In this document: one piece after another, positions 1 through 47,335 of the stretch
Numbering within the stretch: the first letter of the stretch is position 1
Layout of the letters: each line of letters starts with the position of its first letter
NCBI GenBank assembly: GCA_012518115.1
Contig: JAAYTD010000011.1
Coordinates: forward strand, 1 to 47,335
Source of the DNA: Ignavibacteria bacterium
GTDB lineage: Bacteria; Bacteroidota; Ignavibacteria; Kapaibacteriales; UBA2268
Length of the DNA stretch: 47,335 nt
Reading direction: 5' to 3'
Made by a program: the position numbers and the translations under genes
The notes under the pieces: model-generated
The model's database searches: none
The model's input: the letters and a program-made list of their open reading frames with translations, nothing else
Told to the model about the DNA's origin: nothing

Positions 1-999
1 GAAATTTTAGGAATTGAATGCTGGGCAGGAGGTATTTGTGGATATCTCGATGAATTTAGTCAAGTAACAAGTTGTTTGAATATTGGAAATATTAACTCTA
101 ATGAATGGTGTGGAGGTATTTGTGGAGCGAACTATAATTCTAGTATGGTAAAAGATTGTATGAATTGTGGTGTAATTAAAGGGAATAATGTAACAGGTGG
201 TATTTGTGGTGGGAATAGTGCAATAATTACTACTTGTTTGAACACGGGTAATGTGCAACAGACTGTAAAAAGTGGTAGTATTTGTGGCTGGAATAATTCG
301 GGTTTAGGAGGTAGTATAGAGCTCGCTTATTATGATAAACAAATTTCTCCTATTTTAGGTATAGGTTTTCCTGAAAACAATATTGAAAGCAGTGTAAAAT
401 CTATGTTGACTAGTGAATTAACAGACGGAGTTTTTAATATTAAAGATTGGCAAACACCTGTATTAGGTTTCTATCCTATACCTGAAGGAGTTGATACTGA
501 AAATGATATTACAGCGATTTCAAGAATAGCTATATTTTTGAATGAAGTGAGTAAAACGGATTTTGAAACTATTGGTAATATACAAAATGATTTTACAATT
601 AGTAATGCAAGTGATGTTACTTGGAAAGCTTATCCTGAGAATATTTTACATATAAACCATGAAGAATGTAAAATAAAGCTATTAGATAGTGGAACAGTAG
701 TTTTATCTGTAGAGAAAGGAAGTGCTAAAAAATCATTAGAATTAAATATAAATTATTTAAATTCTATAAATTCTGAAAATCACATAATACAAAAACTTTA
801 TCCTAATCCAACATTAAATAAATTTTTTATTGAAGGTGATTTTTATAACGACGAAATAAAAATATTAAATTTAGCAGGCGGAGTTTTATATAGAGAAATA
901 CTTAACGCCGAAAAAACAGAAATTGATATTTCAAATCTGCCAGCGGGAGTATATTTCGTAGTAACAAAAGGAAAAATAGGAAAAGTTATTAAAAATTAG
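1..999 (+). CDS. GLUG-repeat secreted protein with T9SS sorting domain (5' partial)
   Basis: The reading frame is open from the first base, so the N-terminus lies outside the window; the first in-frame TTG (76) is not a credible start. The visible part begins with repeated Gly-rich GLUG-type units (GGICG followed by a short spacer and C-x-N-x-G), which in this family build a beta-helix stalk. A linker of about 150 residues follows (roughly 100-250). The last 75 residues are a T9SS type A sorting domain: YPNP near its start, then DEIKILNLAG, ISNLPAGVYFV and a basic end GKIGKVIKN. Known from the family: such proteins cross the outer membrane through T9SS and are anchored or released at the surface. 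The ligand is unknown. The 3' end and its terminator are almost identical to those of the leucine-rich-repeat gene at the other end of the window. Confidence 0.85.
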   Translation, partial: EILGIECWAGGICGYLDEFSQVTSCLNIGNINSNEWCGGICGANYNSSMVKDCMNCGVIKGNNVTGGICGGNSAIITTCLNTGNVQQTVKSGSICGWNNSGLGGSIELAYYDKQISPILGIGFPENNIESSVKSMLTSELTDGVFNIKDWQTPVLGFYPIPEGVDTENDITAISRIAIFLNEVSKTDFETIGNIQNDFTISNASDVTWKAYPENILHINHEECKIKLLDSGTVVLSVEKGSAKKSLELNINYLNSINSENHIIQKLYPNPTLNKFFIEGDFYNDEIKILNLAGGVLYREILNAEKTEIDISNLPAGVYFVVTKGKIGKVIKN

Positions 1000-1023
1000 T
1001 AGGAAATAATTTCTAATTCATAT

Positions 1024-1060
1024 AAACTGCTTATTGGTTTTTTCAGTAAGCAGTTTTTTT
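1024..1060 (+). terminator. Rho-independent terminator of the GLUG/T9SS gene
   Basis: Perfect 10-bp stem AAACTGCTTA (1024-1033) with TAAGCAGTTT (1047-1056), 13-nt loop, and a run of T to 1060. It starts 25 bases after the stop codon. The same hairpin, with one loop base changed, follows the leucine-rich-repeat gene at 45017-45053. Confidence 0.85.
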
Positions 1061-1088
1061 ATAATAAACTATTCCGTCAATCTTATCA

Positions 1089-1205
1089 GGGCGTATACAA
1101 TACGCCCAACAATTCGAGGAAGAGGAATTTTAAAAATACCTTAAAATCACGTAAATCCTAGTTTAGACAAAAGGAGTGACTAATATATAATTAAAACTGG
1201 TATTA
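1089..1205. repeat. Degenerate copy of the dispersed MITE-like element (copy R1)
   Basis: A GGGCGTAT/ATACGCCC hairpin with a 3-nt loop lies at 1089-1107. Then comes a GAGGAATTTTAAAA segment like the GGGGAATTTTAAAA of the better copies. The right end, ATTAAAACTGGTATTA (1190-1205), resembles the terminal repeat ATTCAAAATGGTATTA of the copy near 35.9 kb. No clear left terminal repeat is visible. Apart from this, the terminator and the promoter, the gap 1000-1388 shows no gene. Confidence 0.5.
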
Positions 1206-1255
1206 CTTTTTATAAAAATAAACAGAAGTTTAGATGAAGCTATAGCTTAATTGTT

Positions 1256-1285
1256 TTGTTGTAAAAAGATATTTAATTATATTTG
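1256..1285 (+). promoter_or_regulatory. Bacteroidota-type promoter for the second GLUG gene
   Basis: TTG at 1256-1258, a 19-base spacer, then TATATTTG at 1278-1285. This fits the -33/-7 pattern TTG-N19-TAnnTTTG of Bacteroidota housekeeping promoters. It leaves about 95 bases of leader before the ATG at 1389. Confidence 0.6.
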
Positions 1286-1388
1286 TACTGTTAGTTTTTT
1301 AAAAAGATTATACATTTTTTATTATTTGTAACAAAAATCAAGGTTATCCTGTTCTAAAATGGCAGTGTCAATAGTGAGGTGTAAAAAT

Positions 1389-2441
1389 ATGAAAAGAATA
1401 TTTACAATTACTTTAATGATAGTTCTAGCACTAACTTCAATAAACTCTTTAGAAGCTCAAAAAAAAGCAAGAACTAAAAAAACAAGGAGAAAAAATGTAA
1501 AAGTTGTTGTTCTTGATTCTGTTTTCCAATTAAAAGGATTAGGAACAGCCGACTCGCCTTTTATTATTTCCAATCTTGAAGATTTAAATCAACTTTCAAA
1601 AGTTTGTCAAAAAAAACATTTTATTACAAGTGGAAAGTATTTTAAGCAAACACGAGATATAAGTATTTCAGGTACTTATTCGGTTATTGGTACAAAAGAC
1701 AAACCTTTTAACGGAAATTATGATGGTGGGGGTTATAAAGTTGTTTTTTCAAATAATATAAATTTTTTAGAAAATAACGGATATTTTGGTATTTTTGGAG
1801 TAAATGAAGGAGAGATCGCCAATATTTTTGTAAGTGGTGAAATGGATGTAACTTATAACAAACACAATGTTTACGTTGGAGCTATTGCAGGATTAAATAA
1901 GAAAAATATCAGTCAGTGTTGCAACCATGCTAAAATTGTAGCAGCAGGGAACAATGGAAGTATTTATCTTGGTGGGATTGCAGGTAGAAGTGATGCAGGA
2001 AAAATAATAGATTGCTATAATGCTAATGAATTATTTGGAAATAGCGACGATAGCTATTGTGGAGGCATTACTGGGTGGAACAGTACACACTCTACAGTTG
2101 AAAACTGTTATAGTAGTGGAGAAGCTACAGGATATATGGTTGGCGGAACTGTAGGAATGAACTATGGGTTAGTTAAAAAGAATTATTACTTAACATTTAG
2201 CAGGCCTTATTATGGTGTTAATAAACAATTACTTGGAGATCGTCCTGTTAAAGTTATAGGCAACGATGGAGGCGGTGAACTTATTGCTTCGCGAAGTAGA
2301 ACGATTGGCGAAATGCAAAGCGCTGATTTCGCCTCATCACTGTCAGAGCAATTTAAATATGATAAAGGCTTTCCTAAGTTAGTATGGGAGAAATCAGAAA
2401 AGAAAGCAGTTAAAAAGAAACGAACTACCCGAAGAAGATAG
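1389..2441 (+). CDS. GLUG-repeat secreted protein with basic ends
   Basis: Start chosen at the ATG of 1389, since MKRIFTITLMIVLALTS begins a clean signal peptide (cleavage expected near SLEAQ) and GTGAGGTG upstream can serve as ribosome binding site. An ATG 30 bases earlier would bury the signal peptide. After the signal come a Lys/Arg-rich stretch, a beta-rich segment with GxGTADSPFIISNLEDLNQLS, and then GLUG units (GAIAGLN, GGIAGRS, GGITGWN, GGTVGMN) with Cys/Asn rungs, as in secreted beta-helical surface proteins. Unlike its upstream neighbour it has no T9SS sorting domain; it ends in KKRTTRRR. It may be periplasmic, or exported and bound to another surface component. Function unknown. A terminator follows. 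Confidence 0.8.
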   Translation: MKRIFTITLMIVLALTSINSLEAQKKARTKKTRRKNVKVVVLDSVFQLKGLGTADSPFIISNLEDLNQLSKVCQKKHFITSGKYFKQTRDISISGTYSVIGTKDKPFNGNYDGGGYKVVFSNNINFLENNGYFGIFGVNEGEIANIFVSGEMDVTYNKHNVYVGAIAGLNKKNISQCCNHAKIVAAGNNGSIYLGGIAGRSDAGKIIDCYNANELFGNSDDSYCGGITGWNSTHSTVENCYSSGEATGYMVGGTVGMNYGLVKKNYYLTFSRPYYGVNKQLLGDRPVKVIGNDGGGELIASRSRTIGEMQSADFASSLSEQFKYDKGFPKLVWEKSEKKAVKKKRTTRRR

Positions 2442-2460
2442 ATATTGAATCATTTAGTAA

Positions 2461-2497
2461 TCCGTAAATTTTTATCGTTAAATTTACGGATTTTTTA
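2461..2497 (+). terminator. Rho-independent terminator
   Basis: Perfect 12-bp stem ATCCGTAAATTT (2461-2472) with AAATTTACGGAT (2481-2492), 8-nt loop, then T to 2497. It follows the GLUG gene by about 20 bases. Confidence 0.85.
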
Positions 2498-2561
2498 TAT
2501 ATATTAATAAAATAATACTATCTATAGTTAAAAAGAGATTTTATATTTCATTTTTTTTTTG

Positions 2562-2569
2562 TATTTTTG
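2562..2569 (+). promoter_or_regulatory. Possible -7 element upstream of metG
   Basis: TATTTTTG matches TAnnTTTG and stands 52 bases before the metG ATG. No TTG is present at the expected -33 distance, so this is only half of a promoter. Confidence 0.35.
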
Positions 2570-2621
2570 TAAGCTTAAAGAGAAAAAATAATAATAAAAA
2601 TAGAAGAGAAGGTATAGTATA

Positions 2622-4904
2622 ATGAAACGAACTTTAATTACGTCAGCTTTGCCATATGCTAATGGTTATATTCATCTTGGACATCTTGCCGGTGCTTATC
2701 TACCTGCGGACATTTATGCACGTTTTTTACGTCTTTTAGGTGAAGAAGTTCTCTATGTTTGTGGTTCAGACGAACATGGAGTAGCTATTACTATTTCAGC
2801 AGAAAAAGAAAACACAACTCCACAAGCTATTATAGACAAATATCATAATGCTAATGCAGATGCATTTAAAAAGTTTGGAATGAGCTTTGATATTTATTCA
2901 AGAACTTCTAACAATTTACATAAAGAAACGGCACTTGATTTTTTCGAAGTTTTGCTTGAAAAAAAATTCTTAGAAGAAAAAGAAGAAGAACAATTTTATG
3001 ATTCTAAGGCTAAAATGTTTTTGCCTGATAGATATATTGAAGGAATTTGTCCAAATTGTAATTCTGATAAAGCACGTGGTGACCAATGTGATAAATGTGG
3101 CGCTTATTACGAACAAAATGAACTGAAAAACCCGATTTCTACAATTACTAAAACGACGCCAACTCTTAAAAAAACAACACATTGGTATCTAAAATTAGGT
3201 ATGTTCCAAGAATTTATAGAAAGTTATGTAGAAAGTAACGAAAGTTTTTGGAAAGACAATGTCTTGCAACAAGCTAAGGGCTGGTTAAGATTAGGATTAA
3301 ATGATAGAGCTATTACTCGTGATTTAGATTGGGGAGTGAAAATTGAGAATGCAAAAGGTGTTAATAAGGAAAAAGCAGCGGGCAAGGTTCTTTATGTTTG
3401 GTTTGATGCTGTTTTAGGTTATTTAACTGCTACAAAAGAATGGGCATTACGAGAAGAAAGCAAAGGGAAAGTAACGAAAGACGATTGGAAAAAATGGTGG
3501 AAAGACGAGGAAACAAGCCATATCGCTTTTATTGGAAAAGATAATATTGTGTTTCATACCATAATGTTACCTGTAATTCAAATTGCTTATGGCGGTTTTA
3601 TTCTTCCGACAAACGTACCTGCTAACGAATTTTTGAACTTAGAAGGTAATAAATTCTCTAAATCTCGAAATTGGAGTATTGATCTAAAAGATTTCATTGA
3701 TGATTTTGAAAGTGAACAAAGTATTGATACACTTCGCTATACTTTAGCTACAATTTTACCTGAAAATAAGGATAGCGATTTCACTTGGAAAGATTTTCAA
3801 GCAAAAAATAATAATGAGCTAGCGGCTATTCTGGGGAATTTCATAAATAGAACAGTACAGTTTATCCATAAATATATGGGTGGACGTGTTCCAATTTTAA
3901 CTGAACGTTATGCTAATATCCAAGAGCATATTGAACGTATTATTACTAAATTTTCGGAGCTCAATATAAAATCTCCTGATGAATTGAAAAAACTCTATAA
4001 AGAAGAAAATGTAGATGAGTTGTCTATTAATGATTTCTTATTGTTTTTTGGGCTATGGCGTGGATTGCGTTCAATAGAAAATTTGTATAAAAAATTCAAA
4101 TTTAAAGATGCTGTTGCTGAAACAATGAATTTAGCACGAGTTGCAAATAAATATTTCAATGACGAAGAGCCATGGAAAGCAATAAAAGAAAATCCTGAAA
4201 AATGCCACAAAACAATATATATTTGTTCACAAGTTGCATATACGTTAGCTATTGCTTTTGCTCCTATTCTTCCTTATACAAGTGCTAAGCTTCAAACTTT
4301 ATTAGGAAAAGAAATAAATATAGGAAATGCAAACTCTGCAACAAAAGGAGCAAACTATTTTCACGATGCAATTAAGTTCAATGTTAAAAGTGGCTTGCAA
4401 TTACCAGAAGTGCCTGTTTTGTTTGAAAAAATAGAAGATGATGTTATAGCAAAACAGATTGCTAAACTTGGTAACGAGCAACAAACAGAAACGAAAGCAG
4501 AAAGTAAAAAAGAGGAAACTAAGAAAGCAGAAGCCGAAAAACCAGCAAAAACAGAAAAACCAGCGGAAGAAGTTGATGACGGAATGATTTCTATTGACTA
4601 TTTTTCAAAAGTTAAATTGCGTACTGCGAAAATTATTCAAGCTGATCGTATTGAAAAATCAAAGAAGCTATTGAAATTAATAGTGAAAATGGGTGATGAA
4701 GAGCGCCAAATTCTTGCTGGTGTTGCGGATAGCTATGAACCTGAGTATTTAGTAGGAAAAACAATAGTAGTTGTTTCAAATTTAAGACCTACTAAATTAA
4801 TGGGACTTGATTCGGAAGGAATGATGTTGTGTGCATCAAAAGCCGGAAAATTATGCTTTGTTACGACTGAAGTAGATTTTGAAGACGATGCATACGTAAG
4901 ATAG
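2622..4904 (+). CDS. metG: Methionyl-tRNA synthetase
   Basis: Charges tRNA-Met with methionine in the cytoplasm. Class I catalytic core: the HIGH motif appears as HLGH at residues 18-21 and the KMSKS loop as KFSKS near residue 345. A zinc knuckle CPNC...CDKCG lies near 144-162. After the anticodon-binding helices there is a Lys/Glu/Ala/Thr-rich linker (about 624-652), then a C-terminal OB-fold tRNA-binding domain (about 655-760, beginning DGMISIDYFSKVKLRTAKI) that makes MetG dimerise in many bacteria. At 760 residues it has the expected length for a MetG carrying this domain. GAGAAGG precedes the ATG. It is monocistronic or first before the foldase gene 89 bases downstream. Confidence 0.98.
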   Translation: MKRTLITSALPYANGYIHLGHLAGAYLPADIYARFLRLLGEEVLYVCGSDEHGVAITISAEKENTTPQAIIDKYHNANADAFKKFGMSFDIYSRTSNNLHKETALDFFEVLLEKKFLEEKEEEQFYDSKAKMFLPDRYIEGICPNCNSDKARGDQCDKCGAYYEQNELKNPISTITKTTPTLKKTTHWYLKLGMFQEFIESYVESNESFWKDNVLQQAKGWLRLGLNDRAITRDLDWGVKIENAKGVNKEKAAGKVLYVWFDAVLGYLTATKEWALREESKGKVTKDDWKKWWKDEETSHIAFIGKDNIVFHTIMLPVIQIAYGGFILPTNVPANEFLNLEGNKFSKSRNWSIDLKDFIDDFESEQSIDTLRYTLATILPENKDSDFTWKDFQAKNNNELAAILGNFINRTVQFIHKYMGGRVPILTERYANIQEHIERIITKFSELNIKSPDELKKLYKEENVDELSINDFLLFFGLWRGLRSIENLYKKFKFKDAVAETMNLARVANKYFNDEEPWKAIKENPEKCHKTIYICSQVAYTLAIAFAPILPYTSAKLQTLLGKEINIGNANSATKGANYFHDAIKFNVKSGLQLPEVPVLFEKIEDDVIAKQIAKLGNEQQTETKAESKKEETKKAEAEKPAKTEKPAEEVDDGMISIDYFSKVKLRTAKIIQADRIEKSKKLLKLIVKMGDEERQILAGVADSYEPEYLVGKTIVVVSNLRPTKLMGLDSEGMMLCASKAGKLCFVTTEVDFEDDAYVR

Positions 4905-4993
4905 AACAATCAAATTAATTGTAAAAATATATTATTGTTTAACTGGGTGCAAAAAGCACAAAAATAGATTTTTTAGATATTGGAGTGAGAAAA

Positions 4994-7039
4994 ATGCTAA
5001 GAAAAGCATTATTTTTAATTATTTTATTTTTTGCATTTAACAATTTTAGTTATGCAAAAATCGATACAAGCCAAACTCTACTAACAGTAGGAAATGAAAA
5101 AATTTCTTTCGGTGAATTGAAAAGAGCTTTTGAAAAAACGTCTATGCGTAGAGATATTGTTTTTGAAGATATCTCTAAAGATAGTTTAATGGATTTTATT
5201 AATCTATATGCAAATTATAAACTGAAAGTAATTGATGGAGTTAAGCGAAAGATTCACGAAGATTCTACTGTTGTTGCAGAAATCAAAGAAAATTATGATT
5301 TACTAGCTGAATCATATTTGTTTAATAAAAATATTGTAGAACCAGCTGTTGAATATTATTTAGATTTAAGAAAAACAGATAAGAAAATAGCACTGATTAT
5401 GACAACATTTAGAGCGGATGGCGATACAACGGAAGCTTATCAAAAAATCCATTCTGCGCTAAAGGAAATTGAAAACGGTGGCACTTTTGAATTTTCTGCT
5501 AGAAAATACTCGGCTGATAGTTCTACAGCTGTAAATGGTGGCGTTTTACCTCTTTATATTACAGGACTTAAGATACAGAGAAAGTTAGAAGATGCTTTAG
5601 TGAAGCTAAAAGTAGGTGAATATACAAAAGAACCTGTTAGAACAGACTTTGGCTATTTTCTTATAAAACTTTTGGAAGAAAAACCACGTGAAATTATTAT
5701 GCTAAGTCATATTTTATTGCCGTTCCAAACAGAAGCAGATATATTTAATCAAAAAAGTATAACTAAAGAAGATACTTTGCGAGCTAAAAAAATGGCTGAT
5801 AGTGTATATAAATTTATAGAAGCAGGCGAGAATTTTAATGAACTTGCAAATAAATTTTCGGGCGATAAGCCATCTCTTGCTGAAGGTAGAGGCGGATTTT
5901 TAGGAATATATTCGCGCTCTACTGGACTTGCAACAACTGGCGATAATCTTATACAAGAAGTTGAAACTGAAGCTTATAGACTGAAAGATAAAGAAATTTC
6001 AAAGCCGATTTTATCAAAATATGGCTATCATATCATAAGAAGAGATAGTACTATAACTTACGATGAACGTGAAGAAGTTAAAGAAAGTTACCGCAGACTT
6101 TATTATGCAAATGATGAACAAAAATATCTTGATTCTTTAGCTGTAGCTATCTGCAATTATTCATTGAATAATAAAAGTTTCAAATTACTTGTGGATTATG
6201 CTGATAATAATAAAACTGCATTAGATACAAATTTTGCCAAAAGAATTCCCGAAGATATAAAAGCATTAGAGCTCTATTCGATTCTTGGTAAAAAATATAC
6301 AGTTGATAATTTTATACAAAATTTGATAACAAAGCCTGAATTGAAAATCGTTGCAACAAATGAGCAAGGATTTGAAAAAGCTATTAAGCTACTGATAAGA
6401 CCTATAGTTATAGCAGAAGCTACAAAAGATATTGAAAATGCCTATCCTGAATTTAAAGTAATGATGCGGGAATTTCGAGATGGTATTATACTATTTCGTA
6501 TGGAAGCATTAAATGTTTGGAACAGATTGAAGTTTGACACAACATTAGCAAAGAAGTTTTATGATACAACGAAAATGGATTTAACACGTCCCGCTTATTA
6601 TGATATAAGTGAAATTTATATGTTGTCAAATCCGGGAATAAAAAAAATACGTGAAGAAATTATACAAGGAAAGATATCTTTTGATTCGGCTGCGGCTTTG
6701 CATACGCAAAGAAATAACTATCGCGATAAAAAAGGACATCATGGAAATCTATATCCTGAAAAATATAAGCTTGCTGAAATTGCAGAAACATTAAAATTGA
6801 AAAAAAATGATATTTCAGAACCTTTTGAATATGAAACGGGATATTCAATTATAAAAATAAATGATTTCCAACCCTCACGTAGAAAAACTTTTGAAGAAGC
6901 AATTCCTGATATATCGGGAGCAGTGCAAGCGCTAGTCCAAAAACAATTGGAAGAAAGATGGATTAAAGATTTGAAGCAGAGATATAGAGTTGTTGTTAAT
7001 AAGAACGCAATTAATTCTATTTTTAACAGGAAAAAATAA
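4994..7039 (+). CDS. Periplasmic peptidyl-prolyl isomerase (SurA/PpiD-like, two parvulin domains)
   Basis: Start set at ATG 4994, eight bases after GGAG; a GTG three codons upstream is less likely. MLRKALFLIILFFAFNNFSYA is a signal peptide. An N-terminal SurA-type helical region is followed by two PpiC rotamase domains. The first is at about residues 130-235 (FSARKYSADSS...GGVLPL...GYFLIKLLEEKP). The second is at about 235-355 (LSHILLP...FNELANKFSGD...GRGGFLG...YGYHIIRRD). A third, degenerate parvulin-like segment closes the protein (GYSIIKINDFQPSRR). Family role: folding and chaperoning of outer-membrane proteins, which fits the several barrel and T9SS proteins nearby. Its exact clients cannot be read from sequence. 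Confidence 0.88.
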   Translation: MLRKALFLIILFFAFNNFSYAKIDTSQTLLTVGNEKISFGELKRAFEKTSMRRDIVFEDISKDSLMDFINLYANYKLKVIDGVKRKIHEDSTVVAEIKENYDLLAESYLFNKNIVEPAVEYYLDLRKTDKKIALIMTTFRADGDTTEAYQKIHSALKEIENGGTFEFSARKYSADSSTAVNGGVLPLYITGLKIQRKLEDALVKLKVGEYTKEPVRTDFGYFLIKLLEEKPREIIMLSHILLPFQTEADIFNQKSITKEDTLRAKKMADSVYKFIEAGENFNELANKFSGDKPSLAEGRGGFLGIYSRSTGLATTGDNLIQEVETEAYRLKDKEISKPILSKYGYHIIRRDSTITYDEREEVKESYRRLYYANDEQKYLDSLAVAICNYSLNNKSFKLLVDYADNNKTALDTNFAKRIPEDIKALELYSILGKKYTVDNFIQNLITKPELKIVATNEQGFEKAIKLLIRPIVIAEATKDIENAYPEFKVMMREFRDGIILFRMEALNVWNRLKFDTTLAKKFYDTTKMDLTRPAYYDISEIYMLSNPGIKKIREEIIQGKISFDSAAALHTQRNNYRDKKGHHGNLYPEKYKLAEIAETLKLKKNDISEPFEYETGYSIIKINDFQPSRRKTFEEAIPDISGAVQALVQKQLEERWIKDLKQRYRVVVNKNAINSIFNRKK

Positions 7040-7113
7040 GTTTTTTACAAACGAAATAGCAGATTTAGAACATAATACTAAAATGTAAATTTAAGATTTT
7101 AAAGGTGGTTAAT

Positions 7114-8241
7114 ATGGCAAAAAAAGCAACTAATACATCATTACACAAAGCAAAAGCAGCGAAAAATGATGAATTTTATACCCAATATGTTGATATTCAA
7201 AAAGAGGTTGAAGCTTATTTGGAGTATAATGAAGATGTGTTTCGCGATAAAGTAGTTTATTGTAATTGCGATGATCCATACGAGAGTAATTTTTTCCGCT
7301 ATTTTGTTTTGAATTTTGAAAAACTGGGTCTTAAACAGCTTATTACTACAAGCTATAAACCTTCGCCAATTGCCAATACACAACTTCCTCTTTTTGGTGA
7401 TGACAAAACATTAGTTCCGAAAAAAGAACGCCCAAAGGTAACTGCCAATAGATTTATTATAAATTCGGTTGGCGATATAGATGGTGATGGAGAATTTACA
7501 TTAAGGGATGTGGCACAACAGTTAAGAGAAAATAAAAACAATGAGTGGATACCTTTAGATGGGAACGGTGATTTTCGTTCTGAAGAGTGCATTGAACTGT
7601 TTAAACAAGCAGATATTATTATAACTAACCCGCCATTTTCGCTGTTTCGTGAGTATGTAGCACAACTTTTTGAATATGATAAGCAATTTTTGATTATTTC
7701 TAACAAAAATGCTATTACTTACAAAGAGATTTTTCCTAAAATCAAAGAAAATAAGATGTGGGTTGGCAATATGCCAATGTCTGTTGATTTACTTTTTATT
7801 GTTCCTGAGTATGTACAAAAAGAGTTAGAAAAAACTGGGAAAATAGGCAGTAGTTACCGAATTATTGATGGACAGTTTTTTGCAAGAAGTTCATCGATTT
7901 GGTTTACAAATCTTGATCATGGCAAACGTCATCAACCATTAAGTTTAATGACAATGGAAGATAACAAAAAATTTAATAAAAAAGTGAAAAAATCATCTAC
8001 GGCATATAAAAAATACGATAATTACAATGCAATTGAAGTGCCTTTTACTGATGCTATTCCAAGCGATTATGACGGAGTTATGGGTGTGCCGATTTCATTT
8101 TTGGATAAGTATAATCCTGACCAATTTGAGATTTTAGGACATATGGTTTCTACGACAATTGATGAATATAATTTTGGATATCCATATGTTGATGGCAAAA
8201 AGATTTACGCAAGAATTTTAATTAAATACAAAAGAGGATAA
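7114..8241 (+). CDS. Adenine-specific DNA methyltransferase, EcoRI family
   Basis: Start at ATG 7114, preceded by AGGTGG; an in-frame GTG three codons earlier is rejected. Expected product of 375 residues. The opening [16 protein letters not shown] and [19 protein letters not shown], with the catalytic motif NPPF at residues 172-175 in a [12 protein letters not shown] context, are typical of the M.EcoRI-like N6-adenine methyltransferases. The enzyme would methylate adenine in a short target using S-adenosylmethionine. The stop is four bases from the ATG of a DUF262-HNH nuclease gene whose ribosome site AGAGGA lies inside this gene, so the two are surely co-translated. No EcoRI-type endonuclease is present. 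The target sequence cannot be predicted. The pair sits between a foldase and a patatin gene, like an inserted cassette. Confidence 0.9.
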
Positions 8242-8245
8242 AAAT

Positions 8246-9415
8246 ATGAAAACAAAATTAAGAACCGATATTACTGTAAAAGATATATGTGTTGGCTTTC
8301 AGTATAATGAATCTGAAGGAAAAGGACTTTTTGGGCTTTCGGGAAAACTTACTATTCAGCCTGAATATCAGCGAAACTATATTTACGCTTCTGATAATGG
8401 TAAAAGAGAAATGGCGGTAATAGATTCTGTACTTAAAGGTTATCCGATTGGTTTAATATATTTTAATAAAGTAAGTGATGATAAGTTTGAAGTTTTAGAC
8501 GGTCAACAACGCATTACAAGTTTGGGACGATTCGTAACAGAGAAGTTTGCCATAAAAGACGAGAATGGAATGCCACAAACTTATAGAGGTTTGGCGGTAG
8601 ATAAGAAAGAAAGGATTTTGGAAACAAAACTACTTATTTATGAGTGCGAAGGTACGGAAACCGAAATTAAAGAATGGTTTAAAACTATCAATATTGCAGG
8701 TGTTCCGCTCAATAATCAAGAGCTATTAAATGCGGTGTATTCTGGTTCTTTTGTAACGTTAGCCAAACGAGAATTTAGCAACAGCCAGAATTCAAATATT
8801 CAAAAATGGAGTGCTTATATTAGAGGAAGTGCCAATCGTCAAGATTTTTTAGAGCGGGCATTAGATTGGATAAGTAAAGGAAATATAGGCGAATATATGA
8901 GCAATCATAGGCATGATAAGAATATTAACGAGCTCAAAACCTACTTTAACAGCGTAATAGATTGGGTTTCGAATGTGTTTATAGATGTTGAAAAAGAAAT
9001 GTGCGGACTTGAATGGGGACAACTGTTTGAAACCTATAAAAATCAACCATATGATCCGAATAAAGTATCGGAACAAGTTCATAAATTATATGCCGATCCT
9101 TATGTAAAAAGTCGCAAGGGTATATTTGAATATATTCTTGGTGGATTAAAAGATAACAATTTGCTTGATGTACGAGTTTTTGACGATGCAACTAAAAGGG
9201 CAGTTTATAAAAAACAGACAGACAAAGCAGAAAAGAACAATATCTCAAACTGTCCGTTATGTGCTGTAGGACACGATGCCAATAAGTCCAGAATTTGGGA
9301 TTTAAAAGATATGGACGCAGACCACGTAACTGCTTGGAGTAAAGGCGGTGCTACTGACATAAAAAATTGCCAGATGCTTTGTAAAACGCACAACAGAGCA
9401 AAAGGAAACAAATAA
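8246..9415 (+). CDS. DUF262 / HNH nuclease partner of the methyltransferase
   Basis: 389 residues. The N-terminal part is a DUF262 (GmrSD/ParB-like) domain: [11 protein letters not shown] near residue 32, then the signature DGQQR at 85-89. In GmrSD-type proteins this domain is linked to nucleotide-dependent restriction of modified DNA. The C-terminus is an HNH nuclease with a zinc knuckle: CPLC (336-339), the catalytic-type [12 protein letters not shown] with H360, and [10 protein letters not shown] with C379 and H382. Position behind an adenine methyltransferase suggests either a restriction partner blocked by self-methylation or a modification-dependent nuclease. Which of the two cannot be told from sequence. 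Its stop codon TAA (9413-9415) is also the first three bases of a MITE-like terminal repeat. Confidence 0.88.
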
Positions 9416-9592
9416 TACCGAATTGAATAAATTCTCCTCTTGAGAGGAGTACACGCGATAGCGGGGGAGGTGTGGTTTCGGTCGTTGAGCGGTGTCGAAA
9501 CTACTACCCCGTCAGGCTTCGCCTGCCACCCCTTCTGGGAAGGGGAATTTTAAAACATCGTTGAACTATATAGATAATTCAATTTAGTATTA
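9413..9592. repeat. MITE-like mosaic palindromic element (copy R2)
   Basis: Ends: TAATACCGAATTGAAT (9413-9428) and ATTCAATTTAGTATTA (9577-9592), inverted repeats matching at 14 of 16 positions. Inside are module A (a CTCCTCT/AGAGGAG hairpin, then a GC-rich GGGGGAGGTGTGG run and a TTTCGGT...CGAAAC part) and module B (CTACCCCGTC, the small hairpin AGGC-TTC-GCCT, and CCCCTTC-TGG-GAAGGGG followed by AATTTTAAAA). It has no coding capacity. The left end supplies the stop codon of the DUF262-HNH gene. Confidence 0.75.
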
Positions 9593-9630
9593 ACTCTGCT
9601 AGCTAGTGAATATATTCTTAAACAATTGAT

Positions 9631-12315
9631 ATGACTTATATTCTAAAAACAACAAATTTGATTTGGAAAAAAAGCAGATATATTTTTTATATTTGTTGCT
9701 TACTTTTTTTTTCAAATCAAATTTTTGCAAAAGTTCTATCACAAAAATATACATTTGATACAACAACAGTTTATAAGCCAAAACTAGCTTTAGTTTTTAG
9801 TGGCGGCGGAATAAGAGGCATATCACATATAGGAGCATTGAAAGCTTTAGAGGAGAATAATATTGAATTTGAGTGTATAGCAGGAACAAGTATAGGTGCA
9901 ATAATAGGCGGGCTCTATGCTTCGGGTTATTCGGCAGACGAGATTAATTCAATATTTACAAGCATAGAGCTCCAAGATTTTTTTAATATCAACTTGAGAA
10001 ATAATAGAAGAGGATTTTATTTTAATCGTGAGGTTGGAAGTAAAAGTATCTTATCTTTTTATATCAAAGATCTTAAGTTGATAATTCCTGACGGTCTTTC
10101 AGAAGGCATAGAGTTAAATTATCTAATATACAACACATTTCTCAACAGTCTTTATTTTCCTGTAAAAAATTACTCTGATTTGAAATATAAATTTATTGCG
10201 ATAGCTACTGATTTAGTCAAAGGTGAAAGCGTCGTTTTGAAAGAAGGTAATATATTTAAGAATATCCGTGCAAGTTCAACAGTACCGCTAGCTTATACTC
10301 CTGTCAAAAAAGATTCAATGATTTTAATAGATGGTGGAATTATGGCTAATTTGCCGGTCAGATTAGCTAAAAAAGAGTTCAATCCTGATATTACGGTTGC
10401 TTTTGATATAACAAGTCCGCTTTATAATTCCGTTGAACTTAACAATCCTATTAAAGTCGTAGATCAAACTATAACATTAGGTATGGTGTACTTTAGAAAA
10501 AAAGATGCTGAACTAGCTGATATTTTAATTGTTCCTAAAACAGAGCCAAATGGAAATCAAGACAATTTAGCTATAAAAGCAAACATACAAAATTCTTATA
10601 ATGCGACAATTGAAAATATAGAAAATATAAAAAAAACTATTGATTTAAAATTAGATTCGTTTTTACTAAGTTCAAGTTTTGCAGATATATTATCTGTTAA
10701 AATGGAATTTACGGAGTTTGAAAATCAAGATATAGAAAAATTAAATGAGATAAGTGAAAATTTAGGCAAGATAAAGTATTTAAATCAATTAATTTGCGAT
10801 AGAAAGTATAAATCAATTGACGCTTATCAGATAGCACCTGAAATTTACTCTGTAAAACCAACTTATTTTGAAAAATTAGAAAAAATAGAACTTTCGGGGA
10901 CATACAGCAATTTTATTGCCGACAAAATAAATGAATTTGTTGAGAAAAACTATAAAGGGCATTATCTTCATGATAAATTAATTGCAAAGCTAAAAGAAGA
11001 TATTTTGTTAGAATATAAGAAAAAACAGATGCCTAATGTTTATGTTAACATAAAGATAAAAGATGACACTGTCGCAACGATAGAAATTATAGAAAGTATT
11101 GTTCGCGAAATAGTTGTTAATGGCAATCAAAATATTAGCAGTGAGACGATAAAAAAGCATATCAATATAAAATTAAATCAACCTTTAAATGTTGCAAAAT
11201 TAATAGGAAGCTATGAACATCTTCTTAGTTTAAATTTATTTGCAGAAATCCTTTTTGACGTAGAAACTATTGAAAATGGCTGCAAATTGTTGTTAGAAGT
11301 TAGGGAGCGCGAAGACCAAAGTTTGCACTTTATAGGACGTGTTGATAACGAAAGGAATTTGCAAATCGGAGCGGATTTAATTAATGAAAATCTATTTGAC
11401 GGTACATTAAAAAATGTTTTGCATTTTCATTTAAGTTCTATGTCTAATTCTATATATAATCATTTAGCAAATATTAGTTTGTTAAATAGTAATATAGCTG
11501 CAAGCATAACTCTTTATTATGATTGGAAAAAGAATAATATTTTCCAGAAAAACAGAGTAGAAAATAAATATGTTACTGAAATAACTCATCAACATATTTT
11601 TAGAAAATATGGTTTGCAACTTGGTTTAGGAAGACCAATAGAACGGCGGGGCTATTTAGGAATTTTTTATAAGTTGGAAAAACAAGATTTAGTTAAGGAA
11701 GATAAAAATCAAGACTTAAATACGGTTTCAACATTAAAATTTAATTTTAATTATAATCATGAAAATGATAATTTTTTTGCTACTGCGGGCGGCAAGTTTG
11801 ATATTTCGTTAGAAACAGGCTTTTTAATGCCCGAAAGTACAGAAAATTTTACAAAAATAGAAGCTTTAATGAAATATGGCTGGAGCTATCGTGATTTTTA
11901 TATAAGTCCTTCTTTTTTATTTTTAGTAGCAGATAAAACTATGCATAATTTTGATTTCTTTTCATTAGGCGGGCAAGATAGTTTTTTCGGAATGCGAGAG
12001 AATGAAGAGCGAGGGCGACAATTATTTAAGACTTCTTTGGAATTTCGTCAAAAAATGCCAAAATTTATTTCTTTGTTTTCGTTTCCTACTTATTTAGCTA
12101 TGCGATATGATTTAGGTTCTGTTTGGGAAGTGCCTGAAGATATAAAGTTTTCTGGATTAAAACACGGATTGGGATTTTCTATAATGTTAGACACGCCTAT
12201 AGGTAGTGCAAACTTTTCTGCCGGAAAAATGTTTAATTTTGCTGTTAGTAATGATATTTATAAAGTAATATCAGGAGATATACTTTTGTACTTTAGTATA
12301 GGAATGAAATTATAG
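9631..12315 (+). CDS. Patatin-like phospholipase fused to POTRA and Omp85-type barrel
   Basis: A 40-residue export signal is followed by a patatin domain. GGGIRG near residue 60 forms the oxyanion hole, GTSIG near 86 carries the catalytic Ser, and DGG near 233 carries the catalytic Asp. A POTRA-like segment follows (about 490-550, VREIVVNGNQNISSETIKKH). The C-terminal third is a beta-barrel of the BamA/surface-antigen type (GGQDSFFGMRENEERGRQ, alternating aromatic strands, final aromatic/leucine stretch). This is the architecture of type Vd autotransporters such as PlpD. Predicted role: lipid acyl hydrolase exposed or secreted through its own barrel. The ATG has no clear ribosome site. The MITE-like element lies just upstream. 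Confidence 0.88.
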   Translation: MTYILKTTNLIWKKSRYIFYICCLLFFSNQIFAKVLSQKYTFDTTTVYKPKLALVFSGGGIRGISHIGALKALEENNIEFECIAGTSIGAIIGGLYASGYSADEINSIFTSIELQDFFNINLRNNRRGFYFNREVGSKSILSFYIKDLKLIIPDGLSEGIELNYLIYNTFLNSLYFPVKNYSDLKYKFIAIATDLVKGESVVLKEGNIFKNIRASSTVPLAYTPVKKDSMILIDGGIMANLPVRLAKKEFNPDITVAFDITSPLYNSVELNNPIKVVDQTITLGMVYFRKKDAELADILIVPKTEPNGNQDNLAIKANIQNSYNATIENIENIKKTIDLKLDSFLLSSSFADILSVKMEFTEFENQDIEKLNEISENLGKIKYLNQLICDRKYKSIDAYQIAPEIYSVKPTYFEKLEKIELSGTYSNFIADKINEFVEKNYKGHYLHDKLIAKLKEDILLEYKKKQMPNVYVNIKIKDDTVATIEIIESIVREIVVNGNQNISSETIKKHINIKLNQPLNVAKLIGSYEHLLSLNLFAEILFDVETIENGCKLLLEVREREDQSLHFIGRVDNERNLQIGADLINENLFDGTLKNVLHFHLSSMSNSIYNHLANISLLNSNIAASITLYYDWKKNNIFQKNRVENKYVTEITHQHIFRKYGLQLGLGRPIERRGYLGIFYKLEKQDLVKEDKNQDLNTVSTLKFNFNYNHENDNFFATAGGKFDISLETGFLMPESTENFTKIEALMKYGWSYRDFYISPSFLFLVADKTMHNFDFFSLGGQDSFFGMRENEERGRQLFKTSLEFRQKMPKFISLFSFPTYLAMRYDLGSVWEVPEDIKFSGLKHGLGFSIMLDTPIGSANFSAGKMFNFAVSNDIYKVISGDILLYFSIGMKL

Positions 12316-12434
12316 GAATGTTGTAAAAAAAACGTTCAAGTTATGAATCAATTTTGAAAAAAATTGTATATTTGATTTTTATAGAACAAGCTAATAAAAA
12401 ATTGATATAGATTATTAACAAAAAGAATGATACA

Positions 12435-13928
12435 ATGAAAATAAAATTATTTAATTCGCTTTCAAGAAGAATAGAAGATTTTAAGCCAGTTTCAAATGGT
12501 GAAGTAAGAATATATTCTTGTGGTCCAACAGTTTATAACTACGCTCATCTTGGAAATATGAGAGCTTTTTTATTTGCAGATTTATTGCAAAAAGTTATGA
12601 AAGTAATCGGCAAATATAAAGTAAAGTGGGTGATGAACATAACTAATATTGATGATAAGACTATAAGAGATAGTCAGTTAAATAGTTCCGCTTGGAATGC
12701 AGAAATGGGTGTTCAAACCGATGATGCTTTTGATAATTTGATAAAATTAACGCGATTTTACGAAGAAGCTTTTATTGATGATATAGAGAAACTTGGAATA
12801 AACCGTAAAGATTTTTTTGCTATGCCACGTGCTACAGACTATATTAAAGAAATGCAAGATTTGATATTAAAGATACTTAAAAATGATTTTGCTTATATTT
12901 CGGATGGCTCTATTTATTTTAATGTCAATAACTATAGAAAAACAGAAACTTACGGGAAATTGTTCAAAATAGATTTTGATAATTTTGTGGCAGGAATGCG
13001 TATTGATAGCGATCAATATGAGCGCGAACAGGCGAATGATTTTGTGCTTTGGAAATCTTATAAAGAAGGGGAGCCATTTTGGGATTTTGAAATTGACGGA
13101 AAAAACTATCCCGGACGACCGGGCTGGCATATAGAATGTTCAGCAATGGAGAAAGAAATTTTAGGACTTCCTTTTGATATTCATACAGGCGGAGTAGATT
13201 TGAAGTTTCCTCATCATGAAGATGAAATAGCACAAAGTAAAGCGGGCTATGGAATTGAACCGACAAACTATTGGTGTCATAATGAATTTTTAGAAGTTGA
13301 AGGCGAAAAGATGAGTAAAACAGCGGGCAACTTCTTTACAATAAGAGATTTAGAAGAAAAAAATCTTGATACTAAAGATATAAGATTTGCATTATTATCA
13401 GCACATTATAGAACAAAATATAACTTTACTTTTGCTGGAATAGAAGCTGGGCATAAAGCTAGACAACGAGTACAAACTTTTATAAATTCAATCTTAAAAG
13501 ATATTACAGATCAAAAAAAAGTTATTTCAGAACTTGAAGAAAAGCGAGAGCTCCAAACTCCAAAAATACAAGAATTACAAGAAAAAATATTTTCAGAGCT
13601 AGCTAACGATTTACATACGCCAAAAGCTTTAGCAAATCTATTTTTATTTATAAACAATAATAAACCAGAAGAGTTAAATCAAGAAGAAAAAATAGATTTT
13701 CTATATCTTATGTATCAACTTAATATGATTTTTAATGCTTGGACTTTTGAAGAACAAAAAATAGTTGAAATAAAAATTCCCGACAATATAGTAGAAATGG
13801 CACAAAGAAGAGCAGATGCTAAAAAGCAAAAAAAATATGATGAAGCAGATAAACTACGTGCTGAAATAATGGATTTAGGTTACCAAATTTTGGATACGAA
13901 AGAAGGTTTTGAAATAAATAAAATATGA
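12435..13928 (+). CDS. cysS: Cysteinyl-tRNA synthetase
   Basis: Class I synthetase that charges tRNA-Cys. C29 in YSCGPTVYNYAHLGN is the first zinc ligand and HLGN at 38-41 is the HIGH motif. Further zinc ligands are in GWHIECSAM and FPHHEDEIAQ, and the KMSKS loop is GEKMSKTAGNF near 292. The C-terminus has the usual helical DALR-type domain (RADAKKQKKYDEADKLRAEI). At 497 residues it has normal length. Its stop codon overlaps the ATG of the next gene in ATGA, which indicates translational coupling. TATATTTG at 12367-12374 may be the -7 promoter element, but no good -33 TTG is visible. Confidence 0.98.
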   Translation: MKIKLFNSLSRRIEDFKPVSNGEVRIYSCGPTVYNYAHLGNMRAFLFADLLQKVMKVIGKYKVKWVMNITNIDDKTIRDSQLNSSAWNAEMGVQTDDAFDNLIKLTRFYEEAFIDDIEKLGINRKDFFAMPRATDYIKEMQDLILKILKNDFAYISDGSIYFNVNNYRKTETYGKLFKIDFDNFVAGMRIDSDQYEREQANDFVLWKSYKEGEPFWDFEIDGKNYPGRPGWHIECSAMEKEILGLPFDIHTGGVDLKFPHHEDEIAQSKAGYGIEPTNYWCHNEFLEVEGEKMSKTAGNFFTIRDLEEKNLDTKDIRFALLSAHYRTKYNFTFAGIEAGHKARQRVQTFINSILKDITDQKKVISELEEKRELQTPKIQELQEKIFSELANDLHTPKALANLFLFINNNKPEELNQEEKIDFLYLMYQLNMIFNAWTFEEQKIVEIKIPDNIVEMAQRRADAKKQKKYDEADKLRAEIMDLGYQILDTKEGFEINKI

Positions 13929-14848
13929 CAAAAATAAATAGAAAGCAAAAAAAACCTTTAAGTATATGGAAAAGAATTGTTGATATTTATGAAAAAAACT
14001 ATGCAAAAATTGAAGGTTTAATAGACAATCTAGATGCCCATCATACTTTTTTACTTGCTGCAGGGCTTGCGTTTAATATTTTACTTTATATAATTCCTCT
14101 AATTTTAATTACAATCTATTTAGTTAATGTTTTTTTCAAAACAGATGATTTAATTGTTTTTATAGAAAATACTCTTGTAGAATTTTTACCTGCAACAGAT
14201 TATTATGAAGATATTATTTATAAGATAATTTCTGAAGTTCAACATATTGCTGATGGTTCTACGCTTGCCGGAATTATAGGTGTTGTCATATTACTTTGGC
14301 TTTCTTCTACGGTTATAAGTACTTTAAATACTTGTTTAAGTACTATTTTCAACATTAATCAACCGCATTATATTTTTACGAAATTAAAAGACATAGCTAC
14401 AACAATTTTACTTACGTTTTTCATTTTAATTTATTCTGTTTTTATGCCAATTTTTAATTTTTTAGGAAATTATATTAATAGTATTTTTCCTGATTTATTA
14501 AGTGGATTATTAAGCAACTTGTTTGTAGTTATATCACCTTTTATCATTTCGTTTATTGTATATTATTTTATATATGGTATAATTCCTTACAATAAACAAG
14601 AGAAAATTCCCAGAAGATTAGTTTTGAAAACAACTTTTATAGCTATGCTTTTAACAGAGGTTTCCCGAAATATATTTACCATATACATATCAAATTTTGC
14701 TAACTATAATAGATTTTATGGAGCTTATGCTGTTATTATAACACTTGCAGTATGGCTTTATTATTCTTCATTTTTGATATTATTTTCAGCAGAATTAGCT
14801 AAATTTTTATGGGATAAAAAAGCAGAGAAAAACCCTATAGAAAATTAG
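13925..14848 (+). CDS. YihY/BrkB-family inner-membrane protein
   Basis: 307 residues with about six membrane helices and the family signatures FLLAAGLAFNILLYIIPLILI near the start and YGAYAVIITLAVWLYYSSFLILF near the end. The family was once called RNase BN, but that activity belongs to another gene. Members are inner-membrane proteins of uncertain function. Coupled to cysS by a 4-bp overlap. The pairing gives no functional clue beyond co-expression. Confidence 0.9.
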   Translation: MTKINRKQKKPLSIWKRIVDIYEKNYAKIEGLIDNLDAHHTFLLAAGLAFNILLYIIPLILITIYLVNVFFKTDDLIVFIENTLVEFLPATDYYEDIIYKIISEVQHIADGSTLAGIIGVVILLWLSSTVISTLNTCLSTIFNINQPHYIFTKLKDIATTILLTFFILIYSVFMPIFNFLGNYINSIFPDLLSGLLSNLFVVISPFIISFIVYYFIYGIIPYNKQEKIPRRLVLKTTFIAMLLTEVSRNIFTIYISNFANYNRFYGAYAVIITLAVWLYYSSFLILFSAELAKFLWDKKAEKNPIEN

Positions 14849-14955
14849 CATATATTTTAAGCACTAAGACATTATGCGAAATAGATTTACAAAAATAGTC
14901 TTTATAATACTTTTCACTCAATCAAATATGCTTATGGGAGTGAAAGAAAATATGT

Positions 14956-14986
14956 TTGGTAAATATACAAATTATTCTTATTTTTG
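14956..14986 (+). promoter_or_regulatory. Promoter for the dehydratase-activase gene
   Basis: TTG at 14956-14958 (as TTTG), 20-base spacer, TATTTTTG at 14979-14986, 66 bases before the ATG. A hairpin TTTCACTC/GAGTGAAA (14912-14919 with 14938-14945) lies just upstream. It lacks a T run and is not a convincing terminator. Confidence 0.55.
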
Positions 14987-15052
14987 TAGCCATTAACAAA
15001 GTATTTAGAATACATACTACATATAGAGATTGGAAGAAAAGAAAAAATAAAA

Positions 15053-18000
15053 ATGAATCAATATATAGGAATTTGTGTAGGAGCACAAAGCATATCAATT
15101 GTTAGCGTAGAAAAAATAGAAGATAATATAACTGTAAAAAAACTTATTCAACAAACCCATAACGGTAACCCTCAAAATATATTACATAATTTTTTTAGTA
15201 ACTTCAATAATCAAGATGCAAAAATAGTAGTAACAGGACGTAAGTTCCGTCATATTATGGCAGTTACAAATATATCTGAAACAGAAGCTTCGGCTTATGC
15301 TTTAGATTTTATTGGCAAGAAGTATCCACATCTAAATTTTGATGCGATAATTTCTTTAGGTGCAGAAACATTTATGCTTTATAATATAATAGACAATAAA
15401 ATAACTGATGTTTATGCAAAGAATAAATGTGCTGCAGGTACAGGAGAATTTTTTCAGCAACAGATAAAACGAATGGATTTATCTTTAGATGAAGTCAATG
15501 GAATTAGTGAGAGTGTAGCTAGCTATAAAGTTTCGGGCAGATGTTCAGTTTTTTGTAAATCAGATTGTACGCATGCATTAAACAAAGGGGTGCCTAAAGA
15601 TAATATCGTGGTGGGACTTTGTCAAATGCTAGCTGATAAGATAGAAGAACTTATTCAAGGAAAGAATAAAGGCAAAATTTTATTGGCTGGTGGCGTGACG
15701 CGTAACAAGCTTGCTATGAAACTACTAGCGCGTAGAGGTGTGAATTATGAGCTCTTACCTGAATCAACATATTTTGAAGCTTTAGGAGCGGCTATCTTTG
15801 CGATGAAAAATGAAGAAAATTTGTTAAAATTTCCTGAATTGGATCAACTTTTTTCATCTTCTAAATCATCGTTTGTTTTCAACAAGCCGCTTAAAAATTT
15901 CACAGATAAAGTAACTTTTAAAAGTATAGAAAAACGTCAGCCATATAAAGATGAAACCTGTATTTTAGGTTTAGATGTTGGTTCTACAACTACTAAAGCA
16001 GTATTAATATCTAACGATGAAAAACCACAAATTCTTGCAAGTGTATATTTATATACTAATGGAAATCCTGTTTTAGCAGCAAAAAACTGTTATGCTGACT
16101 TATTGAAGCAGTTGCCCGACAAGGTCAATATAATAGGTTTAGGAACTACAGGCTCAGGACGACAAATAGCAGCTTTACACGCTTTAACTACAAGTGTTTA
16201 TAATGAAATTACAGCACATGCTACGGCAGCAGTGTTTTATGATAAAGAAGTAGATACAATTTTTGAAATCGGTGGACAAGATGCGAAATATACGCATATT
16301 GTCAATCGCGTTCCAACTGATTATGCGATGAATGAAGCTTGTTCGGCGGGGACAGGTTCATTTATAGAAGAAGCAGCTAAAGAATCGTTAAACGTCAATC
16401 TTCTTGATATAGAGGGTTTAGCATTTCAAGGGAAAAATCCACCGAATTTTAGCGATCAATGCGCTGCTTTTATAAGCTCTGATATAAAAACGGCTCAACA
16501 AGAGGGGCTTAGCCGTGAAGATATTGTAGCTGGTTTAACTTATTCTATTTGTCAAAATTATTTGAATCGTGTAAAGAGTAACAGACCTGTCGGCAAGAAA
16601 ATTTTTATGCAGGGCGGAGTGTGCTATAATAAAGCTGTTCCTGTAGCTATGGCAGCACTTTCAGATTCTGAAATTATTGTTCCACCTGAGCCGGGACTTA
16701 TGGGAGCTTTCGGTGTAGCTTTGCAAGTAAAGGAGAGAATAGCGCTAGGCATTACTGAAGAAGAACATTTTAATTTGGAAGAACTAGCTAGTCGCGATAT
16801 TAAACAAGTTAGTGATTTTATTTGTCCCGGTGGAAAAGAAGGTTGCGATTTAAAATGTAAAATTGCGTTATTTGATATAGAAGGAAAAAAATATGCTTTT
16901 GGTGGGGCGTGCAATAAATATAATAGAGCTAAAAATGAGGTTCATAGTAATCAAAATTTATCTGATATAAATGAAGAAATAGATTTAGTAAAAGTTCGCA
17001 ATCATTTAGTGTTTGAGAAATATGCACCTAAAGTTCCTTTGCCTGAAGCTACGAAAAGTATTGGGATAAATTTGTCATTCTATACACATAGTTTATTTCC
17101 TCTATATTATAATTTCTTTACAAAATTAGGATTTAAGGTTGTTCTTTCTGAAAACTTAGATTTTGATAATCTATGGCGGGAGCATACTTCATTTTGTTTT
17201 CCTATGCAAATTTCCTTGTGTCTGTTCCAAGATTTATTGAAACAACAAGTTGATTATATTTTCGCTCCTGCGATTTTTGAGATGGATGCAGAAAAAGAAG
17301 AAGTGCAACGTTTAGATTTCAATTGTGCTTGTGCTTTCGTTACGGGTGAACCTTATGTTCTGTCGCAAGCTTATAAAGATTTTGCAGGGTTAAAAGATAA
17401 AATCATTTCTCCAAGTCTTAATTTTAGTAATGGTTTTGAGGCTGCAAAAGATGATTTTATTAAAATTGCAAAGCAAATTTCGGGAAAGAAAAATATAGAA
17501 GAAGAAGCATCTTTGGCTTTTGATTTTGCTGTAAAAATGCAAAAAGATTGCCAGAATGATATGCGTAAAACGGCTGATAATTTCTTGAAAAATTTAAGAA
17601 AAAATCCCGATAATTTTGCAATAATTCTTTTCGGAAGAAGCTATAATTCTACATATAATAAAGCAAACAAGGGAATTCCTAAAAAATTCACTTCGCAATC
17701 TATACCGGTTATTCCTATTGATATGATTGATATTTCTGAGAGTGATGATATTGATAGAATGTATTGGGAAGCAGGTCATAGAATACTGAAAGTTGCGAAA
17801 ATAGTTAAAGATGCTCCGCAGCTTTTCGCGACTTATATTACAAATTTTTCCTGCGCTCCAGATTCAATGCTATTGAATACTTTTCGCGATATAATGCAAG
17901 AAAAACCATCGCTAACATTAGAGCTTGATAGTCATTCTGCTGATGCTGGGATTAATACGCGAATAGAAGCTGCTATTGATATTATTACAAATTATCGTGG

Positions 18001-19396
18001 TAATAAAAAGAATATACAAAACTCAATCAGACAAAAAGATTTTGTACCTGCAAGAATAGAATATACTGAGCCTATTGCAACATTTGTAAGTTCATCTGGA
18101 GATCGCGTGCCTTTGACAGATCCAAGAGTTGTAGTTCTAATTCCTGCGATGGGCGACCTAGCTAGTAAAATGGTTGCGGCAGCTTTTAAAAGTTCCGGAA
18201 TAAATTCTGTAGCTTTACCTACGCATTCCACAGAATCTTTGCAATTAGGTAGAAAATATGCAAGTGGAAAAGAGTGTTTACCAATTTTGCTTATGGCGGG
18301 AAATCTTTTGAAATATCTTGAAAATCCACAATCAGAATCACAATTTATAATTTATTTTCAAGTACAAGGTGCAGGTAATTGTCGTTTAGGGCAATATCCT
18401 GTATTTTTAGATCAACTTATAAGTAATAGAAAATTAACCGACATAGTCCAAATGGTGCTAATGAACGAAGATGGATTTGCAGGTTTAGGAACAGATTGGT
18501 CGGTAAGAGCTATTCAAGCAATAATAATTAGCGATGTACTTGCTGATATTAGGGCAGGCATTTTAACTCATGCAGTAGATCCAAAAACTGGAATAGAAAT
18601 TTTTGATAGGGAAGTTGATGTAATACTCGAAAAATTCGCAAAATCACCTAAAGATATATATGGACAACTTGAGACATTTGCAAAAGTTATAAAAAACAAT
18701 GTGCCTTCTAAAACACCTATAGAGGAATTTAAATATGTTGCTTTAATTGGTGAGATATTTTGTCGTCGGGACGAGTTTGCTAATAAAAAATTAGATGAAT
18801 ATTTTGCAAATAATGGATTTGTGCTGAAAACTGCTTATATTAGCGAATGGATTACTTATATAGATTACTTGATTTCTATAGATTTGCTTGAGTCGGAAAA
18901 ATCTTTGAAAAAGCGTTTTGAAAGAATGTTAAGAAACTTCTATATGAAAGATATAGAGAAAAAAATAAAGAAAGCTCTTGAAATTTCCGGCTACTATAAG
19001 TTTGAAAGAATGAACGTTGAACCTATTCTAAAGCATAGTAAACATATTGTTCCGCTTGAATACAAGGGCGAACCCGGTCTTACGCTTGGAATTGCACTTA
19101 ATGATATTTTAGACAAATATTGTGGCGTTATAAACTTCGGTCCTTTTGGTTGTATGCCAACACGTTTTGCTGAAGCGGTTACTGTGCCAGAAATGACAAT
19201 AGGCTGTAAAGTTGATGCCAAACGATTATATAATAAAACATACAAAGTTGGTTCTAATGGTAAAGTATTTCCGGACAACTTTCCTTTGCCATTTTTAACT
19301 ATAGAGAGTGACGGAGCTCCTTATTCACAATTAATAGAAGCACGTTTAGATGCTTTTTTATTGCAATGTCAATATGTCGCTGAAAATTTTTTCTAA
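15053..19396 (+). CDS. 2-hydroxyacyl-CoA dehydratase activase fusion protein (tandem BadF/HgdC-type ATPases)
   Basis: 1447 residues. Domain 1 (about 1-270) and domain 2 (about 305-570) are both BadF/BadG/BcrA/BcrD-type ASKHA ATPases. Domain 2 shows GLDVGSTTTKAVLI near 305 and FEIGGQDAKYTHI near 403. Both carry the cluster cysteines: KCAAGTG (C126) and RCSVF (C164), then ACSAGTG (C430) and QCAAF (C470). A Cys cluster follows (CPGGKEGCDLKCK, about 590-602). Beyond it lie a DUF2229-type region and a C-terminal region related to dehydratase subunits (GAGNCRLGQYP, NFGPFGCMPTRF). In the characterised enzyme HgdC, an ATP-driven [4Fe-4S] electron donor activates a 2-hydroxyacyl-CoA dehydratase. Long fusions like this are common in anaerobes, but their substrate is not established. 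No separate dehydratase gene is near. It is probably cytoplasmic and oxygen-sensitive. Confidence 0.88.
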   Translation: MNQYIGICVGAQSISIVSVEKIEDNITVKKLIQQTHNGNPQNILHNFFSNFNNQDAKIVVTGRKFRHIMAVTNISETEASAYALDFIGKKYPHLNFDAIISLGAETFMLYNIIDNKITDVYAKNKCAAGTGEFFQQQIKRMDLSLDEVNGISESVASYKVSGRCSVFCKSDCTHALNKGVPKDNIVVGLCQMLADKIEELIQGKNKGKILLAGGVTRNKLAMKLLARRGVNYELLPESTYFEALGAAIFAMKNEENLLKFPELDQLFSSSKSSFVFNKPLKNFTDKVTFKSIEKRQPYKDETCILGLDVGSTTTKAVLISNDEKPQILASVYLYTNGNPVLAAKNCYADLLKQLPDKVNIIGLGTTGSGRQIAALHALTTSVYNEITAHATAAVFYDKEVDTIFEIGGQDAKYTHIVNRVPTDYAMNEACSAGTGSFIEEAAKESLNVNLLDIEGLAFQGKNPPNFSDQCAAFISSDIKTAQQEGLSREDIVAGLTYSICQNYLNRVKSNRPVGKKIFMQGGVCYNKAVPVAMAALSDSEIIVPPEPGLMGAFGVALQVKERIALGITEEEHFNLEELASRDIKQVSDFICPGGKEGCDLKCKIALFDIEGKKYAFGGACNKYNRAKNEVHSNQNLSDINEEIDLVKVRNHLVFEKYAPKVPLPEATKSIGINLSFYTHSLFPLYYNFFTKLGFKVVLSENLDFDNLWREHTSFCFPMQISLCLFQDLLKQQVDYIFAPAIFEMDAEKEEVQRLDFNCACAFVTGEPYVLSQAYKDFAGLKDKIISPSLNFSNGFEAAKDDFIKIAKQISGKKNIEEEASLAFDFAVKMQKDCQNDMRKTADNFLKNLRKNPDNFAIILFGRSYNSTYNKANKGIPKKFTSQSIPVIPIDMIDISESDDIDRMYWEAGHRILKVAKIVKDAPQLFATYITNFSCAPDSMLLNTFRDIMQEKPSLTLELDSHSADAGINTRIEAAIDIITNYRGNKKNIQNSIRQKDFVPARIEYTEPIATFVSSSGDRVPLTDPRVVVLIPAMGDLASKMVAAAFKSSGINSVALPTHSTESLQLGRKYASGKECLPILLMAGNLLKYLENPQSESQFIIYFQVQGAGNCRLGQYPVFLDQLISNRKLTDIVQMVLMNEDGFAGLGTDWSVRAIQAIIISDVLADIRAGILTHAVDPKTGIEIFDREVDVILEKFAKSPKDIYGQLETFAKVIKNNVPSKTPIEEFKYVALIGEIFCRRDEFANKKLDEYFANNGFVLKTAYISEWITYIDYLISIDLLESEKSLKKRFERMLRNFYMKDIEKKIKKALEISGYYKFERMNVEPILKHSKHIVPLEYKGEPGLTLGIALNDILDKYCGVINFGPFGCMPTRFAEAVTVPEMTIGCKVDAKRLYNKTYKVGSNGKVFPDNFPLPFLTIESDGAPYSQLIEARLDAFLLQCQYVAENFF

Positions 19397-19419
19397 AAAA
19401 ATAGTGAATTGCTGATATA

Positions 19420-20862
19420 ATGAAGATAAAAAAATTAATGAACAGTAGAAACTCGCAAATTATTTTTCAATTTATAGCTGATACATTAGCTATTTGGGTT
19501 GGATTTGCTATTCAAATATATTTCCGTTTTTTTTCGGGTTTAATAGCTATTACCGCTAAACCTGATTTAACAGATTATATTACTGGAAGTATAATGATGT
19601 CATTGTATTGGTACGTTATCTTTTTTATTACAGGAATGTATAGAAATTGGCATTTGCGTTCGCCTTTTGACGAGTTGTTTGCAATAGTTCGCACTTCATT
19701 TATAGGTTCTTTAATTATTTTGCTTTTAATTATGGCTGATAATACTGCTTCCTTTAGAATGATGTTTTTGTTGTATTTTGCTGTAATGTCCTTTTGTTTT
19801 TCATTTTTTCGTTTTCTGGCGCGTCGTTTACAGGTGTTTTTACGAAAAAAACGTTTCATAACAATTCCTGTTATTTTGTTAGGTGATGCAGATACTTCGT
19901 TAGAGTTTTATCAAAAGGCAAAAGAAAGTGTTTCTTGGGGAATAGATGTTAAGGGGATAGTGCTAATTGAAGAATTAGACGAAGAAATAAAAAATGAGTT
20001 TTCAAAGCATAATATACCGGAAACGTTATACTTAGGAAATGTATCAGATTTTGAAAAAATAATATCGGAGACTCAAATAGAAGAAGTTGTCTTTTCTACA
20101 AAAGAAACTAATTCAGAACAATTAATTGAACTAGCTACAAGTTGTGTCAAAAAGAAGATTAGGGTAAATATTGAACCGAATTTATATGACCACTTTACCG
20201 GGCAATCAAGAGCTCAAAGTATATATGGAATACCGCTCATTGAAATAACTACACAACTAATGAAACCTTGGGAAAAGATAGTTAAACGATTGTTTGATAT
20301 TACATTTAGTTTGTTAGTGATTGTTTTAGGCGCTCCTATTTGGATTATTGTTGCAATTATTATAAAATTAGAGTCTCCGGGAAACGCACTTTATACGCAA
20401 CCACGTGTTGGAAAGAATAATGAAATTTTTACTATATATAAATTTCGTTCAATGGCACAATTGAAAACGAAAGACAAAGAGACACAACAATGGACTGCTA
20501 TTGGCGATCCGCGAGTAACACGATTTGGAAAGTTTATTAGAAAAACTCACATAGATGAAGTACCGCAATTTTATAATGTACTTATAGGTGATATGAGCGT
20601 TGTGGGACCACGACCAGAACAACCTAAATTTGTAGATGAGTTTGCAAAAGCTTTGCCTTATTATAATCGTCGTCATCTTGTAAGACCTGGAATTACAGGC
20701 TGGTGGCAAGTTAAATATAAACCACATACATTGAGTATAGAAGAGATAAAAAATCGCACTAAAGACGATTTCTATTATATTGAAAATATATCTTTGCGAT
20801 TAGATTTTGAAATTCTTGTTCGTACTGTTTGGTGTGTTTTAAGCGGACATGGACAAACATAA
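19420..20862 (+). CDS. Undecaprenyl-phosphate sugar phosphotransferase (WcaJ/WbaP type)
   Basis: 480 residues with four or five N-terminal membrane helices, a central nucleotide-binding-like domain (about 140-270) and a C-terminal bacterial sugar-transferase domain. Its signatures are KRLFDITFSLLVIVLGAPIW, YTQPRVGKNNEIFTIYKFRSM, HIDEVPQFYNVLIGDMSVVGPRPE and LVRPGITGWWQV. It transfers a hexose-1-phosphate from a nucleotide sugar to undecaprenyl phosphate at the inner membrane, the first step of an exopolysaccharide or O-antigen unit. No other glycan-assembly gene is next to it, so it may be an orphan initiator. It begins 23 bases after the activase gene. Its stop lies inside the bidirectional terminator shared with tilS. 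Confidence 0.92.
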   Translation: MKIKKLMNSRNSQIIFQFIADTLAIWVGFAIQIYFRFFSGLIAITAKPDLTDYITGSIMMSLYWYVIFFITGMYRNWHLRSPFDELFAIVRTSFIGSLIILLLIMADNTASFRMMFLLYFAVMSFCFSFFRFLARRLQVFLRKKRFITIPVILLGDADTSLEFYQKAKESVSWGIDVKGIVLIEELDEEIKNEFSKHNIPETLYLGNVSDFEKIISETQIEEVVFSTKETNSEQLIELATSCVKKKIRVNIEPNLYDHFTGQSRAQSIYGIPLIEITTQLMKPWEKIVKRLFDITFSLLVIVLGAPIWIIVAIIIKLESPGNALYTQPRVGKNNEIFTIYKFRSMAQLKTKDKETQQWTAIGDPRVTRFGKFIRKTHIDEVPQFYNVLIGDMSVVGPRPEQPKFVDEFAKALPYYNRRHLVRPGITGWWQVKYKPHTLSIEEIKNRTKDDFYYIENISLRLDFEILVRTVWCVLSGHGQT

Positions 20863-20898
20863 AAAAAGACGCATACTTTTAATTGATGCGTCTTTTTT
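20862..20898. terminator. Bidirectional terminator between convergent genes
   Basis: Perfect 13-bp stem AAAAAAGACGCAT (20862-20874) with ATGCGTCTTTTTT (20886-20898). The A run and T run serve both directions, ending the sugar-transferase gene (+) and tilS (-). Confidence 0.9.
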
Positions 20899-20901
20899 AC
20901 T

Positions 20902-23877
20902 TTACTTAATTTCCATTTTTAAAACTTTTTTGGTTTTATCTGTAATTTTAAATCTGTCATTTATTCGCTTACCACAGACCCAAATTATTTCACCCGTAGA
21001 ATTTACAATTAAAAGTATGTTAGGTTTTTCTAAAATAGGAGTTTTTTCGTTAGTTAAAAAATCATTTACTTTCATTTTTCCAGTCATTCCTAAAGGTGAG
21101 AACGCATCGCCCATTTCAACATTTCTAATAGTTAGAATTGGTGTAATAAGGTTGAAATCTACATATTCAACATTAGGATTATTGCTATAATCTACCTCAT
21201 CAATGCCTACTTCTTTTAAAACAAATGTTAAATTTCCGATTACATATTTGCCTGTTTTTTCAATTTTCTCATTAATTTTATTAGGTACAGATCTTCTTGA
21301 AATAGTTATAATCTGTCTATCGCGAATTGCGAAAATATTTTTTGTGATTTCACAAATAGCACCTACATCACTATTACAAAGTTTTAGTATTCGGTCTATT
21401 GTATTCATTGAAGGTGATTGCAGCCTGAAGTATTTACGCAAAATAGAAATTAACATTTCGCCTCTTATAAACTCATCAAAAGTCTTGAAAAGAGGTAATT
21501 TAATAGATACTCTGTCTGTTGCCATATCTGTTAAAACAGACGGTAGATGAGTACGCGTATAATCATGAATTATTCTATCTGCTGAGTGTATTAATTTTGC
21601 TGCACGATTTATTATATCAACAATTGCTGGCGAATAATCTTTTTTTAGTTTTGGGATTAAGTCATTTCTTAACTTATTACGAGTATATTTGTCCAATAAA
21701 TTACTGTCGTCTTCACGCCATTCTAATTTTCTTTTTTTTGCATATTCAATAATTTTTTGTTTTTTTAGACCAATAAAAGGGCGGAATAAAATAACATCTT
21801 TTACAAATTGACGACAAGCAGGAATACCGCTTAATCCTGTAAGTCCTGTTCCTCTAAATAAGTTCAAAAGAAATGTTTCTGCTGAATCATCACTTGTGTG
21901 AGCTGTTGTTAAAAAATCAAATTTATATGTTCTTGTTATTCGTTCAAAGAAAAAATAACGCAAATAGCGTGCTGCTTCTTCTATGCTAATGCTGTTTTTT
22001 TCCGAATAATTTTTTACATTTCCAGTTTGAGAATAAAAAGGAACATTGTAAGAATCTGCTAATTTCTTTACAAATTTTTCATCTAAATTAGAAGACTCAC
22101 CTCGTAAATTATGGTTGTAATGAGCAACACAAATAGAAAAATTATATTTGGCAGATAAATTAGCCATTACATCAAGTAATACAACAGAGTCAACACCGCC
22201 ACTGACACCAACAAGGACTTTTGCGCCATTTCCAATTAACATTTCACTTATTACAAAACTTTCTACATCACGATAAAAGTTTTTGAAAAATGGATTGTTA
22301 CGTTCCTCAGCAGATAATAAACACTCAGGATTAATAGGTGCAACAACTGCTTGTTCTCTTTTAATACTATTCTTTTTCTCTTCTTTAACAGCTTTTGATA
22401 AATCTACAAAAGGTATAGGCTTAATTGGCTGAATTAATGAACTTGGCTTTATAGAAAACGTTTTGTTGTTCTTCCTGTTTGTGTTTTGATTATTCTTTTC
22501 TTTATTTCCATTTTGTTCTATTTTTTTCTCAACAGGTTTTTTTGTTTCAGCGTTTGTTTCATTTTTCTTTGTCTCAGTTTTTACTTCTTCAGCTTTTTTC
22601 CCATTTTCAACTTTTTTATTATTCTTTTTTTGTTTTTTATTGATTTTTTTTGTTTCTTCTACTTTGTTTTGAGTAGTTTGTTTTATATCCGTTTTCTTTT
22701 CTATTTCTTCTTTTATATCTTTCTCTTGTTCTTTTCCAGCAGATGTAATTACTTCGGCGTTACTTTCTACCTTGCTTTCATTTGTTTCATTTTTTTTCTC
22801 AACAGGTTTAGTTATTTCAGTGTTTTTTTCATTCTTTACTGTCTCTTCTTTTATTTTATTTGTTTCTTCTGTTTTCTTTTGAGTAATTTGCTTTATATTC
22901 GTTTTCTTTTCTATTTCTTTTTCAGTTGGCTTAGTTGTTTTAGTGTTATTTTCTTTTTTTATTTCTTTATTTCCATTTTGTTCTATTTTTTTCTCAACAG
23001 GTTTTTTTGTTTCAGCGTTTATTTCATTTTTCTTTGTCTCACTTTTTCCATCTTCAGCCTTTTTTCCATCTTCTACTTTTTTATTATTCTTTTTTTGTTT
23101 TTTATTGATTTTTTTTGTTTCTTCTACTTTGTTTTGAGTAGTTTGTTTTATATCCGTTTTCTTTTCTATTTCCTGTTTTACATTGTTTTCATTTTCTTTT
23201 TCAGCAGGTTTAACAATTTCAGTGTTACTTTCTATTTTGTTTTCTTTGTTTAATTCTTTTTCGTTTATTTCTATTTTTTTCTCAATAGTTTTTTTTGTTT
23301 CAGTATTTTTTTCATTCTTTACTGTCTCTTCTTTTATTTTATTTGTTTCTTCTGTTTTCTTTTGAGTAATTTGCTTTATATCCGTTTTCTTTTCTATTTC
23401 TTTTTCAGTTGGCTTAGTTGTTTTAGTGTTATTTTCTTTTTTTATTTCTTTGTTTTCATTTGTTTCTATTTTTTTCTCAACAGGTTTTTTTATTTCAGTG
23501 TTTTTTTCATTCTTATTAGTATCTTTTTTTAGTTCTTCAATCTTTTTTACGTTTTCTACTTTTTTATTATTCTTTTTTGTTTTTGGGATTATTTTTTTTG
23601 TTTCTTCTACTTTCTTTTGAGTAGTTTGGTTTATTTTAGTTTCCTTTTCTATTTCTTCCTTCATATCTGTCTTAGTTTCTTTCTCAACAGTTTTTGTTAT
23701 TTCACTACTATTTTCTATTTTGTTTTCTTTTATTTCTGTTTTTTTCTCAGCGTTTTTTTCATTTATCTTGTTATTTTCTTCTGTTTTTTTTTCAATAGCA
23801 TTGTTATTGCTGGGATTATTTTCTTTTATTGTATTGTTTCCAATGTTTATATTTTTATCTGTTGTATTTTTTTTCAT
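20902..23877 (-). CDS. tilS: tRNA(Ile)-lysidine synthase with a giant repetitive N-terminal extension
   Basis: The last ~445 residues are an ordinary TilS. The PP-loop SGGVDS is at about 559-564, followed by VAHYNHNLRGESS, TTAHTSDDSAETFLLNLFRGTGLTGLSGIP and the C-terminal TilS domains. TilS puts lysidine on C34 of tRNA-Ile(CAU). TilS proteins are usually about 430-450 residues; here some 545 residues precede the core. Residues 1 to about 485 are almost only K, E, N, T, I, Q and V, arranged in a long-period repeat. About 60 residues of ordinary sequence then lead into the PP-loop. No usable start codon lies between the repeat and the core. The only candidates are M1 (weak site CTGGAAAA) and a Met near residue 71, so the extension is probably translated. 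It is second behind the TPR gene, with a 30-base gap. Confidence 0.9.
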   Translation of the reverse strand: MKKNTTDKNINIGNNTIKENNPSNNNAIEKKTEENNKINEKNAEKKTEIKENKIENSSEITKTVEKETKTDMKEEIEKETKINQTTQKKVEETKKIIPKTKKNNKKVENVKKIEELKKDTNKNEKNTEIKKPVEKKIETNENKEIKKENNTKTTKPTEKEIEKKTDIKQITQKKTEETNKIKEETVKNEKNTETKKTIEKKIEINEKELNKENKIESNTEIVKPAEKENENNVKQEIEKKTDIKQTTQNKVEETKKINKKQKKNNKKVEDGKKAEDGKSETKKNEINAETKKPVEKKIEQNGNKEIKKENNTKTTKPTEKEIEKKTNIKQITQKKTEETNKIKEETVKNEKNTEITKPVEKKNETNESKVESNAEVITSAGKEQEKDIKEEIEKKTDIKQTTQNKVEETKKINKKQKKNNKKVENGKKAEEVKTETKKNETNAETKKPVEKKIEQNGNKEKNNQNTNRKNNKTFSIKPSSLIQPIKPIPFVDLSKAVKEEKKNSIKREQAVVAPINPECLLSAEERNNPFFKNFYRDVESFVISEMLIGNGAKVLVGVSGGVDSVVLLDVMANLSAKYNFSICVAHYNHNLRGESSNLDEKFVKKLADSYNVPFYSQTGNVKNYSEKNSISIEEAARYLRYFFFERITRTYKFDFLTTAHTSDDSAETFLLNLFRGTGLTGLSGIPACRQFVKDVILFRPFIGLKKQKIIEYAKKRKLEWREDDSNLLDKYTRNKLRNDLIPKLKKDYSPAIVDIINRAAKLIHSADRIIHDYTRTHLPSVLTDMATDRVSIKLPLFKTFDEFIRGEMLISILRKYFRLQSPSMNTIDRILKLCNSDVGAICEITKNIFAIRDRQIITISRRSVPNKINEKIEKTGKYVIGNLTFVLKEVGIDEVDYSNNPNVEYVDFNLITPILTIRNVEMGDAFSPLGMTGKMKVNDFLTNEKTPILEKPNILLIVNSTGEIIWVCGKRINDRFKITDKTKKVLKMEIK
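22500..23662 (-). repeat. Long-period tandem repeat encoding the TilS N-terminal extension
   Basis: Roughly 2.5 copies: copy 1 about 23178-23662, copy 2 about 22713-23177, copy 3 (partial) about 22500-22712. Each begins EIEKxTxIxQTTQxKVEETKK. Copies 1 and 2 contain a second block, TKPTEKEIEKKT-IKQITQKKTEETNK. The same DNA words recur at a period of 465-483 bases, both multiples of three. Copies 2 and 3 are much closer to each other than to copy 1. Confidence 0.85.
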
Positions 23878-23907
23878 TTTTCCAGTTTATGTAATTGTTA
23901 ATTAAAG

Positions 23908-25062
23908 TTAATAAGGTTTTTTTAGGTATTGTTGTGCTTCGTTATGTGCTGAGCCAAAATTGTTCATTTTTAGAACTTTTTGGTATTGTTTAATAGCCAA
24001 GTCTCGTTTGCCTTGTCTATCATAAATTTTTCCTATGTTTAAGTTTGTTATTACCATAAAGCTTGAAGGACCATTTTTATCAATAAATCGTGAGCCTTCA
24101 TCACTTTTATAATAATATTTTAGAGCTTGTGCAAATTCATTTTTATTTTGTAATGCCAATCCTATGTAATACATAGATTCTCGTGCAATACTGTTATTAT
24201 ATCCGAATCTCTTATCTAAACAATCAATTAAGATTTCTCGCCATATTTTTTCAAATTTTGTCCAAGCTCCAAGTTTTACTAAAGTTCTAGCATAATATTT
24301 TTTAAAATACGGATTGTTTGGATATTTTTCTGTTAGTTCTTGTCCTATCTGTAAGCATTCATTAGGTTTATTTTCAAATGTATAGTATATTTGCATTAGA
24401 ATGACTTTAGCTTCAACAGATGCATATCGTGCAGTTTTAGCCGATGCTTTCAATTGTAACTCACCAATTTTTTTATCTCCGCTAGGCAACATAAGTAACA
24501 TTGGCTTTACAATTGGATATTTTTCAGGTATAGCAGCAGCAAAATAGTTATAGATACCTGTTCCTAGCATAATATCATGATTGTTTGGTGCTATGCTTAA
24601 ACATTTTTTTAGTAGTTCATAAGCTTCGTGTCCGTCTCTTACAGCTTTAACCCAACTTTCGTCATCTACATAAAATCTTGCTCTATATCCGATAGCACCT
24701 GCTTTAAAGAACAAAGCATTAATACTTATTGGATTTTCTATTAGTATTTGGTCACATTTTTTTATAGTTGTTTCTATTTTTTTCAAGAAGTTGTTTTGAT
24801 AGAGTTTTTTATTAGACGGATCAATCAAAATTTTCCACCAATCTACCATAGCATGTAAAAAGTAGCCTGCGGGATGATCTTCATATTGTTGTTGCATTTC
24901 AGTAAAATAGTTAGTAGCTTTTTCGAATTCAAGATTGTAAATATATTCAGCTCCTTTAATAACCAAACTATCAGCTGTTTTATCTAAAATGCTCCACTGT
25001 GCATAGCTATTGGTATTATTAATAATAAAAATTAAAATAAATAATATGAGTTTGTACTTCAT
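23908..25062 (-). CDS. Exported TPR-repeat protein
   Basis: 384 residues. A signal peptide (MKYKLILFILIFIINNTNSYA) is followed by helical repeats of TPR type: YNLEFEKATNYFTEMQQQYEDHPAGY, a middle part with SWVKAVRDGHEAYELLKKCLSIAPNN, and a C-terminal pair FAQALKYYYKSDEGS and RDLAIKQYQKVLKMNNFGSAHNEAQ. Such proteins are periplasmic or lipid-associated scaffolds. No enzyme motif is visible. It is the first gene of a two-gene unit with tilS, from a promoter at 25128-25158. Its role is unknown. Confidence 0.75.
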   Translation of the reverse strand: MKYKLILFILIFIINNTNSYAQWSILDKTADSLVIKGAEYIYNLEFEKATNYFTEMQQQYEDHPAGYFLHAMVDWWKILIDPSNKKLYQNNFLKKIETTIKKCDQILIENPISINALFFKAGAIGYRARFYVDDESWVKAVRDGHEAYELLKKCLSIAPNNHDIMLGTGIYNYFAAAIPEKYPIVKPMLLMLPSGDKKIGELQLKASAKTARYASVEAKVILMQIYYTFENKPNECLQIGQELTEKYPNNPYFKKYYARTLVKLGAWTKFEKIWREILIDCLDKRFGYNNSIARESMYYIGLALQNKNEFAQALKYYYKSDEGSRFIDKNGPSSFMVITNLNIGKIYDRQGKRDLAIKQYQKVLKMNNFGSAHNEAQQYLKKPY

Positions 25063-25127
25063 TCTTTTAATTAATGATTAATGAAAAATATAGTTTTGAT
25101 GTTTATTTTATAATCTATTTTAATATA

Positions 25128-25158
25128 CAAAAATAATAATAAATCATATATTTACCAA
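25128..25158 (-). promoter_or_regulatory. Promoter for the TPR-tilS unit
   Basis: On the minus strand: TTG (25158-25156), 20-base spacer, TATTTTTG (25135-25128), 66 bases before the ATG of the TPR gene. Fits the Bacteroidota -33/-7 pattern. Confidence 0.55.
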
Positions 25159-25241
25159 ACTATTTCCCTTAATTAGCCATCCCTCTTCGAAACAACTTAA
25201 TGGTTTGATATACAGTTAGAAATGTCTTATGTTTTTTATAA

Positions 25242-25285
25242 AAATAAATCTCACTTTGTTAATAAAAGCAAAGTGAGATTTATTT
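25242..25285 (-). terminator. Strong terminator after the Ig-like T9SS gene
   Basis: Perfect 17-bp stem, AAATAAATCTCACTTTG (25242-25258) with CAAAGTGAGATTTATTT (25269-25285), 10-nt loop. On the minus strand it is followed by T-rich sequence. It stands about 40 bases beyond the stop at 25326. Confidence 0.88.
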
Positions 25286-25325
25286 TTGTCTAACTAAATA
25301 TAATTTGCAATTATATTATTTAGAA

Positions 25326-28300
25326 CTACTTAGAAAATACGAATGATTTTATGGATATATTTTTAGATGACACTATACGAACGAAATAATTTCCACTATT
25401 CAATTTTAAATTGGATAAGTTCATTGTAAATTCATTCATTCCGTTAGTAGCTGCAACATTAGTTGTTGAAATAATACTACCACGCATATCGCATAAATCA
25501 ATTGTTACGTTTTCTGCTAAATTAGATTGATATTTTATAACTAAACTATTGCTTGTAGGATTTGGAGATAAGCTAATATAATCATTAGCTACTTCTTTGA
25601 TTCCTGTGTGAACTTCTTCTTTTTCTTCTACTTCAATAATGAATTCATCAACAAGAGTCGTTGAACAATCGTTGCTTATATATATCGCATACTTTCCTTT
25701 ATGATAAAGTTGAGCTTCATCAATTTTAAATTCATTTCCTACTATGTTCAGATAATCATATTTTGTAGTAATATCATTATACTTAGCCCAGTTAATCACA
25801 TCGGTTTGAGGATTAGCAGTTTCTATTTTCAGAACTATTTCATTGCCAACAGTATAAGTAAATGTTTCACCGTTGAATTTAGGCGTTGTAATTTCCGGAG
25901 TATAGTCTTCTAATACGGTTATCGTTACTTCATTAGATGTAATTGCAGTTGTGGTAGGATCATTTCCTTCTATCCAAATACTACAATAGAATTTTTCAGT
26001 TAAGTTTGTTGTATTGTCTATAGCTACAGTTAATTCGGCAGTTTTAGAGCCTTGATATTGAACGTTATCAACAAGTTCTGTGCCATCATAATACCATTGA
26101 TAGCGTAATTTCGTATCACTTTCGGATGAGAACACTTGAAGTGAAAGGTTAGCACTTCCATCGCTTGGACATAATACAACATCTTCAGGCTGTTTAATAA
26201 CTTTTAGATCTGCTGCCGGAATTAATAAAATTTGTTCGCTTCTTACTGCAGTGTTGCCACAACGTCCTTGAACTTCGCAATAATAATAATCGCCGTTAAA
26301 AGTATAATCAGCATCTGTAATATGGTTTATAACTAATACAGAGGCGTCAGCTCCTTTTATTTTGTAAGAATTATATAACTTTTCAGACTGTTGAGTAATT
26401 GTATTAAAACGATACCATTGGAAGTGTCCGTTAGGATAATCTTTGCTAATAGGAGCATAACTTGCTACAACTTCAAATATAGCAGTTTCACCTTCATTAG
26501 CTCTTATATTACCTTTAGTTAAAGTAATAACTTCAGTTTCAGGTAATATATATAGAGTTAAGGTATCAGAATACATTGTCCTTATTCCTTCACAAGAATT
26601 AGCTATTATTTTATAATAATATTGCCCTGCATCATCTGCAGTTACAGAAGCAAACTCTAATTCTTGGATTGTATATAAGCTATCTATATCTTCGTCATCA
26701 GATGTTAATGGTTTACCATCTTTATACCATCTTTGATAGATTGGGTCTTCACCCGCAAAATTTAAGGCTGTATAAAAGTTTTCACCTAAACATAATTCCA
26801 TTGTTTCGGGCGGTTGAAGAGTGAATTCGGCATCTCTGTAAACATATACTGAGATAGGTTCAGTATAAATAGTTGTTAAACAAGCATCTTGGGAGGAAGC
26901 TTGCATTCTTATTTTACAATCGTCGTATTTTAACGAAGCAATATATTCAAACTCTAAACTGTTTGCTGTAGGCATATCTAATACTGAAATATCAAACCAA
27001 TATCTGTTGTCTCTGCTATATTGCCAAATAACTTCCTTAAGATCACCTTCAACCTCAGCATTAATTATCATTGTCTCTCCGACGCAAAATTCATATAAGG
27101 TATCAGTATTAACAGGTTTATTATCTATATATGCTTTTGCCCATTCCAAGTTCATATCAACTTCTAATAACACTTCATATTGTTGTATTTCTGAGCAGTT
27201 ACCAGGAGGAGGTAAAAGAGATATTCTATATAAATCTTTTCCTGCTAACACATCATCAGGAGTAATGGCAATACTATCTAATCTCTCGTGTTCCATAAGT
27301 GTCCATTCTTTATTTTCATCGTCCCATACTTCCCAAGTAAATTCTGTTGCTATACCTGTATAACTAGCTTTTATACTTTTATAGGGGTCCGTAGAACATA
27401 GTCTAAGTTCAGTTTGAGGGTTTAACAACTGAATAGGTGTATAATAGATAGGTATGTTGCCGGTAATATCTACATCTTCTTCTTTAGGAGTTTGAGTTTT
27501 CCTTGCAACAACAGAAGAAACAAAATTGCCGTTTAATAAAGTGTTACAATCTGTTACATGAGGGTCAATATCATAAACAATCCAAAAATAATTGTTGCCT
27601 TCAGAAAGAAAAACTTTTTGCGAGAAAGAAACGGTAGTATTTCTATCTAAAATAGGATTATTATATCTTCCGCACAGTAAACCAGCACCATCAGAAAAAG
27701 CGTCAGATCCAGATGTATAATAAATACTTATGTTGTTAATGTATACGTCAGTAGGAGTAATTGCAGATGGATTTACAGTCATTGCAGAAACTTCCAAAGG
27801 TTTCCTACTACGTATAGTTACTATGTTAGAATTTAAAATAGCATATCGTGTGTCTGATAATCGTACAATGTTCTCTTCCGGGGTAGTAACTTCAGTGCGA
27901 AGATACGCCATATTTACTTTTTCATAATGAAATTGAATGTTAAATGCGCAAGAGTTTGTGTAAGAATAAACAGGACCAGTTAAGCTACCCCAGTATAAAT
28001 AGTAACCACGACTGCTAGCACTATAATAACGATATCCATGGTATGGTTTTCCAGTATATCTTCCGTCATTATTAACTATTTGAAATTCTATATTACTAAC
28101 ACCATCGTACATAAAAGGTGTGTCAAATTCAAATGTACGCCAGTCTCCTTCTTCTTCCACAGGGTCATACTCATCAGTAGCATATACTTTAACCCAGCCT
28201 GCAGATATTGTGTCTATTTCTACAGGAGCAGAGTTGTACATAGTTGCATCAGTATGGCGCATCCAGATGCTAAAATCTTCACATATAGTAGTATAGCTAG

Positions 28301-28556
28301 TATATTTATAGCCTATCCAAAGACTTACAGAGTGAATTTCTACTTCTTCACCAAAAGTGAGTTCACTTGCTAGATAAATACAACCACCTGAAGAATAAGG
28401 AGAGTAGAAATATGGCATCATCGTATTATATGAAACGTAAGAGCCATTAGAAGGTAACGTCAAAGTATCCAATGCATTAGCGCTAAAATTACTTAGCAAT
28501 ATAATAGCTAGACACGCTATCATATTATTTAAAAATTTTGAAAGATTTGTTTTCAT
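25326..28556 (-). CDS. Large secreted protein with BNR-associated and Ig-like domains and T9SS sorting domain
   Basis: 1076 residues. The signal peptide ends near SANA (residue 28). The N-terminal ~200 residues are rich in Tyr/Ser/Gly and beta strands. A region about 225-360 (ITPTDVYINNISIYYTSG...FLSEGNNYFWIVYDIDPHV) resembles the BNR-repeat-associated N-terminal domain of Bacteroidota sialidases. Several Ig-like domains follow to about 980, with repeated LCLGENF, DDAGQYYYKI, FNGDYYYCEV and QGRCGNT phrases. The end is a T9SS sorting domain starting YISLSPNPTSNSLVIKY. No catalytic BNR Asp-boxes are apparent, so adhesion is likelier than sialidase activity. Monocistronic, ended by the strong hairpin at 25242-25285. 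Confidence 0.85.
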   Translation of the reverse strand: MKTNLSKFLNNMIACLAIILLSNFSANALDTLTLPSNGSYVSYNTMMPYFYSPYSSGGCIYLASELTFGEEVEIHSVSLWIGYKYTSYTTICEDFSIWMRHTDATMYNSAPVEIDTISAGWVKVYATDEYDPVEEEGDWRTFEFDTPFMYDGVSNIEFQIVNNDGRYTGKPYHGYRYYSASSRGYYLYWGSLTGPVYSYTNSCAFNIQFHYEKVNMAYLRTEVTTPEENIVRLSDTRYAILNSNIVTIRSRKPLEVSAMTVNPSAITPTDVYINNISIYYTSGSDAFSDGAGLLCGRYNNPILDRNTTVSFSQKVFLSEGNNYFWIVYDIDPHVTDCNTLLNGNFVSSVVARKTQTPKEEDVDITGNIPIYYTPIQLLNPQTELRLCSTDPYKSIKASYTGIATEFTWEVWDDENKEWTLMEHERLDSIAITPDDVLAGKDLYRISLLPPPGNCSEIQQYEVLLEVDMNLEWAKAYIDNKPVNTDTLYEFCVGETMIINAEVEGDLKEVIWQYSRDNRYWFDISVLDMPTANSLEFEYIASLKYDDCKIRMQASSQDACLTTIYTEPISVYVYRDAEFTLQPPETMELCLGENFYTALNFAGEDPIYQRWYKDGKPLTSDDEDIDSLYTIQELEFASVTADDAGQYYYKIIANSCEGIRTMYSDTLTLYILPETEVITLTKGNIRANEGETAIFEVVASYAPISKDYPNGHFQWYRFNTITQQSEKLYNSYKIKGADASVLVINHITDADYTFNGDYYYCEVQGRCGNTAVRSEQILLIPAADLKVIKQPEDVVLCPSDGSANLSLQVFSSESDTKLRYQWYYDGTELVDNVQYQGSKTAELTVAIDNTTNLTEKFYCSIWIEGNDPTTTAITSNEVTITVLEDYTPEITTPKFNGETFTYTVGNEIVLKIETANPQTDVINWAKYNDITTKYDYLNIVGNEFKIDEAQLYHKGKYAIYISNDCSTTLVDEFIIEVEEKEEVHTGIKEVANDYISLSPNPTSNSLVIKYQSNLAENVTIDLCDMRGSIISTTNVAATNGMNEFTMNLSNLKLNSGNYFVRIVSSKNISIKSFVFSK

Positions 28557-28776
28557 TGTATAAAAAATCCTCTATATGTTTGTAAAAATATTATTTTCTT
28601 AAAGTTTAAATTGTTGTTAATAATGTTTGTTTTATTAATATTAAGACACTTTTTTTTTAATTTTGTTACATTTTTTTATTTATATGATAAAAAAAAATAT
28701 AATTATGCATAATGGATAATATAAATATAACTGTTTTTTTTGTGAATACAAAATAATTTATAATAAAATATCATAT

Positions 28777-28930
28777 AGAATTTGAATAAAAATTTTTAAC
28801 TACCCCGTCAGGCTAGCGCTTGCCACCCCTTCTGAGAAGGGGAATTTTAAAATTCTCCTCTTGAGAGGAGTACCTGCGTAGCAGGGGAGGTGTGGTTTCG
28901 GTCGTTGAGCGAAACCGAAACGACTACTAC
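28777..28930. repeat. MITE-like mosaic element, modules in swapped order (copy R3)
   Basis: Module B comes first (CTACCCCGTCAGG, CCCCTTC-TGA-GAAGGGG, AATTTTAAAA), then module A (CTCCTCT/AGAGGAG hairpin, GGGGAGGTGTGG, and the hairpin GTTTCGGT...ACCGAAAC). That is the reverse order to copies R2 and R6. A weak left terminal repeat AGAATTTGAATAAA is present; no clear right one. The rest of the gap 28557-28966 is very AT-rich, with no gene seen. Confidence 0.65.
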
Positions 28931-28966
28931 ACCAGCCGCCTCTTTGTCCCGAAAGGGAAAATTGTC

Positions 28967-29608
28967 TTAATACTTTAATGTAGCTAAAAAGGAACGATAG
29001 ATTTTATCAAATTCATTTTTATCATAATTTAAGTTGTTTGATATATTCAATGTAACTAATGAAAATTCATAATAGTTGTTAATACTAGATATAAAAACTG
29101 CTGATTTACCAAAAGCATTATCTTTTTCACGAACATATGAAAAAGTACAGAATTTTTGATATTCTAAGTCATTAACTTCATATTTTTCAATTAAGTTAAG
29201 ATTATTCGCAGTTTTTTGTGATTGTTTAGAAAAACAAAAACGCGCTAGTCCTAACAATCCTTCTTTTTTTACTATATTTTCATTCTCTTCATTTTTCTTA
29301 ATTTTTGAAAAAATTGCACTTAAAGTATATTCAGGATTTACTGCTACAGCAAAAATTTCAGATGATAGACTTTCATTAGCTTCAACGAAGAACCAATTTT
29401 CTGGAAGTAAAGCTAGCATATCACCTTCAGGCGTACGAATTGTTTTATTCGACATTTTTACTTCAGGTTTCGGAGCTTTAGCAGTAATTGGCTCACTTTT
29501 TTTTACTATAATTTCATCTTTTTCTTTGACAATTATGCAACTATTTGCTATAAAAAGCCAAGATAGTATTAATATTATTGAGAAAAACTTCAGTTTATAT
29601 TTTAGCAT
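28967..29608 (-). CDS. Lipoprotein of unknown function
   Basis: 213 residues. MLKYKLKFFSIILILSWLFIANSC is a lipoprotein signal with lipobox ANSC, so Cys24 should be lipidated. A short Lys/Glu-rich tether leads into a globular domain (TPEGDMLALLPENWFFVEANESLSSEIFAVAVNPEYTLSAIF...). I do not recognise a family with certainty; the pattern recalls small periplasm-facing lipoproteins. It follows the nucleotidyltransferase gene by 24 bases and is likely co-transcribed. Confidence 0.7.
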   Translation of the reverse strand: MLKYKLKFFSIILILSWLFIANSCIIVKEKDEIIVKKSEPITAKAPKPEVKMSNKTIRTPEGDMLALLPENWFFVEANESLSSEIFAVAVNPEYTLSAIFSKIKKNEENENIVKKEGLLGLARFCFSKQSQKTANNLNLIEKYEVNDLEYQKFCTFSYVREKDNAFGKSAVFISSINNYYEFSLVTLNISNNLNYDKNEFDKIYRSFLATLKY

Positions 29609-29632
29609 TTTTATATCTTAATTTATGAAGTG

Positions 29633-30616
29633 TTAATCCAAGTCTATAGTACTTGAATTACCGACATTAAATTTGTTAAATGTACCATTTACTTCAGCTT
29701 CATTTCCTATAATCGATTCGTGTAACAGTACTTCTGAAACTTTAGCTTCATAGCTAATGATAGAATCTTTGATAACACTATTTTTTACAATAGCACCGTC
29801 AGCTATAGAAGTATAAGGTCCTATTATCGAATTTTCTACAGTTGCTTTATCTGATATAAAACATGGCGGAATAATTACTGTGTTTTTCAGTTCTTTCTTT
29901 GAAGGATATTTTTCCAACAAAAATCTATTTGTAGATAATAATGTTTCAGGTTTTCCACAATCATACCAACCTTCAACATTAAAAGTTGTAAATTCTGCGC
30001 CACTTTCCAACATCCTTTGTAAAGCATCTGTTAATTGAAACTCACCTCTTGTTCTTATGTTGTTTATAATTAATTTGTCTAAGCTCTCAACTAAAAGTTG
30101 TGGATTGTTGATATAATATATTCCAACAATAGCTAAATTTGATACAGGGGTTTGTGGTTTTTCTACAAACTTTGTGATTAATTTGTTTTCATCAAGAAGA
30201 ACGACACCAAATCGTCTAGGATCTTCTACTTTTTTTACACCGATTGAATTTTTTTTAGAAACAAAAGCAAGTGATAAATCAACATCAAATATAGTATCAC
30301 CTAATATTATCATCAATGGTTCGTTGTTTTTGTATGTTTCTTTGCCTGTCCAAATTGCATGTCCAAGTCCAAGTCGTTCTTTTTGTTCAACAAAGTCAAT
30401 ATTGAACGAGTTGTATCTTTTTTTCACAAATTCTTTAACAAGTTCCCCCATATAACCTGTGATAATTGTTACATTAGTTATATCGTGTGTAGCTAGTGCA
30501 TCTAAAATGTGTGCCAAAATAGGTTTGCCTGCTACATTAAGTAAAACTTTAGGTAAGGCATAAGTATGCGGTCTTAATCTTGTTCCAATTCCTGCGACAG
30601 GAATAACAGCTCTCAT
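29633..30616 (-). CDS. Sugar-1-phosphate nucleotidyltransferase with left-handed beta-helix tail
   Basis: 327 residues. The nucleotide-binding signature GIGTRLRPHTYALPKVLLNVAGKPIL lies at 9-34, with the metal-binding aspartate in LGDTIFDVDLS near 106. The C-terminal third has hexapeptide-like turns (SIIGPYTSIADGAIVKNSVIKDSII). This matches the glucose-1-phosphate thymidylyl/uridylyl-transferase group (RmlA-long or GlmU-like), which makes an NDP-sugar from sugar-1-phosphate and NTP. The nucleotide and sugar cannot be fixed from sequence. A link to the sugar-transferase at 19.4 kb is possible but they are not adjacent. The next gene encodes a lipoprotein. Confidence 0.88.
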   Translation of the reverse strand: MRAVIPVAGIGTRLRPHTYALPKVLLNVAGKPILAHILDALATHDITNVTIITGYMGELVKEFVKKRYNSFNIDFVEQKERLGLGHAIWTGKETYKNNEPLMIILGDTIFDVDLSLAFVSKKNSIGVKKVEDPRRFGVVLLDENKLITKFVEKPQTPVSNLAIVGIYYINNPQLLVESLDKLIINNIRTRGEFQLTDALQRMLESGAEFTTFNVEGWYDCGKPETLLSTNRFLLEKYPSKKELKNTVIIPPCFISDKATVENSIIGPYTSIADGAIVKNSVIKDSIISYEAKVSEVLLHESIIGNEAEVNGTFNKFNVGNSSTIDLD

Positions 30617-30765
30617 TAAAGATACCTTTTTATTATCGTATAAAATATGAATACAAATATAAACAAATTATTCTAAAATATAATTATATAATTTATCAAA
30701 AATTTTAAAATCATATTTTAAATTTTACAATATATTAATTATGTAGATAATAGTAAGTAAAGTTT

Positions 30766-30795
30766 TTGTTTTTAATGTAAAAATTTGTATTTTTG
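30766..30795 (+). promoter_or_regulatory. Bacteroidota-type promoter for the barrel-ruvB unit
   Basis: TTG (30766-30768), exactly 19 bases, TATTTTTG (30788-30795), then a 39-base leader to the ATG at 30835. One of the clearest matches to the consensus in the window. Confidence 0.65.
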
Positions 30796-30834
30796 CTAAA
30801 ACTTTTAATATAATTATACTTAGACATTAAATTA

Positions 30835-32127
30835 ATGATACAACAATTTTGTTTGCAAAGAAAAAGATTAATTGGTATTATGCTCTATACTTTTTTATCA
30901 GTTATATTTTTTCCCGAAAATGCTTTTTCGCAAGGAGGATCAAATTATTCCATTTTTGGCATTGGAGATATAATTTATGGTGGTGGAGCTGCATATCAAT
31001 CAATGGGCGGTTCGCAAATAGCTATACCATCTTCTAATAATATCAATATGTTAAATCCTGCATTATGGTCTTTAGTTTCTACAACGCGTTTACAAGCAGG
31101 TTATAGATTTAATCAAAATGTAGTCTCGTCAAGCACAGATGAACTTTGGCAAAATAATGGCGGTTTGAATGGGTTTTCTTCCTTATTTAATTTTGATACA
31201 AGTCGTCAAATGAGTGCTGTCATCCTTTTTCAGCCTGTATCTACAGTAAATTATTTTATGGCTTCACCGATTGAAGTGCAGAAAGATGAAACATTAATAG
31301 AAGGCAAAAATTTATATAAAGGTAGTGGTGGACTTTCTGCTTTAACTATAGGATTTAGTTCAAAAATTTTTGACTTTTTGTATTTAGGGGGAGCATTTTC
31401 AGGTGTCTTTGGACAAATAAAAAACAATACAAATATTGATTTTTCAAGCGATTATACTACTAATTATACTGTAAGACATACTGAAGTTATGGAAGCTTAT
31501 AGCTATAAATTAGGAGTATATTTAAACCCAATTGAAAATTTAGGCATAGGTGCATTTTATGAGTATATTAGCGATGCAAATCTTGATATAAAAAATGAAT
31601 ATTCATATCCTATTTCTCTTGGAACTCAATCTAATCCTTTGATAAAAAAGAAAGAAATAAATTCATCGAAAAAAACATCAATGCCTCAATACGTTGGTTT
31701 CGGTTTATCATATATTTTCAATAAGAAATTGATGATAGCTAGTGATTATTTGTTAGGTAAATTTTCGGATTTATATTCTAATTATTCTAACGATGTAAAA
31801 TTTAGAGATATGCAACGTTTTTCTTTCGGTATTAACAGACTTGGCAATCCAAATCCATACGCTTCTCTTGTAGATAGGTTTTCTTATAAGATAGGTGCTT
31901 ATTATGAGCAGCTATATTATACTATAAAAGATATTGATATGAATGAGATTGCATTAACAGCAGGTTTGCAGTTGCCTTTATCTCGTTATGCACAAGTTGA
32001 TTTAGCGTTTGTTTTCGGTACTCGTGGGCAAGCAACAGACGGTTTAGTTAGAGAAAATTTTTTAAGATTCATAATTGATATAAGTGTTGGAGATACGTGG
32101 TTTAAGAGACTACGACGATCATATTAA
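30835..32127 (+). CDS. Outer-membrane beta-barrel protein (unclassified)
   Basis: 430 residues. A signal peptide (cleavage near NAFSQG) is followed by alternating amphipathic strands and ends in a strand-like DISVGDTWFKRLRRSY. The opening NYSIFGIGDIIYGGGAAYQSMGGSQIAIPSSNNINMLNPALWSL resembles barrels of the FadL/PorV type that are common in Bacteroidota. No ligand is inferred. Start at 30835; a Met 15 codons further would leave a shorter signal. ruvB follows after 32 bases. Confidence 0.75.
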   Translation: MIQQFCLQRKRLIGIMLYTFLSVIFFPENAFSQGGSNYSIFGIGDIIYGGGAAYQSMGGSQIAIPSSNNINMLNPALWSLVSTTRLQAGYRFNQNVVSSSTDELWQNNGGLNGFSSLFNFDTSRQMSAVILFQPVSTVNYFMASPIEVQKDETLIEGKNLYKGSGGLSALTIGFSSKIFDFLYLGGAFSGVFGQIKNNTNIDFSSDYTTNYTVRHTEVMEAYSYKLGVYLNPIENLGIGAFYEYISDANLDIKNEYSYPISLGTQSNPLIKKKEINSSKKTSMPQYVGFGLSYIFNKKLMIASDYLLGKFSDLYSNYSNDVKFRDMQRFSFGINRLGNPNPYASLVDRFSYKIGAYYEQLYYTIKDIDMNEIALTAGLQLPLSRYAQVDLAFVFGTRGQATDGLVRENFLRFIIDISVGDTWFKRLRRSY

Positions 32128-32159
32128 TTTTTAAATTAGAGGTTATATAATTAATTATT

Positions 32160-33182
32160 ATGCGTTCTGAATTAACAGATAGTAATAAGAATAAAGATGA
32201 TATTGATATAGCTTTGCGTCCTTTTTCATTTGAAGAATTTGTAGGGCAGAGAAATATTGTTGATAATTTGAAAATTTGGACAGCAGCAGCTAGGCAACGA
32301 GGTGAAGCTTTAGATCATGTGCTTTTGACAGGACCACCCGGCTTAGGTAAAACTACATTAAGTTTAATTATTTCGCGGGAAATGAATGCTAATATTAGTA
32401 AAACTTCTGGACCGGCTTTAGAAAAACCTGCTGATTTAGCTGGTTTGTTGACTAATTTGAATGAAGGTGATATTTTGTTTATAGATGAAATTCATCGTTT
32501 ATCTGTTGCTGTAGAAGAGTATTTGTACTCTGCAATGGAGGATTATCATCTTGATATTATGTTGGATACTGGACCATCAGCAAGAACAGTACAATTAAAA
32601 TTGCCACGTTTTACTTTAGTCGGCGCTACCACGCGAGCAGGACTATTAACAGCTCCTCTGCGTTCTCGTTTTGGAATAAATGAAAGGTTAGATTACTATC
32701 CTGCGGAAGAGCTGAAGATAGTTGTATTACGTTCAGCTAGTATTTTAAAAGTTAAAATAGACGAAGATGCTGCTTTCGAGATAGCAAAACGTTCGCGAGG
32801 CACACCACGTATAGCTAATAGAATTTTGAATAGAACAAGAGATTTTGCTGAAGTTAAAGGTGATGGGAAAATTACGCGTAAAATAGCTACGCAAGCTTTA
32901 GAAGCTTTGGAAGTGGATAATTATGGTTTAGATGATATGGACAAACGGATTTTATTAGCGATATTAGAGAACTTTAAAGGTGGACCTGTTGGAATTGGTA
33001 CAATTGCAACAGCTGTTGGTGAAGAGGCAGACACGATAGAGGAAGTTTACGAGCCGTTTTTAATTCAGCAAGGTTTCCTTATGAGAACGCCACGTGGCAG
33101 AGTAGCTACAGATAAGTGCTATGATTACTTTAACATAGAAAAAGATAGTGGATATAATGCAGAAAAGATAACATTATTTTAA
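32160..33182 (+). CDS. ruvB: Holliday junction branch-migration ATPase RuvB
   Basis: 340 residues, the typical length. Opens with [12 protein letters not shown]; Walker [10 protein letters not shown] near 57; Walker [10 protein letters not shown] near 105; sensor [22 protein letters not shown]-terminal winged helix ([15 protein letters not shown]). It drives branch migration with RuvA during recombinational repair. ruvA and ruvC are not in the window. Co-directional with the upstream barrel gene. Confidence 0.98.
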
Positions 33183-33227
33183 CTAAGTATCTTGTTTCTT
33201 TCTTTATTAAAGTTTTTTATTTAGTAC

Positions 33228-33255
33228 TTGATATTTGATATTTGATATTTGATAT
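33228..33255 (+). repeat. Four perfect tandem copies of a 7-bp unit upstream of cydA
   Basis: TTGATAT repeated four times without mismatch, in the gap between ruvB and cydA, 61 bases before the cydA ATG. Confidence 0.9.
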
Positions 33256-33316
33256 ATATTTTATTGTTAAACAATTATTGTTTAACATTTTTTTTATAAT
33301 TAAAGGAAATTTTTAT

Positions 33317-34648
33317 ATGGATGTAGAATTATTATCACGTATTCAATTTGCTGTAACAGTAGGTTTCCATTTTTTATATCCTCCTATAAGTATAGGTTTA
33401 GGTTTAGTTTTAGTCTTCTTTGAGGGTTTATATATTAAGACTAAAGATAAAAAATATGAGCAATTGACTAAATTTTGGTTAAAGATATTTGCTTTAGTTT
33501 TTGGAATGGGCGTCGCTACAGGAATTGTAATGGAATTTGAATTTGGCACTAACTGGGCGGGTTATTCGCGCTATGTTGGTGATGTTTTTGGTAGTCCGCT
33601 TGCAGCAGAAGCAATATTTGCTTTCTTTTTAGAATCAACTTTTCTAGCTATTTTAATTTTTGGTTGGAATAAAGTTAAACCTAAAACTCATTTTATCTCT
33701 ACTATTTTAGTTGCATTAGGTGCTCATTTAAGTGCTTTTTGGATTATTGTTGCAAACTCTTGGATGCAAACTCCTGCTGGTTTCAAACTTGTAGGTGAGG
33801 GGCTAGCGCAAAGAGCAGAAATTTACGATTTTTGGGCAATGGTTTTCAATCCTTCAACTTTAGATAGATATTTTCACACTTTATCAGCTTCTTGGGTTAC
33901 AGGAGCAGCGCTAGTGGTATCTATTTCAGCTTATTATTTGCTAAAGAAAAAGCATAAAACAGTATCTATGACTTCGCTAAAAGTGTCTTTAGTTCTGTTT
34001 ATAATAGCTAGTTTTACACAGTTAGCTACAGGACATTCCAATGCTATAATGGTTGCAAACAATCAACCTGCTAAACTAGCGGCTTTTGAAGGGCATTACG
34101 AAACAGGTCCCGCAGATTTCTATCTTATAGGCTGGGTGAACGTAGAGGAACAAACAGTGTCGGGCATAGCTTTACCGAACTTTTTGTCATTTCTTGTAGA
34201 TTTCAACTTTACAACACCAATAAAAGGATTAGAAGAATTTCCACCTGAAGATAGACCTAATGTGCAAGTTGTATTTCAAACTTATCACATAATGGTTGCT
34301 TGTGGAATGCTATTTATAGCAATTTCTTTAATTTCTATATACTTATGGTATAAGAAACAATTAGATAAGTATAAATGGTATTTAACAGCATTAGTTCCAT
34401 TATTTATATTTCCGCACATAGCTAACCAAACAGGTTGGATTGCAGCAGAAGTTGGACGGCAACCGTGGATTGTATATGGAATTTTGCGTACAAAAGATGC
34501 GCTTTCTCCTAATGTTCAAAGTAGTGAAGTTTGGTTTTCGCTCATACTCTTTACTTTAATTTATCTTTTTATGTTGATTATGTTTATTTATATTTTGATT
34601 AAAATAATCAAAAAAGGTCCGGAGGAAGTATCCGGTGTTTCTTATTAG
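33317..34648 (+). CDS. cydA: Cytochrome bd ubiquinol oxidase subunit I
   Basis: Start at ATG 33317 after AAAGGA. An ATT-rich in-frame extension of 25 codons upstream, covering part of the 7-bp repeats, is rejected because MDVELLSRIQFAVTVGFHFLYPP is the canonical start. Expected product of 443 residues. Heme ligands are conserved: H18 (b595), H187 and M326 (b558); E98 and E106 match the proton-channel glutamates. The motif GRQPWIVYGILRT is present. The short length indicates the short-Q-loop subfamily. With CydB it reduces oxygen to water at high affinity in the inner membrane, so the organism meets low oxygen. The cydB start is nine bases beyond the stop. Confidence 0.98.
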   Translation: MDVELLSRIQFAVTVGFHFLYPPISIGLGLVLVFFEGLYIKTKDKKYEQLTKFWLKIFALVFGMGVATGIVMEFEFGTNWAGYSRYVGDVFGSPLAAEAIFAFFLESTFLAILIFGWNKVKPKTHFISTILVALGAHLSAFWIIVANSWMQTPAGFKLVGEGLAQRAEIYDFWAMVFNPSTLDRYFHTLSASWVTGAALVVSISAYYLLKKKHKTVSMTSLKVSLVLFIIASFTQLATGHSNAIMVANNQPAKLAAFEGHYETGPADFYLIGWVNVEEQTVSGIALPNFLSFLVDFNFTTPIKGLEEFPPEDRPNVQVVFQTYHIMVACGMLFIAISLISIYLWYKKQLDKYKWYLTALVPLFIFPHIANQTGWIAAEVGRQPWIVYGILRTKDALSPNVQSSEVWFSLILFTLIYLFMLIMFIYILIKIIKKGPEEVSGVSY

Positions 34649-34657
34649 GAGGTAATT

Positions 34658-35641
34658 ATGGATTTAAATATCATTTGGTTTGTTTTAATAATAGTTTTAT
34701 TAATCGGTTATGCTGTTCTTGACGGTTTTGTTCTCGGAGTAGGAACTATATATCTTTCTGTTAAAGGCGACAAAGAAAGGCGGATTCTATTAAGATCTAT
34801 AGGACCTTTTTGGAACGGTAACGAAGTTTGGCTTGTTGCTGGTGGTGGCGCGCTATTTGCGGCATTCCCTGTAGTTTATGCGTCATTATTTTCAGGCTTT
34901 TACATTCCTTTAATTTTGTTGCTTTTCAGCATAATTTTCCGTGCTATAGCTATAGAATTTAGAAACAAAGAGGATAGTAAGCTATGGAAAAGTTTTTGGG
35001 ATATTAGCCTTTCTGTTGCAAGTATATTAATTTTGTTGTTATTCGGAGTTGCTGTTGGAAATCTAATAATAGGTTTGCCAATTGCTGATGACGGCTATTT
35101 TAGGATTAATGTATTTGAATTGTTTACTCCATTTCCTATATTAGTAGGGCTGTTAAGTGTTTTCTTTTTCGCTATGCATGGTTCAATTTATGCAGCTATG
35201 AAAACTGAAAACGAATTGCAAATAAATATTGTCAAGAAAATAAAAATTAGTTGGATAATTGCTACAATAGTTTATTTTCTCACTGCGGCGTTAGTACAAT
35301 TTGATATTATAGCTGGCGATTTACTTATAATTAGTGGAATATTTTTGTTGATTTTGCCGATATTTGTAAGAAAAAACAAATTTGGAGTTGCATTTGTTAT
35401 AAGTTCTTTATTTGCTGTTAGTTATATAGCAAACATAGCGTTTAATGTATTTCCAAATTGGCTTTTATCTACTACTAGCTCTGAAGCAAATATAAATATA
35501 TATAACGGTGCTTCTTCAGAATATACTCTAAAAATAATGCTGATAATCGCCATTATTGGTGTTCCTTTTGTACTTGCTTATACAATTTGGGTTTACAGTA
35601 AATTTAGAGGAAAAGTAAGATTAGAAGAGCAAAAGAAATAA
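34658..35641 (+). CDS. cydB: Cytochrome bd ubiquinol oxidase subunit II
   Basis: 327 residues, about eight membrane helices, with GYAVLDGFVLGVG and GPFWNGNEVWLVAGGGALFAAFP as family signatures. It pairs with CydA. The ribosome site AGGAGGT overlaps the end of cydA. No cydX-like small gene or cydCD is evident after it. A large hairpin terminator follows. Confidence 0.97.
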   Translation: MDLNIIWFVLIIVLLIGYAVLDGFVLGVGTIYLSVKGDKERRILLRSIGPFWNGNEVWLVAGGGALFAAFPVVYASLFSGFYIPLILLLFSIIFRAIAIEFRNKEDSKLWKSFWDISLSVASILILLLFGVAVGNLIIGLPIADDGYFRINVFELFTPFPILVGLLSVFFFAMHGSIYAAMKTENELQINIVKKIKISWIIATIVYFLTAALVQFDIIAGDLLIISGIFLLILPIFVRKNKFGVAFVISSLFAVSYIANIAFNVFPNWLLSTTSSEANINIYNGASSEYTLKIMLIIAIIGVPFVLAYTIWVYSKFRGKVRLEEQKK

Positions 35642-35642
35642 A

Positions 35643-35708
35643 ATTCAGACAAATTTAAAAATAGAGAAGTATCTAATTTTTTTAGATACTTCTTTTTTTT
35701 TGTCTGAA
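35643..35708 (+). terminator. Nested hairpin terminator after cydAB
   Basis: Inner stem AGAAGTATCTA (35665-35675) with TAGATACTTCT (35683-35693), then a T run. An outer stem TTCAGACAAA with TTTGTCTGAA (ending 35708) encloses it. Confidence 0.85.
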
Positions 35709-35725
35709 CTATGATTTAAGTGATT

Positions 35726-35912
35726 ATACCATTTTGAATTTGATATTTTCCTTTGCGTTCTTTGTGTAACTTTTTGTGTTCTTTGCGGTTAAAAAATCAT
35801 TTTCTGTCTTCCGTCTCCAAACCGACTATCCCGTCTCAGGCTAGCGCCTGCCACCCCTTCGTGCCAAAGGGGAATTATAATAGGGCGACTGACATATAAT
35901 TCAAAATGGTAT
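35726..35912. repeat. MITE-like element with perfect 14-bp terminal inverted repeats (copy R4)
   Basis: ATACCATTTTGAAT (35726-35739) and ATTCAAAATGGTAT (35899-35912) are perfect inverted repeats. Inside is a run of two related words, TTTGCGTTCTTTGTG and TTTGTGTTCTTTGCGG (about 35752-35790), not found in the other copies. Then module B follows (CTATCCCGTC, AGGC-TAGC-GCCT, CCCCTTCG...AAAGGGG). Module A is missing. No gene. Confidence 0.8.
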
Positions 35913-35917
35913 TACAT

Positions 35918-38305
35918 CTACTTTATAAGACTATATTTTATTCCGAACTTAATATTAAACTGTTGCATAAATAAATTTGCATCGTCTAATTGAGAAAATG
36001 GAAGATAGTAATAGTTTATATCGGTAAAAACGCTAAATCCACGTCCTATATTACAAATAAATCCCGGTCCTACGTATATTCCTAAGTTAAAGCTTGATAT
36101 TGAATTTAGTTCTTCAGCTACTCTTTTATTATTTTTGCCATTATCATAAGCATATCCGGGCGGGAAGAAAATAGATTGTTCACAATTAGCATTTTTATTT
36201 AGTGCAAATCCTAATGAAAATCCACCTGATAAGTACATGTATTCAGAAATTCTGTAGTCAACACCTAAATCTAAATTTAAGTTCATATGCTTTAAGGCTA
36301 TTGATTTGCTTTCAAAATACGGGAGATAGTTGCCTGTAATAGAATCTTGTACAAATTGTTTAACTGTATCGACGCTATTAAAGTCTGCTTTATTTGTTTG
36401 CATTATTAATTTTACAGAAGCTCCTATTTTTTTATATATGTTACTATAAGCGGAAATTCCTACAATACCGCTGTGTCCCATAAGTCCGTGAAAATTTGTT
36501 GTACTTTCAAAATTATCACTTTTGTTAAAATCAGCGGAGTAGAAGTTATAACCGTAATTATAAAATAATCCTAACTGTATTGAACTAGTAGAAATACAAT
36601 CAACATCTTTGCCACTATTTAATACATATACATATTCTAAAGCGGTATTATCAAATACATAACAAATAGTATAATATGCTTCATTTTTTGCTACGTCGGT
36701 AGCTTTCAATATTAACTTCCCTTCTTCATTTTGATTTTTTGCTCTAAAATCTACAAAGACCGAAGGTGCTGATTTTACAAAGTTAGGGACTTGACATATT
36801 ATATTTTTTTGTTCTACTATAGTAATTTCCGACATTCCCATATCATCTGTTCTATCATCACTTAACAGTAGCGAATTTCTTGTTTTATATAATTCAGCCA
36901 TCGGTGGAAGTGTATCTAATGCGGGAATATATTCGACAAACGATTGTCCACCTATGTTTCCGTAAGCGTCAAATCCATCTTCGCCTTCACCGAAACCGAA
37001 ACCGTAGGAATAAAGTCCAAACGGTGTGGAACATTCTACCGTATGAGAACCGTAAGGTAAGCGAATACTTGCGGTAGAAAAACGACTAACTCCAAGTTTT
37101 TCAAACACATCTTTGTTTACAGGTTTGCCATTAACTCTGAAAGAATTGATAGCAGAAGTAGGAACAAAAACATTAATTAAGTGATGCCAATTTCCATTTA
37201 CAGGAGTTGCAAATCTATATTTTTTTAGAAATTGTTGTGTCGGACTTACTAAAAGCATCATAGGATCGCCTACATTATCAATAGATGAACCGGGGGAATA
37301 TTGTGCTACTAATACAGGTTTGTTAGCTGTAATCTGAATATGTTCTGTTGCCTCATTCTGTAAAAATTGACCTTTCATTAATACTGCTATTAGAGAGGTA
37401 TCACAAAAAACACTAGTACTATCTTGACTAGCTAGAACCCTATAAGTATATTGAGATTTCATTTTTAATTTACCAAGATAAAAATGTTTTCCCCAACTGT
37501 TTATAGGTGGCATTTGTTCAACAAGATGATTGCAAGCGCTTATTTTTATTGATGGAACATTTGCACATTGATGTCCACCGAAGACAGCAATTTTTTTATT
37601 AGCTCTAACTATTGAGCCTGTTAAATCGCTATGTTGTTTATCTCTGTATCTAAAGCGTCCGGCACACTGATAAACATCACCTTTATTCATAGTAATAACA
37701 AATGGTTTATGGGCGGGCTTCATATCTGTAGTTATAGTAGATGGAGTGATTTCTACTATAGTGTTATCTTCTGTTGCAACTATTGCGAATATGGAAAGTA
37801 GTTTTTCATCAAAAGTTAGATAACTCATAATCATATACTCTGTACCAAGTACTTCAACAGGATAGCCTAAAAAAGTATCTGTTGTTTGCGAGCGTCTATT
37901 AAGACCATAAACAGTAATAGGCATGGTAGAAGTTATATGAATAGCTTGTTCCGGTTCTATTTCACCAAGTGTTAATGTTTGAGCTAACCTATCAATTTTT
38001 ACTGCATTAATTTCACCACCTTTTAAATCTATGACTTCTTTATATCCAATTTTTGGAAATTCTATAGTAACTTGTGCATCATAATCACCTGTTATAAAAA
38101 GTTGTAAATCAAGACCTCGTTTACGAAAAACTTCTTCAAAATAATTTATCATAAAACATAACCAGAATTCTCGTCCTTCGCCAGTTTGTTCTACTTTATG
38201 GAAGTTTTTTGCTCTTTCATTATGTATTTCTTCTTGAGTATATAAAAGTGAACTTGTGTAGAAGAATAAAATCAATATAATTATAACTTTATTAATTTGT
38301 TTCAT
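35918..38305 (-). CDS. IgGFc-binding-domain protein fused to an outer-membrane barrel
   Basis: Start set at ATG 38305 (MKQINKVIIILILFFYTSSLLYTQ, a signal peptide). A TTG 30 bases upstream lies inside the preceding gene and is rejected. The expected product is 795 residues. About residues 30-440 resemble the IgGFc-binding N-terminal domain: GREFWLCFM, ITSTMPITVYGLN, GTEYMIMSY, ATEDNTIVEITPS, GSIVRANKKIAVFGGHQCANVP, GSHTVECSTPFGLYSYGFG. After a linker, the last ~230 residues have barrel-like strands ending FNIKFGIKYSLIK. Likely a surface-anchored adhesin-like protein. The name does not show that it binds antibody. Last gene of the topA-led cluster. Confidence 0.78.
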   Translation of the reverse strand: MKQINKVIIILILFFYTSSLLYTQEEIHNERAKNFHKVEQTGEGREFWLCFMINYFEEVFRKRGLDLQLFITGDYDAQVTIEFPKIGYKEVIDLKGGEINAVKIDRLAQTLTLGEIEPEQAIHITSTMPITVYGLNRRSQTTDTFLGYPVEVLGTEYMIMSYLTFDEKLLSIFAIVATEDNTIVEITPSTITTDMKPAHKPFVITMNKGDVYQCAGRFRYRDKQHSDLTGSIVRANKKIAVFGGHQCANVPSIKISACNHLVEQMPPINSWGKHFYLGKLKMKSQYTYRVLASQDSTSVFCDTSLIAVLMKGQFLQNEATEHIQITANKPVLVAQYSPGSSIDNVGDPMMLLVSPTQQFLKKYRFATPVNGNWHHLINVFVPTSAINSFRVNGKPVNKDVFEKLGVSRFSTASIRLPYGSHTVECSTPFGLYSYGFGFGEGEDGFDAYGNIGGQSFVEYIPALDTLPPMAELYKTRNSLLLSDDRTDDMGMSEITIVEQKNIICQVPNFVKSAPSVFVDFRAKNQNEEGKLILKATDVAKNEAYYTICYVFDNTALEYVYVLNSGKDVDCISTSSIQLGLFYNYGYNFYSADFNKSDNFESTTNFHGLMGHSGIVGISAYSNIYKKIGASVKLIMQTNKADFNSVDTVKQFVQDSITGNYLPYFESKSIALKHMNLNLDLGVDYRISEYMYLSGGFSLGFALNKNANCEQSIFFPPGYAYDNGKNNKRVAEELNSISSFNLGIYVGPGFICNIGRGFSVFTDINYYYLPFSQLDDANLFMQQFNIKFGIKYSLIK

Positions 38306-38322
38306 AATCTTTACTGTGTTTT

Positions 38323-39156
38323 TTATTTTAAGCAAGAAATATTAAGTGTATGATTTTTAGTTTTCGTTTGAAACAGTAATTTATAAGTTCCTATTGAAGC
38401 TAGAGGTTTTATAGGACGTAGTACAATTTTATACAAGCCTTTATTTAAAATATATTGTTCGTTAAAATCAATAATTTCACGTTCAGCATTTATAAGAATA
38501 TAATGAAATACATTGTCGTTTTTAGGAATTTCTTGAATAGTTTCGCCAATGTAATTGTAAATTGTCAGTTTCAAAGTTGTTTCTTCTTCAATACTAAAAA
38601 AGATAACCGTTTCATAAGAAAAAGGATTTGGAAAAGCATGCGAAAATTGTTCTTCGTATGTCTGGTTTGTCACAATGTTATTTATCGAGATTGTACCTGA
38701 AACTGCATTTATAGCAACTTCTTCTTCGTCAATAGCTAGCTTAGTCGGTGTAATATGAATGAAAAAATAATTTTTATAATAAAAATCTATTTGAGGAAAA
38801 ATGTCTAGGACAACTTCAAATAGTTTTCCTTCAAAATTAGATTTTACTTTTTGCGAGAAAACTTTTAACGTATATGTACCGCCTTGTTGTTCTTCTAAAG
38901 TAAAGTTCGGTTTTGTTTCTTCAAAAGCAAAATCATTTCCACCTAATACTTCTGCAACTTTAACAACAGCACCTTTTAATTCAAATGAATACTCTATGTT
39001 ATGGCTAGCAAAATCATTGTTAGTGTTTCCAAAAACAGGAATTTTTATAGTTCCTATATTTGTTTCATTGTTATTTATTTTAACTGTTAAGTCTTGTGCA
39101 CTAAGTATATTTATATTAATAATATAAATAGCTAGTAAAATTATTATTTTTTTCAT
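38323..39156 (-). CDS. Secreted protein with cohesin-like fold and degenerate T9SS-like module
   Basis: 277 residues with a signal peptide (cleavage near ILSAQ). The first half (KINNNETNIGTIKIPVFGNTN...GKLFEVVLDI) is beta-rich and resembles cohesin-like/carbohydrate-associated domains. Then HAFPNPFSYETVIFFSIEEETTLKLTIYNYIGETI matches the start of a T9SS/FlgD-like sorting domain. However, the end (YKLLFQTKTKNHTLNISCLK) departs from the usual one. It lies 17 bases before the IgGFc-binding protein and 41 bases after topA, so the two exported proteins probably act together. Function unknown. Confidence 0.6.
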   Translation of the reverse strand: MKKIIILLAIYIININILSAQDLTVKINNNETNIGTIKIPVFGNTNNDFASHNIEYSFELKGAVVKVAEVLGGNDFAFEETKPNFTLEEQQGGTYTLKVFSQKVKSNFEGKLFEVVLDIFPQIDFYYKNYFFIHITPTKLAIDEEEVAINAVSGTISINNIVTNQTYEEQFSHAFPNPFSYETVIFFSIEEETTLKLTIYNYIGETIQEIPKNDNVFHYILINAEREIIDFNEQYILNKGLYKIVLRPIKPLASIGTYKLLFQTKTKNHTLNISCLK

Positions 39157-39197
39157 ATTAATCTAAATGATTTTTTCAAAAAAGATTTCTATATATT

Positions 39198-41555
39198 TTA
39201 ATCTAATAATTTAATTTTTTCTTTACAATTTGGGCAAGTGGCATATTTTTCATATTCTTTTTCTGCTACTTTTTTATAACGTATTTCCATATAATCATTA
39301 TGACACTTTGGACATTCTTTTTTGATAGGTTCATAATTTACTAAGTAATTACATTCTGGATAACTTGAACATCCCCAAAATCGTTTTTTAGTTTTTGCAG
39401 AAAATCTTTCAACGAGTTCGCCTTCGCCACATTTTGGGCATTTTATTCCTGATAGAATTTGAATTATTCCCTTACATTTTGGATATTCACTACAGCCGTA
39501 AAATTTTCCGAACTTTCCATCGCGAATATACATCGGACTACCACATTTCGGACATTTAACATTTTCTGCTATAACAAGTTCTTTCGGTTCTGCGTTACTA
39601 TCTTTTATGCTAGCAGATATTGACTTTGTATTTTTACATTTCGGATAATTTGAGCATCCTAAAAAACGTCCTTGTCTACTGACTTTGATAACCATTTCAC
39701 TTCCGCAAAGTTCACATTTTATTCCTTTATCTTCTTTTTTCCTTTGTTCTTCAGCTTTAGTTAATGAAGTTATAAAGGGGTCATAAAATGTTTTTAGCAG
39801 TGTAGAATATGTAATATCGCCTTCCGCTACTTTATCTAATTTGCTTTCCATTTTAGCGGTAAAATCCACGTTAAATAAGTCGGGAAAAGAGTGGACAAGA
39901 ACCTTATAGACATCAATACCAATTTCTGTAGGAATAAAGGCCTTGTTATGACTCATTACATATTCGCGATCTAATAGTGTCGAAACAATTTGTGCATAAG
40001 TACTTGGTCGTCCTATGCCGAGTTCATCTAATTCTTTAACTAAGCTAGCTTCGTTATATCTTGCTGGTGGTTTTGTTTGTGTGTGAGTAATGTCAGCATT
40101 GGAAATAAATGTTGCTTGATTTGCTACTAATCCAACAGGTAGGCGAGTGTTATCATTTTTTTCTTCAAAATTATTGTAATTATAAGCTGCAAGGAAGCCG
40201 TCAAAAACAATAACTTGTCCGTTAGCTCTAAATATAAAATTTTTATCACTACTTATTACATTTACTGTTGTTTGGTCGATTTCCGCTTGTGCCATTTGAG
40301 AAGCTAAGAAACGATTGTATATAAGCTCATATAAAGCAATTAATGCACTATCATCTTTACTTTTAGATAGATTTTTTCTTAAAAAATCAGGAGTATATTT
40401 CATAGTTGTCGGACGAATAGCTTCATGAGCATCTTGTATATTTGTTGATTTTGACGAATATACAGGTGGAGTTTTAGGCAAATATTTTTCGCCATAATGT
40501 TCTTTTATATGTTCGCGGCAACTTTGAACAGCTTCATTACTTACTCGAACAGAATCCGTTCTCATATAAGTTATTAATCCAACTGCACCTTCACTTCCTA
40601 AATTTATACCTTCATAAAGAATTTGTGCCAGCATCATAGTTTTTTTGTTAGAAAAACCTAACTTTCTTGCAGCATCTTGTTGTAATAAACTTGTTGTAAA
40701 AGGAGAAGATGGCTTACGTTTTACTCGTTTTGTAGATACATCTAAAATTGAATAATCTTGCAAAGTTATTCTTTCTAAAAGTTCATTAGCTTGTTCTTCA
40801 GATTTTATGTAGTTTTGTTGTTGTAATTTTTCTTGAATTTTTATGCTTTCTTCTTCAGTTTTTCCAGCTTGACTACCTTCAGGATTTTTTATAGTATTAC
40901 CATCAAAAGAAACAAGTTTAGCATTAAAAGTAGCGTGTTTTTCTGTTGTGAAAGTAGCTCCTATTTGCCAATAAGATATGGGAACGAAATCTAAAACTTC
41001 TTTTTCTCGCTCACAAATTAAACGTAAAGCAACAGATTGAACACGACCTGCTGAAAGTGTTTGTGTCGTTTTTGTTAACAAAGTGTGCGATAGAAATGGT
41101 GAAACACGATATCCGATAATTCTATCCATAACGCGACGCGCTTGTTGAGACATAAAAACATCATAATTTATATCTCGTGCTTCTTCTATATTTTTTTGTA
41201 TATTTGATTTAGTTATTTCATTAAAAACAACACGCTTAATATCTTTATTCGTTGTTTTTATTTCTTCTGCAAGATGCCAAGCAATAGCTTCGCCTTCGCG
41301 ATCAGGGTCGGTAGCTATAAGTACATTATCTGCTTTTGCTGCTGCTTCTTTTATTTTTTTTATTACAGGTGCTTTACCACGAATTGTTACATATTTAGGT
41401 TTGAAATCGTTTTCGATATCTATTCCAATATTAAATTTTACTAAGTCTTTAATATGTCCTGCAGAAGCTTCTACTACAAAGTTTTTTCCTAAATATTTTC
41501 CGATTGTTTTAGCCTTAGCAGGCGACTCAACAACTACAAGTGTCTTTTTTGCCAT
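39198..41555 (-). CDS. topA: DNA topoisomerase I
   Basis: 785 residues. TOPRIM domain at the start (LVVVESPAKAKTIGKYLG, DPDREGEAIAWH), catalytic Tyr330 in GLITYMRTDS, and four C-terminal zinc-ribbon units (first CELCGSEM near 612, last CPKCHNDYM near 750). It relaxes negative supercoils. The number of zinc units is normal for the family. Promoter-like TATTTTTG on the minus strand stands at 41697-41704 with no clear -33. It heads a minus-strand cluster with two exported proteins. Confidence 0.98.
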   Translation of the reverse strand: MAKKTLVVVESPAKAKTIGKYLGKNFVVEASAGHIKDLVKFNIGIDIENDFKPKYVTIRGKAPVIKKIKEAAAKADNVLIATDPDREGEAIAWHLAEEIKTTNKDIKRVVFNEITKSNIQKNIEEARDINYDVFMSQQARRVMDRIIGYRVSPFLSHTLLTKTTQTLSAGRVQSVALRLICEREKEVLDFVPISYWQIGATFTTEKHATFNAKLVSFDGNTIKNPEGSQAGKTEEESIKIQEKLQQQNYIKSEEQANELLERITLQDYSILDVSTKRVKRKPSSPFTTSLLQQDAARKLGFSNKKTMMLAQILYEGINLGSEGAVGLITYMRTDSVRVSNEAVQSCREHIKEHYGEKYLPKTPPVYSSKSTNIQDAHEAIRPTTMKYTPDFLRKNLSKSKDDSALIALYELIYNRFLASQMAQAEIDQTTVNVISSDKNFIFRANGQVIVFDGFLAAYNYNNFEEKNDNTRLPVGLVANQATFISNADITHTQTKPPARYNEASLVKELDELGIGRPSTYAQIVSTLLDREYVMSHNKAFIPTEIGIDVYKVLVHSFPDLFNVDFTAKMESKLDKVAEGDITYSTLLKTFYDPFITSLTKAEEQRKKEDKGIKCELCGSEMVIKVSRQGRFLGCSNYPKCKNTKSISASIKDSNAEPKELVIAENVKCPKCGSPMYIRDGKFGKFYGCSEYPKCKGIIQILSGIKCPKCGEGELVERFSAKTKKRFWGCSSYPECNYLVNYEPIKKECPKCHNDYMEIRYKKVAEKEYEKYATCPNCKEKIKLLD

Positions 41556-42012
41556 ACTTTTTTATATTTTATTCCGTCTATTGATTAATTAAAAAATGAT
41601 AATTTTGAGTAAAATAGTTCTTTTTCTTAAATTTTTATTACAAGATCATTTCCTACATATCCTACAAATTTACAATTTTTTATTTTATTTTAACTACAAA
41701 AATAATATTATTTTTTGTGAATATGAAAAAATAAATAATATAATGTATATATAAATCTTGTTGACTAAACAATAAATATATCAAAAAAAATAATATTAAT
41801 ATCAAACAAAAAAGAAATATTAATTCTAAAGAAATATTTTTTTCTGTATATTTGTAATCTAATTATATTGTATTCTACCAAATTGAATAAATTCTTCTTC
41901 GGAGAATTTTAAAATTCCCCCTTTGGTACGAAGGGGGCGGCAGGCGAAGCCTGACGGGGTAGTTATTAAAAAAACATATATAATTTAGTAATAAATTAAC
42001 AAATTTTCAAAT
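41556..42012. other. AT-rich intergenic gap between divergent topA and the LptF/G-type gene
   Basis: No gene is visible. It holds a topA -7-like element (41697-41704, minus), TATATTTG at 41847-41854 on the plus strand, which may serve the permease gene, and MITE-like copy R5. If the plus-strand element is real, the transcript would begin upstream of R5 and carry its hairpins in the leader. Confidence 0.4.
41873..41993. repeat. MITE-like element, module B inverted (copy R5)
   Basis: Left end TTCTACCAAATTGAAT (41873-41888), weak right end ATAATTTAGTAATA (41980-41993). Between them module B is in the opposite orientation to the other copies: CCCCCTT-TGGTACG-AAGGGGG, then GGCAGGCGAAGCCTGACGGG. 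No module A. Confidence 0.7.
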
Positions 42013-43122
42013 ATGTCAAAATTAGATAGATATATTCTTAAGCAAATTGTTTTAACTTTAATATTTTCCATTGTTGCACTTTGCATTATTTTTATTCTTG
42101 TTAATTTAATGGAGACTATGGATAAATTTATTGATGGCAAAGTTCCATTAGATATTATTGTTAAGTATTATCTTGTTTATTTGCCAGAAATATTAAAAAT
42201 TTTAACTCCTGTTTCTATTTTAATTGCTTGTTTGCTTACAATTGGTAGGCTTTCTAACAATAATGAGATAACAGCAATGAAAAGTGGTGGAATGAGTTTG
42301 TATAAAATTATTTTTCCTGTTTCTATTTTTGGATTAATTTTAAGTTGCGGACAGTATTATTTTAATGGCTGGATAGTGCCTAGTTCCAATGAAGAGAAAG
42401 CAAGTATTACACAAGAGTATTTACATAAGTATTCAGACGATGGCTATATTGTAAATCTTGCATTTCGTGCCTCACCTTCTCGAAATGTTTTGATGCAGTA
42501 TTATGACGCAAATAATAAAACTGCTCAGAGAATAGCTATTGAAGATTACGAATATGTTTCACATGATAACGAAGAAGTAAAAACTATTCCTAAACTTTGT
42601 TCAAGATTGGAAGCACGGCAATTAATATGGAACGATACAATAGAATCTTGGCAAGCTGAATCAGGTTTTATAAAAAAAATAGACGGGCTGGATAAAGTAT
42701 CTGTTGAGAGATTTTCGTCCTTACCTGTAGAGATCAACATATCGCCGCGACAACTAGCGCGAATGAATAAGAAGTCCGACCAATTAACTTTTGATGAAAT
42801 GAAAGATTATATCCAATTACTTAAAGCGGGCGGTAAAGATATAAGAAAATTAGAAATTGATTACAGAAGTGAACAAGCTCTTCCGCTGGCTAATTTTATT
42901 GTGATACTGTTCGCAGTTTCATTTGCATCTGTGAAAAAAAGGGGAGGATTAGCTGTACAAATAGCTGCAGCAATGATTATAGCATTTTCTTATCTGCTTT
43001 GTTTTCAACTTGCTAAGCCAATAGGGTTAGCAGTAGATGTTTCAGCAGTTTTAGTTGGTTGGAGTGCTAATATCTTATTTTTCATTGCTGGTGTTTTTAC
43101 ACTTATGAAAACAAAAACTTAA
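42013..43122 (+). CDS. LptF/LptG-family permease (YjgP/YjgQ)
   Basis: 369 residues. Opens MSKLDRYILKQIVLTLIFSIVAL with a first membrane helix, two more helices around 50-115 (TPVSILIACLLTIGRLSNNNEITAMKSGGMSL is the family signature), a periplasmic beta-jellyroll-like domain (about 135-270), and three C-terminal helices. LptF and LptG move lipopolysaccharide out of the inner membrane with the LptB ATPase. Bacteroidota often have several such genes apart from lptB, so F versus G is not decided here. The gene stands alone, with repeat copies on both sides. Confidence 0.88.
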   Translation: MSKLDRYILKQIVLTLIFSIVALCIIFILVNLMETMDKFIDGKVPLDIIVKYYLVYLPEILKILTPVSILIACLLTIGRLSNNNEITAMKSGGMSLYKIIFPVSIFGLILSCGQYYFNGWIVPSSNEEKASITQEYLHKYSDDGYIVNLAFRASPSRNVLMQYYDANNKTAQRIAIEDYEYVSHDNEEVKTIPKLCSRLEARQLIWNDTIESWQAESGFIKKIDGLDKVSVERFSSLPVEINISPRQLARMNKKSDQLTFDEMKDYIQLLKAGGKDIRKLEIDYRSEQALPLANFIVILFAVSFASVKKRGGLAVQIAAAMIIAFSYLLCFQLAKPIGLAVDVSAVLVGWSANILFFIAGVFTLMKTKT

Positions 43123-43226
43123 TCTTTTTAATATATAGACTTAACTATAAAATAGATTTTAATTTAGAAATTGTTAATATTTTTTACAATATTATTGGAA
43201 CTATTACGTTTAAAATATATTGTAAT

Positions 43227-43370
43227 CTATATCAAATTGAATAAATTCTTTTCTTGCAGAGGAGTACCCGCGTCAGCCGGGGGAGGTGTGGGACTACCCC
43301 GTCAGGCTTCGCTTGCCACCCCTTCTGGGAAGGGGAATTTTTGAAATAATATATATTCAATTTGGTATTA
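43227..43370. repeat. MITE-like mosaic element upstream of pepD (copy R6)
   Basis: Left end CTATATCAAATTGAAT (43227-43242), right end ATTCAATTTGGTATTA (43355-43370). Module A (GAGGAGTACC, GGGGGAGGTGTGG) is followed by module B (CTACCCCGTCAGGC, CCCCTTC-TGG-GAAGGGG). It resembles copy R2 closely but lacks the TTTCGGT...CGAAAC segment. It lies 60 bases before the pepD ATG. The rest of the gap 43123-43429 holds no gene. Confidence 0.75.
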
Positions 43371-43429
43371 TTATCGAAGCTTATAAACTTTTTAAATTAT
43401 TTTTTAACATTTTAATAAAAGAGGGAAAT

Positions 43430-44893
43430 ATGTCAAATCCACTTTCAAATTTAGAACCAAAATCTGTTTTTCATTATTTCGGAGAATTTTCTAAATATCC
43501 ACGTCCTTCCAAAAAAGAAGAAAAAGCTGTTGCTTATATTGAATCTTGGGCGAAAGAACACAATTTAGAATTAGAAAAAGATAAGAGAGGTAATATTATC
43601 ATTCGCAAGCCTGCAACAGCAGGAATGGAAAATAAACAATCAGTCTGCATTCAAGGACATCTTGATATGGTTTGTGTTGCAGAAGAAAACTACGACTTTG
43701 ATTTTGATAATAAAGGTATCGAAGTTTATGTTGACGGAGATTGGGTAAAAGCTAAAAAGACTACTTTAGGTGCTGACAATGGAATAGCTATTGCTATAGG
43801 AATGGCACTCTTAGCTTCTAAGGATATTCCGCATCCTGCATTAGAACTACTTTGTACATTAGATGAAGAAACAGGATTAACAGGTGCTTTAGAATTAGGA
43901 ACAGATTTAATAAAATCAAAGCTGTTAATAAATATAGATTCTGAAAAAGAAGGCGTTTTCACAATAGGTTGTGCAGGTGGAATAAATACGATAGCGCATT
44001 ATAATTATGAAGCAGACAAGGAAATACCAGCAAATCATCAAGCTTATAAAGTTAATGTAGGTGGATTAAGAGGCGGACACTCAGGAATTGAAATAAATGA
44101 CGGCAGAGCTAATGCTTCTAAACTTTTAATTCGCATTATATGGAACTCTGTAGATAAATTTGACTTGCGTTTGTCAACTTTTGATGGTGGAACAAAGCAC
44201 AATGCAATTCCAAGTTCAGCTGTTGCTACAGTTATAGTACCAAATGATAAATCAAGCGCTTTTGAAACTTATATTAAAGAGCTTGAAGCTATTATGCAAA
44301 AAGAATTTGCAACAAAAGAACCGGGACTAAAAGTTGAGGCAAGCAAAACAGAAATGCCTAAACGAGTAATGACAAAAGATTTTCAATATAAATTAATTGC
44401 GTCGTTCTATGTATTTCCTCATGGTGTTTTACGTATGAGTCCGGATATTCCAGATCTTGTTCAAAGTTCTTCAAACTTTGCTATTGTTGAAACTCGCGAA
44501 AACGAAGTTTATGTGCTGACAAGCCAACGTAGCTCGGTAGGTACGGAAAAAATCAACATTGTTAATAAGGTTAAAGCTGCTTTTGAATTAGGTGGAGCAA
44601 AAGTTGAAACTACTGATGGTTATCCTGCGTGGGAGCCAAATGTAAATTCTAAATTGCTTGATTTATCAGTAAAAGTTTATACTGATAAATTTGGAACAAA
44701 ACCTGCAATTGAAGCAATTCATGCTGGATTAGAATGCGGTTTAATTGGCGATAAATATGAAGGTATGGATATGATTTCTATTGGTCCAAATTTACATGAT
44801 GTACATTCACCAGCAGAAAGATTACAAATTTCCTCAACTAAACGTATATGGGATTTCTTGTTAGAATTATTGAAAAATATCCCGAATAAATAA
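43430..44893 (+). CDS. pepD: Aminoacyl-histidine dipeptidase (M20 family, PepD)
   Basis: Start chosen at ATG 43430 after GAGGGAAAT; the frame is open 48 codons further up, but that part runs through the MITE-like element and is not protein-like. Expected 487 residues, normal for PepD. M20 metal and catalytic residues are visible: H77 and D79 in GHLDMVC, D116 in GADNG, E146/E147 in LDEETG, D170 in NIDSEKEG, and H431 in AIHAGLECG. It hydrolyses dipeptides, including aminoacyl-histidines, in the cytoplasm using zinc. It is a single-gene unit with its own terminator. Confidence 0.96.
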   Translation: MSNPLSNLEPKSVFHYFGEFSKYPRPSKKEEKAVAYIESWAKEHNLELEKDKRGNIIIRKPATAGMENKQSVCIQGHLDMVCVAEENYDFDFDNKGIEVYVDGDWVKAKKTTLGADNGIAIAIGMALLASKDIPHPALELLCTLDEETGLTGALELGTDLIKSKLLINIDSEKEGVFTIGCAGGINTIAHYNYEADKEIPANHQAYKVNVGGLRGGHSGIEINDGRANASKLLIRIIWNSVDKFDLRLSTFDGGTKHNAIPSSAVATVIVPNDKSSAFETYIKELEAIMQKEFATKEPGLKVEASKTEMPKRVMTKDFQYKLIASFYVFPHGVLRMSPDIPDLVQSSSNFAIVETRENEVYVLTSQRSSVGTEKINIVNKVKAAFELGGAKVETTDGYPAWEPNVNSKLLDLSVKVYTDKFGTKPAIEAIHAGLECGLIGDKYEGMDMISIGPNLHDVHSPAERLQISSTKRIWDFLLELLKNIPNK

Positions 44894-44942
44894 TTAATTA
44901 AATTCTCTTCACTTGCAAAAAATATGTTTAGATGAGGATAAG

Positions 44943-44976
44943 GGAGATATGAATTTTCATATCTCCTTTTTTTTTA
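44943..44976 (+). terminator. Terminator after pepD
   Basis: GGAGATATGAA (44943-44953) pairs with TTCATATCTCC (44956-44966), followed by ten T. The actual loop must be a little wider than the two unpaired bases. Confidence 0.85.
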
Positions 44977-45016
44977 TAACGTTAAGCATTATTTTTATTA
45001 TATCATAGCTATTTTT

Positions 45017-45053
45017 AAAAACTGCTTACTGAAAAAATCAATAAGCAGTTTTT
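45017..45053 (-). terminator. Terminator after the leucine-rich-repeat gene
   Basis: Perfect 12-bp stem AAAAACTGCTTA (45017-45028) with TAAGCAGTTTTT (45042-45053). Read on the minus strand it equals the terminator at 1024-1060 except for one loop base. Confidence 0.85.
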
Positions 45054-45087
45054 TACGAAGTGAAAATTAAGTAAAATTATTTCATTG

Positions 45088-47335
45088 TTAATTTTTAATA
45101 ACTTTTCCTATCTTTCCTTTTGTTATTACTAGATATACTCCCGCCGGCAGATTTGAAATATCAATTTCTGTTGTTTCGGCATTAAGTATTTTGCTATATA
45201 AAACCTCGCCTGTTAAATTTAATATTTTTATTTCATCTGAAATAAATTTACTATCAATATACAACTTACCTGCAGTAGGATTAGGATAAATATCTAACCA
45301 TTCTATTTCACAAATACTTCCGTTTACTTTAAGTATAGCATCGCAATAACTGGATTCAGTAAATTTGTTTTTTTGTTCACTAGTTAAATACAGAATAAAA
45401 CCTTCAGCTTGATTACAACAGTGTAGTTTCCCTAAACTTAAGAGCGGGCTAATATCTAAGCTATTAAGCATGTTTTTTTTACAATATAAAAGTTCTAAAT
45501 TTGTATTTTTACTCACATCTAAGTTACTTAATTGATTATCAGAACAATACAATTGTTTTAATTCTATGTTTTTACTTATATCTAAATTGTTTAGTTGGTT
45601 ATTATAACAATATAATGCTTCTATATTTATATTTTTACTTACATCTAAGTTACTTAGTTGATTATCAAAACAACCTAGTTCCATTAATTTTATATTACTT
45701 GTAACATCTAAGTTGGTTAGTTGATTCTTAAAACAATGTAATGCTTCTAATTTTATGTTCTTGCTTATGTCTAAGTTATTTAATGGATTATGATTACATT
45801 TTAAATACGTTAGTTCGATGTTGTTACTTACATCTAAGTTACTTAGTTGATTGTCAGAACAAGCTAGTTTTATTAATTTTAGATTGCTTGTAACATCTAA
45901 GTTAGTTAATCGATTGTTGCTACAATTTAATTCTTCTAGTTCTATATTGTTACTTAAATCTAATTCACTCAAATGACTATGAAAACATATTAATGTCTTC
46001 AAATTTAGCATATGTCTAATTAATTCATCTATGCTAAAAATCTGGAATTTTTTAAAATCTAAATCTTCTATTTTTGCTAATGCTTCTAAATTTGTCGCAG
46101 TACTATCTATTCCACCATTTTCATTTACAACAACTTCAGGTAATTTATCTGCATTAAGTTTTATCCATTCTTTTAATTTTGGATTTGTTATTAATTCAGT
46201 ATATAACATAGCATCGCAATAATCTTCTTTAGTAAATTTGCTTTTTTGTTCATTAGTTAAATGCAGAATAAAACCTTCAGCTTGATTACAACAGTTTAGC
46301 ACTACTAAGTTTTTTGACGAACTAATATTTAAGTTAGTTAGTTGATTATTATTACAATGCAAACTTTCTAGTTTTATGTTTTTACTTACATCTAATTCAA
46401 TCAAAGAATTAAAGGAACATATTAATGTCTTCAAGTTTGGCATATATCTAATTAATTCATCTATACTAACAAGGCTAGAGGAATTATTACATTCTAAACT
46501 CTCTATTTTTGCTAACGCTTCTAAATTTGTTGTAGTGCTAGTTATTCCACCATCTGCATTTACAACAACTTTAGGTAATTTATGTGTATTAGATTTTATC
46601 CATTCTTTTAATTGTGGGTCTGTTATTAGTTCAGTAGGAATTACAGCTAGTATAGCATCACAATAATCTTCCTCAGTAAATTTGCCTTTAAAGTACAGAA
46701 TAAAATCTTCCGCTTGATTACAACAGTTTAAATACCATAAACATTTTATCCATCTAATATCTAAGTTGTTAAGCATATTATCGTTACACCATAAAGAAGC
46801 TAGCCCTATATTTTTACTAACATCTAAATTAGTTAATTGATTAAAAGAACAATTTAAAGTTTCTAAATGTATATTATTTGTAAGATCTAGGTTAGTTAGG
46901 TGATTATGAGAACAATATAATCCGCTTAATTTTATATTCTTGCTTATGTCTAAATTAGTCAATTGATTAGAAGAACAACCTAAAGACGTTAGTTCTATAT
47001 TGTTACTTACATCTAAATTGTTTAATGGATTAGAAGAACAATCTAAAGACGTTAGTTCTATATTGTTACTTACATCTAAATTGGTCAATTGATTAGAAGA
47101 ACAATATAGCCCTTCTAATTTTACGTTTTTACTTACATCTACATTAGTTAATTGATTAGAATAGCAAGCTAAGTATATTAAATTAATATTTTTGCTCACA
47201 TCTAAGTTATTTAATTGATTAAAAGAACAATTTAAAAATCTTAGTTCAATGTTTTTGCTTACATTTAGGTTAGTTAGTTGATTCCTATAACAATCTAACG
47301 TTTTTAGTTCTATGCTACCACTTAAATCTAGGTTA
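45088..47335 (-). CDS. Cys-ladder leucine-rich-repeat surface protein with T9SS sorting domain (5' partial)
   Basis: The frame stays open to the window edge (codons from 47334), so the N-terminus is missing. The body is a 21-residue repeat, consensus NLDVSKNIELxxLxCSxNQLT, with one Cys per turn. This Cys ladder is known from internalin-J-like LRR proteins. About ten units, one short group of two and then about nine units are separated by non-LRR inserts. Each LRR block ends in the phrase CCNQAE-FIL, and inserts carry YCDAI, ELIT-P-LKEWIK and VVVN--GGI. The third such phrase leads straight into a T9SS sorting domain (WLDIYPNPTAGKLYID ... GKIGKVIKN). Predicted surface adhesin; ligand unknown. 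The DNA repeats invite recombination between blocks. Confidence 0.88.
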   Translation of the reverse strand, partial: NLDLSGSIELKTLDCYRNQLTNLNVSKNIELRFLNCSFNQLNNLDVSKNINLIYLACYSNQLTNVDVSKNVKLEGLYCSSNQLTNLDVSNNIELTSLDCSSNPLNNLDVSNNIELTSLGCSSNQLTNLDISKNIKLSGLYCSHNHLTNLDLTNNIHLETLNCSFNQLTNLDVSKNIGLASLWCNDNMLNNLDIRWIKCLWYLNCCNQAEDFILYFKGKFTEEDYCDAILAVIPTELITDPQLKEWIKSNTHKLPKVVVNADGGITSTTTNLEALAKIESLECNNSSSLVSIDELIRYMPNLKTLICSFNSLIELDVSKNIKLESLHCNNNQLTNLNISSSKNLVVLNCCNQAEGFILHLTNEQKSKFTKEDYCDAMLYTELITNPKLKEWIKLNADKLPEVVVNENGGIDSTATNLEALAKIEDLDFKKFQIFSIDELIRHMLNLKTLICFHSHLSELDLSNNIELEELNCSNNRLTNLDVTSNLKLIKLACSDNQLSNLDVSNNIELTYLKCNHNPLNNLDISKNIKLEALHCFKNQLTNLDVTSNIKLMELGCFDNQLSNLDVSKNINIEALYCYNNQLNNLDISKNIELKQLYCSDNQLSNLDVSKNTNLELLYCKKNMLNSLDISPLLSLGKLHCCNQAEGFILYLTSEQKNKFTESSYCDAILKVNGSICEIEWLDIYPNPTAGKLYIDSKFISDEIKILNLTGEVLYSKILNAETTEIDISNLPAGVYLVITKGKIGKVIKN
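45330..46735 (-). repeat. Repeated CCNQAE-type module within the leucine-rich-repeat gene
   Basis: Three copies of the block starting CCNQAE, followed by FIL, KFTE and YCDAI, lie near 46735, 46294 and 45424 (reading down the minus strand). The first two continue into long, similar inserts: ELIT, LKEWIK, a VVVN-GGI turn, TNLEALAKIE, and SIDELIR-MxNLKTLIC. Between them the LRR array restarts. The pattern suggests duplication of a whole LRR-plus-insert unit. Confidence 0.8.

Follow-up and report, generated by a model that had tools for sequence, protein, structure and literature searches.

A TilS protein with a long, repetitive and charged N-terminal extension in an Ignavibacteria bacterium, and its counterparts across the order

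The window, that is, the whole 47,335-nucleotide stretch of Ignavibacteria DNA analysed here, carries a 991-codon frame that is confirmed as TilS with a long, disordered-looking N-terminal extension rich in Lys, Glu, Asn and Thr. It is no oddity of a single genome, as long TilS frames occur in 53 of the 113 TilS-bearing genomes of the same order and in seven of its ten families. TilS, the tRNA(Ile)-lysidine synthetase, is an essential enzyme that corrects one tRNA and thereby concerns the decoding of the AUA codon. The host is a prokaryote with a genome of 2.48 Mb, represented by a draft assembly of 92 contigs, and a gene with a T9SS sorting domain, which points to Bacteroidota, is also present in the window. 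The features discussed below are the following.

20902..23877, minus strand: tilS with the N-terminal extension, 991 codons plus stop, over the cut-offs of TIGR02432 and TIGR02433
22354..23877, minus strand: Lys/Glu/Asn/Thr-rich disordered-looking extension, residues 1–508 (composition, partial model)
22243..22353, minus strand: leader, residues 509–545, predicted ordered from about residue 513, with predicted helices 523–527 and 529–545, just before ATG 546
22240..22242, minus strand: internal ATG, codon 546, 13 codons before SGGVDS and the sole ATG, GTG or TTG between codon 72 and the PP-loop
21664..22221, minus strand: PP-loop ATPase domain (PF01171), residues 553–738, E 3e-54
20926..21135, minus strand: TilS C-terminal domain (PF11734), residues 915–984, below the Pfam cut-off and over that of TIGR02433
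22484..22783, minus strand: 300-nt repeat copy, reference of family D1 (repeat comparison)
22949..23248, minus strand: D1 300-nt copy with 89% identity to the reference, at a spacing of 465 bp (155 codons)
23432..23731, minus strand: D1 300-nt copy with 79% identity to the reference, at 483 bp (161 codons) from its predecessor
22776..23075, minus strand: reference copy of family D3, with a partner at 23259–23558 (89% identical, spaced by 483 bp)

Architecture of the window's TilS

The coordinates, strand and frame of tilS are correct: a single ORF runs from an ATG at 23877 to a stop that ends at 20902, with a predicted product of about 114.5 kDa. Profile searches gave 201.7 bits for the TilS N-terminal model TIGR02432 (cut-off 93.6) and 24.9 bits for the C-terminal model TIGR02433 (cut-off 20.2, residues 915–959), while PF11734 reached 17 bits, under its cut-off of 22. 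The Ser, Gly, Gly, Asp and Ser of the SGGxDS motif are invariant across an alignment of 44 TilS sequences, and the top Foldseek match of the protein is 3a2k_A (E 7.7e-32, TM 0.68 by query). A PP-loop domain over the cut-off, the SGGxDS motif, the C-terminal domain and the TilS fold are thus all found in this protein. In a genome search the TilS core matches a single place in its own genome; TIGR02432 has three matches there at E 0.001, of which the window's is the only one among the matches listed. The PP-loop domain, the C-terminal domain and the fold are common to the solved TilS structures (PDB 3a2k, 1ni5 and 1wy5/2e21/2e89), but these chains have 311–464 residues and, unlike the window's TilS, no such arm.

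Residues 1–508 are 48% charged (fraction 0.476), with an excess of 36 Lys and Arg over Asp and Glu, a pI of 9.5 and only two aromatic residues. With a net charge per residue of +0.07, the arm is nearly charge-balanced, and its charges are better mixed than in shuffled sequences (delta 0.039 vs 0.077, sd 0.010). An alignment-based AlphaFold2 model, which covers the chain from residue 473 on, gives pLDDT values below 50 for residues 473–509 and predicts an ordered chain from about residue 513, with a block mean of 94 for residues 513–522. Composition and model thus agree with the disordered polyampholyte that had been proposed. The first-pass annotation had put the extension at about 545 residues; the extension itself stands, and its disordered part is shortened to about 508 residues since order is predicted from about residue 513. 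The leader that follows also aligns across relatives. A single-sequence AlphaFold prediction of the whole protein places no helix or strand in residues 1–494; its confidence is below 50 for 957 of the 991 residues, core included, so that it says nothing firm.

The arm is built from repeats, as testified by the three D1 copies and by a protein self-identity of 0.36 at a lag of 155 residues and 0.43 at a lag of 161, which bears out the period of 155–161 codons noticed at first. The spacings of 465 and 483 bp are whole numbers of codons, in keeping with the proposed in-frame growth of the array. When codons 1–508 were shuffled 2000 times by mononucleotide, an in-frame stop arose in every shuffle; the frame does stay open through the array over its 991 codons, as had been claimed, and an open frame of such length is not due to chance. 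Exact repeats in the array extend to at most 98 bp, and in a draft assembly of 92 contigs the copy number in the window could therefore be wrong; the presence of arms in many relatives speaks against an assembly artefact as the source of the arm. Nor does it look like a sequence dispersed through the genome: at E 0.1, with 150 of 235 candidates scored, the arm matches only itself. The same-genus genome G016 gave no TilS match.

Extended TilS proteins within and beyond the order

Frames of at least 560 aa were counted as long; 54 of 113 were counted by hand, one of which (G063) is not a real extension. By family, they amount to 20/47 in f1, 0/5 in f2, 1/1 in f3, 1/23 in f4, 8/8 in f5, 1/1 in f6, 9/10 in f7, 3/3 in f8, 11/12 in f9 and 0/3 in f10, and families f5 to f9 together have long frames in 32 of 34 TilS-bearing genomes. 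The comparison of TilS length among relatives that had been suggested therefore finds long frames to be common in the order, and short ones throughout f2 and f10 and, with one exception, in f4. The frames below 560 aa (all of f2 and f10, 22/23 of f4 and 27/47 of f1) indicate that TilS works without a long arm. On a quick tree, in which one row (L081) is mislabelled, being counted short for lack of an early in-frame ATG, the long/short label needs 11 changes, at least four of them by the starred branches. Arms reach up to 788 residues. Two f4 frames, L091 and L092 (556 and 609), did not look like arms on visual inspection; together with L090 (f10) they were left out of the charge, composition and charge-mixing statistics, which leaves 76 of 79 measured frames, 49 of them with an extension of at least 90 aa. 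The counts of start motifs and genus pairs did include L092.

Of these 49 extensions, 47 are net positive. Their Lys plus Arg fraction ranges from 0.11 to 0.30 and is somewhat lower at higher GC (rho -0.33, p 0.02), and the share of Lys in Lys plus Arg drops as the GC of the core rises (rho -0.81). Across genera Lys is replaced by Arg, Gln or Asn: the window's arm is Lys/Glu-rich, those of L010–L012 and L064 are Asn/Gln-rich, and three arms are near neutral (L038, and the Asp/Arg-rich L062 and L063). For 340 of 351 pairs of genera the arms share no alignable sequence apart from their composition, and the repeats differ between the genera that were read. Charge mixing follows no common trend: among 46 extensions compared with shuffles, three have z < -2 and 16 have z > 2, that is, are blockier, with a median of 0.60. 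Genus-specific repeats together with a mostly positive charge in many relatives suggest that evolution keeps the chemistry of the arm rather than its sequence.

In 12 pairs of relatives, pN/pS is 0.26–0.62 in the extension and 0.04–0.21 in the core; it is below 1 in the extension of all 12 pairs and 2.6 to 6.9 times the core value, although these figures come from protein alignments of repetitive sequence, which are biased towards identity, and avoidance of stops and hydrophobic residues alone could explain them. The third codon position is the most changed in 11 of 11 DNA alignments. Of 51 indels, 39 are multiples of three, and the nine closest pairs account for 30 indels, 28 of them in frame; ten of the 12 that are not multiples of three fall in the two most divergent pairs. 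These signatures indicate that the extensions of relatives are translated and weakly constrained at the protein level. In the sampled parts of four genomes, TilS is the poorest or second poorest protein in order-promoting residues. The ORFs of at least 150 aa that are as poor in them number 0 of 153 readable in the window's genome (G000), 0 of 92 in G060, 0 of 119 in G089 and 1 of 59 in G107, which leaves a genome-wide habit of low complexity unsupported.

Outside the order, genus g63 carries C-terminal TilS tails of 376 and 497 residues, with net charges of +34 and +45. Their sequence is of AAKK type near the end, all 19 indels are in frame, and changes are in excess at the third codon position. 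From these sequences we infer a convergence with the N-terminal arms of the order. Of the long TilS frames outside the order (G183, G357, G135, G153 and G361, the last of 614), the check took in the first four: the upstream frames of G183 and G357 are not arm-like by eye, and an ATG precedes their SGG by 27 and 26 codons, respectively, while the long parts of G135 and G153 turned out to be C-terminal tails. In the named genome collection a search yielded a single relative, the distant L031 (a Bacillota MAG, 29%).

Possible roles of the arm

We tentatively favour, at slightly less than an even chance, a selected, composition-conserved arm by which the long TilS would bind RNA, in analogy with eukaryotic lysyl-tRNA synthetase (LysRS). 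The gene would make a putative lysidine synthetase preceded by a disordered, Lys/Glu-rich arm of about 508 residues; flexible and mostly electrostatic in action, this arm would bind RNA and raise the local tRNA concentration, or alternatively would hold TilS close to RNA or ribosomes. Recombination between repeats could then freely change its length and replace its repeat units, provided that charge and disorder are kept. The spread of the arms, their positive sign in 47 of 49 cases, their constraint, their near-specificity to TilS and the C-terminal version in g63 speak for an RNA-binding arm; against it stand the near charge balance of the window's arm, the near-neutral arms of three relatives, the variable Lys plus Arg content, the unaligned genus pairs and the many genomes of the order with a short TilS. 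The appended N-terminal domain of LysRS is short and basic. In the human and other eukaryotic enzymes it is reported to be disordered, RNA-binding, missing in the prokaryotic counterparts and shifted to a helix upon RNA binding (PMC6213541). The TilS arms resemble it as disordered, net basic N-termini appended to a tRNA enzyme, a likeness of working and not of descent, but they reach far greater lengths, are repetitive and share little sequence. Lys/Arg-rich low-complexity regions of prokaryotic proteins, to which the TilS arms are similar, have likewise been linked to DNA or RNA binding, although TilS is not named among them in the accessible part of the source (PMC6821194).

Whether the arm is made at all depends on the start codon. 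Only ATG 1, 72 and 546 occur among in-frame ATG, GTG and TTG codons of the first 560, so that the earlier statement that no internal start is available before the core holds but for ATG 546, which lies behind two helices predicted for the domain. Translation also or only from this ATG, with the arm rarely made, appears very improbable. Its position 13 codons before SGGVDS would suit a TilS start, as no more than about 20 residues come before this point in the E. coli enzyme, and in 39 of the 49 long genes an ATG, GTG or TTG (an ATG in 20) lies 70 to 17 codons before SGG, which makes a short form possible in those on sequence grounds. Such a start would, however, lose the two helices predicted with high confidence and a leader aligned across relatives; the other ten long genes, the window's included, have no start codon in that interval, the relative L015 has a distal ATG as its only ATG, GTG or TTG before the PP-loop, and the arms of relatives bear the coding signature of pN/pS, third positions and in-frame indels. 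If made, the arm might still be a dispensable N-terminus resized by recombination between repeats and filtered against stops, hydrophobic stretches and harmful charge. This near-neutral expansion would fit the differing repeats, the varied lengths among close relatives (376 and 497 in g63; 180, 303 and 328 in g16), the short frames in many f1 genomes, f2, f10 and nearly all of f4, and the relaxed pN/pS relative to the core. We nevertheless consider it fairly unlikely. Four observations disfavour it, as they do the purely neutral variant raised in the first-pass annotation: the pN/pS values, which stay below 1 in all 12 pairs, the long frames of 32 of 34 genomes in f5 to f9, the single similar ORF (in G107) among those sampled and the separate tail at the opposite end of TilS in g63.

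Compatible with RNA binding, the arm may make TilS join or form RNA-dependent condensates, by analogy with the Rho factor of Bacteroides thetaiotaomicron (BtRho). BtRho has a Lys/Glu-rich disordered region of 176 residues and an Asn/Gln-rich one of 68, conserved in amino acid content and not in length or overall sequence, and its positively charged motifs are reported to drive co-condensation with RNA (PMC13269538). The TilS extensions are alike in being Lys/Glu-rich or Asn/Gln-rich disorder on an essential factor, with content kept and sequence and length not. The same text describes short charge-dense stretches, conserved among species of Bacteroides. In TilS, by contrast, the charges of the window's arm are well mixed, alignable arms of different genera are few, the charge mixing of the 46 extensions has no common trend even if 16 are blockier than shuffles, and the window's arm has few aromatic residues; a condensate driver is therefore unlikely. 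Improbable in our view is a bristle, a well-mixed polyampholyte that binds nothing specific and serves to maintain the solubility of TilS or to limit crowding: the charged, nearly balanced and well-mixed arm of the window and the balanced Asp/Arg-rich arms of L062 and L063 would suit it, but it explains neither why TilS and not other sampled proteins has the arm nor the persistent positive sign, and good mixing is not general among the extensions. The 180-residue N-terminal extension of the 1245-residue apicoplast TilS of Plasmodium falciparum is reported to be a transit peptide required for apicoplast trafficking (PMC12069591); the window's arm is bacterial, repetitive, charged and variable, and a prokaryotic genome (2.48 Mb, with a T9SS sorting domain gene in the window) leaves no place for an organelle transit peptide.

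Broader still, and somewhat doubtful, is the reading that TilS has become an enzyme with a disordered arm, in most families of the order and, at the opposite terminus, in one genus beyond it. Selection would act on the chemistry of this arm while new repeats rebuild its sequence, and the arm would be a general RNA-capture or compartment device coupling AUA decoding to the state of the cell. No description of a bacterial TilS with such an arm was found in the open PubMed Central literature, among the matches listed. Among essential RNA-dependent factors of bacteria, BtRho is the only one we found whose disordered region has been studied functionally, and TilS adds another essential enzyme. Dozens of natural arms, varied in length, charge and repeats, on one conserved core, together with sister genera without a long arm, provide ready comparative material for two questions: which of the properties of disordered regions selection acts on, and whether the decoding of AUA codons changes when a tRNA-modifying enzyme carries such a region.

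The putative substrate tRNA

Another C34 derivative has been reported in a subset of bacteria (PMC11938285). Among 32 of the 40 tRNA matches read in the window's genome, no Ile-UAU tRNA and three CAU tRNAs are present. Two of these resemble both CAU tRNAs read in the TilS-less genome G252; the third differs, starts with GGGCC and, judged by its sequence, is likely the tRNA-Ile2(CAU) on which TilS would act.

The tilS gene of the window and the limit of its arm

The window carries one open frame for the lysidine synthetase TilS:

20902–23877 (−): tilS with an N-terminal extension, single open frame of 991 codons

Two NCBIfam models scoring above their cut-offs, a match to the Pfam PP-loop family, sequence matches to the solved TilS structures 3a2k, 1wy5 and 1ni5, and the fold all identify the last ~440 residues as TilS. 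A TilS core search matched one place only in the own genome (2.48 Mb), in which contig C78 is the window in full. Residues 1–508, termed the arm, are 48% charged, with a net charge of +36, two aromatic residues and a pI of 9.5, and the repeat array comprises three 300-nt copies at spacings of 465 and 483 bp. The first-pass annotation had described a highly charged extension with a period of 155–161 codons on a single-frame TilS of ~110 kDa; the period agrees with these spacings, and the whole protein is 114.5 kDa by sequence.

An AlphaFold2 model of residues 473–991, built from an alignment of 44 sequences, has a mean pLDDT of 90. Residues 473–509 fall below 50, the confident chain begins at ~513, and helices are predicted at residues 523–527 and 529–545. 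The long extension stands, but its disordered part spans ~508 residues rather than the proposed ~545. Codons 1–560 contain ATG at 1, 72 and 546 only, and neither GTG nor TTG; the earlier statement that no internal start precedes the core overlooks ATG 546, which lies directly after the predicted helices, so that a product begun there would be deprived of a part alignable across relatives. A whole-protein model from the single sequence was unreliable throughout (957 of 991 residues below 50) and was left out of the inference.

Distribution and composition of the arms

Using the family and order labels of the genome collection, a TilS match was found in 47 of 54 genomes of the window's family and in 113 of 123 of its order. 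The comparison of TilS length among relatives that the first-pass annotation had proposed gave frames of at least 560 aa in 54 of these 113 by hand count, one of them (G063) without arm-like sequence. Long frames occur in 32 of the 34 matched genomes of families f5–f9, in the sole f3 genome and in 20/47 of f1, and shorter ones in all of f2 (n = 5) and f10 (n = 3) and in 22/23 of f4. Outside the order, among the best matches listed for the class (294 genomes) and phylum (296 genomes), frames span ~320–540 aa, save those of G135, G153, G183, G357 and G361. The first four were inspected; the long frames of G183 and G357 have no recognisable arm by inspection of sequence. In the seven unmatched genomes of the window's family, TIGR02432 gave nothing over cut-off; four of them (G004, G016, G034, G043) have a completeness of 90% or more and a contamination of 5% or less, and the missing match may reflect assembly gaps or true absence. 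One genome (G036) has two matches of equal score and frame length (L039 and L097, on contigs C24 and C4), perhaps a duplicated assembly stretch.

Arms of at least 90 aa are present in 49 of 76 measured frames, with a median of 320 and a maximum of 788 residues, some being cut by contig ends. Their repeats, read at the fronts of the fetched genes (79 in the tree), are unlike from genus to genus.

Arm repeat types in the window and in fetched genes of relatives
Window: KENT-type
Genus g24: KQNPNQI
L037: PKAKAKPK
L064: AAKKPAAK, then QNKQQ
L063: DRRDERRGDRR
L062: RNRRGRRGGRNRNRNRR
L060, L061: LSYWQQRRLQKKLKQ and ILPVPADKVLP

Net charge is positive in 47/49 arms. The Lys share of Lys+Arg drops as core GC climbs (rho −0.81), and the Lys+Arg fraction (0.11–0.30, median 0.20) falls weakly with GC (rho −0.33, p 0.02). 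With one sequence from each genus, 11 of 351 pairs align better than shuffled sequence (z > 5; median z 0.63). Of the 41 frames not truncated at the 5′ end, 27 (16 of 24 genera) have an in-frame ATG near the beginning that opens the motif M[APKN][KR]. L092, although not an arm, is part of both counts.

To place the arm among other proteins, ORFs were ranked by the minimum fraction of order-promoting residues within any 150-residue stretch, in samples of the own genome (246 kb, 20 stretches, four wholly N) and of three others (129, 140 and 108 kb), each about a tenth of its genome or less. TilS was equalled by none of 153 readable ORFs sampled in the own genome (four masked ORFs dropped), by 0/92 and 0/119 in G060 and G089, and by 1/59 in G107. 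When scored by charge minus order-promoting share, it tops the 183 ORFs of the own-genome sample and the window taken together, masked ORFs included. An RluA-family pseudouridine synthase of the own genome (L104:16478–17590, contig C11; TIGR00005 over cut-off) carries an acidic Asp/Glu-rich stretch directly ahead of its best matched part.

Constraint, origin and possible role of the arm

In 12 close pairs pN/pS is 0.26–0.62 for the arm vs 0.04–0.21 for the core, the arm values being possibly too low because protein alignment of repeats favours identity. The third codon position is the most changed in 11/11 frame-blind DNA alignments of arms, and 39 of 51 arm indels are multiples of three (28 of 30 in the nine closest pairs). 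The arm is thus read as protein, under weak constraint. Among 49 long genes, 39 have an ATG, GTG or TTG 70 to 17 codons before the SGGxDS motif of the PP-loop and ten have none; in L015 the distal ATG is the sole such codon in frame ahead of the PP-loop.

A quick tree of the 79 cores (one row mislabelled) requires 11 changes of the long/short label, vs 24 in shuffles, and at least four changes are placed by starred branches. Taken with the near-fixation of the arm in f5–f9, this makes early gain followed by several losses the simpler account, although the arm may have been gained repeatedly. In G135 and G153 (L208, L209; genus g63, family f13), of the same class as the window and outside its order, TilS bears disordered-looking tails at the C-terminus, 376 and 497 residues long as trimmed at slightly different points, with net charges of +34 and +45. 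Gln/Pro-rich repeats give way there to sequence like AAKKAAAKK and AAKRPAKK. The two cores are 97% identical, all 19 indels between the tails keep the frame and most changes fall on the third position; the remaining three f13 genomes have TilS frames of 475–485. No other single observation hints as strongly as these tails that TilS as such benefits from a disordered positive arm.

We tentatively favour a disordered, mostly electrostatic, putative RNA-binding arm, because composition is kept while sequence is free, Lys and Arg are exchangeable and the enzyme serves one tRNA. Near-neutral expansion under loose compositional limits is a serious rival, if a rather improbable one. The proposed readings are partly compatible, and some are not mutually exclusive. 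The tilS gene is described as essential (PMC11938285). Among tRNA enzymes, human LysRS with its appended domain offers the closest tested precedent for a disordered addition (PMC6213541). Among essential bacterial RNA-dependent factors the closest is B. thetaiotaomicron Rho: its disordered region, rich in Lys/Glu and Asn/Gln, reportedly promotes condensation with RNA (PMC13269538). Compared with this Rho, the charges of the window arm are well mixed, and relatives' arms follow no common trend. The only described TilS N-terminal extension found, in the apicoplast enzyme, is a transit peptide (PMC12069591), and the literature searched yielded no account of an arm of this sort on a bacterial TilS. 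Disordered regions on essential RNA enzymes are a known kind; the TilS instance, its spread and its genus-specific repeats look new.

Substrate tRNA, lineages apparently lacking TilS and other window features

Three CAU tRNAs are present among the 32 of 40 tRNA matches read in the own genome. The one that starts CGCGGGG and has GGG/CCC in its anticodon stem was taken as the initiator and another, near-identical to a CAU tRNA of G252, as the elongator; the third, beginning GGGCCTGTAGCTCA, is likely tRNA-Ile2. No Ile-UAU tRNA occurs among these 32, and the remaining eight matches are long (at least 82 bases), like Ser and Leu tRNAs.

Families f15 and f22, of the same class, seem to lack TilS: PF01171 (PP-loop) was over cut-off in 0/10 genomes, three having weak matches, with the control above the cut-off in 14/14 (genomes and loci G252, L155, L193, L195, G127, G137, G146, G164, G172, G179, G224, G249 and G258). 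The closed f15 genome G252 has one tRNA-Ile(UAU) and two CAU tRNAs among 35 of 42 matches read, so AUA is probably read there independently of lysidine.

Three further features were observed in the window:

15053–19396 (+): acyl-CoA dehydratase activase protein, 1447 residues, TIGR00241 over cut-off in two stretches
25326–28556 (−): large protein carrying a type A sorting domain of the T9SS (TIGR04183 above its cut-off), indicative of Bacteroidota
45481–47298, near the contig end: arrays of 63-bp units (21 codons), LRR-like by eye
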